Of a DNA stretch of 64,000 nucleotides, positions 1 through 64,000 are shown piece after piece. Position 1 is the stretch's first letter. Each line of letters begins with the position of its first letter. The stretch lies in NCBI GenBank assembly GCA_029962745.1, contig CM057162.1:6140618-6204617 (forward strand), given 5' to 3'. The notes below the pieces were generated by a model. The model did not search any database, was not told where the DNA came from, and saw only the letters and a program-made list of their open reading frames with translations. The position numbers and the translations under genes were made by a program. The DNA is from Echinometra lucunter (taxonomy: Eukaryota; Echinodermata; Echinoidea; Camarodonta; Echinometridae).

Positions 1-945
1 TTTAAAACATTCATTTTCTTAAAAAGAGGAGAGCTATGACTTAAAGGTGGAGCATTGCACATAGCCCTAATTGCACGTTTTTGTAGTATGTATAATCGGT
101 TTAAAATAGTAATTCCACAGTTTCCCCAAACAATATTACAGTAAGACAAATGAGGTAAAATCATTGAATTGTATAGCATCATTAGTACTTTAAAAGGCAC
201 GACAAGTTTAATACGATTTAAAACACCAATAGCCTTAGCTATCTTAGATGATATATTATTAACATGTTCATTCCAGGTAAGCTTTTCATCGATTAATATA
301 CCCAAGAAATTTGTGTGCCCTACTCTTTTGATATTGACATCACCTATTTGAATTTGCATATCAGAGTTATGTAATGAATATTTTTTAGATTTAAAAAGCA
401 TAAATGAAGTTTTGTCAAAATTAATAATGAGACGGTTGGATATAAACCACTTGTAAACATTTCTTAATTCAGTATTGACAATAACATTTGTTTCATTTAA
501 GTTTGACCTGAAATAAATAAATTAGTATCGTCTGCAAACATAATTGGACAAAAATATTTACTAACATATTGAAATCATTTACAAATATTAAAAAGAGCAA
601 AGGCCCGAGGATTGACCCTTGTGGCACTCCGACAGTTAAATCAAGTTGGTCAGATGATACATTGTCAATACATACAAACTGCTTTCTATTAAAAAGATAA
701 CTTTTAAACCAATTGTGTATATTTCCCCTGATACCGTAATATTCAAGTGTCTGCAATAATATATGGTGATCAATGCAATCAAACGCCTTTGAAAGGTCCA
801 GAAATATTCCAATTAAAAACTTTTTCTGTTCAAAAACATTGGCAAGAGTGTTTGTGAAATCTAAAAGAGCAGTACTCGTTGAGTGACCTTGTCTAAAACC
901 AAATTGTCTTTCGTATAAAATATTGTTTTTATCAATATAATTCAA
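1..945 (-). pseudogene. LINE reverse transcriptase, palm and thumb, C-terminal part
   Basis: Palm motifs are clear: [31 protein letters not shown] with the first catalytic Asp, and [19 protein letters not shown]. The YADD box expected just downstream (about 500-560) is disturbed by a frameshift. In a different frame, 490 to 1 then reads through NFDKTSFMLF, NFLGILIDEKLTW and LPHLSYCNIVWG-like blocks, the region behind the RT in Jockey/CR1-like elements. The element runs off the window start. Confidence 0.88.
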
Positions 946-1373
946 TAATTTATTATAAACAATTTTTTCAAATGTCTTAGTAAAAACAGATAAAAGAGAA
1001 ATCGGACGATAGTTAGAAACTTTTTCTTTATCCCCTTTTTAAAAACTGGAATTACTTTAGCCACTTTGAGTTTATCGGGGAAAATACCTAACTCTAATGA
1101 CATATTAAAAATATTGCACATAGGTTGTAAAATAAAACATAACGACTTTTTAAAAACTTCAATATTGATATCATCAAATCCCGGACTCTTATTTACCTTG
1201 AATGACTTGACTACATCAATAATATCAGCTTGACTCACTGGAGTTACAAACATGGAATGATCTATTCTTCTTTTCATAAAAAAGGAAAAATGCAAATCGC
1301 TCGATGGTAAACTAGTTATAAGTTTAGATCCAATTGTACTGAAGTAACTATTAAAACTGTTTAACAATTTCAA
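942..1373 (-). pseudogene. LINE reverse transcriptase, N-terminal part
   Basis: The fingers region of the RT is visible: FKVNKSPGFDDINIEVFK, then [20 protein letters not shown]. These are the standard blocks that precede the palm. The frame drifts near 1020-1040, where the expected YRPISLLP-type block is scrambled, and the palm resumes in another frame below 945. It is part of the same dead LINE as the endonuclease upstream. Confidence 0.88.
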
Positions 1374-1505
1374 CCGTATCTTTGGTTTTCACATCATCAT
1401 CATCTTTGATAATTGTACACTGGTCTTTGACTTTACGTTTGTTAATAACTTCATTGATGGTCTTCCATGTTTTACTAATATTACCGTTAAGTTGAGTAAA
1501 TTTGT

Positions 1506-2580
1506 TTACATAATATTTCCTTTTACATCTTCGAACTTCGGTATTGAATTCATTCTGAATTCTTTGTATCTATTTCTTTTACTCAATGATGGATCTTTAA
1601 TGAATTTACGATATAAATTATGTTTCTTTTTACACATCTTCCGTAAAGTACTATTAAACCATGGTTTATTATCTTTAACATTGTATTTGAAAAGTTTGAG
1701 AGGGAAACATTCATCATATAATTTCTTGTACTGAGTATAAAATGCATCAAATCTATCATTAACATCAGTAAAATTATAAACAAAAGACCAATTTTGTTTT
1801 TGTAACTCCATACAAAATTGAAAAATTGAGTCACTATTAATACTTCGCTTTTGATAAAACGAAGGTAAAGAATTGCACTTTTTATAATTTGAAATTGCAT
1901 ATATTGCACAATGGTCACTAAAATCACATGTAAGAATTCCAGTACGACTAACACTGTCTGGTACATTAGTAAAAACATTATCAATGAGTGTGGCACTCTC
2001 AGAGGTAACTCGAGTAGGTTTAGAAATCAGAGGAGAAAACGAAAATGATGTTAATAGATCTAAAAAAGTTTTTGATAATTGAGAATTGTAAATCAAGTTG
2101 ATATTGTAATCTCCAAGTAAAAAACAATCCTTCTTTTCGTGCAAGGCATTTTGCAATATGAGTTCTAATTTATCAAGAAATAATGTAACAGATTTATCTG
2201 GAGGTCTATATATGACATAAATCAAAAGACTGTTGGAGGAACGATTTCTTGAAATTTCAATACACATACATTCAATAACATCATCCATAAGTTCTAAATC
2301 TGTTCGTCTTGTAAATAAGATATTATTTCTGATATAAATTCCTACTCCACCTCCTCGCTTAAAAACACGATTTTTGGCAAGAAAGTCATAATTGTGCAAG
2401 TTAAAATAAGTACTCTTGTCCTCTTTCAGCCATGTCTCAGTTAAACCTATAACTGAAAATTTAGCATTAAAGCAAGACTACGGCAATTCATGTGGATCAT
2501 TGATAAGTTTTCATTGTTTAAATATTTACAAGTATTAAATTCATTAGGGGTTGTGTAGGGGGAATCAAACTGCAATCTAT
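1506..2580 (-). pseudogene. LINE endonuclease (EEP) domain, frame-broken
   Basis: This part would nick target DNA to prime reverse transcription. Visible motifs are HMNCRSL at the N-terminus, GLTETWLKED, GGGVGIYIRN, YVIYRPP, LLGDYNIN and SDHCAIY, the usual active-site blocks of apurinic-like LINE endonucleases. The longest open run is 297 codons (1506-2399), beginning at an internal methionine. The domain clearly extends upstream to about 2580, where a small deletion after the CRSL block breaks the frame. No intact start or ORF1 is seen upstream. It is a relic with no expected function for the host. Confidence 0.88.
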
Positions 2581-2599
2581 CCGACATCGTCATAAAAGA

Positions 2600-3185
2600 T
2601 GGTGGTGTAATAAATGTAAATATACTGCTGTGAGTATTTCATAGACATGCATGCAAATTCATTGAATAAGAAAGAAGCACAATAAGGAAACATATTTACA
2701 AAGACATCCAAAAACATAGTTCTAAAAATAAAAATAAAAATGTTCTGAATACAACAAAGAGTGAGTTCCAATTTTCAACTTGGGTTGTAGCCAGGAGCAA
2801 GACAAAGTCATGAAAATGTTGCAAGTTCAAATGTTAGAAAGATACATTACATCAATGATGTACATCTTCCTGCAGAATTCCACGATATACGGGCATCTCG
2901 CTGCTGGAATAAGCTAAAGCTTACTGTAAAAACATTTTGTTTATTTCGAGATCTATGAGCGAGAAAAAGAATTATTGCACAGCTAAGAGCACAAAGCCCC
3001 GCGCAATGTGTAAGGAGTATGAGAAGATGAAGATAGGATGGGAAAATAACTTATTGTTATGGGTTCTAAGTTACCCCTCATAAAAATAAAGGGGTACTGC
3101 AACACCCCCATCCAAATTAAGCCTTCGGGGGGGGGGGGGGGGTGCTGTAGAACCCACAGCACCCTCGGCTCCCAGGAGCCTGGGA
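2600..3185. other. Intergenic stretch with a poly(G) run; no gene seen
   Basis: No coding potential that I trust. A run of about 16 G lies at 3127-3143 inside a short GC-rich block. The proline-rich reading across it is produced by the homopolymer. Confidence 0.5.
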
Positions 3186-3189
3186 ACAA

Positions 3190-3490
3190 TGTTTTTCACA
3201 GATACCGCTGAACCCCTGAGCCACCTCTTATGTTGCTGCACGTATTATAAGGGGGTGGGGGTACATGTGCCATTTAAGTTTTCCCCTAATAATTATGACC
3301 TTTAAAATCCTTTCTCCAGTTGACTTGTGCGGTACTGGGCACTAAAAGCCGGCTTTAGCACAAAGAGAGAGAGGGGGAGAATTTTAGGGCAATGTCTCTG
3401 TATCTATATAAAAAGGGTGGATTCGATGCCGCCGCGAGGGGACCGCACGGGCAATTTTTTACACCAAACGGACCCCGGACGCGAAATTTT
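3190..3490 (+). repeat. Copy of a GC-rich repeat unit, direct copy at 5215-5505
   Basis: The block contains 'ccctgagccacctctta', an AGAG-rich stretch and 'ggattcgatgccgccg'. The same order of landmarks recurs at 5215-5505, and in reverse complement at 6140-6270. It looks like an additional partial arm of the foldback DNA described at 4690-6910, separated from the rest by the 3500-4240 segment. Confidence 0.75.
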
Positions 3491-3879
3491 TGGGGCTTCA
3501 TCACATGAATATTCATGACTTGTGTCTTCGGAATAAGAGTACGCATGCGCATGGACGTTTATTTTATTGAGTGTGGCTATGTGGCTTGACCGAGACCGAG
3601 TATCAGACGAAGACTGATGAGCGTGCCTGAGAGAGTGCATGCTCACGCATGCCGTCTTTTCATTCGACTAGGTTCTATAGCTCCGGGGGGGGGGGGGGGG
3701 GGGGCACTCGACCCCAAAAGTGCTAGGTATGTGCCGCGGGCGAGACAAAATCGGGGGCTTTGGAACGGGCTTATTGTGAAAAGGAGGGTCTTCGGTACGG
3801 GCTTCGGAACTACAAATGTTTGTGAAAACGGGGGTCTTTGGAACAGTTCACCTGCGTGTAAGTGCGCATGTATCCCTAT

Positions 3880-4167
3880 GGAACAGGCATACGTGCATGC
3901 AGCTAGCCCGGCGGCACGGGCGCCGAGTGCGCTCGCTCAGAGGCGATGGTCGGACAGCACTTCGCGGGCCGCTTTTCACCAAAAATGCAGCTCATTGTAG
4001 CGGATCAATGCGGCCGGAACGGCGAAATGAAAAACATGCGGAGCTTTGGAACGGATTTCTTTGCTCTTTTTCTCAATAAGATAAAAATGCTATGCTTTGG
4101 AACGGAAATTTGAGTGCAAAATGGGGGTCTTCTCCGCACATACCCACCATGCATTATATACTGAGTG

Positions 4168-4180
<13 letters not shown>
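3880..4180 (+). repeat. Dispersed GC-rich repeat, second copy at 61420-61765
   Basis: The block starting 'ctagcccggcggcacgggcg' and ending in 'ttatatactgagtg' followed by a long poly(C) run reappears at 61428-61770 in the same order and orientation. Both copies carry 'cttttcaccaaaaatgcagc' and several 'ctttggaacgg' repeats. It is an interspersed repeat of unknown class. The poly(C) run at 4170-4212 exceeds 40 bases and may be imprecisely assembled. Confidence 0.85.
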
Positions 4181-4214
<34 letters not shown>

Positions 4215-4239
4215 GCTATAGCTCTCCGAGACTGAGCTA

Positions 4240-4480
4240 ATTAAGTAAGCCGTTCGACACCTTTGATCGCCGCAAGGCGCCCGCTTTTTTTTCACGATGA
4301 TTGGCAGGAAAAATCGTGCGAATTCCGCCCGGCCACCGGCCGGAGCCCGCATGTGACCACTAGGGTGCCACACGGGCCTTCTATACCGTCTTTCTACGGC
4401 TTAACGGTCAGTTGAAAACGCCGGAAGAATTGGGAGCAGCCAGCTCAGCACCGCGGCGCCCGCATGGCTGGTGAAAAAAG
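4240..4480 (+). repeat. Foldback fragment matching the reverse complement of 5870-6080
   Basis: 'ttctacggcttaacggt' and 'gaattgggagc' in this segment recur inverted near 5885-5945, together with their neighbours (a poly-T run, a Gly/Arg-type GC block and 'cgcaaggcgcccg'). It is therefore another piece of the same inverted-repeat family. Confidence 0.8.
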
Positions 4481-6255
4481 TCCCGGTGCCCGTGGTAACC
4501 TCAAGGGGCCGGCCAAGCACCGTACGAAATTGGTCAAATTAGCTGATTTTACTCGCCGTAAACAGGTAAAGGCCCCGGAGTGGATATGTAAAAGCCATCC
4601 CCATCCGGCGGCTTGCTGTTGATTTTAGAGACCGTGCGGGTCCCTTGCGATTTTCATTTCTACTGCGTGTGTGGTCACATATTCAACGGCGCCAGGGCGA
4701 TGCCCAGGGAAAATTGGTGGAGTGTAATCGCAAGGCGCACGTCAGCAAACCGTAAGGGTACCGGCCGGGTACCGTGCGATAAGCTTCCGGGCTCCGTCCG
4801 ATAAATAGGGGCCCGGCCAGGGACCTCATGGCACTCGGCCAGCGCCCGGCCGGGTGACGTGCGGTGCACTGTTTACGCGTATTATATTATACGACAGAAT
4901 TAAGTTTTTAATTCATAATTATGTGCAAGAAGAGACAATAGTAGCTGAATGCATTTTGTCAACATGGTCAAGGTGCAACAGTGACACATTTCCTTCTTCT
5001 GTTCATTTGCCCTCTTTTCTTACTTTGAATAATCTTTCCTCAACCTTATATTCCAGCTTTTTTTTTTCTTCTCACGTACCGCTACATAGGGAATCCATGC
5101 AAACCTTGTCGGGAGGGGGGGGGGGGGGGATGGCAGAGCAATAGCTTATGAGCAAATGGTGACAACATTTTCAGTGAGGTACGGGGGAGGGAGGGCTAGG
5201 CCCCTCGGAACGATTTTATTCACAGGGGTGCTGAGACCCTGAGCCATCTCTTAGGTTGCTTCACCGTAAGCAGCATTTTAGTACGGGGGGGGGGGGTGTT
5301 GAGGCACATGTGCCATACGAGATGTATACCCACAATATTTTTAAATCTTTAAAAAAAATCCTTTTTCTAGTACTAAAAGCCGGCCACGGGACACAGAGAG
5401 AGTGAGATTTCGAGGGTAATGTCACTGTGTTCACATGAAACGGGGGGATTCGATGCCGCCGTGAGGGGGCCGCACAGGCAATTTACATCAAACGGACCCC
5501 GGACGACAGGCGCCCGGTGTTGTACATACCGCCCGGGACTCTTGCGGGGGCCTTTGAGGGGTCCGTGCGGGGGCCGCAAGATAGCCGTGCGGTACCTTTG
5601 AGCACCGCAAGGCGCCCGCCAAGTTTTTTGACGAGGGGAGCCTGGCCGGCGCCCCTACGGCTCCCACGGGTATCGGGACATACCCTTCCGTGCCAAAAGT
5701 ATTGCAACATAGCTAATGTGAGTTGTAAGCCTTGCTGCATTTGTGATTTTTCAATGGTTATAAACGAACAATTACAAAATATAGAAAGGCTCACAATCAC
5801 AACTCACAAATGCATACGGAAATTAGCTATGTTGCAATACTTATAGCACGGGAGAGTATTTCACTAGCCGTACGGGCGCCGCGGTGCTGAGCTGGCCGCT
5901 CCCAATTCTCCCGGCGTTTTCATCTCACCGTTAAGCCGTAGAACGCCCGTAGAAGGCCCGTTGTGGCACCTTAGGGGTCAAGTGCGGGCTCCGGCCGGTG
6001 CCCTTTAGGGCTCCGCACGACTTTTCCTGCCATTTCTCATGAAAACATATTGGCGGGCGCCTTGTGGTACTCAAGGCTGCCACATGGCTAACGTGCGGGG
6101 CCCATGAGGGGTCCCGCAAGGGTCCCAGGCGATATGTCAAATACTGGGCGCCTGCCTTACGAGGACCGTTTGATGCAACAATTGCCAGTGTGGCCCCCTC
6201 ACGGCGGCATCGAATCCACCCGTTGGATATCAATACAGTCAGTGACATTGCCCTC

Positions 6256-6317
6256 GATTTCTCACTTTCTCTCTCCCTCTCTATCTCCCTCTCCCTCTCC
6301 CTCTCTCTCTCTCTCTG
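6256..6317. repeat. CT/CTCC simple repeat
   Basis: The stretch is almost pure (CT)n/(CCCTCT)n. A second pyrimidine tract of the same kind lies at 7155-7199. Serine/leucine-rich readings here come from the repeat. Confidence 0.9.
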
Positions 6318-6471
6318 CCAAAGGCATCTTTCATTTACAGTAATCAGTAAGTAAATGAACAGAAGAAGGGAATCTGTCAATGTTGCACCTTGACAAATCA
6401 TGTACTATGCAGCTACTATTGTCTGTTCTTGTAAAATAAATAAAAAGCTTCTTTCGTACAAGTAAATATGA

Positions 6472-6687
6472 CTCATGAATATTAATGAGTCAGAAAGAAG
6501 AGGATCTTGGGTATTTGACTCCAGTTCATCGTGACTTGGCCGTGAACCAGAATAGCCTGGTGGTTAACAGTAGATGGCAGGTTCGAATCCCGCTGGTTCC
6601 AATTTTTTCTGACTTGTGATTTTCATTACAGATCGAACATACGATCTTTAACACTGGGAGTAAAGCCGAAAATTTGTTAACAAAAAA
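6472..6687 (+). mobile_element. tRNA-derived SINE with 11-bp target-site duplication
   Basis: The segment is flanked by perfect 11-bp direct repeats 'agtaaatatga' at 6461-6471 and 6688-6698. It has a tRNA-like head with a strong B box and ends in an A-rich tail (aacaaaaaa) just before the second repeat. These are the hallmarks of LINE-mobilised SINE insertion on the plus strand. It lies in the right arm of the foldback and is absent from the corresponding place in the left arm (about 4870-4925), so it inserted after the arms formed. Confidence 0.8.
6543..6600 (+). promoter_or_regulatory. tRNA-like RNA polymerase III promoter head of the SINE
   Basis: 'ggttcgaatcc' is a textbook B box. 'tagcctggtggttaa' is a degenerate A-box-like sequence. 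The ends tgaacca / tggttcc can pair at six of seven positions, like an acceptor stem, and the T arm is nearly complete. The whole is only 58 nt, too short for a real tRNA because the anticodon region is missing. I call it a SINE promoter and not a tRNA gene. Confidence 0.7.
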
Positions 6688-7418
6688 AGTAAATATGAAT
6701 ATCAAATATAATAATACGCAAACATTGCAATGCACGGTACCCGGTCAGGCGCTGGCCGGGCGCCACAGGACCTCGGCCAGGCCCCAGCCGGGCAGCAGTT
6801 TATCGGACGGAGCCCGGAACCTTACCGTACGGCACCCGGCCGGCACCCTTATGGTTTGTTGACGGGTGCCTTGCGATTACACTCCACCAATTTTCACCGA
6901 GCATCGACCGGGCACCGTAGAATATGTGACCTCAAACGCCGTAGAAATGAAAATCTCAAGGGACCCTTACGGCCTCTACAATCCACGGCAAGCCGCCGGG
7001 TTGGGAAAATCGTACGGGGCCTGGTGGATTTGTGAGCTAGGTATTAGTCTGTATTCCCTCTACTGCAATTGTATTAAAACAGGTTCAGAGCGGTTAACAT
7101 ACATACACCAAAAGGGAAACGATGAATAACCAGGAAATGTACCCCGCTCGCTGCCCACCCCCTCCCCTCTCTCTCACTCTCTCTCTCTCTCTCTCTCTTT
7201 ACCCCATAGGTTCACCCTCACTGGGCAAAATATTTTCTCATTAAAAATTTTATAAACCATTGACGTGCTGTGATAAAACTACCTACACAATGCGTCCGTC
7301 ACGGTTAAATAAATAGAAAAAGGAACAAGGTGATGAAAAGTACAGCATATAAGTACAAAAAAGTGATATCACTCTACCATCTTGTAGGTGAATAATTGCA
7401 TCAGTCCACAATATTTCT

Positions 7419-7497
7419 GACAGTTGCTTGCTTGCTTGCTAGGTGCCTTGTCTGTTCAAGACATTGGCGATCAAGGCTTTCCATCTACTTCTATCTC
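7419..7497 (-). pseudogene. RTE-type LINE, C-terminal tail fragment
   Basis: On the minus strand this reads RDRSRWKALIANVLNRQGT followed by a stop, the highly conserved C-terminal end of RTE-clade reverse transcriptase proteins. The body of the same kind of protein resumes at 8980-9758. The piece between the YLGGLIT block and this tail is missing, and a Penelope-like element lies in its place. Confidence 0.85.
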
Positions 7498-7499
7498 TG

Positions 7500-8955
7500 G
7501 TTAGATGATATTTGAAGGTTTGCATGGTGGTACTGATATTCGTAGAAAGGGTTTACAGTTCACCATGTGGCAAGTCCTAAGGGACTTTAGATAAAGTGGA
7601 TAGAGATGGAGGTGAAATAGAGAGGCTAGAAAGTAGGAAAGTTGGAGGGCAGAGTATCTTTCGAAAACTGGGTGAAGTCCTAAAAAGGACTGTAAACCAG
7701 AAGAGGTGAGAGGATTGAGTTGGTGAAGAGATGAGGAGGCTTGAGTCGGCGAGAGGTAAGAAGAGTTGAGGAGAGAAGACTCGACGTTTCGGGCAGCTTG
7801 ACTGTCCGTCTTCATGAGTGAGTGTTCGCTAGGCGTGTCGGGGTACTTGAGGGGGATATGCGGAGGAGAGGAGAGAGACGGCCGGCGGGGTCGGCGGCGT
7901 GGTGAGCGGCTGTCGGTGGTGGCGCTCTGTGTGGACGGTTCGGTAGTGGCGGAATCGGTGGGAAGGCTTGGCGGGAAGGTGTGGGCGGGTTGATATCCGG
8001 ATGTGGTGGTGTTGCGTCGGTGGAGGTGGTTGCGGGGTGTGTGTGTCGGCGGCGTGGTGGGTTGGTTCTGCGGCGGATGGAAGGTGGTGGAGGTGACAGG
8101 CTGTGCAGGCTGTGTAGGGTGGGCGTCGGTGCGGGTCTTGTCTTGGGTCGATGGAGTGGCAGTGGTCTGCGTCGCTGAGTTGGGTGGAGTGATCCGGTGA
8201 TGTAGGATTGGGTGCCAGATGTTGTTGATGTGAAGTCCTGGGTCTTGGGGAACGGTGTTATGTTCGTGAATTTCGATGGCTTCTCGGACTCTCCTGGTGT
8301 TCCAGTGACGGATGGTAGTGATGAGTTGACTGTCCTCCCAGTTTATGCGGTGGTCTTCTTGTTGAGCGTGCTTGACGATGGTGGATCTGTCCCAGTCGCT
8401 GTGTCGTTGGTAGGTCTTGTGTTCCTTGAGTCTGGTGTCGAAGTCACGGCCGGTTTCTCCGATGTATATAGACCTTGCCGCAGTTGCATGGAATCTTGTA
8501 GACGCCTAGTTGCTTGTTGGGTGGATGCTTGTCCTTGTGCGAGTGGAGGAAAGAATGGAGCTTGCGGAAGGATTGGTGTGTGACTAGGATGTTCGCTGAT
8601 CGGAGGATGCGTTTTAGTCGATGGGAGGTCTTGCCGATGTAGGGGAGTACTAAGGTGGTAGTCGGCTTGGTGGTGGTTTGGTCGTCGGCGGTGCTAGTGG
8701 AGGTGCGGCTGTGAGGAGGTTGGGTGTTGATCCTTCTCCTGGGGTATTGGTTGATGGTGGTGACAGCGCGGGTGACATGTCTAAGTTCCTGGTGGAGATT
8801 ATCCTTGTCGCTGAGTTGGTGAGCTCATCTGATGAGGGTGTCCGAGACTGACTGGTGGATGGAGGGGTGGTGGTGTGAACGGAAGTTGAGGTATCGGTCG
8901 GTGAGGGTTGGTTTTCGGTAGACTTCCTGAGAAGGGAATGACGCCTTTGCAAGTG
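7500..8955 (-). mobile_element. Penelope-like element fragment: RT C-terminus plus GIY-YIG endonuclease
   Basis: Reading leftward, a VYRKPTLTDRYLNFRSHH block (about 8920-8870) matches the end of Penelope-type RT. It is followed by TLVLPYIGKTSHRLKRIL, then a Cys-containing GVYKIPCNCGKVYI block (8467-8506) and GETGRDFDTRLKEHK (8417-8460). Together these form the GIY-YIG nuclease of Penelope-like elements. A 4-nt insertion at about 8461-8466 breaks the frame inside the nuclease signature, and an in-frame stop lies between the RT motif and LPYIGK. A Pro/Thr-rich linker and a MKTDSQAARNVESSLL block (7770-7815) follow. The copy is inactive. Confidence 0.85.
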
Positions 8956-8979
8956 TAATTCGTTGTTATTTTTTTTTTT

Positions 8980-9770
8980 TTACTTCTGCATCACTCCTTC
9001 AATTGGGGTAATCAAGCCTCCAAGGTAGCAGAATTTGTCCACTTGTTTTACCTCTTCTCCGTTAATGTGAATATTGGGTGCATTCTTCTTCTTGAAAACC
9101 ACCATGCATTCTGTCTTCTTAAGGTTTAAGGACAGACCCAGTTTGTCACTTTCTATGACTACCTTACTCAGGAGTACTTGCAAATCCTCCTTGCTTCCTG
9201 CTACTAGGACAGTATCATCGGCATATTTCAGGTTGTTCACGTTCTAGCCGCCTACTATAATACCTTCCATATCAGATATTTCACGCATTATTATCTCACT
9301 GACATATAGCGAGAATAGATCTGGTGACACTACGCAGCCTTCCCTAACTCCTCTTTTGATCTCTGTCCATTCACTTTGCTCCCCATCTATCCTGATTGCA
9401 GCTTTCTGATCCCAATACAGGTTCCTTATCAGCCTCAGATCCTTCCCGTCAATGTCTAACCTTCCGAGCATAGCCATCATGTCTCACTCTGTCAAAGGCC
9501 TTGGTGTAATCTATAAAGCACATAATTATATACCTCTTTCTGTACCTCCAGGGCTCTTTCAGTTAGCACATGCAGGGTAAACATGGCATTACTGGTACCC
9601 ACACTGTCTGCAAAACCATACTGTACTACTGATATCTCTGGTCGGATTTTAGATCTTACTTTCATAAGGAGAACTCTTAGTATGAGCTTTGTGACATGAC
9701 TCATCAAACTGATTTCTGATAGTAATACCGCAAAATTGCAAATTGCCTCTGAGCACAAGAAAAGAGATCA
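8980..9770 (-). pseudogene. RTE-type LINE reverse transcriptase, frame-broken
   Basis: Minus-strand readings give VQYGFADSVGTSNAMFTL, then, after a frameshift near 9495-9530, FIDYTKAFDRV with the first catalytic Asp. Next come RNLYWDQKAAIRIDGEQSEW, GVREGCVVSPDLFSLY, NLKYADDTVLVAGS with the catalytic Asp pair, LNLKKTECMVV and DKFCYLGGLIT. This order is typical of RTE RTs. A stop at 9243-9246 and the frameshift mean three pieces in different frames. The coding sequence stops abruptly at 8980 beside an 11-T run and a Penelope fragment; its own C-terminus reappears at 7419-7497. Confidence 0.92.
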
Positions 9771-9779
9771 AAGTAGAAA

Positions 9780-12150
9780 AGAAACAGAAGATTATGCACT
9801 ACAAATTATCAATTCAATAGCTTCAATACATGATAACAGATATTAAAAATCACAACCAAAATATGAAATTTATCACAAATTGATAGGTCTTGCACAACTT
9901 TGCAAACATAAAGGAGGGAAAAGCCATAAGGATATTTGGATCTAAGATTTAAGCATTACTTTAAAAGTATCTACAGAACTAGCATTGCAATCATGAATGG
10001 GTATCGTGAGACTTGAGAAATTTAAAGAGATAGAATCGCCTTATGGTATAATTATGACATTTGAAAATTAGAATGTAAAGGTGCACGATTAAATCGCCGG
10101 GGGGGGGGGGGGGGGGAATGGGGCACTGTAATTACAAGGTGAACACCATGATCGTACATGGACTTTCCAAATGGACCCTAAACAAGCAATTATCCTTCGA
10201 TCTCAGAATACCCTAAATAGGTATTTTGTCATGTTTTCCCCACCCTAAACAAATATTTTCAAATCAAATCTGAAAAGATACCCTTTTCAAGCATTCTGTT
10301 TGTTCAGCCCCATACGTTGCCATTTGGCATGTTGGTTGTCGTGGTTGTGATTCGGTTGTTTTGTATCTTGTATCACGTGGTACGTAAAGCCCCTTTCTCG
10401 GTTGGTCGTGGGACTGTTTGCGACCGTTGCAATGATGTGACCAAATGGTCGCAGATGATCGCACGACCAAGTGTGAAAGAGATTAACACGCAAAATAATA
10501 AAAACTGTCTTCGGAAGATTCAACCGCGGCGCGTTATTAGATTAGAAATAGAAAAAGAAAAGAAAAGAAAAGAATATATGGGATCCCGGAATGGAATTGG
10601 AATTCCCGATGAAGGATTAGAGGGAGATAATGCCTTAAATGTTTTATTTTCATGATTAGTAGAATATATAACCTTTACACGCACCCAGGCTGTTGTAAAA
10701 ATAGACCCTTTTCCCTGATTTTTGCAATTTTGATGGATTTCACACTACGCGCATACATCGCCAGTTCGTGAATAGCAACGCATTTGCTATTGTTGTTGTT
10801 GGTCGTGGGGAGTGTACAAGCATGGTGTCCGCCTTGTAATGGCAGTGCCCCCCCCCCCCCCCCTTTAAAACCTTCGTCACATTTGGAGGATTTGAACTCT
10901 AGGATACTCAAAACAGGCCTGCTGTATAAAATAGCAAAATCCTACTATCCTGACTACGATTACATTGATATCGTTAAACTAGTTTTGAAATGACAGAGAG
11001 TCAGTCTTAAAATGAAAAAATCCTCAAAAAGTTTGTTCGATCTTATCTCTGTCGTTATGGCAAAATCACTGCTGATTTATAATCATTAGAAAGCGTGTTT
11101 ATTCCTAGAACGATATCGTATTTGGACAGATTTCGTTATGCAGAGCAATGTGCTTTATTGACATCAAAGAGAAGGTGATTTTTGCCTGGATTACTGAGGT
11201 AATGTTCCCAGAAATTCATCCACCAAAATAAAGAATATGAGAATAAAATTCACACACTATAAAGACATATCAAGAAAGATTCGGTACAATTCAGTCATTA
11301 ACTTTCGGAAGCATTATTGTTTTAAAGGCATGGGGCAGTAATAAGGCAAAGTCAAAGCTGGAGTTTGTTATATGTTGCAGTGCGGTTTGGGGTATTAAAG
11401 TGCCGGGACCACATCCAAGTGGAAAAACACAGTTCCAAGAAACTACTGATGTCGACTAGGAAGGAGACGGCATTATATACCTTCTCAGCGTTACCAGATT
11501 ACCATGATTACGAATTGCGTTCTGCTCGACATCTTTCTACAAGCCAGACAAGCCAGACAATATACCAGAGAATTTTGCAACTTTTTATACCCTTGCCCCT
11601 TATGCTTTGATTTACTGCAAAATCAACGGATGAACAAGCTCAACAAATTGAGTATCAATTTACAGAAGAGTAAACACAGCTTTCAGTGATACTGTACATA
11701 GCGAAAAATTTGCCATGGCAAGAGAGATATAATCGAAGAGTTCCCAAACCATTTTTAAAGGAGTTTATTATGCGACTATCCTGACATTGTGGTCTTTCAG
11801 ATTTTTTTTTTCTTGTGAATGATATTTCTATGACTGCCGGTGCTATCAATCATGGTAGTTTAAAAGTAGTAGCCCACATTTTGCAAGTGGCACCCAATCT
11901 GCACAAAAGTTTTAATTTAGATTGCTTTAAGCCACAGAAAAACACTCATAAAGTTTTAGATCCCAGTACTTTAACGTTTAGAAGTGAGAGGGAAATATTC
12001 AACACAAATTTTATTTCATTTTATTCGTTTTGGAGAGGCTTCTTCCTGACCCTTTAAAAGTAAAAACATTCATTTTTCACTTATTCTTGGAATACTGTTG
12101 TAAATTTGATAACATGGTAGTTTTATATGAATATTTGTCATTCAAAATTT
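9780..12150. other. Upstream region of the NLR gene; no gene recognised
   Basis: I see no convincing coding frame, RNA gene or transposon signature here. Poly(G) lies at 10099-10117 and poly(C) at 10849-10863. The promoter and any 5' untranslated exons of the NLR gene should fall here or just before 12315, but I cannot identify a TATA box or initiator with confidence. Confidence 0.5.
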
Positions 12151-12314
12151 AAAAATTGGTTTATTTCTGTCCTAATTCTGAAACAATGTTGCAAAAATTT
12201 GGGCTGCTACCTTTAAAGACATCAACCTTGTTTATCTGTTACATGCAGTCCTTCTTGCCAATAACTTGCAATTTCACCGGGATCAGCTGCTGCAGAAGCA
12301 GAGCATCATACACT

Positions 12315-12406
12315 ATGTGTGGATTCTATCAACTCTACCTACCAACGACACTTCTTATGAGAGCTGGTGATATAGAAACCAATCCAGGACCAATCACACC
12401 CGAGAG
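12315..12406 (+). CDS. NLR exon 1: short leader ending in a 2A-like motif
   Basis: The exon encodes about 30 residues: a short hydrophobic leader (MCGFYQLYLPTTLLMRA) and GDIETNPGP, an exact match to the 2A consensus D-[VI]-E-x-N-P-G-P. Skipping would fall between Gly25 and Pro26. In 2A peptides the ribosome releases the upstream peptide at this point and restarts at the proline. For N-terminal 2A-like sequences of sea urchin NLRs a role as a signal that affects localisation has been reported. I chose the ATG at 12315 because it gives the compact leader seen in that group and has A at -3. An in-frame ATG at 12156 would add 53 residues. A possible upstream acceptor ends at about 12297. The donor is AG|gtatgt, phase 2. 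Confidence 0.8.
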
Positions 12407-12907
12407 GTATGTCTACATATTATTGTTGAAAGGATATAATTGTTTAAATCACGTTCTTTCTTCGTGTTCTTTTTTTTTCTCTCTATTTTTTGCTCTTTTT
12501 TTGGGGGGGGGGGGAGGATATATAATCCCTATAGAATATATACGTGTGGTTGGTACTTCTCACGTTTATGAATCAAGCATTATTTCAAACTTATGTTACA
12601 AGCATAACAAAATAATACTGAGCATTGATGAAATGCCTTTGAATAAAACAACATGATTGCACTCACAACAAGAGAATGTTTATTTCTGTCGAGTTGGTAC
12701 TGTTTAAGTTTATTTACATGAAAGTTATTTGAGTCTTCCTTGAGTATTGCAATTATCTTTGATCGGTCCATTTTCTTCAACATACAAGTTGAAAGATGGG
12801 TAAACGTGACAATAATCTAATACAATTTTACAATATATTTTCCTCTAAACAGATAAAGTCTATAAAGTCTAAATGCATGCATTTCATTACATTTTATTAT
12901 CATGCAG

Positions 12908-13173
12908 TCACATCCGTGAACGGGAGATTCTACAGCTTTCAAAGGAAATCAATCCTGCTTACTACAACTCTCTGGGAACATCTCTAGGAATAAAGACAGA
13001 ACAGCTCCATGGCAACCGTGATGCTTTCCTTGCTGTTCTGATGGAGTGGAATGCCCACCAGCAAGCCAAAGACATAAACAAAAGGGAACTTCTAGCCGAC
13101 AAATTACAGGGGATTGGCCTGGGGGACCTATCAGACAAACTACGAAGTGGAAGTTTCATTGAGACTCCTCCGT
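12908..13173 (+). CDS. NLR exon 2: Death domain
   Basis: The acceptor tattatcatgcag and donor CGT|gtaag bracket 266 nt that continue the frame from exon 1 (phase 2 in, phase 1 out). The roughly 89 residues begin EREILQLSKEINPAYYNSLG and include LGIKTEQL, FLAVLMEWN and LLADKLQGIGLGDLSDKL. This is the six-helix Death-fold pattern, with the conserved Trp in helix 5 and the 'L..G..dL...L' end. Such domains bind other Death domains in signalling complexes in the cytosol. DEATH-NACHT-LRR is the common sea urchin NLR layout. A distant DED or CARD assignment is less likely. Confidence 0.85.
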
Positions 13174-13425
13174 GTAAGATATTTCTAATAGGGATGGTGG
13201 TGGTAGTATATGGGCAGTATGTTTGTAATTAGCTATTGACGCTGAATAGACGTTTGTTTGTAGAATAGAAAAACTAAAACAAAAAAGAGTTCACGTATCA
13301 GGATAGAAAGTAACTTCTGGTTTTAAAATTCGATGATTTCCTGCAAACATTAAAGATTGAGTGGTAATGATTATCATGGCATTATCTTTCTGTATGGATG
13401 ACAGTTCGCATTTTTCATTTCCCAG

Positions 13426-15461
13426 ACGCACCTGCAGATCTGTCTGAGTCAACCGTAGAACCCCTGTCACCTGAGCTGATAGAGCGTTGCAGGAAAGACT
13501 TTATGCTAAAATACAATGCAACTCTCTGTCGGATAAGATCTGATCCTCTCAACCCCGACTCACTTGTCCAGCTTCAAGAAATATACACAAATCTTGTCTT
13601 GGAAGAAGAACATGGACACGGGAACCGAAATTTAGACTACAATGACCTCCTCGAAATTGAAGTTAATGGCGAGAGACCCCGAAGATTGCTAATTCAGGGA
13701 GAAGCTGGTGCTGGAAAAACAACTCTTTGTGCCAAGATTGCATGGGACTGGATAAATGGAACACATTACAAACAGTTTGCCTGGCTCCTCATTGTCCCTC
13801 TTAGAGAATCCGAAGACTACACTTTGGGTGAGATAGCAAAATCATACCTCCAAGAAGACAATCCAACTACGGCTGCTCAGCTTACACATTACATCCGTTC
13901 CAACCCTGACAATGTGCTCACAGTGTATGACGGCTTAGACGAGTTCAAAGGAAAACTTAGGAAGAAGAGGAGAAATGAGGCAAAGGGCGATTCCTTCACT
14001 CAAAAGCCAAGGAAACAGAGGCCCACTCGGCATGCAGGAACTGACACAAAAAAGGAATACTCTCGACCTGCAGGATCGCACACTCAAGAACCCAGTTTTC
14101 ACATCCACCCTGATGGTTTCAACAAGGAGTCAGTTGCACAGCAGACTCGTGGAAAAACCGAAACGCAAAGGCATGAACGTCAAGAGCTTGGTGGAGTCAC
14201 CCAACCTACAGGTAGTTTCACCCTGGATACTGGTGATGCTTTCAGTCAAAGGACAGATGACTGTACCGAACAAGCAGATGACTCTGAAGCTTCCAAGCAG
14301 CCTAAGGGTTATTCAGAGGGACAGAGTATTCACTCTCATCAGCAAGTTGGTTTCAGTGAAGTTCTAGGACCCTCCACTGCTCACGCTGGTCTTCACACTA
14401 AGAATCCATTTCATTACACTCTACATCATGACCCTAAATGTGAGAAATGCGAACTTGTCATTGAGGACATAATTAGTTGTAATCAGCTAAACACATCTGT
14501 TGTCCTGATCACGACTCGACCATGGAAAGCAAGGGAAATCAGAGAGGACACTGATATCCGGAAGGAATATGCCTTCATTAGGGTAGATGGCTTCACTGAA
14601 GAAAATATGTCAGCTTACGTTCACAAATACTTTGCGAAAGATGAATCCAGAGCAAATGAGCTAATCGAGTTCATAAAAGACAATGATGTTGTTTCTGAGA
14701 ACATGGCCCGCTATCCTATCTTTGTTGCCATGTTGTGTTTGATGTGGAAAGAAATCAAAGTGGAAAAGAAAGAGACAATCAAATCTCTTCAAACGTATTC
14801 TCAGTTCTTTGGAGAGATGTTCATGTTCCTGAAAGAGCATTACGTCCAAAAGATCACCGAAGACTTAAGTTCTTCTTCATTGGATAGGCTCATAAACGAG
14901 ACATCAGTACTCTTGAAACCGATCGCGGAGCTCGCCTTCACTGGACTCCTGGAGAACACACTCATATTCGAAGAAGAGCATTTCCATGACTGCCAGGATT
15001 CAAAGACAGCTGCTTGCAGGGTCGGAGTTTTATCTCAGGAGAACAGAATTGCACCAATGGTAGGCAGAGAGGAACGAAAACCTCATGCTCAATCAACAGT
15101 ATTTTTCCCACACAAACTGTTTCAGGAGTATATGGCCGGTGTTCATCTTGCTTCCCTGCATGACTCAGATCACATTGGGTATACCAAGTTGATGAAAGAA
15201 GTAGTTCTTCCTAGAAAGGAAGACTTCAGGTATCTCCTGTACTTCACTGCCTCACAAAACAAGACTGTGGGCATTAGTGTTATGTCGCACATGGTACAGG
15301 GATTCAAAGAAAGAACCAAATTTCTTGTTGATGTAGCTTTGGAGTGTAATGACCCGGATGCAGTGGCTGTCGTACAACACAATACTATGCCCAAGCTGAA
15401 GACTTTGAGAATTGATACGTCACACACTATTGCTGGTTACGCCTCCGTTGGAATTGACGTG
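13426..15461 (+). CDS. NLR exon 3: NACHT nucleoside-triphosphatase domain
   Basis: This large exon of 2,036 nt (phase 1 in, phase 0 out) follows the acceptor tttcatttcccag and ends GACGTG|gtgagt. It encodes the NACHT module that binds ATP/GTP and drives receptor oligomerisation. Visible are Walker A GEAGAGKTT (protein residues about 211-219), Walker B VLTVYDGLDEF (about 283-293) and the sensor-1 motif LITTRPWK (about 481-487). The winged-helix region follows with FFPHKLFQEYMAGVHLA, the family's 'H..fqEf.aA..l' signature. Between Walker B and sensor 1 lies a hydrophilic insert of about 160 residues rich in Lys, Arg, Gln, Thr and Ser (13953-14432), much longer than the usual short loop. No stop or frameshift is seen, and the key residues are present. 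Confidence 0.95.
13953..14432 (+). other. Low-complexity hydrophilic insert inside the NACHT domain
   Basis: About 160 codons directly after the Walker B acidic residues encode a charged, Thr/Ser/Gln/His-rich segment (for example KLRKKRRNEAKG, then TQPTGSFTLDTGD). Loosely repeated short patterns such as 'F-x-x-x-x-G' occur along it. No domain is recognised. It keeps the frame and is bounded by well-conserved NACHT blocks, so it is probably an unstructured loop and not an unspliced intron. I see no good donor/acceptor pair that would remove it in frame. Confidence 0.6.
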
Positions 15462-15716
15462 GTGAGTGACGTTTAAATACATGTATATCTTTTTGTATTG
15501 CGGAAGTTTCACAATTCTTCAGTAAACGTGGTATTTGGAATCAGGAAAATGCATGTTTTTAACAGTTAAGAAAAGGGGATATTAACGTGTTAATGCAAAA
15601 CAAAGAAACTCATACTACCCACCGTGTACCCCATTTAATCATGTCAAATTGTTATTTTTTTGGTATCTTTTTCCCCTCTGCTTATTGTTTATGTGTGTTT
15701 TATGCTTGCTCTTCAG

Positions 15717-15872
15717 GTTGACCTTCACATTTCTAGATCGTGTGGCAAGACTGTGTCAGGTGATGTTGAACGAATTATCTGCTCATCACCATCTCTCAAT
15801 GCACTTACAATCCCATCAGAGATGCACGATGATTTTCATGCCTTTCTTGCCAAGGAGAGCCCAAACATCAAG
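15717..15872 (+). CDS. NLR exon 4: first, diverged leucine-rich exon
   Basis: The acceptor ttgctcttcag and donor ATCAAG|gtattt enclose 156 nt, phase 0 to phase 0. It encodes 52 residues beginning VDLHISRSCGKTVSG and containing LNALTIPSEMHDDFHAFL, ending SPNIK. The ending parallels the ASHIK end of the later repeats, and the LxxLxI spacing fits a leucine-rich unit. It is ten codons shorter than those repeats and clearly older than the tandem array. Confidence 0.8.
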
Positions 15873-16229
15873 GTATTTTTTTTTTAAGTAGATATAAGAA
15901 GGAAATAAATGTCCATGAATTTGGTATCTACGCAAAGCATATGTCATTCATAAGTTGTTTATTCGCATGGGCAAATCACAAAAATCTTATGGATCCTGGA
16001 TATCCTCAACTGAAATGTCAATATGTCAATAAATGACCTCCTCAGTCGGTCAGCAAAACGAGTCGCGAAGCTTGTCCACTATTTGTGACGTCACGAGGGG
16101 GGGGGGGTGAACGTATATTTACGCACCCGGATGTTCCATACAAAAATGTGCAGAGAGATAGAGAGATTCCTGCTTTTTTTTTCCAAAGGCTGAAAAGTCA
16201 AATAATTCAGAACTCTGTGATCAATTTTT

Positions 16230-16610
16230 TTGTTTTTTAATGAATTAATATCATTTAGGTCACATTCATATGCACATAACTTACGAAGTACACAGGATAA
16301 GCTGCTTCTAAAGTTACCTCACTTGAGAACAAAAGTAACTCTTGGGGATCGTGCTTTCAGTTGCGCTGCTCCAAAGCTTTGGAACAAATTACCACTGGAA
16401 ATACGAAAAGCACCAACTGTTACCATCTTCAAACATTTATTGAAGACCCATCTTTTTTCAGAAGTTTTTGGTTAATTGTATTATATGCATAATTGTTTAA
16501 TTTGTTTGAGCAGTAGCATTGTTGGGAGCTCTGTTACACTACAGCGCAGTAGAGTATATTTACATAGTGACTGCGCTATATAAATGGTCTAATTAAATTA
16601 AAGTACAAAA
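16230..16610 (+). mobile_element. 3' end of a LINE (L2/CR1-like), plus strand, in an NLR intron
   Basis: The reading SHSYAHNLRSTQDKLL, then LGDRAFSCAAPKLWNKLPLEIR and FKHLLKTHLF, is the conserved C-terminal tail of many CR1/L2/Rex-type reverse transcriptase proteins. It ends in a stop at 16473-16475. The following 'actgcgctatataaatggtc' and the A/T-rich end are typical 3' termini of such LINEs. The copy is strongly 5' truncated. Confidence 0.85.
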
Positions 16611-16614
16611 TATA

Positions 16615-18240
16615 CATATACATATATATATGTATTTACAATATAATCTCTGAAAATGGCAAATTAAGGCAAGATAAGGAAATAGGCACAAACTTGAATA
16701 TCATTTCAGCGACTGAAGTTGCTTTGCATGAGCATAATGCAAAGTATCAAATGAGCACAAAAAGTAAACAGAATGCACGTCCATAGTGATAAATAACAAA
16801 ACATATTGCACCATACTCAAATGGATCAGATGCATCAATCTTTAAATCAGTATATGAGAAAGCATCTTTGTGGTGAAGCTTCTGACGACAAGGACCAGAA
16901 AATGCCTGAATCATCACAGTTGAATTGCCAGCCCAGTAGGATCGAAGCTTTAATTTCTCTGCTTTCCTCTACAAAGTGGTTGGAACACAAACTTGAATAC
17001 TGGCTGGGTGTAAAACAATCTCTTCTCATGTTCGCTGGGAATTCCTTCAGAAGAATGATGTCCTCTTGGAAATCTAGCATTGGAAAGAAAAAAAAAATCA
17101 TGTTGATAGGTCATAGCCTACCTCGTAATTCGTAACAGTAAATACCGTAGGTCAAACTAATTTCTAATCTAAGAATTACAATAAATTTCCTGAAAAAAAT
17201 ATAGTATAAGTAAAACTTATCCAACTGTCATGTAAATAATCTCTTTGACAAAAAAGTATTCCCAAAAATTTGGAAATTCAAACAAAAATGAAAAAAGAGA
17301 AGTAACTGTAACTTAACTTCTTAAGACATCTAAAAAGTTACACGGTGTAGACTACACCACCATGTCTTGACTAGATCCAATTTCATTATTAATAATTGTT
17401 AGACAAAAGCACAAGTTGCAAATACCAAATTAAAAAAAGCTTAGTATGATTTAACAACAAGCTTTACGTTAATCTAGGCTTTCTAGGTAGGATTTTGAAC
17501 ATACACTACTGTTGTCCCATTAAAATAAAACATCAAAACGAACAGATGGGACTACGACTACAAATACGGGCTACCCAGAACACCGTCATTGACAGTCTCT
17601 TTACACCCGAATAATATTTCAAGACTGCATTAAATAAAATCCAATAACCTGTAGAAGCCTTCCTGCATCCATTCTCTTAACGACTGGTAGAGTTATATGC
17701 CGTAAAAACAACACAGAGCTAAGAAAGCAGTAAAAAAATGCAAGAAATTCTAGCCGGTCGAAAATACAGTGAGCGGACATAAACAGAGGACTAACCAAGA
17801 TGGCGGATATCACGTGATCCCGTACGAACGCTGGCTATGTTTTCGAGTCCGCATGAGCTTTCTACGTCTTCTATTTCTATGGTGTGTATATTATGTGTAC
17901 CAAGGTGTGTACGTACTGGCGTTTGCATGTATGCCAGCGCAATATCCATCAATCCACCGCCGGATGTAGGTGGCTAGTCTTCCAGTCGAGAATCCATGCA
18001 CTCTCTGCATGAACGTTTAAGGCAGGAGCCGCATCACTTGCGGATGAATAGCGTTCAACTACGACGTTGTCAGCTGCTGGAAATCTCTATATTAAATTTG
18101 ATATTTTGCTGTTTTTATAGGCGTACTGCATCCTTTTGAGGCATTCACACATATGAATGATAAGTATGATCATATAATAGTTCTAGGAATTACCGATTCA
18201 CATAATTGGTCCTGCACACCAACGAAACCTCTGGCATTTA
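16615..18240. other. Intron sequence without recognised features
   Basis: AT-rich intron DNA. A segment near 17796 contains 'ccaagatggcggat', which resembles a YY1-type promoter motif, but there is no other support for a gene start. The reading frames present are short and have no recognisable motif. Confidence 0.4.
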
Positions 18241-18244
18241 CTAT

Positions 18245-18513
18245 CACTATGAACATGACGGACAAAGAAAGCGGACAAAATAAACAACCCTTCATTCTAC
18301 CCTTCACAATGGTTCTGGTAGTCAAAAGAACATCCCTTCACAGCTATTGTCTAAAATACGTGGAACAGGTTTCACATGCATATTCACCTGGAACTACATG
18401 ATTAAACATAATAGGTGTGAAGGGATGTTCTTTTGACCAGCAGAACCATTGTGAGGGGTAGAATGAGAGGTTGTTTATTTTGTCCGTTTTCTTTGTCCGC
18501 CATGTTCATAGTG
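18245..18513. repeat. Perfect-length hairpin: two 103-bp inverted arms around a 63-bp loop
   Basis: The left arm 18245-18347 and right arm 18411-18513 are reverse complements at about 93-94% of positions with no length difference. Shared blocks include 'ggatgttcttttga' and 'ttgtttattttgtccg'. The structure would make a long RNA hairpin if transcribed. It may be a small foldback element; no clear target duplication was found. Confidence 0.9.
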
Positions 18514-18514
18514 T

Positions 18515-21490
18515 ATTCGTACGTGCAGGTTCAATAAAATGGTGATTGAACCTCGTTTTTCGAGACAGAAAACTCGCCTTACAACCCTACAAAAAGGAAA
18601 TTGTGAGGATATAAAAAAGAAATCAGCTACTGGACTACTGGAAAATCTTCCACTTTATCCCTTTTACGAATTTACAATGGCAATCTAAGCTCTGACAAGA
18701 ATGCACTTTTACATATAAGCACATCATTGCCACTTCCTTCCACCAGTGCATGCAATCCCCCTCGTGACCTCACGACCAAGCACCTAGGTTTCTGCATGCG
18801 ACCCGGCGTTTCTGACTTCGAGATTTTGGTGAAGTTTAGTCGCTTAAATTCACCATTCTGAACTTTTTCTGTGGTTGAACGTCACTCGTTGTTATTTTGG
18901 GGGTTGAAAGCTTTCCATTTATGTAATTATCTCAATATTTGTGATCGTTTTCTTATATCAACTTTAAAGAAAAGGTCAAATATGTTTTCTCGGGTTTGAA
19001 ATAATGTTCTTTTATCTCTTAAAATAGTAGAGGCGACTCGCATTCTGCTTTATATGCAGACTTGGAAAAAAGTAATACGTCCACTACTGGATACTCCAAA
19101 TTTGTGTTCATCTTTTCCAACATAGACACATTCATTCTTTTCATGACATCAGTCAATTTATGATTTTTATTTGTATTATCATTTTTTTGAGGGGGGGGGG
19201 GTGAAGTAGAAGGGGAATCATGAATGATAAATCCTAAGCAGTTTAAGAACACGATAGGCATTCACTTTATTTCATCTGATATGCAGCCTGCATCTAATGA
19301 CTGTATTTCCTCATATTAAAGGGCATGCCAGATTCATGTTACTTGTACCGCCTGTGTAGCGGACTGAAAGGATTTAAAGGAAATTAAAACCCTTAAGCCA
19401 AGTATTTTTAAAATCAGTGCAAGGAGAGAACAAAACAGAACAGTGAACATTTGAACGAAATCAAACACAGCATAAGAACCTTATGAAATGTGCTAATCTT
19501 TTACTCTACTATAATAGCCAGTGCCATGAATGCTGATATTATTAGGCTTACTTGTTAGATGTGATGAAATTACTTTGTTTCCTGTAATTTCGATGTGTTT
19601 AAATTGTACAAAAATCCGTAATTCGGCTTTCGAGCTGCAATTGATTGTTATTCAATAAACTATTCAAATCAAAACAAAGAAATCAAATCTTATTGATTTA
19701 AACGCAGAATTTCAGATAGCTTTAAAAAAATGTATCTTCGACAGTTGGCTTTGATCGTTATCGCCATGGGCGTCAATCCATGGAGGACAGGGGTAAAAGT
19801 CCTCCAAATATTTTGGGTTCGGGGGACACAATAGGGCATTCCCCCCCCCCCAAAAAAAAAAAAAAAAAAAAAAATAAATAAATGAAAAATAAAAATTGAA
19901 GTCTCGTATTTTGTAAAATAGGCTCTATGTGGCACAACTTCTGATAAAGCACACAAAATGTGTTCTAAATCTTGATTTCTATTATCGAAAACTGGCATCA
20001 TTATAGATCATCCATTAACCTTTCGCGCAGATCTTGGCTTTGTAACTCTGCTTTACGATATGAAAAGGTAAGCCTCAGTGCTGAAGGCATATACCGTCCA
20101 TCAACATAAAGAGAAGTTGAAAAAAACATTTTTTCAACAATGAAACAACACAGCATAGAAAAATAAACACAGCACAGAAGAATAAATACAAAACAAAATA
20201 AAGAAAATGAAAAATGATTTTTTAACAGACATAAATAAAGTGAGTAATTGATATCAACACATTGTGGATTGATTGGATCTAATCATTTCGTTGATGATAT
20301 AGATTCTTTTTTTTTTTTTTTTAGTTTCTTTGTTTTGTTTAGTTTGGATTATCCTGTGATGATTTAAAGGCATGCAATGCAGGACCGACTGTTTCTATGA
20401 TTCACACTAAAGTTGTTCCACCCAGTGATTCCATGAATTCAACTGTACGACTTGCAGCATTGTTGATTAAGTGAACTATGTATCCGGAATCTTGTTTCAA
20501 ACGATATATTAACAAAAAAATCAGATGCGAGATCGTTCAGGCATTTAGGTACTGAAGTCAATTTATCATGTCGATTTTTACTCCGTTGAACGAGTGGTAA
20601 TGTATTTAAAATGTATTTAAAACTATAAGAACTAAACACAACAAAAAAAGTAACTTCACCCCTAAACAAAATGCTGTAACTTTTCAACGAAGAGGTTTTG
20701 AGCAAAATGAATTGGCATGAATGTTCCTACACTAATTTACCAACTTCTGTGAGAAAATGAGATTGATCCGTCAAGTCATGCGTGAGTGAGCAGGCACTAA
20801 AGGAAAAATGTCACTTTTTAAAATTCACAAGCATCATATCATGACTTTAAGTCAAAGATATCGGAACACATTTCAAGTTTTCAGCGTTTGAAGGCATGCA
20901 CCATGAATTTCATGTGCTTCCCAACATACCAAATGACCTGAGGGCCAAATTTCACGCTTTGAGTGAGCACAAGGTGAAAATTGCAAAAACTGCAGTTTTG
21001 ACATCTGTCGCGCAGTAAATTTGATCTAATGCAAAGCAATTCGTGTTTTGGACTGGTGTTTGCAACTTTTGCAATTGATACCTATTAATTCACGGTTGAA
21101 TGAACACGTAATAAAAACAAAATATCACCGTATTAAAATTTTCAAGTAATTATTGCTTTATTTTTGTGCACTAAAAATCATATTGATAACATTTTTAGCA
21201 TGTTTATATGACCGGTGTACATGTATCAATGATCCCGTGGCATTTTCATGGAAAGTTCACGCTTCAGTGAGCACGTGGGACTGGAAAAGTTCATTTTTCA
21301 CTTATGGACCAAAACTCAATTGCTTAATTTTGGGTAACCATCATAAGTCTTTATGGGGAGTTCATCTGATTTGATTTTCATCGAAATCCCGATCTCTTAC
21401 GCTTCAGTCAGCAAAAGAGACGAGAAAATCATGAAAATGAGAAGAAAATTTAGCACTTTGTCCCTGCTCCGTGCTACACCGGATACTTAA
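18515..21490. other. Intron sequence; short hydrophobic frames only
   Basis: No exon or transposon ORF is recognised. A poly(C)/poly(A) block lies at 19840-19874. Around 20770-21420 the phrase 'cacgcttcagtgagcac' and close variants appear several times ('ttcacgctttgagtgagcac' near 20949, 'ttcacgcttcagtgagcac' near 21257, 'tacgcttcagtcagca' near 21399), suggesting decayed short repeats. Confidence 0.45.
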
Positions 21491-21495
21491 TTTGG

Positions 21496-21775
21496 CGTAA
21501 GATCCTGTTTGTTAGTGACCTCAGGAAGATATATGCCAACTTTCATGAAAAAACTCACATTAGAATGAACAATAATCATTAATGAATATAGGCCACATTT
21601 CACGTTTTGATTCCTCCCCCATTGACAATAATATTATGTACAGTGAGGGAGCAGAGTTTTAACAAAAGTGAAATTTGGCCTATTTTTATTGATGATTATT
21701 GTTCATTCTACAGTGAGTTTTTTCATGAAAGTTGGGACATATCATCCTGAAGTCACTAGCTAAGAGGATCTTATG
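21496..21775. repeat. Inverted repeat with 108-bp arms next to the LRR array
   Basis: The arms 21496-21603 and 21668-21775 are equal in length and complementary at most positions ('gttttttcatgaaagtt', 'gattattgttcattct'). The right arm ends exactly where the repeated LRR-intron sequence 'tctaacttgaaact' begins, so the hairpin sits at the edge of the duplicated region. Confidence 0.88.
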
Positions 21776-21925
21776 TCTAACTTGAAACTTTTTTTCACTC
21801 TACCCGTTCATTGTTAGTTATATGCATGATCAGGGGATGGTATTTGTTAGCGTGGATGAGTAGATTCTTTCAGTCCTCGATGTATTACCGTGTTGATATG
21901 TTTCTATGAATTGATTTCTTTGTAG

Positions 21926-22111
21926 ATCACAAAACTCTGTCTTGATGACATCTTTGGTGTTGGGGGAGACGAGGAACTATCCTCCTCAGCATCACGTGAT
22001 TTGGCAGAAGCTCTTTGTTCCATGCCTCATCTGAATGATTTAACTTTGAACAACACTCTTCCACATGATGACTTCTTCTCAGTAATGAAAGAAAAAGCTT
22101 CGCATATCAAG
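21926..22111 (+). CDS. NLR exon 5: leucine-rich repeat exon (array unit 1)
   Basis: 186 nt, 62 codons, phase 0 at both ends, acceptor gatttctttgtag and donor ATCAAG|gtatag. It reads ITKLCLDDIFGVGGDEELSS, then SRDLAEALCSMPHLNDLTL, ending KEKASHIK. Two LxxLxL beta-strand motifs (residues 1-7 and 35-41) suggest two LRRs per exon, of ribonuclease-inhibitor-like length. It is the first of the twelve near-identical exons, after a long intron of about 6 kb. Confidence 0.92.
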
Positions 22112-23086
22112 GTATAGTCCCAGTTGATACAAAATGCATGTAAACACATTTCACCAATATCAAGTCAATAATATTCATATCATATATCCTTCTAGGTAGT
22201 TTAAACATTTTATTGTGCATCTCACAGTATGCAGATTAATGATCATCATGATTTTTTAAATCGTTTGCTGTATAGGGAAACGAATGGTCAAAAGAGGAAA
22301 CCTGTCTCGTTTATCCGGCCTCTGATTATATTCATCTTTGTAATTAACCAAATAAAATCTAGCACTGTATAAAATATATTTCATTTTACCAACTTCCTAA
22401 CTTCCGAAATGTAAAAAAATTGGTTATCTGCCACCTAAAACTAGGCCCTTTTCCGGCATTTGCATTTTACACATTTATATCGTTAGTGCATACTGCTAAG
22501 AAATGCATAATAAGCAAATCTCCTAGGCCTACATCTGGCCAAATCGTTTCATGGGACAATGCAATTGTGCACTCATCGATCTTGACTACCTTACTTTCCT
22601 ATGCCTTTCAAACTCGGAATAAATATCATTGAAAAATTAAAAGTCAGCAACAAACGAACACGTAAACGATACAAACAAATAACAAAAATACATTTAAGAG
22701 GTTTATATTTCAAGTGTTTTGTGTATAACTATGTTGTTGTAGCTGCAAAGGTATTCCTAAAAGATGTCAGGAGAAGACTGAAAGGTTTAGTTATTGTTAC
22801 CAGAGGAGATACTCTACAGTTTCTTCACTGGGTTCTTGTGTTGGAAAAATAACATAGAATCGTTTTTATTTTCTTATATTTTTATTTTTAAACTCTTTTA
22901 TTAACCTGTAACCGTCTATGTTTTTAAAAACATATATAACTTGAAACTTTTTTTTTCACTCTACCCGTTCATTGTTAGTTATATGCATGATCAGGGGATG
23001 GTATTTGTTAGCTTGGATGAGTAGATTCTTTCAGTCCTCGATGTATTACCGTGTTGATATGTTTCTATGAATTGATTTCTTTGTAG

Positions 23087-23272
23087 ATCACCAAACTCTG
23101 TCTTGAGCATAACTCGGATTATATGGGATTCAGGGAGCTGTCCCCCTCAGCATCACGTGATTTCGCAGAAGCTCTTTGTTCCATGCCTCATCTGAATGAT
23201 TTAACTTTGAACAACACTCGTCCACATGATGACTTCTTCTCAGTAATGAAAGAAAAAGCTTCGCATATCAAG
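23087..23272 (+). CDS. NLR exon 6: leucine-rich repeat exon (mosaic)
   Basis: 62 codons, phase 0-0. The first half reads ITKLCLEHNSDYMGFRELSP, unlike its neighbours but almost identical to the distant exon at 49732. The second half (HLNDLTLNNTRPHDDFF) matches the neighbouring array units. This mosaic suggests gene conversion or unequal exchange. It lies in the upstream copy of the duplicated block. Confidence 0.92.
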
Positions 23273-23305
23273 GTATAATCCCAGTTAATACAAAATGCAT
23301 GTAAA

Positions 23306-24270
23306 CCCAGAAGGAAAAACCAGTTGCAGCTGGACCAGTTGAACCAGTTAAATTCCAACTGGTAACTCTGGAAATTGAAACATCGTAACTGGTCTAACTG
23401 GTCCAGTTAAAAATCAAACTTGTCGAAAACCAGTAAGAAATTTAAACTGGTCCTGGTAACTGGAATTTCATACTGGTCCCAATTGTTACTGGTCTGGAAG
23501 TGGTTTCACTGACCTCACTGGTGTTTTAAACTGGTATTTCCAACTCAACTGGTCTTACTGGTGTTTCCAACTAGTCTTACTGGTATTTCCGTTGACAGCT
23601 GGAATTTTCAAACAAAGAAATAAAATTGCATTCTTATTTTATTTTAAATGTTGATTTCTCTAGAAAAAAAGGAAATATGCAAATGAGGTAAAACCATGTG
23701 ATCAACAAAAGCATCCACTGGTGTAACTGGTCAAGACCAGTTGAGCATTGTAGCCTACTTGAAACAAAAACTGGATTTAAACCAGTTGATTATCTAGAAT
23801 ATATTTTGTTTTGTTTATATTTATTGACAATGATTATAGCAGTAGTAGTAGTATGATAATAATAATAGTCATAATAATGATAATAATGATAATAATAATA
23901 ACAATAATAATAATAATAATAACAATAATAATAATGATAATAATAATAATAACAATAATAATAATAATAATAACAATAATAATAATAATAACAAGCACAA
24001 TCATAATGATGATAATAATAATCTCGGAACAAAAATAGCTCAATCATCAACTGGTCTGACTGGAAATATGGCCATTGTTCAGTTCAGTAAAACCAGCTTG
24101 ATGAAAAATAATTTAACTAGTTTTACTTCTTTACTGCAACTGGAGTACAATTCATGGAACTGGTTTCCAGTTGATTTTAACTGGCCCAGTTAAAAATCAA
24201 CTGGTCCAGTAAAAATCAACTGGAAACCAGTAAAAAATTCTTACTGGTCTAACTGGTTTTTCCTTCTGGG
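23306..24270. mobile_element. Non-autonomous DNA element with perfect 20-bp TIRs (copy A)
   Basis: The ends are CCCAGAAGGAAAAACCAGTT and its exact reverse complement. The interior is packed with CCAGT/ACTGG motifs. Uninserted sister introns read 'gtaaacacattt', while here the flanks are gtaaa and aacacattt, so the target duplication is 2 bp (AA). An ATT/ATG microsatellite sits in the middle. There is no transposase frame; the superfamily is unknown. Confidence 0.92.
23848..24022. repeat. ATT/ATG-rich microsatellite
   Basis: Trinucleotide tract (AAT)n with AAC and GAT variants inside the TIR element. All reading frames across it give Ile-, Tyr- or Asn-rich strings that are not genes. The partner tract in copy B is at 31000-31190. 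Confidence 0.95.
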
Positions 24271-25131
24271 AACACATTTCACCAATATCAAGTAAATAAT
24301 ATTCATATCATATACCCTTCTAGGTAGTTAACACCTTTTAGTGTGTTTCTCACGATATGCATATTAATGATCGTCATGATTTTTAACTCCTTTGCTGTAT
24401 AGGGAAACGAATGGTCAAAAGAGGAAACCTGTCTTGTTTATCCGGCTTCTGATTATAAATCAGTCTCTGTATTTTAAATGAACCAAACAAAATCTCGCAT
24501 TGTATAAAATACATTTGATTTTACTCACTTCCTGACTTCCGAAATATAAAATATTGGTCATCTGTCAACTAAAACAAGGCCCTTTTCCTGATATTTGCAT
24601 TTTACACGTTTATATCGTTAGTGCATACAGCTAAGAAATGCATACTAAACAAATCTCCTACATCCGGCCAAATCGCTCCAACACGCCAAGGGACATTGCT
24701 ATTGTGCACTCATCGATCTTGATTACCCTACTTTCCTATGCCTTTCAAACCCAGAGTAAATATTACTGAAGAAAAAAACATGTCAACAAAAAAAAAGCAA
24801 AAAAAAACAAACCAAGCAAACAAATAACCAAAACACATTTAAGAGGTTTACATTTAGAGTATTTTGTGTGTATTTTGTTAGTGCATACAGCTAAGAAATG
24901 CATAATAGCAAATCACCTACATCCGGCCAAATTGCTCCAACATGTCCAAGTGACACTGCTATTGTGCACTCATCGATCTTGATTAACCTACTTTCCTATG
25001 CCTTTCAAACCCAGAATAAATATCACTGAAAAAAAACATGTCAACAACGAAACAAACATGCAAACCAAGCAAACAAATAACCAAAACACATTTAAGAGGT
25101 TTATATTTAAAGTATTTGTGTTTAACTATGT

Positions 25132-25692
25132 CACCGGCGTAAATCCACTCTGAGGAGTGGGGGGGGGGGGGATGATTGACTTTTTTGACGATTTTTTTTT
25201 TTCTGTCGATCTCACACTTAAGTATAAGCACACACCCTCACTGACCCCCACAGACCCCCTACACACATTTTAATATTTATTTTGCGAGCGAGCGAAGCGA
25301 GTGAGCCAAATATAACCATTTTTCTAGTTTTTAATTGCATTTTCTAACAGAAATTCTAAACTATCAGCGAGCAAAGCGAGCAAGCCAAAAATAACCACCT
25401 TTCTCATTTTTAATCGCATTTTCGAATAGAAACTTTAAATTAATGACGAGCGAGCGAGCCAAAAATAACCACTTTTTTGGTTTCCAATCGCATTTTCAAA
25501 TAGAAATTCTAAAATATGATGGTTGTTTATGACAGATATTCAAAGATTTTACCAACGGATTAATTAAAATATATTTTCTTTCTTAAAAAGTGGGGGGGGG
25601 GGGGATATTTGTACACGCCATCCCCCCCTCTCCAAAAAGTGGGGGGGATATATCCCCCACCCCCCCCCCCCCCCCCGGGATTTACGCCAATG
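25132..25692. mobile_element. hAT-like non-autonomous element with poly(G) ends (copy A)
   Basis: The 15-bp terminal inverted repeats follow CAYYGGCGTAAATCC. They are flanked by perfect 8-bp duplications 'aactatgt' (25124-25131 and 25693-25700). Sister introns without the insertion read 'aactatgtagttgttgtag'. An 8-bp TSD and CA-starting ends fit the hAT superfamily. The interior has poly(G)/poly(C) tracts near both ends and several tandem units of about 80 bp with 'gcgagcgagcgaagcgag' and 'aaataaccacttttt'. No coding frame. Confidence 0.88.
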
Positions 25693-26040
25693 AACTATGT
25701 AGTTGTTGTAGCTGCAAAGGTATTCCTATAGATGTCAGGAGAAGATTGAAGTGCTTGATTATTGTTACCTGAGGAGATACACCACATTTTCTGCAATGTC
25801 TTGGAAAAAAATGTCTAAGTATCGTTCCCTTTTTTTTCTGGGGGTGGGGGTTATTTTTTAAACTCTTTTATTAACCGTTTACGTTTAGGTTTTTTTTTTA
25901 AATGTGTCTAAATTGAAACTTATTTTTTCACTCTACCCGTTCATTGTAAGTTGCATGCCTGATAAGGGGATGGTATTTGTTAGCTTGGATGAGTAGATTC
26001 ATACAGTACTCGATGTATTAGCGTGTTGATATGTTTCTAT

Positions 26041-26075
26041 GAATTGATTTCTCTGCCGAATCGCACCTAGGGACA
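26041..26075 (+). other. Exon-loss scar in the LRR array (copy A)
   Basis: The usual pre-exon sequence 'gttgatatgtttctatgaattgatttct' runs directly into 'ctgccgaatcgcacctagggacaatg', which resembles the downstream half of a normal intron ('ccaaatcgct..aagggacaatg'). The acceptor, the exon and the first half of the next intron are missing. The same junction lies in copy B at 33250-33286. Confidence 0.8.
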
Positions 26076-26285
26076 ATGTTATCATCGATCTCGACAACTA
26101 CCCTATTTTCCTCTGACTTTCAAACTTAGAAAAATATAATTAAAAAAAAAACATGTCAACAACAAACACGCAAACAACAATATCCACACACTTTTAAGAA
26201 GTTTATATTTCAAGTGTTTTTGAGAAACTATGTGTAGTTGCTGTAGCTGCAAAGGTATTCCTAATAGATGTCAGGAGAAGATTGA

Positions 26286-27899
26286 GGTGCCAGGTAGAAA
26301 TGTCAGAGGTAAAAATGTCAGATGGGAAAATGTCAGAGGTAAAAATGTGAGAGGTAAAAAGTCAGAGGAAAAACGTCAGGGGTAAAAATGTCAGAGGCAA
26401 AAATGTCAGGGGTAAAAATGTCAGAGGTAAAAATGTCAGAGGTAAATGTCAGAGGTAAAAATGGGAGAGGATAAAATGGCAGAGGTAAACATGTCAGAGG
26501 TAAAAATGTCAGAGGAAAAATGTCAGAGGCAAAAATGTCAGGGGTAAAAATGTCAGAGGTAAAAAATGTCAGAGGTAAATGTCAGAGTTAAAAATGTCAG
26601 AGTTAAAAATGTCAGCGGTAAAAATGTCAGAGGAAAATTAAAGTAAACATGTTACAGGTATGAATATTGAATTATAGAAATTGTGGGGAGTGCGAGATAT
26701 TCAAATATGTTCTGTAATTATCTGTGTTTACTTGAATGTCCTTGTCTTGGCCATTTGGAAATAACAGTTATGGTGTTGGCGGGGTAAACGTACTGGTATG
26801 CGCGCATTGCCTAAAGACCACGTTTACACCCCGGAGACGGGCATTGTAAAAACGATGGTGGGAAATACCTTTGGCTTTGTAACATGAGTAGCTGACCACA
26901 CGAGTGCGCGATTTTAATATGCACATTCCTCTTCATAAGCCCCCCCCCCTCCGCCCTACTCTAATCAAGCGTGGTGTACGTGAACGAATACTTAAATATT
27001 AATATCCTCATACGTAAGGAAGAACAGGAAGTAAGCGAAATTGAACTGTTAATTCGATCTATTTCTCGACCTTTTATATTATTATTATTATCTGTTATAT
27101 TATTTCATCGGATACTCTGAGGAATTATCAATTTTTAAAAAGAATTACTCATTTAGTTTATTGCGTTGCATATGCAAAACATCAAACGTGGATATCCCTT
27201 TAGCTTTCTTTCCATCTACCTGTCATTCCACTAAGATCTTAAATCATTTACTATAATCCTGTAACTTATTTCCATCAATATTAAAAAAATATATATATAT
27301 ACTAATTATAATGAACATCATGCCATACATTTTCTACTCAAAAGGCGCAATTTACTTGTTGAAATTGTCACAAATATGTTTCACAGTGCATGTCAAGCAG
27401 CCAAAGCTTAAACTCAGAGAGGGAACTGGGCGTTCGTTTGCTGCTATATATAGAGTCAGCTTAACAAGTTTACGGAAGATGAAAACACTGTTGGGTAAAG
27501 CACACATACCGGAATGTTCTCAACGCCAAAACAAGAATCTTCTCATTGGGTGATTTATGAATAGGGTAAGATTATCACTTCCACATCAAATAATAAGACA
27601 GGAAGGCCATTCAAGTGACTGAACATATACAGTTGGCTTACAGAGAGTAGTATAATTATTGTGATCACTCCATTTATACCATGTATACAGTACTCTTTTT
27701 TATATCTCGTGCTCTTCCTAATTTCGAATTCAATATTCTTACCTGTAACACGTTCTCTTCGGCATTTTCAGAGCTGACATTTTCAACTCTGGCATTTTTA
27801 CCTCTGAACTGTTTACCTCTGAAATTTCTACCATTGACATTTTTTCCTCTGACATTTTTACCTCTGACATTTTCACCTCTGACATGTTTACACCGAACC
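26286..27899. mobile_element. Foldback element with minisatellite arms, 8-bp TSD (copy A)
   Basis: Perfect 8-bp repeats 'aagattga' (26278-26285 and 27900-27907) flank the block. Sister introns read 'agaagattgaaaggtttag' or similar without it. The left arm is a 15-bp minisatellite (aaaaatgtcagaggt)n at 26304-26637, and the right arm at 27770-27890 has the same unit inverted. Between them lie about 1.1 kb of unique-looking DNA, including an 80-codon reading frame (27311-27553) with no recognised domain. Confidence 0.88.
26304..26637 (+). repeat. 15-bp minisatellite, unit aaaaatgtcagaggt
   Basis: More than twenty imperfect units in tandem, with the same array at 33514-33845. The inverted units at 27770-27890 and 34982-35100 produce a repetitive Arg-Gly-Lys-Asn-Val reading on the minus strand that is not a gene. 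Confidence 0.95.
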
Positions 27900-28534
27900 A
27901 AGATTGAAAGGTTTAGTTATTTTTACAAGAGGGGATACGCATAAGAACTTGGAAGCGTCGAATGGGAGGAGAGAGAGGAGGGCAGGAGAAAGAGGAGAGG
28001 AGGAGGAAAATAAACAATAGAAGAAAAATGAGAAGTGGGATATGCATGGAAACTAGGAGGAAAGGAGGAAGGAGGAGGAGAAAGTTACTATCAAAGCCAC
28101 TGAATAACTTTTTTGCCCTGTAGAATGCATTTTAAGACAGAAGCATATGCCTGTCCAGTTTAGCTTTTCAAATGGTGGAATTCAGTGACAGATATGTTGA
28201 TGATAACATCCTGTATTAAAAAAAAATCCAATAGCATAATCTGAGGAAAGGAACGGAGAAAAAAAAAAGAGAACAAGAAGAGCCCAAGCTGACGTGACGG
28301 GACATTACAGCGTAGAAAAAGGAACTTAAATTATAAGAGACATACAGAACACACAAAGAAGATATAAATATAAATGTTATAAGTGAGAGAAAGAGAGGCT
28401 GGATCACTGGTATCACGACGGACAGGGACAAATCAGGATCAGGGGGAGACAGAGAAAAACTAGAGGCTAGTTTTCAGCACTAAAGAAGGTATCAAACAAG
28501 CAAACAAGAGAGTGCAGAAAGGATGGAATGACAC

Positions 28535-28612
28535 AAGAGAAAAGGGAGAGAGAGAGAGAGAGAAAGAATTAAACAAAGAGAGAGAGAGACATAGAGAGAG
28601 ACAGCAAGACAG
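28535..28612 (+). repeat. GA-rich simple repeat (partner at 36085-36160)
   Basis: Mostly (GA)n with interruptions, present in both copies of the duplicated block. Ser/Leu-rich readings on the other strand come from it. Confidence 0.9.
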
Positions 28613-29056
28613 AGGAAGGGATGAAGCTTAGAACTTTCCCTCAACCAACGCTGACACTGTCTGTGTGTATACCATAGTACCGTACCCACAGCAGTGGGTG
28701 TTCACATTTTCAGTAACTTAACCGGCGAGTTACGCTATAGAGGCGGATCACATTATCGAAGCTTAACATACGCTACATTTTCATTAGTGCGTTCATGGTT
28801 TGGAAAATATATAAGAATCGTTTGTGTTGGTGTGCGTGAGTGCGTGTGTGTTTGTCAACTCTTTTTAATCTGTAACCGGTTATGGTTTTGAAAATTTGTT
28901 TAAATTGCAACTTTTTTTTTTCTCAATCTTTACCCGTTCATTTGTTAGTTATGTGCATGATCAGGGGATGGTATTTGTTAGATTGGACGAGTAGATTCAT
29001 TCAGTCTTCAATGTATTACCGTGTTGATATATTTCTATGAATTGATTTCTTAATAG

Positions 29057-29239
29057 ATCACCAAACTCTGTCTTGAGGACATCCCTGATGTTGGGGGAGA
29101 CAAGAAACTATCCTCAGCATCACGTGATTTGGCAGAAGCTCTTTGTTCCATGCCTCATCTGAATGATTTAACTTTGAACAACACTCGTCCACATGATGAC
29201 TTCTTCTCAGTAATGAAAGAAAAAGCTTCGCATATCAAG
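29057..29239 (+). CDS. NLR exon 7: leucine-rich repeat exon
   Basis: 61 codons (183 nt), phase 0-0, with one Ser codon fewer in the SSSAS stretch. It reads ITKLCLEDIPDVGGDKKLSS then ASRDLAEAL. The acceptor is gatttcttaatag, altered from the usual tttgtag but still usable. Its closest relative is the exon at 36606, its counterpart in the duplicated block. Confidence 0.9.
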
Positions 29240-30239
29240 GTATAATCCCAGTTGATACAAAATGCATGTAATCACATTTCACCAATATCAAGTAAATAAT
29301 ATTCATATCATATATCCTTCGAGGTAGTTTACGCATTTTTGTGTGTATCTCACGGTATACAGAAAAAAATGATCGTCATGATTTTTAACTCGTTTGCTAT
29401 ATAGGGAAACGAATGGTCAAAAGAGGAAACCTGTCTTGTTTATCCGGCTTCTGATTATAAATCAATCTCTGTATTTTAAATGAACCATACAAAATCTCGC
29501 ATTGTATAAAATACATTTTATTTTACTCACTTCCTGACTTCCGAAATATAAAATATTGGTCATCTGTCACCTAAAACAAGGCCCATTTCCTGATATTTGC
29601 ATTTTACACGTTTATATCGTTAGTGCATACAGCTAAGAAATGCATAATAAGCAAATCTCCTACATCCGGCCAAATCGCTCCAACACGCCAAGGGACAATG
29701 CTATTGTGCACTCATCCATCTTGATTACCCTACTTTCCTTTGCCTTTCAAACCCAGAGTAAATATCACTGAAGAAAAAAACAACATGTCAACAACAAAAC
29801 AAACAAGCAAACGAAGCAAACAAAATAACCAAAACACATTTAAGAGGTTATATTTAAAGTATTTTGTGTGTAATTATGTAGTTGTTGTAGCTACAAGCAT
29901 TTACTCATGTCAGGAGAAGATTGCAGTGCTTAATTATTGTTACCTGAGGAGATACTCCACATTTTCTGCAATGGGCTCATGTCTTGGCAAAATATTTAAG
30001 TATCGTTTTCTTTTTCTTTTTTCTGGGGGTTGGCGGTAATCTTTTTAACTCTTATATTAACCTGCAACGTTTAAGTTTTTAAAAAAAGTGTCTAAATTGA
30101 AACTTATTTTTTTCACTCTTCCCGTTCATTGTTGCATTAATGATCAGGGGATGGTATTTGTTAGCGTGGATGAGTAGATTCATTCAGTCTTCGATATATG
30201 ACCGTGTTGATATGTTTCTATGAATTGATTTCTTTGTAG

Positions 30240-30425
30240 ATCACGAAACTCTCTCTTCAGAGCATCCCTACTTTGGCGGAAGTCAAGAAACTATCCCCCT
30301 CAGCATCACGTGACTTGGCAGAAGCTCTTTGTTCCATGCCTCATCTGAATGATTTAACTTTGAAAGACACTCGTCCACATGATGACTTCTTCTCAGTAAT
30401 GAAAGGAAAAGCTTCGCATATCAAG
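30240..30425 (+). CDS. NLR exon 8: leucine-rich repeat exon
   Basis: 62 codons, phase 0-0, acceptor ttctttgtag and donor AAG|gtatag. It reads ITKLSLQSIPTLAEVKKLSP, the most divergent beta-strand window of the array, while the rest (SRDLAEALCSMPHLNDLTL) is standard. It is the counterpart of the exon at 23087 by position in the duplicated block, yet its variable window differs completely although the downstream introns are nearly identical. Confidence 0.92.
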
Positions 30426-30458
30426 GTATAGTCGAAGTTAATACAAAATGCATGTAAA

Positions 30459-31035
30459 CCCAGAAGGAAAAACCAGTTGCAGCTGGACCAGTTGAACCAG
30501 TTAAATTCCAACTGGTAACTCTGGAAATTGAAACATCGTAACTGGTCTAACTGGTCCAGTTAAAAATCAAACTTGTCGAAAACCAGTAAGAAATTTAAAC
30601 TGGTCCTGGTAACTGGAATTTCATACTGGTCCCAATTGTTACTGGTCTGGAAGTGGTTTCACTGACCTCACTGGTGTTTTAAACTGGTATTTCCAACTCA
30701 ACTGGTCTTACTCGTGTTTCCAACTAGTCTTACTGGTATTTCCGTTGACAACTGGAATTTTCAAACAAAGAATTGCATTCGTATTTTATTTTAAATGTTG
30801 ATTTCTCTAGAAAAAAAGGAAATATGCAAATGAGGTAAAACCATGTGATCAACAAAAGCATCCACTGGTGTAACTGGTCAAGACCAGTTGAGAATTGTAG
30901 CCTACTTGAAACAAAAACTGGATTTAAACCAGTTGATTATCTAGAATATATTTTGTTTTGTTTATATTTATTGACAATGATTATAGCAGTAGTAGTAGTA
31001 TGATAATAATAATAGTCATAATAATGATAATAATG

Positions 31036-31066
<31 letters not shown>

Positions 31067-31080
31067 TAATAATAATGATG

Positions 31081-31111
<31 letters not shown>

Positions 31112-31461
31112 GAATAATAATAATAATAACAAGCACAATCATAATGATGATAATAATAATAGCATAATATTGATGATGATAATAATAATTTCTTTGTAAT
31201 ATATAATTACTATCTCGGAACAAAAATAGCTCAATCATCAACTGGTCTGACTGGAAATATGGCCATTGTTCAGTTCAGTAAAACCAGCTTGATGAAAAAT
31301 AATTTAACTAGTTTTACTTCTTTACTGCAACTGGAGTACAATTCATGGAACTGGTTTCCAGATGATTTTAACTGGCCCAGTTAAAAATCAACTGGTCCAG
31401 TAAAAATCAACTGGAAACCAGTAAAAAATTCTTACTGGTCTAACTGGTTTTTCCTTCTGGG
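30459..31461. mobile_element. Non-autonomous DNA element with perfect 20-bp TIRs (copy B)
   Basis: Same element at the same intron position as copy A, with the same flanks and TIRs. It is longer only because of the central microsatellite and an added 'ataatattgatgatg' block. It was therefore present before the segmental duplication. Confidence 0.92.
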
Positions 31462-32342
31462 AACACATTTCACCAATATCAAGTAAATAATATTCATATC
31501 ATATACCCTTCTAGGTAGTTAACACCTTTTAGTGTGTTTCTCACGATATGCAGATTAATGATCGTCATGATTTTTAACTCCTTTGCTGTATAGGGAAACG
31601 AATGGTCAAAAGAGGAAACCTGTCTTGTTTATCCGGCTTCTGATTATAAATCAGTCTCTGTATTTTAAATGAACCAAACAAAATCTCGCATTGTATAAAA
31701 TACATTTGATTTTACTCACTTCCTGACTTCCAAAATATAAAATATTGGTCATCTGTCAACTAAAACAAGGCCCTTTTCCTGATATTTGCATTTTACACGT
31801 TTATATCGTTAGTGCATACAGCTAAGAAATGCATACTAAACAAATCTCCTACATCCGGCCAAATCGCTCCAACACGCCAAGGGACAATGCTATTGTGCAC
31901 TCATCCATCTTGATTACCCTACTTTCCTATGCCTTTCAAACCCAGAGTAAATATTACTGAAGAAAAAAACATGTCAACAAAAAAAAAAAAAAAAAAAAAC
32001 AACAAAAAAAAACAAACAAACCAAGCAAACAAATAACCAAAACACATTTAAGAGGTTTACATTTAGAGTATTTTGTGTGTATTTTGTTAGTGCATACAGC
32101 TAAGAAATGCATAATAGCAAATCACCTACATCCGGCCAAATTGCTCCAACATGTCCAAGTGACACTGCTATTGTGCACTCATCGATCTTGATTAACCTAC
32201 TTTCCTATGCCTTTCAAACCCAGAATAAATATCACTGAAAAAAAAACTTGTCAACAACGAAACAAACATGCAAACCAAGCAAACAAATAACCAAAACACA
32301 TTTAAGAGGTTTATATTTAAAGTATTTTGTGTTTAACTATGT

Positions 32343-32902
32343 CACCGGCGTAAATCCACTATGAGGAGTGAAGGGGGGGGGGGATGATTGACTTTTTTGA
32401 CGATTTTTTTTTCTGTCGATCTCACACTTAAGTATAAGCACACACCCTCACTGACCCCCACAGACCCCCTACACACATTTTAATATTTATTTTGCGAGCG
32501 AGCGAAGCGAGTGAGCCAAATATAACCATTTTTCTAGTTTTTAATTGCATTTTCTAACAGAAATTCTAAAATATGAGCGAGCAAAGCGAGCAAGCCAAAA
32601 ATAACCACTTTTCTCATTTTTAATCGCATTTTCGAATAGAAATTCTAAATTAATGACGAGCGAGCCAAAAATAACCACTTTTTTGGTTTCCAATCGCATT
32701 TTCAAATAGAAATTCTAAAATATGATGGTTGTTTATGACAAGTATTCAAAAATTTTACTAACGGATTAATTTAAATATATTTTCTTTCTTAAAAGTGGGG
32801 GGGGGGGGGATATTTGTACACGCCATCCCCCCCCCCCCTCCCCAAAAAGTGGGGGGATATATCCCCCCATCCCCCCCCCCCCCCCCGGAATTTACGCCAA
32901 TG
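32343..32902. mobile_element. hAT-like non-autonomous element with poly(G) ends (copy B)
   Basis: Same ends and same 8-bp duplications (32335-32342 and 32903-32910) as copy A, again with internal 'gcgagcgagcgaagcgag' units. It is shared by descent through the segmental duplication. Confidence 0.88.
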
Positions 32903-33249
32903 AACTATGTAGTTGTTGTAGCTGCAAAGGTATTCCTATAGATGTCAGGAGAAGATTGAAGTGCTTGATTATTGTTACCTGAGGAGACACACCACATTTT
33001 CGGCAATGTCTTGGAAAAAATTGTCTAAGTATCGTTTCCTTTTTTTTCTGGGGGTGGGGGTTATTTTTTAAACTCTTTTATTAACCTGTTACGTTTAGGT
33101 TTTTTTTTAAATGTGTCTAAATTGAAACTTATTTTTTCACTCTACCCGTTCATTGTAAGTTGCATGCCTGATAAGGGGATGGTATTTGTTAGCTTGGATG
33201 AGTAGATTCATACAGTACTCGATGTATTAGCGTGTTGATATGTTTCTAT

Positions 33250-33286
33250 GAATTGATTTCTCTGCCGAATCGCACCTAGGGACAAT
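33250..33286 (+). other. Exon-loss scar in the LRR array (copy B)
   Basis: Same fused junction as at 26041-26075, so the deletion predates the block duplication. Confidence 0.8.
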
Positions 33287-33495
33287 GTTATCATCGATCT
33301 CGACAACTACCCTATTTTCCTCTGACTTTCAAACCCAGAAATATATAATAAAAAAAAAAAACATGTCAACAACAAACACGCAAACAACAATATCCAAACA
33401 CTTTTAAGAAGTTTATATTTCAAGTGTTTTTGAGAAACTACGTATAGTTGCTGTAGCTGCAAAGGTATTCCTAATAGATGTCAGGAGAAGATTGA

Positions 33496-35111
33496 GGTGC
33501 CAGGTAGAAATGTCAGAGGTAAAAATGACAGATGGGAAAATGTCAGAGGTAAAAATGTGAGAGGTAAAAAGTCAGAGGAAAAACGTCAGGGGTAAAAATG
33601 TCAGAGGCAAAAATGTCAGGGGTAAAAATGTCAGAGGTAAAAATGTCAGAGGTAAATGTCAGAGGTAAAAATGGGAGAGGATAAAATGGCAGAGGTAAAC
33701 ATGTCAGAGGTAAAAATGTCAGAGGAAAAATGTCAGAGGCAAAAATGTCAGGGGTAAAAATGTCAGAGGTAAAAAATGTCAGAGGTAAATGTCAGAGTTA
33801 AAAATGTCAGAGTTAAAAATGTCAGCGGTAAAAATGTCAGAGGAAAATTAAAGTAAACATGTTACAGGTATGAATATTGAATTATAGAAATTGTGGGGAG
33901 TGCGAGATATTCAAATATGTTCTGTAATTATCTGTGTTTACTTGAATGTCCTTGTCTTGGCCATTTGGAAATAACAGTTATGGTGTTGGCGGGGTAAACG
34001 TACTGGTATGCGCGCATTGCCTAAAGACCACGTTTACACCGCGGAGACGGGCATTGTAAAAACGATGGTGGGAAATACCTTTGGCTTTGTAACATGAGTA
34101 GCTGACCACACGAGTGCGCGATTTTAATATGCACATTCCTCTTCATAAGCCCCCCCCCCCCTCCGCCCTACTCTAATCAAGCGTGGTGTACGTGAACGAA
34201 TACTTAAATATTAATATCCTCATACGTAAGGAAGAACAGGAAGTAAGCGAAATTGAACTGTTAATTCGATCTATTTCTCGACCTTTTATATTATTATTAT
34301 TATCTGTTATATTATTTCATCGGATACTCTGAGGAATTATCAATTTTTAAAAAGAATTACTCATTTAGTTTATTGCGTTGCATATGCAAAACATCAAACG
34401 TGGATATCCCTTTAGCTTTCTTTCCATCTACCTGTCATTCCACTAAGATCTTAAATCATTTACTATAATCCTGTAACTTATTTCCATCAATATTAAAAAA
34501 AAATATATATATACTAATTATAATGAACATCATGCCATACATTTTCTACTCAAAAGGCGCAATTTACTTGTTGAAATTGTCACAAATATGTTTCACAGTG
34601 CATGTCAAGCAGCCAAAGCTTAAACTCAGAGAGGGAACTGGGCGTTCGTTTGCTGCTATATATAGAGTCAGCTTAACAAGTTTACGGAAGATGAAAACAC
34701 TGTTGGGTAAAGCACACATACCGGAATGTTCTCAACGCCAAAACAAGAATCTTCTCATTGGGTGGTTTATGAATAGGGTAAGATTATCACTTCCACATCA
34801 AATAATAAGACAGGAAGGCCATTCAAGTGACTGAACATATACAGTTGGCTTACAGAGAGTAGTATAATTATTGTGATCACTCCATTTATACCATGTATAC
34901 AGTACTCTTTTTTATATCTCGTGCTCTTCCTAATTTCGAATTCAATATTCTTACCTGTAACACGTTCTCTTCGGCATTTTCAGAGCTGACATTTTCAACT
35001 CTGGCATTTTTACCTCTGAACTGTTTACCTCTGAAATTTCTACCATTGACATTTTTTCCTCTGACATTTTTACCTCTGACATTTTCACCTCTGACATGTT
35101 TACACCGAACC
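33496..35111. mobile_element. Foldback element with minisatellite arms, 8-bp TSD (copy B)
   Basis: Near-identical partner of 26286-27899, with 'aagattga' at 33488-33495 and 35112-35119. The internal reading frame at 34523-34834 is longer than in copy A because the TGA of copy A reads TGG here. That shows the frame is not under a fixed coding constraint in both copies. Confidence 0.88.
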
Positions 35112-35780
35112 AAGATTGAAAGGTTTAGTTATTTTTACAAGAGGGGATACGCATAAGAACTTGGAAGCGTCGAATGGGAGGAGAGAGAGGAGGGCAGGAG
35201 AAAGAGGAGATGAGGAGGAAAATAAACAATAGAAGAAAAATGAGAAGTGGGATATGCATGGAAACTAGGAGGAAAGAAGGAAAGAGGAGGAGAAAGTTAC
35301 TATCAAAGCCACTGAGTAACTTTTTTTGCCCTGTAGAATGCATTTTAAGACAGAAGCATATGCCTGTCCAGTTTAGCTTTTCAAATGGTGGAATTCAGTG
35401 ACAGATATGTTGATGATAACATCCTGTATTAAAAAAAAAAAAACCGAACCAAGATTGAAAGGTTTAGTTATTTTTACAAGAGGGGATACGCATAAGAACT
35501 TGGAAGCGTCGAATGGGAGGAGAGAGAGGAGGGCAGGAGAAAGAGGAGAGGAGGAGGAAAATAAACAATAGAAGAAAAATGAGAAGTGGGATATGCATGG
35601 AAACTAGGAGGAAAGGAGGAAGGAGGAGGAGAAAGTTACTATCAAAGCCACTGAATAACTTTTTTGCCCTGTAGAATGCATTTTAAGACAGAAGCATATG
35701 CCTGTCCAGTTTAGCTTTTCAAATGGTGGAATTCAGTGACAGATATGTTGATGATAACATCCTGTATTAAAAAAAAATCC
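35104..35780 (+). repeat. Local 339-bp tandem duplication in copy B
   Basis: The block from 'accgaaccaagattgaaagg' to 'cctgtattaaaaaaa' occurs twice (35104-35442 and 35443-35780) with a few substitutions. Copy A has it once (27892-28226). Purine-rich AGGAGG tracts dominate the unit. Confidence 0.9.
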
Positions 35781-36605
35781 AATAGCATAATCTGAGGAAA
35801 GGAACGGAGAAAAAAAAAAGAGAACAAGAAGAGCCCAAGCTGACGTGACGGGACATTACAGCGTAGAAAAAGGAACTTAAATTATAAGAGACATACAGAA
35901 CACACAAAGAAGATATAAATATAAATGTTATAAGTGAGAGAAAGAGAGGCTGGATCACTGGTATCACGACGGACAGGGACAAATCAGGATCAGGTGGACA
36001 CAGAGAAAAACTAGAGGCTAGTTTTCAGCACTAAAGAAGGTATCAAACAAGCAAACAAGAGAGTGCAGAAAGGATGGAATGACACAAGAGAAAAGGGAGA
36101 GAGAGAGAGAGAGAAAGAATTAAACAAAGAGAGAGAGAGACATAGAGAGAGACAGCAAGACAGAGGAAGGGATGAAGCTTAGAACTTTCCCTCAACCAAC
36201 GCTGACACTGTCTGTGTGTATACCATAGTACCGTACCCACAGCAGTGGGTGTACACATTTTCAGTAACTTAACCGGCGAGTTACGCTATAGAGGCTGATC
36301 ACATTATCGAAGCTTAACATACGCTACATTTTCATTAGTGCGTTCATGGTTTGGAAAATATATAAGAATCGTTTGTGTTGGTGTGCGTGAGTGCGTGTGT
36401 GTTTGTCAACTCTTTTTAATCTGTAACCGGTTATGGTTTTGAAAATTTGTTTAAATTGCAACTTTTTTTTCTCAATCTTTACCCGTTCATTTGTTAGTTA
36501 TGTGCATGATCAGGGGATGGTATTTGTTAGATTGGACGAGTAGATTCATTCAGTCTTCAATGTATTACCGTGTTGATATATTTCTATGAATTGATTTCTT
36601 AATAG

Positions 36606-36788
36606 ATCACCAAACTCTGTCTTGAGGACATCCCTGATGTTGGGGGAGACAAGAAACTATCCTCAGCATCACGTGATTTGGCAGAAGCTCTTTGTTCCAT
36701 GCCTCATCTGAATGATTTAACTTTGAAAAACACTCGTCCACATGATGACTTCTACTCAGTAATGAAAGAAAAAGCTTCTCATATCAAG
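36606..36788 (+). CDS. NLR exon 9: leucine-rich repeat exon
   Basis: 61 codons, phase 0-0, the duplicated partner of the exon at 29057. It shares the one-codon deletion and the taatag acceptor, and differs in LKNTRPHDDFYS. From here on, exon plus intron units follow each other in a regular tandem of about 1.18 kb. Confidence 0.92.
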
Positions 36789-37784
36789 GTATAGTCCCAG
36801 TTAATACAAAGTACATGGTAACACACTTCACTAATATCAAGTAAATAATATTCATATCATATATCCTCTTAGGTACTTAACACATTTTTAGTGTGTATTT
36901 CACGATATGCAGAAAAAAAATGAATATCATAATTTTTAACTCGGTTGCTGTACAGGGAAACGAAAGGTCAAAAGAGGAAATCTGTCTCGTTTATCCGGCT
37001 TCTGATTATATCCATCTCTGTAATTAACCAAACGAAATCTCGCATTGTATGAAATACATTTTATTTTACTCACTTCCTGACTTCCGAAATGTAAAAGATT
37101 GGTCATCTCTCACCTAAAACTAGGCCCTTTTCCCATATTTGCATTTTACACATTTACATCGTTAGTGCATACAGCCAAGAAATGCATAATAAGCAAATCT
37201 CCTAGGCCTACATCTGGCCAAATCGTTTCATGGGACAATGCAATTGTGCACTCATCGATCTTGACTACCTTACTTTCCTATGCCTTTCAAACCCAGAATA
37301 AATATCATTAAAAAAACCAACATGTCAACAACAAAGCAAACACGCAAACAAAACAAACAAATAACCAAAACAAATTTAAAAATTTTGTATTTCAAGTATT
37401 TTGTTGTAACTATGTAGTTGTTGTAGCTGCAAAGGTATTCCTAATAGATGTTAGAAGAAGATTGCAATGCTTAATTATTCTTACCTGTGGGGATACGTCA
37501 CATTTTCTGCAATGGGCTCATGTCTTGGCAAAATATTTAAGTATCGTTTTCTTTTTCTTTTTTCTGGGGGTTGGCGGTAATCTTTTTAACTCTTATATTA
37601 ACCTGCAACGTTTAAGTTTTTAAAAAAAGTGTCTAAATTGAAACTTATTTTTTTCACTCTACCCGTTCATTGTCAGTTGCATTAATGATCAGGGGATGGC
37701 ATTTGTTAGCGTGGATGAGGAGATTCATTCAGTCTTCGATGTATTACCGTGTTGATACGTTTCTATGAATTGATTTCTTTTTAG

Positions 37785-37970
37785 GTCACCGAACTCTCTC
37801 TTGAGGATATCCCTGATGATGGGGGAGACAAGAAACTATCTTCTTCAGCATCACTTGACTTGGCAGAAGCTCTTTGTTCCATGCCTCATCTAAATGATTT
37901 AACTTTGTACAACGCTCGTCCACATGATGACTTCTTCTCAGTAATGAAAGAAAAAGCTTCGCATATCAAG
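37785..37970 (+). CDS. NLR exon 10: leucine-rich repeat exon
   Basis: 62 codons, phase 0-0, acceptor gatttctttttag. It reads VTELSLEDIPDDGGDKKLSS, with SASLDLAEAL and HLNDLTLYNARPHDDFF. The changes fall in the two exposed-strand windows. Confidence 0.92.
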
Positions 37971-38359
37971 GTATAATCCCAGTGAATACAAAATGCATAT
38001 AAACACATTTCTCGAATATCCAGTAAATAATATTCATATCATATATCCTTCTAGGTAGTTTACACCGTTTAGTGTGTATCTCACGATATGCAAATTAATG
38101 ATCGTCATAATTTTAACTCGTTTGCTGTATAGGGAAACGAATGTTCAAAAGAGGAAACCTGTCACGTTTATCTGGCCTCTGATTATATCAATCTCTTAAG
38201 TTAACCAAATAAAATCTATCACTGTATAAAATACATTTTATTTTACTCACTTCCTGACTTCCGAAATATAAAATATTGGTCATCTGTCACCTAAAACAAG
38301 GCCCTTTTCCGGTATTTGCATTTTACACATTTATATCGTTAGTGCATACAGCAAAAGAA

Positions 38360-38500
38360 ATGCATAATAAGCAAATCTCCTACAAAATCGCTCCAAGGGA
38401 CTATGCTAAATTGTGCACTTAGCGTTATTCATGTTGGACATGTTGGAGCGATTTGGCCGGATGTAGGAGATTTTCTTATGCATTTCAGTGCGAAATTTGT
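38360..38500. repeat. Inverted duplication of an intron segment
   Basis: 'aatgcataataagcaaatctcctac' in forward orientation (38361-38384) is followed at about 38438-38488 by the reverse complement of the same intron block ('ttggagcgatttggccggat', then 'aggagattttcttatgcatt'). It is a local inversion/duplication inside the tandem array. Confidence 0.8.
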
Positions 38501-38569
38501 TTTGAATAAATTCATTCAGCCTTCGATGTATTACCACGTGGATGAATAGATTCATTCAGTCTCCGATAT

Positions 38570-38650
38570 ATGACCGTGGTGATATGTTTCTATGAATTGA
38601 TTTCTTTGTAGATCACAAAACCGTCTATGTTTTTAAAAACATGTCTAACT
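38570..38650 (+). pseudogene. Truncated LRR exon start fused to intron
   Basis: A full acceptor context 'tatgaattgatttctttgtag' (ending 38612) is followed by only 'atcacaaaac' of exon and then 'cgtctatgtttttaaaaac', which is mid-intron sequence. Nearly the whole exon is lost. A complete exon follows at 38794. Confidence 0.8.
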
Positions 38651-38793
38651 TGAAACTTTTTTTCACTCTACCCGTTCATTGTTAGTTATATGCATGATCA
38701 GGGGATGGTATTTGTTAGCGTGGATGAGTAGATTCTTTCAGTCCTCGATGTATTACCGTGTTGATATGTTTCTATGAATTGATTTCTTTGTAG

Positions 38794-38979
38794 ATCACAA
38801 AACTCTATCTTGAGGACATCATTGGTGTTGGGGGAGACGAGGAACTATCCTCCTCAGCATCACGTGATTTGGCAGAAGCTCTTTGTTCCATGCCTCATCT
38901 GAATGATTTAACTTTGACCAGCGCTCGTAAACATGATGATTTCTACTCAGTAATGAAAGAAAAATCTTCGCATATCAAG
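38794..38979 (+). CDS. NLR exon 11: leucine-rich repeat exon
   Basis: 62 codons, phase 0-0. It reads ITKLYLEDIIGVGGDEELSS and HLNDLTLTSARKHDDFYS, with KEKSSHIK at its end. A truncated exon start lies 190 bp upstream at 38613. Confidence 0.92.
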
Positions 38980-39973
38980 GTATAGTCCCAGTTAATACAA
39001 AATGCATGTAAACACACTTCACTAATATCAAGTAAATATCATTCTTGTAATATGTCCTTCAAGGTACTTAACACATTTTGAGTGTGTATTTCACGATATG
39101 CAAAAAGAAATGATCGTCATAATTTTTAGCTCGTTTGCTGTATTGGGAAATGAATGGTCAAAAGAGGAAACCTGTCTCGTTTTCCCGGCCTCTGATTATA
39201 TCAATCTTTGTAATTAACCAAAGAAAATCTCGCACTGTATAAAATATATTTCATTTTACCAACTTCCTAACTTCCGAAATGTAAAAAAATTGGTTATCTG
39301 CCACCTAAAACTGGGCCCTTTTCCGGCATTTGCATTTTATACATTTATATCGTTAGTGCATACTGCTAAGAAATGCATAATAAGCAAATCTCCTAGGCCT
39401 ACATCTGGCCAAATCGTTTCATGGGACAATGCAATTGTGCACTCATCGATCTTGACTACCTTACTTTCCTATGCCTTTCAAACCCAGAATAAATATCATT
39501 AAAAAAACCAACATGTCAACAACAAAGCAAACACGCAAACAAAACAAACAAATAACCAAAACAAATTTAAAAATTTTGTATTTCAAGTATTTTGTTGTAA
39601 CTATGTAGTTGTTGTAGCTGCAAAGGTATTCCTAATAGATGTTAGAAGAAGATTGCAATGCTTAATTATTCTTACCTGTGGGGATACGTCACATTTTCTG
39701 CAATGGGCTCATGTCTTGGAAAAAATATCTAAGTATCGTTTTCTGTTATTTTCGGGGGGGGGGGGGAATCTTTTTAGCTCCTTTATTAACCTGTAACGTT
39801 TAAGTTTTTAAAAATGTGTCTAAATTGAAACTTATTTTTTTTTTACTCTACCCGTTCATTATTAGTTACATTAATGATCGGGGGATGGTATATGGTAGCG
39901 TGGATGAGTAGATTCATTCAGTCTTCGATATATGACCGTGTTGATATGTTTCTATGAATTGATTTCTTTGTAG

Positions 39974-40159
39974 ATCACCAAACTCTGTCTTGAGTACATC
40001 ACTGAAGATGGGGAAGTAGTGAAACTATCCTCCTCAGCATCACTTGACTTGGCAGAAGCTCTTTGTTCCATGCCTCATCTGAATGATTTAACTTTGCACA
40101 CCGCTCGTCAACATGATGATATCTACTCAGTAATGAAAGAAAAAGCTTCGCATATCAAG
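39974..40159 (+). CDS. NLR exon 12: leucine-rich repeat exon
   Basis: 62 codons, phase 0-0. It reads ITKLCLEYITEDGEVVKLSS and HLNDLTLHTARQHDDIYS, another distinct combination in the variable windows. Confidence 0.92.
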
Positions 40160-41136
40160 GTATAGTCCCAGTTAATACAAAATGCATGTAAACACACTTC
40201 ACTAATATCAAGTAAATATCATTCTTGTCATATATCCTTCTAGGTACTTAACACATTTTGAGTGTGTATTTCACGATATGCAAAAAGAAATGATCGTCAT
40301 AATTTTTAACTCGTTTGCTGTATTGGGAAATGAATGGTCAAAAGAGGAAACCTGTCTCGTTTTCCCGGCCTCTGATTATATCAATCTTTGTAATTAACCA
40401 AAGAAAATCTCACACTGTATAAAATATATTTTATTTTACCAACTTCCTAACTTCCGAAATGTAAAAAAATTGGTTATCTGCCACCTAAAACTAGGCCCTT
40501 TTCCGGCATTTGCATTTTACACATTTATATCGTTAGTGCATACTGCTAAGAAATGCATAATAAGCAAATCTCCTAGGCCTACATCTGGCCAAATCGTTTT
40601 ATGGGACAATGCAATTGTGCACTCATCGATCTTGACTACCTTACTTTCCTATGCCTTTCAAACTCGGAATAAATATCATTGAAAAATTAAAAGTCAGCAA
40701 CAAACGAACACGTAAACGATACAAACAAATAACAAAAATACATTTAAGAGGTTTATATTTCAAGTGTTTTGTGTATAACTATGTTGTTGTAGCTGCAAAG
40801 GTATTCCTAAAAGATGTCAGGAGAAGACTGAAAGGTTTAGTTATTGTTACCAGAGGAGATACTCTACAGTTTCTTCACTGGGTTCATGTATTGGAAAAAT
40901 AACATAGAATCGTTTTTATTTTCTTATATTTTTTTATTTTTAAACTCTTTTATTAACCTGTAACCGTCTATGTTTTTAAAAACATATATAACTTGAAACT
41001 TTTTTTCACTCTACCCGTTCATTGTTAGTTATATGCATGATCAGGGGATGGTATTTGTTATTGTGGATAAGTAGATTCATTCAGTCCTCGATGTATTACC
41101 GTGTTGATATGTTTCTATGAACTGATTTCTTTGTAG

Positions 41137-41322
41137 ATCACCAAACTCTGTCTTAGGGACATCATTGTTGTTGGGGGAGACAATGAACTATCCTCCTCAG
41201 CATCACGTGATTTGGCAGAAGCTCTTTGTTCCATGCCTCATCTGAATGATTTTACTTTGCGCATGACTCTTCCACATGATGACTTCTTCTCAGTAATGAA
41301 AGAAAAAGCTTCGCATATCAAG
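41137..41322 (+). CDS. NLR exon 13: leucine-rich repeat exon
   Basis: 62 codons, phase 0-0. It reads ITKLCLRDIIVVGGDNELSS and HLNDFTLRMTLPHDDFFS. The Leu to Phe change at the second beta strand is conservative. Confidence 0.92.
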
Positions 41323-42297
41323 GTATAGTCCCAGTTAATACAAAATGCATGTAAACACATTTCACCAATATCAAGTCAATAATATTCATATCATATATCC
41401 TTCTAGGTAGTTTAAACATTTTATTGTGTATCTCACAGTATGCAGATTAATGATCATCATGATTTTTAAATCGTTTGCTGTATGGGGAAACAAATGTTCA
41501 AAAGATGAAATCAGTCTCGTTTATCCGGCCTCTGATTATATCATTCTATGTAATTAACCAAAGAAAATCTCGCACTGTATAAAATATATTTCATTTTACC
41601 AACTTCCTAACTTCCGAAATGTAAATGATTGTTCATCTGTCACCTAAAACTAGGCCCTTTTCCGGCATTTGCATTTTACACATTTATATCGTTAGTGCAT
41701 ACTGCTAAGAAATGCATAATAAGCAAATCTCCTAGGCCTACATCTGGCCAAATCGTTTCTTGGGACAATGCAATTGTGCACTCATCGGTCTGGACAACTA
41801 CCCTACTTTCCTATGCCTTACAAACCCAGAATAAATATCATTCAAAAATTAAAGTCAATAACAAACGAACACGTAAACAATGAAAATAAATAACAAAAAC
41901 ACATTTCAGAGATTTATATTTCAAGAGTTTAGTGTATAACTATGTTGTTGTAACTGCAAAGGTATTCCTAAAAGATGTCAGGAGAAGACTGAAAGGTTTA
42001 GTTATTGTTACCAGAGGAGATACTCTACAGTTTCTTCACTGGGTTCATGTATTGGAAAAATAACATAGAATCGTTTTTATTTTCTTATATTTTTTTATTT
42101 TTAAACTCTTTTATTAACCTGTAACTGTCTATGTTTTTAAAAACATATATAACTTGAAACTTTTTTTCACTCTACCCGTTCATTGTTAGTTATATGCATG
42201 ATCAGGGGATGGTATTTGTTATTGTGGATAAGTAGATTCATTCAGTCCTCGATGTATTACCGTGTTGATATGTTTCTATGAATTGATTTCTTTGTAG

Positions 42298-42483
42298 GTC
42301 ACAAAACTCTGTCTTGATGAAATCTTTGGTGTTGGGGGAGACAAGAAACTATCCTTCTCAGCATCTTGTGACTTGGCAGAAGCTCTTTGTTCCATGCCTC
42401 ATCTGAATGATTTAACTTTGCACAACACTCGTCCACATGATGACTTCTTCTCAGTAATGAAAGAAAAAGCTTCGCATATCAAG
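42298..42483 (+). CDS. NLR exon 14: leucine-rich repeat exon
   Basis: 62 codons, phase 0-0. It reads VTKLCLDEIFGVGGDKKLSF with SASCDLAEAL, a Cys in place of Arg that is shared only with the next exon, suggesting those two are the most recent local duplicates in this part. Confidence 0.92.
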
Positions 42484-43493
42484 GTATAGTCCCAGTTAGT
42501 ACAAAATGCATGTAAACACATTTCACCAATATCAAGTAAATGATATTCATATCATATATCCTTCTAGCTAGTTTACACCTTTTAGTGTGTATATCATGAT
42601 ATGCAGATTAATGATCGTCATAATTTTAACTCGTTTGCTGTATAGGGAAACGAATGTTTAAAAGAGGAAACCTGTCACGTTTATCCGGCTTCTGATTATA
42701 TCAATCTATGTAATTAACCAAGTAAAATCTCGCACTGTATAAAATATATTGTATTTCACTCACTTCCTGACTTCCGAAATGTAAACGATTTGTCTTCTGT
42801 CACCTTAAACTAGGCCCTTTTCCCGGTATTTGCATTTTACACATTTATATTGTTAGTGCATACAGCTAAGAAATGCATAATAAGCAAATCTCCTACATCC
42901 GGTCAAATCGCTCCACCATGTCAAGGGACAATGCTATTGTGCACCCATCGATCTTGACAACTACCCTACTTTCCTGTGCCTTTCAAACCCAGAAAAAATA
43001 TCACTGAAAAAAAAACAAACATGTCAACAACAAAACAAACATGTTATCCGAGCAAACAAATAATCAAAACACTTTTAAAAGGTTTGTCTTTGAAGTATTT
43101 TGTGTGTAACTGTGTAGTTGTTGTAGATGCAAAGGTATTCCTATAGATGTCAGGAGAAGATTGCAGTGCTTAATTATTGTTACCTGAGGAGATACTCCAC
43201 CTTTTCTGCAATGGGCTCATGTCTTGGACAAATATCTAAGTATCTTTTTCTTTTTCTTTTTTTTTCTGGGGGTGGGGGTAATCTTTTTAACTCTTTTATT
43301 AACCTGTAACGTTTAAGTTTTTAAAAATGTGTCTAACTTGAAACTTTTTTTTTCACTCTACCAGTTAATTGTTAGTTAATATGCATGATCAGGGGATGGT
43401 ATGTTTAGGTTGGACAATGTTGGATGAGTAAATTCATTCAGTCCTCGATGTATGACCGTGTTGATACATTTCTATGAATTGATTTCTTTGTAG

Positions 43494-43679
43494 GTCACCA
43501 AACTCTGTCTTCAGGATATCCCTGATTATAGCGGAGACAAGAAACTATCCTTCTCAGCATCTTGTGACTTGGCAGAAGCTCTTTGTTCCATGCCTCATCT
43601 GAATGATTTAACTTTGACAAACGCTCGTCCACATGATGACTTCTACTCAGTAATGAAAGAAAAAGCTTCGCATATCAAG
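43494..43679 (+). CDS. NLR exon 15: leucine-rich repeat exon
   Basis: 62 codons, phase 0-0. It reads VTKLCLQDIPDYSGDKKLSF with SASCDLAEAL and HLNDLTLTNARPHDDFYS. The regular tandem spacing ends here; the next exon is 6 kb away. Confidence 0.92.
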
Positions 43680-46600
43680 GTATAGGCCCATATGATACAA
43701 AATGCATGTAGACCAAAAAATTATTCTAAAACAATTCACCAACAGAACAAAAATTAAATACACGTACAAGTAGTAACCCAAACACATTCAAGGGGTTTCA
43801 ACTGTTTTATGTATAAAAATGTAGTTGTTGTAGTTGCTAGGATATATTGCCCTGGTAGATGTCAGGAGTAGATTTGTTACCTGAAGGGATAATTTACTTT
43901 TTCAGCAGTGGTTAAATTTCTTTGGAAATGATTATGTGAGAAGTCGGTGCTATCGCATATAACTTATTATAGTAACTTTGCCATCGATGGTAACTTTCAT
44001 GGAATGCTTGATTTTGATTGGCTGTTGAGCAACATTACCATGGTATTTACCGTTGATGGCGAAAATAATTTGACGCAACCGCACCCTGATCTCAGTAGGT
44101 ATCTAAGAAGATACCTTTCTATAGACCAATTTCACAACGCGAGAGGGCAGCAGACTCGTCGACATACTGCGGTGGGCGCACCAACTTTTATAGGCGCACC
44201 AACTTTTAGTACACAAGTATATAGCGCGTTAATTTTACATTCGTTCGATTTTTGTCTTTTTTGACCAATATATGTAAATTTCTTTTAATATTTGCAATGA
44301 GGAATAATCAGGGAAGTTTAGGTCGCAGCTGTGTGGTGCTCAAATGCCACAAGAATTGGAGAAAGTTTAAAAATTGGAAGCTAACAGTGCGAAATTCATT
44401 CGCCTTTGACTTGTGAAGCCCGTTTGTGTGAGAATCCGTACTCCGTTCTGTGAGGAATGTGAAGGAATTCGTCGCCAGTGGGTAAAAAACATCAACAGAA
44501 AGGACTTTGAAGTCAAGAAACATTATCATTCTGTAGTTTGGCGTAAAATTTAAAGAGTGAAAACATAATTTGTAAACAAGGTAAGATTGAGGGCTCCCGT
44601 TTACTGCGGTGCATATCGGCGCAATTACAAAGTCACAAAAGTGAAAAAATAAAGTTTCCGCGAAATGTTTTATTTTGATACTAATGCAAGAGGCATATAT
44701 TCAAGCGTGTATTTGGGTAATATGAGCATATGAAACCTCTTCATGGGATTGCTGTGTCAATTTTCATGAACTGATGTAAATATTCCCATGTAACTTACGT
44801 TACCCCTGTCATTATATTTCAAAGGCTTCAAAATTGGTGAGTGTAGATTTAAACTTGCTTGATAATGAGTTTGAAGTGCGTTTCTTCTTCAAATGCAATG
44901 TTTGTAAATGTTGCCGGTGAGGTGCAGTGTTTCAATCGGTGTGTATGTGATATAGAACTGAAATGTCACTTTTTCAAAAATAAACTTCAACAATGTGCTC
45001 CCATATTTTTCAGGACATTCATCGTCTGATAAATGCTCAGCAGATGTTTTTTATGTTTACCATTACTATGATGCCCTAAAATTCTTGAGTAACATTTGTG
45101 ATCCACATATGAGACTTTGAGCCCAAAGTTATGTGCAAAACTTACTTGTACTGTAAGTTTCACATATGGTAACGTAAGTTACATGGGTCATTCTAAAATA
45201 TAAACAAATGTATTTTCACATAGTAGTGTCTTGGCAAATTTGTGTAAATCATATCATGAACTCCTAAAATATTTGTGAGATGATATAAGGTCAAAACTAA
45301 AGTTGAAATTTCTTATAATACTACATTACTGTGGGATTTGTTCCCAGGTTTGTTCCTGGAGTTTTGGACGTAAGTTTACAGTAAAATTTATGGTGATTTG
45401 GGGGATTTTAAGACAAATGGAAACACTGTGGGAATTTTTCTTATGTTATCAAGATAATTCCACTTGAAAACTGCTGTTTTCTGCCTAAAAGAATTTTTTA
45501 AAATGCGTTGTTGGAATCTTTAGTTCGATAAGAGATGGGTAACGTAAGTTTCACTAACTTTATTCTTAAGTAGTGTTCTAGGTATCTGGCATTTTTCATC
45601 TTCGTGCCGGGTCTGATATTACCCACTGATAACAAGGGGTCCGTAGAATAAAGCAGTTGTGTGGCAGAGTAGTAAATCAAACCAATTTTATCAAGGAATT
45701 CGTTAATATGCAAACAACAACAGACATACAGAAATACTAGTATTCATAAATGCAAAAACCAAGGAGGTAAATGCATATACTGCAATAAGACCAAACTCCT
45801 GCTGTAGTTTCATCCGCATTCCCCCATCTTCCTCATTCCCTCATCTTCATCACCCATCATTTTCCTTATCCTTCCATCTTCCTCATTGCCCATCTTTCTT
45901 ACCTTCTTCCCTTCCCCTCCCCCATCCCCTCACCTCGTCACTAATGAAATAAAGTATGCATCCTTGTACCCTATTACAAATATATTACCTTTGAATATAA
46001 GTGAGTAGTTTGAAGGAATTGTTTTCAGACGTGAACTATAGACGCTTTTCATAATAAACATCAGCATTCAACAATATTTGAAATTTCATTTTGAGCTCTA
46101 ACGCCTTTGGACATAGATTCAAGCAATGTAGAACAATAAAAGTTCCTCATAAATTATATAAAATTATTACAATGCTCCATAGCGGGCTAACGTTTGAAGT
46201 CCCATTCAAAAAAAAAAAGAAAAAAAAAAAGGACGTAGGTCTTAGCCTAAAATAACATCGAAAAGGGCTGCAATTTTAAAGGATCATAGTGACATTTATA
46301 TCAACCTCATATCAGTTTTGACATTAATTGTTATTTTGGTGCTAAATACCATGACAAATTAAACAAGAAGATATTTGGTTTGCCCCTTTTTATGCAAATG
46401 AGAAATCCTTGAAGGCATTTTCAATTTATGATCCTTTTGATTAAAAAAATAGTCTGAATAGGTCTTTTGAGATGTTCTTTTCTGACTTGGATAGAGGCGG
46501 GGCTTTCTGGTGGGCCATTTGAAATTGTTCTACAGATGAGACCCCAAAGATATGTGACAGCAGTCTTCTCTGTTGATTTTGATGACTCTAACCGAACGGT

Positions 46601-49600
46601 AAAAAAAAAACCAATAGCACACACCCATTATTGCAGCCATTCAGTTTTCAGTCACATATATGCCAGAAAAAAATTGCTTCCTTTTCAGCTAGCATGGTCA
46701 AGTTTTTAGAAGCCCCTTGGATTTCTGATCCAGAAAGCCTTTTATCCACCCCACATCGTTGGTGATTATTGCTTTACAAGCCTCCAAACAGTTCTGTGAC
46801 AATAATATTTTCTTATAAATCAAGCCATATCAATATGAAAACAGTATATGAAACTTACGTTAGTAACACTTGAAACCTAACACCATAATGAAAACTGACA
46901 ATATTTAGAGACTAAAATTGGTAAAAGAAAAATCAGTGTTCTAATTTCATTGGTTTATCAACTTGATTTGGGTTTGTTTCTACTCTATAAATACGAGAAA
47001 TCATTAAAGAAAATTTGAAAAATTGTTTGCTGATCAAAATTCTGAAAAGGGTATCTTTGCTTAAAAGTTACTCCCGTCCAAATAGAAAAATGAGAGACAT
47101 TGAATTATTTAAATTAATATGGTTTTCTTTTGAAAAAAATCTTGTGCATCATTGCTGAAAATGAAACATTTTCAAAGTAAAGATAACATCCACGCTCAGA
47201 CGTCCTTTAGGTTATGATGAATTTTTGAAACTTATGTTTCCAGAATTTGAAACTTACGTTACACAAATAAATGGGTTTATTTCTCGTGTACAATATGCAT
47301 GCAGGATAAAGTAATGACTGAATCTTTTCGAGGGGATTATTGACTGGATCAATATGAATCAAACAATTGGCATATTGCAATGAAACAACAAATCTCATTT
47401 TTGCGAAATTTAAACTTTTCATCATGTTCAAAGAGAGGTCTTGTGCATGTACCAGTACTTTGCATGCAACCATTATAATGAGAGTAGTCTCTGGAGTTCT
47501 CCCTGGACCATTCGCAGATGGCGCAAACACAAATTATGTCTATTAAGAAGATAATAAGTGATTAATGCAGGTATGATTTTAATGAGGGTAACGTATGTCA
47601 CATCACGTATGTTACAACGAAGGTATGAATCCTTTCATTTAGCAGTATACATTGGATTTATTTTAAATATCCCTAGGTCATGACGTTCAACTCTATTCCT
47701 CTCAACTCTACAACAATGATTCATCCCTATACATTTGTCTTTTTAAGAAATTATGGTAACGTATGTTACAACTCTTATCTCTGCCTTTTGCTCCATCTCT
47801 CCTTTTCCAGTTTATCAATTGCAAAGCTTTTAAATGTGAATGCTACCCTCTTTGGACTTGTACGTATATTCCTGTAGATCAGAAAAACAATGATATCATG
47901 CAATCTGGCACTGTAAGGCATATCTTATTGTCCAGTATGAAAGTGGTAACGTATGTTTCAGTAGATCTGGCGGCACATTTTCAATCGGTGTCCTATTTTG
48001 AAATAAAGGATAACTTTCACGATTTTATCATGTTTGATGAATTTTTCATTTCGCTTCTTCTACGTGCTTATACTTTTGTAAAAAGGTGGAAAAACACACC
48101 AAAAAGTTGCTGGCGACATGCAGTTTTAAGCCTGTTGCCCAAACTCAACTCCGTATCACTCGCTTATTAGTTTAAACCTGCCCATAAAATGATTATAGAT
48201 TTTATTCATATGTCCCTTAGCATCATATAAAGTACAACAACATTTTAGAAAAGCTTAATCTCTTCATTGGGAGGGCTGAAACACTGGCGGCACAATTTTT
48301 GGCCAATTGCGCCGAAATAGTGGTTTTGATCCTAATACGCAGTGCCAGCAGCACGGGCTTCTATGCTGCAATCGAACTTTTACTGACAAAAACTAAGTGT
48401 AAAAAGCATCGAAAGTACAAAAATACATCGTGCTTTCATCTGTCAGATATGACCATTGTCTAACCTCATCTACCCATGTATCCATGCTTTATTTTATTGA
48501 TCTAGAATAAAGTAAATGGAACAATTTCAGGGCATATCTCATATCTTACATTCGTTTTGTACACAGAGGCAATCGTGGTCAGCGCGCTTGCCCACTGCAG
48601 CTATGGCGTCGCCGTTAGAGCGCCAAATACATAAATCGGAGGTGGAATTGGTCTATATGTGGGCATGGTGGGTGAGCAGAGTTGATGGCAAGGTTTACAT
48701 TGTCCAGTGTTACTATAGTTACATACGTCATTTTAATGTAAATAATGCATTTAAATTTCCAGGAAATGAAGAAAGGCCTAGTTAAGAATAAGGTGGATGT
48801 GATTGTAAAATGTACATTTATTGATTCATATCATGAAGGGGAATTACCGGTGAAAGACGAAAAAAAAATCGAGCAGCATTCCCAAATCATTCTGTAAAGG
48901 TATGGCTAATGTAAAGAAGAGAGTGAATGATATCAAGACCATAATATTCATTTCATATGTCATTCTAGGTAGCTAACACATTTTAGTGCAAGTTCCACGA
49001 TAGGACTGTAGGGAATGGTGAATAGAGGAAACATCATGAAGTTCTGTTTCGTTTATCCGGCTTTCAATTATACCGATACCTCTATCAACCGAACACAATC
49101 TCGCATTGTAGAAAATATACTCACTTCCCGACTTAAAGAAGACCGGATATCACTCAACTCCTACCTAAACTGAGCCCTTTTCCCGTTATTTGCATTATGC
49201 ATACTGCTAACAAAAGCAGATCTCCTTCTCCGGGCCAAATGGCTCCAAGGGGACAATACCATTGTGCACTTTTCGATCAGGACAACTACCCTACTCTCCT
49301 GTGACTTTCAAACCCCGCTAAAGATATCCTAAAACAAATAATTCAACAACAAAACAAACACAAAAACCAGGAAAAAAACAGAACACATTCAAGGGGTTCA
49401 TATTTCAATTGTTTTATGTGTATGAAGGTAGTTGTTGTAGCTGCTAGGGTATAGCCACTGTTAGCATGGTTAGATGTCAGGAGTAGATTGAAAGGTTATT
49501 GTTATCGTTACTTTTTCAGCAATGGCTTGAATTTCTTGGGGAATGAACTGTTTATTTGTATTCTTTGGAACTCATTTATTACTTTATTTTTAAAAAAAAT

Positions 49601-49731
49601 CCACCCAACTTGCTCAGCGTTAACTACATTGCATGATCAGGAGAGGGTGTGTGTAGCTTGGACGAGTAGATTCATTCAGTCTTCGATGTATTGCCACATT
49701 GCGATGTTTATATGAATTGATTTCTTTGTAG
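43680..49731. other. Long intron with dispersed GTAACGTAAGTTAC-like motifs; no exon recognised
   Basis: About 6 kb of AT-rich DNA between LRR exons 15 and 16. Near-palindromic sequences 'gtaacgtaagttac' or 'gaaacttacgttac' recur at about 44788, 45169, 45539, 46851, 47249, 47588, 47756 and 47944. A CT-rich tract lies at 45820-45940. From about 48930 the normal LRR-intron sequence returns in a diverged form. Short frames at 47763 and 48516 have no recognisable domain. Confidence 0.6.
43955..44060. repeat. MITE-like fragment, related to 54038-54205
   Basis: 'tattatagtaactttgccat', 'gattggctgttgagcaacat' and 'taccatggtatttacc' resemble blocks near 54090-54160 ('ttataatagccaatcagg', 'ttgccatggtagttacc'). 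Probably the same family of small element. Confidence 0.5.
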
Positions 49732-49917
49732 ATCACCAAACTCTGTCTTGAGCATAAATCGGATTATATGGGATTCAGGGAGCTGTCCCCCTCAGCATCA
49801 CGTGACTTAGCAGAAGCTCTTTTTTCCATGCCTGTTCTGAATGATTTAACATTGAACAGCATTTGTCCACATTATGACTTCCACACCGCTATCGAAGAAA
49901 GGGCATCGCTTGCCAAG
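49732..49917 (+). CDS. NLR exon 16: last leucine-rich repeat exon
   Basis: 62 codons, phase 0-0, acceptor ttctttgtag, donor GCCAAG|gtaggc. It reads ITKLCLEHKSDYMGFRELSP, then SRDLAEALFSMPVLNDLTL and EERASLAK. The second half is the most diverged of the array, as expected for an older capping unit. The first half is nearly identical to the exon at 23087, which marks it as donor or recipient of a conversion tract. Confidence 0.9.
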
Positions 49918-50410
49918 GTAGGCTTGTACTATGACATACAGAGCAATGAAAAATGAGTTTCATCCGTGAAGAGTCGTTTTACAGCTCTAGCTAACATGCA
50001 AGTAACTTTTCAATTGCTATAACTTTTAAATTAATTGAAATGTAATATTCTTGGATCTTACGAAGGTAGACTTCTGGAAATGATAAAGTTATAATAAATG
50101 CTTTGCTTATTGGAATTGGATAACCTCTGTATTATGTCAGTGGAATTAAATGAAAGAATTCAGTAGTCAGTGGCATAAGCTCGTGTTCTAGACAAAGATT
50201 TGTTCAGTTGTAATTTAAATTTACTTAAAGCGTTGATTTTGTTTAATTTGGAATGCTGACCCTGTAGTTGCATTTTTTCCCTCTCATAATTATGTAACTA
50301 ATTTTCCTCCGAATTATGAACAATACAATCGGTTTGAATGACTTTCGTCATTATGACAGTTATGATATTATCTGATTATTATCATGTTTATGATTTACTG
50401 CATATTTAAG

Positions 50411-50508
50411 GAACCCTTCCCTCAAGTGACCGAGGGACGCTTTAGGCTCAATGGAGTCACTCAACGGGACATACAGTCATTACTGAACTCATTCAAGGAG
50501 ATGCTAGG
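50411..50508 (+). CDS. NLR exon 17: linker after the LRRs
   Basis: 98 nt, phase 0 in, phase 2 out, donor CTAGG|gtaagt. It reads EPFPQVTEGRFRLNGVTQRD then IQSLLNSFKEMLG, amphipathic and helical in look. The acceptor (gcatatttaag) has a weak pyrimidine tract, but the frame and phase fit both neighbours. No named domain; possibly the LRR cap. Confidence 0.7.
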
Positions 50509-50562
50509 GTAAGTATTCTTTAAAAAAATAATAATAATGGGATATAGATGGGAATATTTTAA

Positions 50563-52279
50563 TATAGGTTTTCCCGGTCAATTTCATACTTTTTCCATTC
50601 CATTTCATGAACGTGCATTATTTCACGCGACGCACGCCCGCGAAGACATTCGGGCTTTCAAATCCGAATCCGATCGATCAATTTCATTTATGGGCGCTCT
50701 TATTTCCTTTCCGTAAATCAAATTCACGCATGAGCGTTGAATTTCCAAATTATGCGAGCATTGTATTTCCTACCCTGCCCATTCAAATTCACCTTGTAGT
50801 CACGATGACGCTGTTTGGGGCGTTCAATTTCATTTTCAGGCGATCAATTTCCTACTTCTTGCACTCAATAATATTTAGTGGAGAATATAAAAAGGGGGTT
50901 ATAAGAGGGAGATGGGGACGAGTGTTGGTTGTTTCTGATAAACGAGCACACTCCGAAAAAGAATTAGTCAAAATAGTTATTGTGTTGGTGCATATTGTCC
51001 GACCACAATTTTGGTGAAGATTGACCAATATGATGGTCATAATTACCCAATTATTTGTTGAAAATTAATGTACCAAAATTTTGGTTGATTTTGACTAATT
51101 TTTGGTCAGACACAAATTCACCAACACATTGGTTATTTTGACCAATCCCTTTTTAGAATATACACATTCTACCTGCACATCCCTCACCCCTTACACGCAC
51201 ACACACACACAAGAAAAAAAATTCCCATTTTCGTCGACTTCTAGTATGCTTATTGTTTTTTTTTTAGGGTTCTATTGTTCTAAAATTGTATCCACTTTAA
51301 TACAATGATATCCATAATTATCATGGATGATATGAATATACAAAGATAGGAAGAAAACTCCTATGAGAGTTATAGTGTTCAGTTTCAAATTGTCGACCTT
51401 TATTTAGATCATCTTCAGGAACTGAGCTAAAAACTGAACAAGAACTGTTTTTGTATACACTGATACAATTAGATAAGAAGGCATCAAAATGTTCAGTTTT
51501 ACCTCAGTTTCTGAAGACGATCTAATCAAAGGTCGAAAATTTGAAACTCAACACTATCATGACTATGACTCTCATTGAAGTTTCCTTCCTATCTTTGTAT
51601 ATTTACAAATGAATGATATCATGTCCTTATATGTTCATGTATACTTCAATACTTTAACAGCATAACGACATAATTTCTAAATTACACTCCTTGATGACGC
51701 GCCACCCATAAAAAGACAAGATCACAACACTAACCACTTAGCGTCAATTAAAAAATCAACACACAACATGATCTCAAAATCTCTCATGTGGAAGCCTAAA
51801 TAAACAGCAATATGAAATGTTTATAATTTCCATGTTACCAGTTTCAGTGAAAGCATTTATGGCATAAACCTAAAATATTGGACTAAGCATGATAACATTA
51901 TGACAAATGTCTTGCCAAAGCAACCCAATTTGTTCAAAACTAAGTGAAAAACACCCACTCTGACCCCAAGCTAACTAAATGCAATAAATCTTTTAAATTG
52001 AATGCACTTATCTGGAACTTGGTTGCCTTTTCACGAGTATGAATGACCAAGGAGATTCGGTCGCCGGCTTGAATTTGATTGCCCATTTATCAAAAAGCAT
52101 GCTCTTACTTTGAATTTGAATGACCCAAATGAACAATTGATTGCTCGGATAGTGAATCTGAATGACCGAATTTGAATTTGAAAGCCGCTTCAGAGCTGCG
52201 AGTGTGAAATGCGGGAAAATGAATGCTCGGAATATGAACTTGAATGACAAAATCATGAAATTGACCAGGAAAACCTATA
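50563..52279. mobile_element. Foldback/MITE-like element with TIR tataggttttcc-ggtcaatttcat
   Basis: The left end 'tataggttttcccggtcaatttcat' and the right end at 52254-52279 are inverted with one or two mismatches. The subterminal regions on both sides are rich in inverted 'attcaaattc'-type motifs (near 50660-50790 and 52100-52240). It lies within an NLR intron and has no transposase frame. The 136-codon frame at 50607 inside the left arm is not thought to be a gene. Confidence 0.75.
51335..51604. repeat. Nested inverted repeat with arms of about 105-115 bp
   Basis: 'aatatacaaagataggaag' at 51335 pairs with 'cttcctatctttgtatattt' ending at 51604. Inner parts pair through 'agtttcaaat' / 'atttgaaact' and 'cgacctttatttagatc' / 'gatctaatcaaaggtcg'. 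The spacer is about 48 bp. It sits in the middle of the 50563-52279 element and may be an independent insertion. Confidence 0.85.
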
Positions 52280-52439
52280 ACATAAAGACAAACAAACAAA
52301 CGTATACATATATACTGGCATTTCTTTTAACTTTCTATCCCTACATCAATATAATTTCATTTATTCCTGTAGGCCCTGCTTCATCTTTAGGAAGCCTGCG
52401 CTAAATTGATCATGACCATGATGACTCATATTAATCATA

Positions 52440-52715
52440 GCCTCATGTTTCATACTTTTATAGGTTCCTTAATCTGTCGCAAAAACATTTTCGACTCTAC
52501 AAACATTACTTTTTAGTGGATCCTCCATTTCTATAACAGCTTATTCTGTATATTCTTCTGTAGATTGACTTTGTTTCATATTTCAAATTTGAGAATGTAT
52601 TATGCTATTGTCTGAAAAAATTATGTATAGTTATGTATGTTTGATTGTTTTTCAATTTTTTTTTATTTGTTTTTTAATGAAAAATTAAACTCTTGAACTC
52701 TTGAACTCTTGACCG
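52440..52715 (+). mobile_element. Possible LINE 3' end with (TTGAACTC)n tail
   Basis: An AT-rich untranslated-looking stretch ends in three tandem copies of 'ttgaactc' (52690-52711). Short tandem repeats of this kind terminate many CR1/L2-like LINEs. No coding part is present, so the call rests on the tail only. Confidence 0.4.
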
Positions 52716-53772
52716 TGCCAACCGTCTTTTACCGTTTACATATGATTATGATATAAGATAATACTAGCATTATAGCCCAAGCGATGGGAAAATACATGTA
52801 GGTCTACGAAAAGCTCACAAAATAATAACCGATATAAAGGGTCAACAAATTATACAGGCCATGCGATTCAAAATCGATTGAAATGAGCGATTCTAAAAGA
52901 AGTAAAACGCTAAAGAGGGCAAGGTGCACTTATTATAAAAGGATAATATGATAAAGCGATAATATCAAAACAAAAAACCTCTCCAAAGTTTGTAAAATGA
53001 AGTTTGCTCGATCATATCTCTCTTCTCAAGGCATATTCTTCATGTTCTTCGCTTTGTTCAGTAAAATTAGCAAGGTGTCCTTATTCTATTTCCCGTTGAC
53101 TATACAGGAACCAGATGGTCGGTGTATTAAAGTATTGCGAGCTTGAGAATTAATCGGGGTTAAAATGATACCATTAAAATTTTGCAATCATGGAATAGGT
53201 AGTACTTCAGAAAAGGGGCAGCAGAGCACTGCTCTTTCTTTGACATAGGAGCATGCGAGTTTTGTTACTTCTAAATAACCTAAAAATGAAATGAAATGTC
53301 AGGCAAGATTCATTACTGTTTGGTAATCAATTTTTCCGTAGCATTGTGGCTTGGTTTACATTTAATGTTGAAAATGACACTGGCATTACCGAAGCTTGAG
53401 TTCTCAAAAAAAATGTAATGCGGTTTGGACCATGTCCCTGGTGGTGTCAAAGACAGACCAAGGACCGGGTGTCCCCCGAAAATCTACTGAGCAAACAGTG
53501 CTCTTCATCAACCTCCTAACGTCTTGAAATCCCTGCAGCTCTACTCGACATCTATAGGCATAATCTGTCAGACAATACCAAAGCATTTTGCAACTTTTTC
53601 ACTTTTGACACTGCCCCAAATTATTCCATGAAAAAAAATCAACACACATTGCAAATTGCAAATGGAGTATTCTATCATTTTTAATGAGCGATAAACATGA
53701 TAGCGATGATTATGTCATGACAAAACTGATTTAATCGATCCTGCATGAGTTACCAAACTTGTTTGTTTGTAG

Positions 53773-53843
53773 GCTTTGGTTTATAAGGCAGAAGCCCCAA
53801 GGTGGATTAAAGTACAACACAAACATGATAGAAAGTTCTAACG
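53773..53843 (+). CDS. NLR exon 18: short linker exon
   Basis: 71 nt, phase 2 in, phase 1 out, acceptor tttgtttgtag, donor AACG|gtgagc. It reads GLWFIRQKPQGGLKYNTNMI then ESSN. Only this frame is open, and it joins exon 17 without a break. No domain recognised. Confidence 0.7.
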
Positions 53844-54037
53844 GTGAGCCAAGACATGCATTTCTGTAAGTCTTGTAAGACCTCGTTTTTGTGGCTCTGA
53901 TTCTTAACATTCTGTTTTATTTCGAACTAAAGTCCATCAAGAAATGAAAGCTTGTCTCTTATTGCAGGTCGTTGATTAAAAAGTATTGAAACACTCCGCG
54001 ACTGGGTGATGAAAGTTACAGGAAATGATACTTCAGA

Positions 54038-54205
54038 TCCCCATTCCATAAAAAAGTAGTTATAATAGCAACTGTTGCTGAAATGGCAACTTTCATTATA
54101 ATAGCCAATCAGGAAGCAGAACTCTCATTGCTAATGTTGCCATGGTAGTTACCATTCCAGCAGGAGTTACTATCATAGCAACTTTTTATGAAACACGGCC
54201 CTGAA
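54038..54205. repeat. Small MITE-like inverted-repeat element
   Basis: 'cccattccataaaaaagt' and 'actttttatgaaacacggcc' form imperfect inverted ends around internal 'atagcaac' / 'gttgcta' pairs. Elements of this style are common in deuterostome introns. The boundaries are approximate. Confidence 0.55.
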
Positions 54206-54573
54206 GTCAATCTTGGAACATTTAAGTTAACATTAGTTACAGCAGGTATAGACTTATTATAGCATCAATACTCATTTACACCAAATAATGCAATAATGAT
54301 ATTTCTCTTTAAAAATTGTTTCACTGACCAATACAAAAATTCAAAAAGTAGACTGTTATAATATGAGTTCTTCTTTCTCTAAATTCAAACGAGTAAAATT
54401 TCTGGGTAACATGTAAACATGTTTGTAATGTATACCTTAAATAGTTCATATGCTATGGAAGGTAAAGTTTCACTCGCCTCTTGACTCGGAGCTGCCGAAC
54501 TCGACCACATCACTGATATCTGGGCTAATTTAGAATCATACTTTTCTTTTAAGGACGTACTCAAGCAGGGCAG

Positions 54574-54888
54574 AAGAGGAAAAGGGTGGCATTGAGTCAG
54601 GTGACGAGGAAAAGGCTGATTCCTATTTCGGCAATGAGGCAGATGAAGAGAACAATGCAAGCCATAAAGGAGATGTACATGTGGTTGAAGATAATCCTGA
54701 AGAGAGAAATATTGAACAGAGTGAAGAGAAGTGTGATGACGTCAGAGATGATGAAGAAAGCAAGACGAGCTATGAAGGAGATGAGGTTGAAGATGATCCT
54801 GAGGAGCATGAAGAGAGATATCCTGAACAGAGTGAAGAGAAGATTGATGACGTCAGAGAAGATGAAGAGAGCACAGAATACATGAAGG
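54574..54888 (+). CDS. NLR exon 19: acidic, internally repeated exon
   Basis: Encodes about 105 residues very rich in Glu and Asp (EEEKGGIESGDEEKADSYFG to EDEESTEYMKG), likely disordered. Two copies of a unit of about 30 residues are visible (EQSEEKCDDVRDDEES and EQSEEKIDDVREDEES). The strongest acceptor, cttttcttttaag ending at 54553, would put this frame one base out of phase with exon 18. The acceptor agggcag ending at 54573 fits (phase 1), and I used it. The end ATGAAGG|gtaagt is phase 1 and fits the ZU5 exon. An unseen small exon upstream could also explain the mismatch. Confidence 0.7.
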
Positions 54889-55783
54889 GTAAGTGGATTT
54901 TGGGGGGTTGTTGTTAATAAACGTACTAAAATGGTATTTGAAAACGTTTTCCGAAAGGTAGTGTGATACGTTGTTACTACCATGATTACCAATTATTGTT
55001 TTCTCCCCGGTGTTGTCACTCTGTATTGACTTCGTGTCACGCATGATCGTTCGAAATTTCGCGTAGTCTAACTTGAAGGGGTCTTTTTTGAGCATGTTCG
55101 CGATTTCGAAAAAAAATGGCCGTTTTCACGAGTTTGTACTCGAAATTTTAAACAGTGCTGTTTTTATGCTTGTAGACCACTACTCGAAACTGAAAAAAGG
55201 GTATTTTTCCTGGTCCTTGTTTGCAAAAAGTATACTTGGAATGCGAAAAATAGGGTGTCATAATGAAAATATTCACTGGGACTAGTTCTAACAAAAGATA
55301 TTAAATGCGAGTAGAACAATTATAGCATAGATAAAAGGACAAGATGCAAACCGATCTGCTTTCAGAAAGATAGTACATGTATTATAACCTCATAGGCTCG
55401 GATACTTAAAATGCGAGCGAGCGCTGAAAGCCTTTTCATTTTCCTTTTTTTTTTTATTGTTTCTTTACTCTTTATTCTCTTTGTCTTGTCTTTACTTTTG
55501 TTTGTTTTTCGGGGATTACATGGAGCCTATGAAATTTTTCATGTTTTTCAGGGTGAATTATTGGGGGATGATTGTACAGGCCATCCCCCCTGACCAAAAT
55601 ATTTGGGGGGATATGCCCCCTCCCGGGATCGACAACCATGATGGTTACACCTTTGAATATAGAGTGACAACACCGGGGTTTTCTCATACACAAGGCTGTG
55701 TGGTCATCCGTTACTTGTTTTCTGAATACCCTCTCAATCTGTTTGTTTACCCCCATCCCCAAAAGATGATGATGATGATGATG

Positions 55784-55838
<55 letters not shown>

Positions 55839-56153
55839 TAATAATAATAATAATAATAATAATACATGAATAGATAAAAACATAAATTGATAAATAAAAC
55901 ATTGTGCCTGAGGGGCAGGTATATGTAATACATTTCCACTTTAGAAACATTACCGGAGAAATTAAGTCATGGCATACGAAGTTGAGGGTCTCCTTGAGTT
56001 GAATGAATTTCTTTGACTATAATAAGGAGGCCTAAACTCTCACGCACATCAGTCAAGAGACTACACAAGACTTCATACAAAGCTCGATTTAGTGCATAGT
56101 AATCATTTTTGTTCTATTCAAGTGAACTATCACACTGTGATATTTCCCTCTAG
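54889..56153. other. Intron with repeat debris
   Basis: Contains a C/G-run repeat piece around 55560-55630, similar in style to the poly(G) element at 25132, and a (GAT)n(AAT)n microsatellite at 55767-55864. No exon seen. Confidence 0.6.
55767..55864. repeat. (GAT)n(AAT)n microsatellite
   Basis: Pure trinucleotide tract; frames across it read poly-Ile or poly-Tyr. Confidence 0.97.
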
Positions 56154-56471
56154 ATTATAACCACATTGAAGGTTTATTTGATCATCAAGGCGGAGAGCTA
56201 TCCCTTGAGACCCATGGCTGCATCCTTCACATCCCCCCTGGAGCCTTAGAGGAAGAAACACCAACGAAGATAACCCTAGAGGTCCTTACAGATTTACCAG
56301 ATGACCTCGAGCTAGAAAACGATGAGATGGTTGTCAGTTCTGGTTTCAAGTGTCTGCCATCAGGATTACACTTCAAGAAACCTGTGAGGTTGACCATGCC
56401 ACACTGTGCCGTCCTCAGGGATCCTGGAAGAGTGAAGACAGTACTTCATTCATGGAGCCATCAGAATAAAG
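56154..56471 (+). CDS. NLR exon 20: ZU5 domain
   Basis: 318 nt, phase 1-1, acceptor tatttccctctag, donor AAAG|gtgtga. The protein reads FDHQGGELSLETHGCILHIP, then PGALEEETPTKITLEVLTD, SGFKCLPSGLHFKKPVRLTM and HSWSHQNKG. The opening 'G G.l.l...g..l.IPpGAL...t.itl' and the later 'P.g..F.kPv.l..p' are the ZU5 signature shared by UNC5, ankyrins, ZO-1 and PIDD. ZU5 domains mediate protein contacts and, in PIDD, autoproteolysis. The PIDD-type cleavage motif (HFS) is not seen here, so self-cleavage is not expected. Confidence 0.92.
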
Positions 56472-57056
56472 GTGTGATATGATCAGAGAATAGTGATTAA
56501 TAAGTGGAGATACTAAGAGGTTGGTCCATTCATGTCTGATATATGTATTATTTTCAATGAGGGCAGTGCAAATAGTTTGATGGTTTTAAATTATTGAGGC
56601 TAGCATAATATATTCAAGTTGGTTTAGTTCTACTTTTCAGCTAAGAAAGCTCCACAATTTGCAGTCATATGTTCTCTTGAATATTACTTTAATAGAGTAC
56701 ACGGATTTCCTCGAGAAGCTTTAGTTTTACCATGTTTACTCACGATATTAAGCATGCAGACAAAATGCGTGCACGCATTCGAAGTATCAACTTTACTCCG
56801 AATCTATAGCCACAGACGGTCTTATGATTTACGCAAAAACTACATCGTGGCGGAGTAATTGGTCAAAAGTCAGAGATTTTTTTTCTTACTTTATAATTAT
56901 CTACCTCATGCGATATTAATGAATGGATGATAATCTTTAAGTCTTTCAGGCACTGTTTTACGGCCTGTATCATTTTTATTTTTATAAATACCTTTCAAGA
57001 TTGTGTTAAATCCATCACATCTCGCTATTCTCCCTTTCTTTTTCTACATTGAAAAG

Positions 57057-57280
57057 CGGAACGCATTCCACTGACATCGGCAGCATGCACAGTATACTGC
57101 GATTACTTTGACTTTTCATTTGAACACTTCTGCAAGAAAGTCCTTACCGTAGGCGGGCCAGATGTGTTAGGAAAAGTAATGTGCTGCATGCCGTATCTGC
57201 CAAATACAATGCCTCCAAACAGGAAACCACTCATGGAGTTGCGGCTTCAAAATAAACCCAGTAAACATGGTAAAGGACTG
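57057..57280 (+). CDS. NLR exon 21: UPA-like domain
   Basis: 224 nt, phase 1 in, phase 0 out, donor GGACTG|gtaagt. It reads AERIPLTSAACTVYCDYFDF, then FEHFCKKVLTVGGPDVLGKV and MELRLQNKPSKHGKGL. UPA domains follow ZU5 in UNC5, PIDD and ankyrins and begin with a similar 'v.a.v.hFs.f' strand. Position and pattern support a partial UPA, but similarity is weaker than for ZU5. Confidence 0.7.
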
Positions 57281-57573
57281 GTAAGTACCTACCTGGGTGA
57301 GCACGTAACTTTTCGAAAGGTACAGTGAAATTCATTACAGTATTGTCTAAACAGCATTTTTTAAATTTACATAGTTAACTTTTTGACATGGACTGTCAAA
57401 ATACCCCTGTATAACATTTATGCTCCCTTGCTTGTTGTAAATGGTGCAAGGCCCTGGCAAATAATCACAGCTATGTGACGTTGCAATTTTGAAATCGCCT
57501 TTCAAACACACATGAAACTAAACTTTCAACAACAAAAAAACACAAGAAGACTCTGAATTTTTGAAACCTTATA

Positions 57574-57662
57574 GAAAAAAAAAAAGTATCACCTAAAGTA
57601 CAACCTGCATTGGATGAAGATGATGAGACGTATGATCGAACCAAAACAACCCATCTGACGGT
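57574..57662 (+). pseudogene. Decayed copy of the last exon's core
   Basis: The frame VSPKVQPALDEDDETYDRT resembles QPALDVDDEIMIERQDLT of exon 22, and the DNA 'gatgaagatgatgaga' parallels 'gatgtagatgatgaga'. Its phase does not fit exon 21, and the alternative phase hits a stop, so it is probably a dead tandem copy. Confidence 0.45.
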
Positions 57663-57833
57663 ACGATACGAATATTGTAAAGCCAGTAAATAAAAATAAG
57701 TATATCATGATAATTGCAAAAAAAATTCTGAGTATTGCAACTCTTAGGGATTTTAATTATTAAAGTTCCTCATAGTGTTAGCATAATTCTCCTTACAGTC
57801 GGAACTGCTATATCCATTCTCCTTTCTGATCAG

Positions 57834-58001
57834 AAATACACCAAAGGACGCCTCTATCAACCAGCTCTGGATGTAGATGATGAGATAATGATTGAACGAC
57901 AAGACCTGACAGTAACCTGTGATCATGTCGAGGAAGGCCAGAAGACTAAGGTTAAAATGAAGCAACTACCTGATAATTTGTTTAAGGATTTTGAATACTG
58001 A
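57834..58001 (+). CDS. NLR exon 22: C-terminal tail and stop
   Basis: The acceptor ttctcctttctgatcag gives phase 0, matching exon 21. The alternative acceptor at 57798 (ccttacag) gives a stop in the required phase. It encodes 55 residues, KYTKGRLYQPALDVDDEIMI to LPDNLFKDFEY, then TGA at 57999-58001. It probably completes the UPA-like fold. No Death domain follows, unlike UNC5 or PIDD. Confidence 0.75.
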   Translation, partial: KYTKGRLYQPALDVDDEIMIERQDLTVTCDHVEEGQKTKVKMKQLPDNLFKDFEY

Positions 58002-58615
58002 AAAAAAAGCCTCAAAACTTCTATTGGCTAATTAACGGTAAAGGCTTTGGAAAAAAATAAGGGATAACATAAGGCCGCATTGTGATAGTTCTATAATACG
58101 CAAACGCCTTTATATTCATCCGCAAACAAAATAGTGGTCGTCTATTCACTAGTCGCATTACGTTTATATTTTACGTACCTCAATGTCCAGGGGCCAGGGC
58201 CAGGGGGAGGGTTGGTTTGAAAGCCCCCACACCCCCCCCCCCCCACAATGTTGGCAAAAAAAAATCTATTAGCCTAAATAATTGCAAATTGCGCATTTCT
58301 TGCAAATCCATAAAACCCGAGGCCTTCCCCTGAACCCCAGCTCACTGACTCCATGATGTCAGCCATCCCCCTCCCCCGATATATATTTGTAGAAGAAAAT
58401 CTGAAGATTGTGTTTCTTTTAAATGTAGTAATATGACTTGAAGCCGATGGCGTAAAGAAATTTTTTTTACGCTTTGATAACATGATGAATAATCAGTTCA
58501 TGCTCTGATTTCCTCTGGCCTTGACCTTGGGAATGCTCTTTTATATAATATACCACAAACCCAGTTGTCCAAACTTCAAAAGCTTCAAAAGTCCGCGCAG
58601 CACGCATTGTCACCC
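58002..58615. other. 3' flank of the NLR gene; poly(A) site not identified
   Basis: No close AATAAA follows the stop. The first clear AATAAA I noticed is at 59704, beyond repeats. Poly(C) lies at 58231-58244. The 3' end of the transcript is therefore uncertain. Confidence 0.4.
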
Positions 58616-58619
58616 TGTG

Positions 58620-59130
58620 ATTATAAGGTTCCCACTTAGCCGAGTTATATTGGCGAGTTATGGCGAGTTTTTGCGAGTTGCCTTAAAGAGGTACTCGCAA
58701 TAACTCGCGTAAAACTCTTCTTGTAACTCGGGATAACTCGCGACAACTTGGCACGGCTCGGCCTAACTCGTTGCAGCTCCGCGCTGCTCTCCCTGAAGTC
58801 GCGAGCAGTTCCAAAATTTTTGAACAGTTTGAAAATTGTTACTGACTCCTCGTAACTCTAGCTGAACTCGCTAAAACTCGCTTAAACTCGAAATATACTC
58901 CCATCACTCGTAACAAGGTCGCACGGCACTCTTTATAACTCTTAATAACTCGCCAACTTCAAGGATACGCGAGTGCTATTCGAGCTTCCAAGAGTCGAGT
59001 GCGAGCACGGCGATTGTGCCGCGAGTCATGCTGAGTTGCCCACGAGATTAGCACGACTTAGATCGAGTACGGCGAGTTTCCATCGATCTACGCGAGTTTC
59101 GCATGAGCATGAGCAGAGTGCAGGGCGAGC
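58620..59130. repeat. Repeat dense in CGAGT/ACTCG pentamers, inverted halves
   Basis: Dozens of 'gcgagtt' or 'aactcgc' motifs occur. The first 60 bases and the last 150 bases are mostly in GAGT orientation and the middle is in ACTC orientation. Tandem decay or a subterminal-repeat-rich transposon are possible. No gene is evident; the reading frames follow the repeat. Confidence 0.75.
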
Positions 59131-59134
59131 ATAC

Positions 59135-60220
59135 CATAATTGTCCGCTGGCCTATTAAAAACACAGTAATTTTCATTTTTCTAGAAGTATTTTTAAAGAT
59201 ATTTTTTAGAAAAACATATTTTATATTCAACTTTAAACGCATGTGCCATGTGCACATACAACCAACTATAAGCTATCGCCTCGGCTCATGAGTGTCGATC
59301 GGAGGGGGGGGGGGCACTGGCATAGGAGGGGCGGCCTGTATTATCACCTCCCAGTCAATCACCGTTAAAAGTAACATGGTCCCCTCTTAAGTAAAAAAAC
59401 AAAAACAAAAACAGAAGAAAAAGATTTTCTTTTAAGCTGTTATTATCACCTGTTCTAACCGGATTGTGGTCCTGACAATACCCTGGAACAACAAACTTCA
59501 TGAAACAATAACAAGAGTTCAAGTTTAAAACAAAAATATGCAGAAGGTATTAATAAAAACAATAGAATACATCAGCATTGAAATCACTTTCATTTTTCTT
59601 TCATAATAATATTTGTTACATTTACAAAATAATTTTCATCTCATTAACTTCATAACTTAATTATCACTCGAAATATGTATTTGAGAATATTAAATGAAGA
59701 AAAAATAAAGATTCACTTGAAATAATGATTGATTTGTATTCTTGACGCGATTTTAGAGGTCTGTGCAAAATTTCTGAGACAGGTATCGCAGGACAACTTG
59801 GATCAAAACATGGACATAAACAGATATAAAAAAGAAAAAAAGAAATGATTTCAATTCTTATATTTTGCTTATAAATATCTTTTGCATGTTTTTGACTTGC
59901 AACTTTTCTATTGTATTTTTTTTCAGTTTGCTGTTTCGGGGTATTATGTAGACCACTGTTCGGTTAGAATGATGATGATAACAGCTTCAAAGTAAAGTTT
60001 CTGGTGATAAAGCAGAAAGGAAATGCAGTTTTCCATTCGTTTTGCACACAAAACTCAGATATTTTTAGTTTGGGGCTGACATGAGGTAAAAAAAAAAATT
60101 ACATGACTTGGTTTAAACGGTACAACCGATTTTCATAAACTTGGTATAAACAGTACACAAGACTTGAAAGGAAAAAGTCAGAAAGTGGCACGGTGTGAAA
60201 ATAATGTAGTGGATCTAATT
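59135..60220. other. AT-rich intergenic DNA; no gene recognised
   Basis: A short open stretch at about 59757-59830 (reading VCAKFLRQVSQDNLDQNM) follows a possible acceptor, but nothing else supports an exon. Poly(G) is at 59304-59315. Confidence 0.4.
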
Positions 60221-60224
60221 GCGC

Positions 60225-61020
60225 GGCGAAAATCGTCTAAAGGTCGAGTGATTTAAGGCGCTTCGTTGCAGCGTCGTAACAGGCGCCTGCTGTTATTAGA
60301 GGGGGGGGGGGGGGGGGGGGCAGAGCCAAACATTTCCCGGTAACTCTGTCTAGAATTAGTGGCGTAGCTAAGATTTCAGATTAGGGGGACGGTAGTGACC
60401 ACGGGAAGCGCGCTCAGTAAGTGTTTCACACGATTCACGTGCTCAACACCGCCCCCTAAAGTGAAATCCTAGCAACGCCACTGATTCTGGACATAGTTAT
60501 GTAATGTAATGTAAGAGGAGCGGGAGCAGACAAGGAATAATTCAAAGAAACATCGGAGCTTCCGCGCTTAGAATTTTTGGTTCTGCCCCCCCACCCCCCC
60601 CCCCCCCCCCCCGATAACAGGCAGAGAATGTAAGAAGAGCAGGAGCAGACAAGTAACAATTCGAAGAAAACGTCGGAGCTTCCGTGCTTCGCGCGGGAGG
60701 GGAAAACTCCCCCTTTATAGGGAGCGCCTTTCGCGCGCTCATGATGCAGTATTAAAGTGTTTCGCACACTTCGCGTGCTCATACCGTCCCTTAAAATGAA
60801 ATCCTAGCAAAGCCACTGATTCTGGACTTAGTTACCGGGAAATATTTGGCTCTGCCCCCCTCCCCGCGATAACAGGCAGAGGACGTATCAAGATGAGCCG
60901 GAGCAGACAAGGAACGATTCAAAGGAACGTCGGACGGAGCTTCCGCGGTTCTCGCGGGGTGGGGGGGGGGGGGGAACACTCCAACCCCCCCGCCCCCCCC
61001 CCCCCCTCCTCTAGGGAGAA
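60225..61020 (+). repeat. GC-rich composite repeat units with poly(G/C)
   Basis: Successive units share 'gataacaggcagag', 'ggagcagacaaggaa', 'gtcggagcttccgcgcttc', 'cgcgcgctcat', 'aagtgtttcgcacacttcgc' and 'gaaatcctagcaa(a/c)gccactgattctgga'. At least three units lie here, each ending near a poly(G/C) run. The block opens at 60237 with the tRNA-like 'aaggtcgagtgatttaaggcgc'. Further units in both orientations are at 62480-63960. Confidence 0.88.
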
Positions 61021-61419
61021 AAGAAGAAATGATAATATAAGGATAACGTACGAAAAGACGGAAAGTGAAGAAGATAGGAGGGAAAACAATGAGTAGCATA
61101 AGAAACTTGGAAAATAAATTATTTTGCTAAAAACAAGGAATGGCATATTGAAAGATTTATAAGACAAGTAATAACATAATGAAAGAGTGAAAGAAAAAGA
61201 TTGAATAAAAAACAAAGAAAAACAGTAAAGACAGAAAAGAAGATGTAAGGATAGAAAGCAAAGAGTAGCACAGGGAAAGTTTGTAAATAGAAAGCTAGAC
61301 CGCCCCTCAAGCACATGACTTGTTGCCAGATGTACCACACACAGCGAAATCGACTGCTTGCAAATTTGCTAACTCAGCCTGTTGTCCACCTCTATTAGCA
61401 TAGTCATAGAAAAATGCTA

Positions 61420-61770
61420 TGCAGCTAGCCCGGCGGCACGGGCGCCGGGTGCGCTTGCGCATAGTCGATGGTCGGACAGCGCTAGCGCTCTGCATGCAGG
61501 CCGCTTTTCACCAAAAATGCAGCTCATTGTAGCGGATCAATTGATGCGGCTGGAACGACGTAACGAAAAATATGCGAAGCTTTGGAACGGATTTCTGTCT
61601 TCTTTTTTCTCGATAAGAAGAAAATGCTATGCTTTGGAACGGTTTTCTTTGTTCTTTTTCTCAATAAGATAAAACAATGCTTTGGAACGGAAATTTGAGT
61701 GTAAAAATGGGGGTCTTCTCCGCGGCACATACCCATCACACATTATATACTGAGTGCCCCCCCCCCCCCG
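61420..61770 (+). repeat. Second copy of the 3880-4180 repeat
   Basis: Shares 'ctagcccggcggcacgggcg', 'cttttcaccaaaaatgcagctcattgtagcggatcaa', several 'ctttggaacgg' and the 'attatatactgagtg' poly(C) end with the copy at 3880-4180, about 57 kb away. Confidence 0.85.
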
Positions 61771-61774
61771 GGAT

Positions 61775-62475
61775 AGCGAGAAGTCGCTCATCTAGCGCCT
61801 TTCGCTCAAGCTGATGACATCACCGGGGACATCACAAGCATAGCCAGTGTGACAATGACAATGATTGTATTTCTTTGCACGGCCCCTCCTGGGGGCATGG
61901 AAGAAATATAACAGGTTATAACAATGGCAATGATTAGCATAAGAAAAATACAAAGGGAAAAAGAAACAAACATGATAATAATAAACATAATTATGTACAA
62001 TATGTACAGTATAAGAGCAATAATAGTGTGATGCACCCCTGAGTAGTAAGCGCATCAAATTCCTTGTGATAGAATTCTAGAAAGAACGCGTATTTCAAGG
62101 CGCGTACGCGTGTCTCAGTTTTTACGCACTAGAGGTAAGTGATATGATGCAGCCAAAATGCTAGTGCTGCACAATAGAGTTTTATCAGTGCTGCACAAAA
62201 AATGCACGGCTGGAAGGTTGCGTAGAATTAAAACATATGAACACGAGACATGCATACGCACTCGCTATTGGCTACATCCTTGAACCCGTTTGATAAAGTT
62301 CTGTTTCCTCTGTCCACTTTCTCAGTGCTCCATCACTGTCCATGGTACATCCAGTATCCCGCTTGTATTGTTCTTTCCTTTCCCTTTGGTGAATTCATCG
62401 CTGATAACTTTCACTTTGTTAAAACATAAGGTCTAAAAAAAACTACAGTTTAGATCCTCCAATTCCTTACGGGGT
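61775..62475. other. Intergenic DNA; nothing recognised
   Basis: AT-rich with no coding frame of note. The text 'ttttatcagtgctgcacaaaaaatgcac' repeats part of itself around 62160-62210, a minor local duplication. Confidence 0.4.
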
Positions 62476-62479
62476 CCGC

Positions 62480-63960
62480 CCACTTGACCGAAGGCCCGCG
62501 AGGCCGAAGGTCCGCGAGACCGACTTTTTTTTTTTGTATCTTATTTTCCTTCATCAGGTGCCGCGGTCGAGTGGTTTAAGGTGCCTTGTTGCAGCGGCGT
62601 AACAGGTTGTTATCAGAGGGGGAGGGGGGGGGGGGGCAGAGCCAAATATTTCCCTGTAACTCCGTCTAGAATTAGTGGCGTAGATAGGATTTCAGTTTAG
62701 GGGTGCGGTAGTGAGGGAAGCGCGCTCCCAAGGGGGGTGCAGGGCTTCTCGCACACACCCACGCGAGAAGCGCGGAAGCTCCGACGTTCCTTTGAATCGT
62801 TCCTTTGAATCGTTCCTTGTCTGCTCCCGCTCATCTTAATACGTCCTCTGCCTGTTATCGGGGGGGGGGGGGGGCAGAGCAAAAAATGTCCCAGTAACTT
62901 AGTCCAGAATCAGTGGCTTTGCTAGGATTTCATTTTAGGGGGCGGTAGTGAGCACGCGAAACACTTGCGAAACACTTAATACTGAGCGCGCGAAACGGCT
63001 CTCTGGGGGGGGGGGGGGAGGTTGCAGGGAGGGGGAGTTTCCGCTACTTACAGTATCAACTTACGTTGCCTAATTTCACTGACACTACTTAATCATTAAC
63101 TCTACTCATTTGACGTTAATTTTTATGGTAATTCTGCTTCATGATCTTGTGCATTTAATGTTTAATGCCCCCCCCCCCCCATTTCAGGCAGAAAACGTAA
63201 GAAGAGCGGGTGCACACAAGGAACGATTCAAAGAAACGTCAAAGCTTCCGCACTTCGAATATTTCTCCCCCCCCCCCCCAATAACAGGCAGAGAACGTAA
63301 GAAGAGCAGGAGCAGGTAAGCAATTCGAAGAAAACGTCGGAGCTTCCGTGCTTCGCGCGGGAGGGGGGAAACTCCCCCTCATATGGAGCGCCTTTCGCGC
63401 GCTCATTATTAAGTGTTTCGCACACTTCGCGTGCTCATTACCGCCCCCTAAAATGAAATCCTAGCAAAGCCACTGATTCTGGACTTAGTTACCGGGAAAT
63501 TTTTTCTCTGCCCCCCCCCCCCCCCCCCCGATAACAGGCAGAGGACGTATTAAGATGAGCGAGAGCAGACAAGGAACGATTCAAAGGAACGTCGGAGCTT
63601 CCGCGCTTCTCGCGGGGGGGGGGGACACTCCGCCTCTCTGCACCCCGCCCTGGAGCGCGCTTCCCGTGCTCACTACTGCCCCCTAAACTGAAATCCTAGT
63701 TACGCCACTATATTCTAGACGGAATTACCGAAAAATATTTGGCTCTGCCCCCCTCCCCCCTCTGATAACAGGCACCTGTTACGCCGCTGCAACGAGGCGC
63801 CTTAAACCACTCGACCGCGGCACCTGATGAAAGAAAAAAAAAAAAGTCGGTCTCGCGGGCCTTCGGCCTCGCGGGCCTTCGGTCTCGCGGGCCTTCGGAC
63901 TCGCGGGCCTTCGGTCTCGCGGGCCCTCGGTCTCGCGGGCCTTCGGTCTCGCGGGCTGTC
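62480..63960. repeat. Inverted cluster of the GC-rich repeat with tRNA-like heads at both ends
   Basis: The left end (62484-62620, 'gcccgcgaggccgaagg', poly(T), 'catcaggtgccgcggtcgagtgg') is the reverse complement of the right end (63770-63960, repeated 'cgcgggccttcgg', poly(A), 'ccactcgaccgcggcacctgatg'). Between them lie units of the 60225-61020 family: minus at 62640-62870 and 62885-63000, plus at 63180-63290, 63290-63530 and 63530-63770. Confidence 0.85.
62560..62620 (+). promoter_or_regulatory. tRNA Ser/Leu-like SINE head (A box)
   Basis: 'ggtgccgcggtcgagtggtttaaggtgcc' resembles the 5' half of class II tRNAs (tRNA-Ser/Leu: GTGGCCGAGTGGTTAAGGC). Related heads are at 60237-60290 (+) and 63772-63825 (-). 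No matching B box is found nearby, so this is a SINE remnant and not a tRNA gene. Confidence 0.55.
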
Positions 63961-64000
63961 ACCTTCCTTACACTATTCCAACCAGTCTTTTCGGGCCTTG

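Follow-up and report, generated by a model that had tools for sequence, protein, structure and literature searches.

A 2A leader exon at the start of an Echinometra lucunter NLR gene: selection may hold the recoding signal more firmly than the signal sequence

The locus

The window, a 64-kb stretch of the Echinometra lucunter genome (64,000 nucleotides), carries on its plus strand a gene modelled with 17 exons and 1,625 open codons, GT-AG borders at all 16 introns and one terminal stop. Coding exon 1 (12315–12406) ends in phase 2, with a GTATGT donor directly after 12406. Its first 26 codons (12315–12392) encode MCGFYQLYLPTTLLMRA followed by GDIETNPGP, with a predicted skip between Gly25 and Pro26. 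The exon encodes MCGFYQLYLPTTLLMRAGDIETNPGPITPE and closes with two bases that belong to the next codon, its product reads MCGFYQLYLPTTLLMRA-GDIETNPGP-ITPE, and translation of 12315–12407 gives MCGFYQLYLPTTLLMRAGDIETNPGPITPER. The exact 2A consensus that the initial annotation had placed right after the leader is seen in the translation of the first coding exon. Across all six reading frames of the window, the pattern D[VI]ExNPGP occurs this single time, and its chance expectation, calculated from amino-acid composition, is 4.8e-5.

Exon 2 (12908–13173) begins after an AG acceptor at 12906–12907, and the start of exon 3 at 13426 is likewise preceded by an AG acceptor. Joined together, 12315–12406, 12908–13173 and 13426–15461 form a single open frame; an alternative exon 2 donor after 13171 leads to an early stop, and only the donor after 13173 stays in frame. 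Homologs of exon 2 are 47% identical, and the match of the exon to Pfam Death (PF00531) is weak (E 0.074, 13.6 bits, under the cut-off of 22.6). Among six relatives scanned with the same profile, P0049, P0054 and a piece of P0087 pass the cut-off, a piece of P0020 reaches 18.4, and the pieces of P0002 and P0019 gave no match. A structure model of exon 2 (pLDDT 85.6, with 12 sequences in the alignment) has the death domains of TNFR1 and Fas/FADD as its first five PDB matches, with TM scores of about 0.63–0.67 and probabilities of 0.90–1.00, at E-values of 0.24 or worse and none reaching 0.001. The modelled structure conforms to a Death fold, and the exon was filed as a Death domain because of this predicted fold and of the relatives that pass the Pfam cut-off. 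Stathmins, the sole matches of the Death exon in a PDB sequence search, all had E above 1 and were rejected. The common open frame, the donor and acceptor, homology and the fold model agree with the in-phase splice to a Death-domain exon that had been proposed.

Exon 3 (13426–15461) encodes a NACHT NTPase (Pfam NACHT, E 3.1e-21) with intact Walker A and B motifs, read in the window frame as GEAGAGKTT and VYDGLDE. The domain holds a long, hydrophilic insert (window 13900–14510), such that 185 residues separate Walker B from the TTRPW strand, as compared with 26–89 in 84 homologs. Exon 4 (15717–15872) has its homologous counterpart in S. purpuratus NLRs at the point where their C-terminal region begins. 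It is followed by 12 exons repeated in tandem, each 183 or 186 nt long (21926–49917), all open and in phase 0, which start at 21926, 23087, 29057, 30240, 36606, 37785, 38794, 39974, 41137, 42298, 43494 and 49732 and match the leucine-rich repeats that homologous NLRs have at their C-terminus. The last coding exon (50411–50512) includes the stop codon. Sequence, homology and fold model thus concur on the identity as an NLR gene that had been assigned, and the order of parts is that of the SpNLR2A type: a 26-residue N-terminal stretch with a terminal D(V/I)ExNPGP, then Death, NACHT and C-terminal repeat regions.

The repeat exons are 73–98% identical to one another, have GT-AG borders and are mostly spaced at about 1.0–1.2 kb, with three longer gaps; they are an expanded exon array for the C-terminal repeats of the receptor. 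Within the array, a duplication with an offset of about 7.2 kb links approximately 23624–29240 with 30771–36800, where several pieces of 250–300 nt are 96–100% identical at spacings of 7147–7212. The duplication doubled part of the array recently. The leftmost part of the window holds non-LTR retroelement pieces (493–2474, minus strand), with reverse transcriptase at 493–1035, endonuclease at 1506–2474 and no 2A motif.

Relatives of the encoded protein

Homologs of the window protein were taken as the 120 best of 195 matches. The first named one is an S. purpuratus NLR with 52% identity over 42% of the query, and Lytechinus NLRs are also among the best. When these 120 homologs served as tblastn queries, 54 matched the exon 1 region, 72 the Death exon and all 120 the NACHT exon. 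The initial annotation had put forward, as a check, a search of other echinoderm NLR first exons for the same leader. The 2A leader motif is present in 55 of the 120 listed homologs, including proteins of S. purpuratus and L. pictus, and one of the 55 is of the kind assayed by Roulston et al. (2016). A simple regular expression found no leader-like stretch in the 65 homologs that have no motif. By name, 28 of the 120 listed homologs are from Lytechinus; the motif occurs in one of them, P0087 of L. pictus, and the remaining listed ones have different predicted N-termini. The leader in Lytechinus may often have been lost, missed by gene prediction or replaced.

Residues 1–45 of P0008, used as a query, gave 48 matches, all in S. 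purpuratus proteins. Three of these, P0124 among them, had not appeared among the NACHT-bearing homologs of the window protein. In P0124, a predicted S. purpuratus protein, the 2A leader lies near the C-terminus, after repeat units, as if gene prediction or read-through had joined two adjacent NLR genes. Window residues 1–119 as a query returned no homologs at E 10, a result that we ascribe to the word filter and not to absence. A midpoint-rooted tree of 87 NACHT regions grouped the window with three proteins at a support of 0.997, and no inference was drawn from it.

2A exons across the genome

The assembly to which the window belongs (743 Mb in 2,266 contigs) contains 108 matches to the motif pattern, and the reversed pattern has none. 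Of these 108, 100 were read as places, namely 99 loci and the window, and sorted by leader, splice donor and frame (L001–L008 overlap L051–L058 and were counted once; among the eight unlisted matches, L114–L116 were read later as matches of an exon-DNA search). Class I comprises 41 exons, the window's included, with a GF-x-x-LYL-like leader, and class II comprises 37 other exons in which the motif stands just before a phase-2 donor. Four assignments were made by eye, L012 and L022 (missed by the regular expression) to class I and L056 and L086 to class II. The other 22 places are retroelement-like or unassigned; long frames placed L021 and L046 here, and L065 is truly unassigned.

Receptor domains accompany many of these exons. 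Leaving the window aside, 28 of 40 class I loci have a Death exon no more than about 3 kb downstream; one of the loci has less than 1 kb of sequence. The same was found at 12 of the 15 class II loci examined, L108 at E 2.7e-4 only, and no Death exon was found at the remaining three (L056, L063 and L113). Conversely, 45 of 871 candidate NACHT places near P0040 were scored, and for 32 of them a 2A exon of the same strand is listed at an upstream distance of 25 kb or less. The exon-DNA search added one for C2178 and C2201, while C1942 and C2203 fall beyond the listed matches; the final tally for the 45 is 34 with a 2A exon, nine with none found and the two beyond the listing. The NACHT matches of L051 and L054 were discarded, as they derive from P0108, part of which also matches window 66–308 and which was taken for retroelement-like.

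Many non-LTR retrotransposons carry 2A-like sequences, and it is conceivable that exon 1 was captured from one recently and has no receptor function. The 22 retroelement-like or unassigned places among the 100 read would fit such an origin, as would the endonuclease domains detected in all three of the retroelement-like places given a Pfam scan (3 of 22) and the retroelement near the left border of the window itself. Against this, the exon splices in the same phase in many paralogs and is common to the NLRs of S. purpuratus and L. pictus, the window's own retroelement carries no 2A, and the frame of the window 2A does not run into endonuclease or reverse transcriptase. The residue at position 11 also separates the two groups, with R or K in 75 of the 78 listed NLR-type exons and in none of the 22 retroelement-like places. 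Recent capture is thus highly improbable; an old capture of the exon from a retrotransposon would still be compatible with these data.

Context and hydropathy of the leader

Besides R/K at 11, the 78 listed NLR-type exons share I, L or M at position 15 (75 exons), L at 14 (73), L at 13 (74) and S or A at 10 (all 78), followed by GDxExNPGP, and the two classes differ over positions 16–26. In the published account of Roulston et al. (2016; PMC4981915), leader mutants at 11, 13 and 14 lost much of the skipping and those at 16 little or none. Positions 16 and 17, which were free to vary in that assay, do vary among the NLR-type exons. The window leader keeps R11, L13 and L14, has Thr at position 15, where only three of the 78 listed exons, this one included, deviate from I, L or M, and has PTT in its core where the nearest copies have PMM or PML.

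These changes bring up the possibility that the motif is a fossil or arose by chance, i.e., that the leader is translated and the 2A of the window gene no longer skips. The same account holds that upstream context matters for 2A, and the context in the window is derived. On the other hand, all core residues are intact along with R11, L13 and L14, the chance expectation is very small, and the 2A of the paralogs is under strong constraint (see below). We consider loss of skipping unlikely.

Hydropathy was expressed as the best 8-residue Kyte–Doolittle mean, which is not equivalent to a signal-peptide prediction. On this scale the window leader scores 1.36, the lowest of the 41 listed class I leaders (median 2.76) and of 60 leaders when homologs are included, the 59 homologous ones ranging from 2.61 to 3.52. 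The leader described initially as hydrophobic is so only weakly. Fourteen of the 37 listed class II leaders are less hydrophobic still. Hydrophilic class II leaders with a Death exon downstream include MEGNNCPDVNSILLMRA (L057 and L058), EEGSNCPNTNNILLMRA (L059), VKDNGFLDMTNMLLLRS (L060), YMKERNANWNKELLIQA (L079) and SDITSTPNTTELLIQKA (L085); hydrophobic leaders also occur among the Death-linked class II exons (L061 and L074). Some class II exons, such as L057, apparently stand behind an acceptor, and an upstream exon could therefore supply a signal peptide for some of these genes. A strongly hydrophobic family of 2A exons (3.09) is formed by L070–L075, L097, L103 and L106 (C14 and others) and L056 (C8), with LLRFLLLVFTAILLIRS. 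Its exons have no Met in the 42 residues read, and a weak downstream Death match was seen in one only (L108).

Constraint on leader and motif

An exon-DNA search of the genome used the paralog exon L050 as its query, chosen to avoid selecting copies by motif. It returned 37 matches of at least 79% identity, 34 of them at listed motif places and three read afterwards, and GD[V/I]ETNPGP is intact in all 37. This count carries some bias, because the query contained the motif and because the search missed seven of the 41 class I exons, the window's own and those of or near its subgroup. The 33 sequences that are distinct give a dN/dS of 1.09 before the start codon, 0.62 over codons 2–10, 0.28 over codons 11–17 and 0.06 for the 2A itself; directly behind the 2A it is 0.88. 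In six of the 37 copies (L014, L031, L036, L040, L044 and L116) the start Met is absent and the 2A is kept; in four of these copies an in-frame Met occurs five codons further upstream. The wider pattern suggests that the recoding signal is under stronger selection than the signal sequence, and the secretion-like leader looks less conserved than the skipping signal.

Proposed mechanism and its alternatives

Given the gene structure, homology and 2A conservation observed here, exon 1 probably opens an echinoid NLR gene of the SpNLR2A type, with Death, NACHT and repeat regions, in which the 2A skips and the recoding signal is the selected element. Translation would start at 12315, and after 25 residues the nascent 2A peptide would block formation of the Gly-Pro bond. 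Most ribosomes would then release the 25-residue leader and go on to produce a cytosolic NLR starting Pro-Ile-Thr-Pro, while a minority would yield the fused, unskipped protein. That skipping takes place, that it is efficient and that its product is cytosolic we infer by analogy with the assayed S. purpuratus relative, and selection would act on the recoding signal and not on the signal sequence.

The known clause of the initial annotation, that sea urchin NLRs have N-terminal 2A-like sequences, is matched by Roulston et al. (2016; PMC4981915), whose account reports 14 clear 26-residue leaders in S. purpuratus NLRs, 12 of them predicted signals, and a leader with both skipping and signal-sequence activity. 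Skipping by SpNLR2A6 was estimated there at about 80%, a skip-dead form localised to the Golgi, and dual targeting was demonstrated for SpNLR2A6 in HeLa and plant cells. Under such a scheme the skipped receptor would be cytosolic, the unskipped one would enter the secretory pathway through the same leader, and the ratio of the two would be the purpose of the arrangement. Most listed class I leaders are fairly hydrophobic and those of the class II L070 family strongly so, in keeping with dual targeting. Working against it are the window leader, the least hydrophobic of its listed class, the Arg at position 16 in four and the Pro at 17 in 18 of the 41 listed class I exons, and the hydrophilic leaders of Death-linked class II exons. 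Dual targeting as the explanation of the window gene is possible and no better than tentative.

At the moment of the skip decision, the entire leader should still be inside the ribosome exit tunnel, and skipping would therefore be settled before any targeting factor binds. The low hydrophobicity of the leader makes it doubtful that the unskipped window form is targeted to the ER. Single leader substitutions left localisation unchanged in the work of Roulston et al. (PMC4981915), so a moderate loss of hydrophobicity may be harmless. The suggestion that skipped and unskipped products have different destinations accordingly stands as a weak one for the window gene, with its unusually hydrophobic-poor leader and a 2A that is conserved genome-wide while leaders drift or are hydrophilic.

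On several chromosomes, NLR-type exons keep the 2A, and the leaders in front of it span everything from strongly hydrophobic to hydrophilic. The evidence leaves evenly balanced the broader idea that in echinoid NLRs the 2A, and not the signal sequence, is the ancestral conserved N-terminal function and dual secretion a side branch. If it is true, the role of the 2A could be to control the receptor's start, giving a free short peptide and a receptor that begins with Pro; alternatively, the 2A could be a gate on receptor synthesis tied to the state of translation. A proline-degron role was considered and set aside. If, in one genome, many receptors retain an intact skip signal and yet have drifting or hydrophilic leaders, the accepted dual-targeting reading needs revision, and the genome offers a natural series of leaders for separating skipping from targeting.

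Comparison with known 2A systems

The window gene is a new member of the published SpNLR2A kind, and the phenomenon itself is already known. A 2026 StopGo paper (PMC12846837) and a 2024 review (PMC11512398) cite the NLR case, the review naming NLRs as cellular sequences that carry 2A, and De Felipe et al. (2010; PMC2978324) describe that ER translocation can inhibit 2A. No further work on 2A in echinoid NLRs was found by title or start of abstract in the open-licence literature.

With the SpNLR2A leaders (PMC4981915) the window leader shares its length of 26 residues, the N-terminal position, the terminal GD(V/I)ETNPGP, the R11/L13/L14 context and the Death-NACHT-repeat receptor. It differs in belonging to another genome, in a core of PTT instead of LLLI or LLMI, in Gln at 21, Cys at 25 and Thr at 15, and in a hydropathy below that of every other leader compared. 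Viral 2A or StopGo sequences, as described in PMC12846837, share the D(V/I)ExNPG/P core and are expected to work by the same mechanism, but the window 2A stands at the N-terminus of a host receptor and not between the parts of a polyprotein. The 2A-like sequences of non-LTR retrotransposons share the core motif and are found in the same genome, whereas their frame runs into endonuclease, no splice donor follows the motif, and the R or K at position 11 of the NLR-type exons is seen in none of the 22 listed copies.
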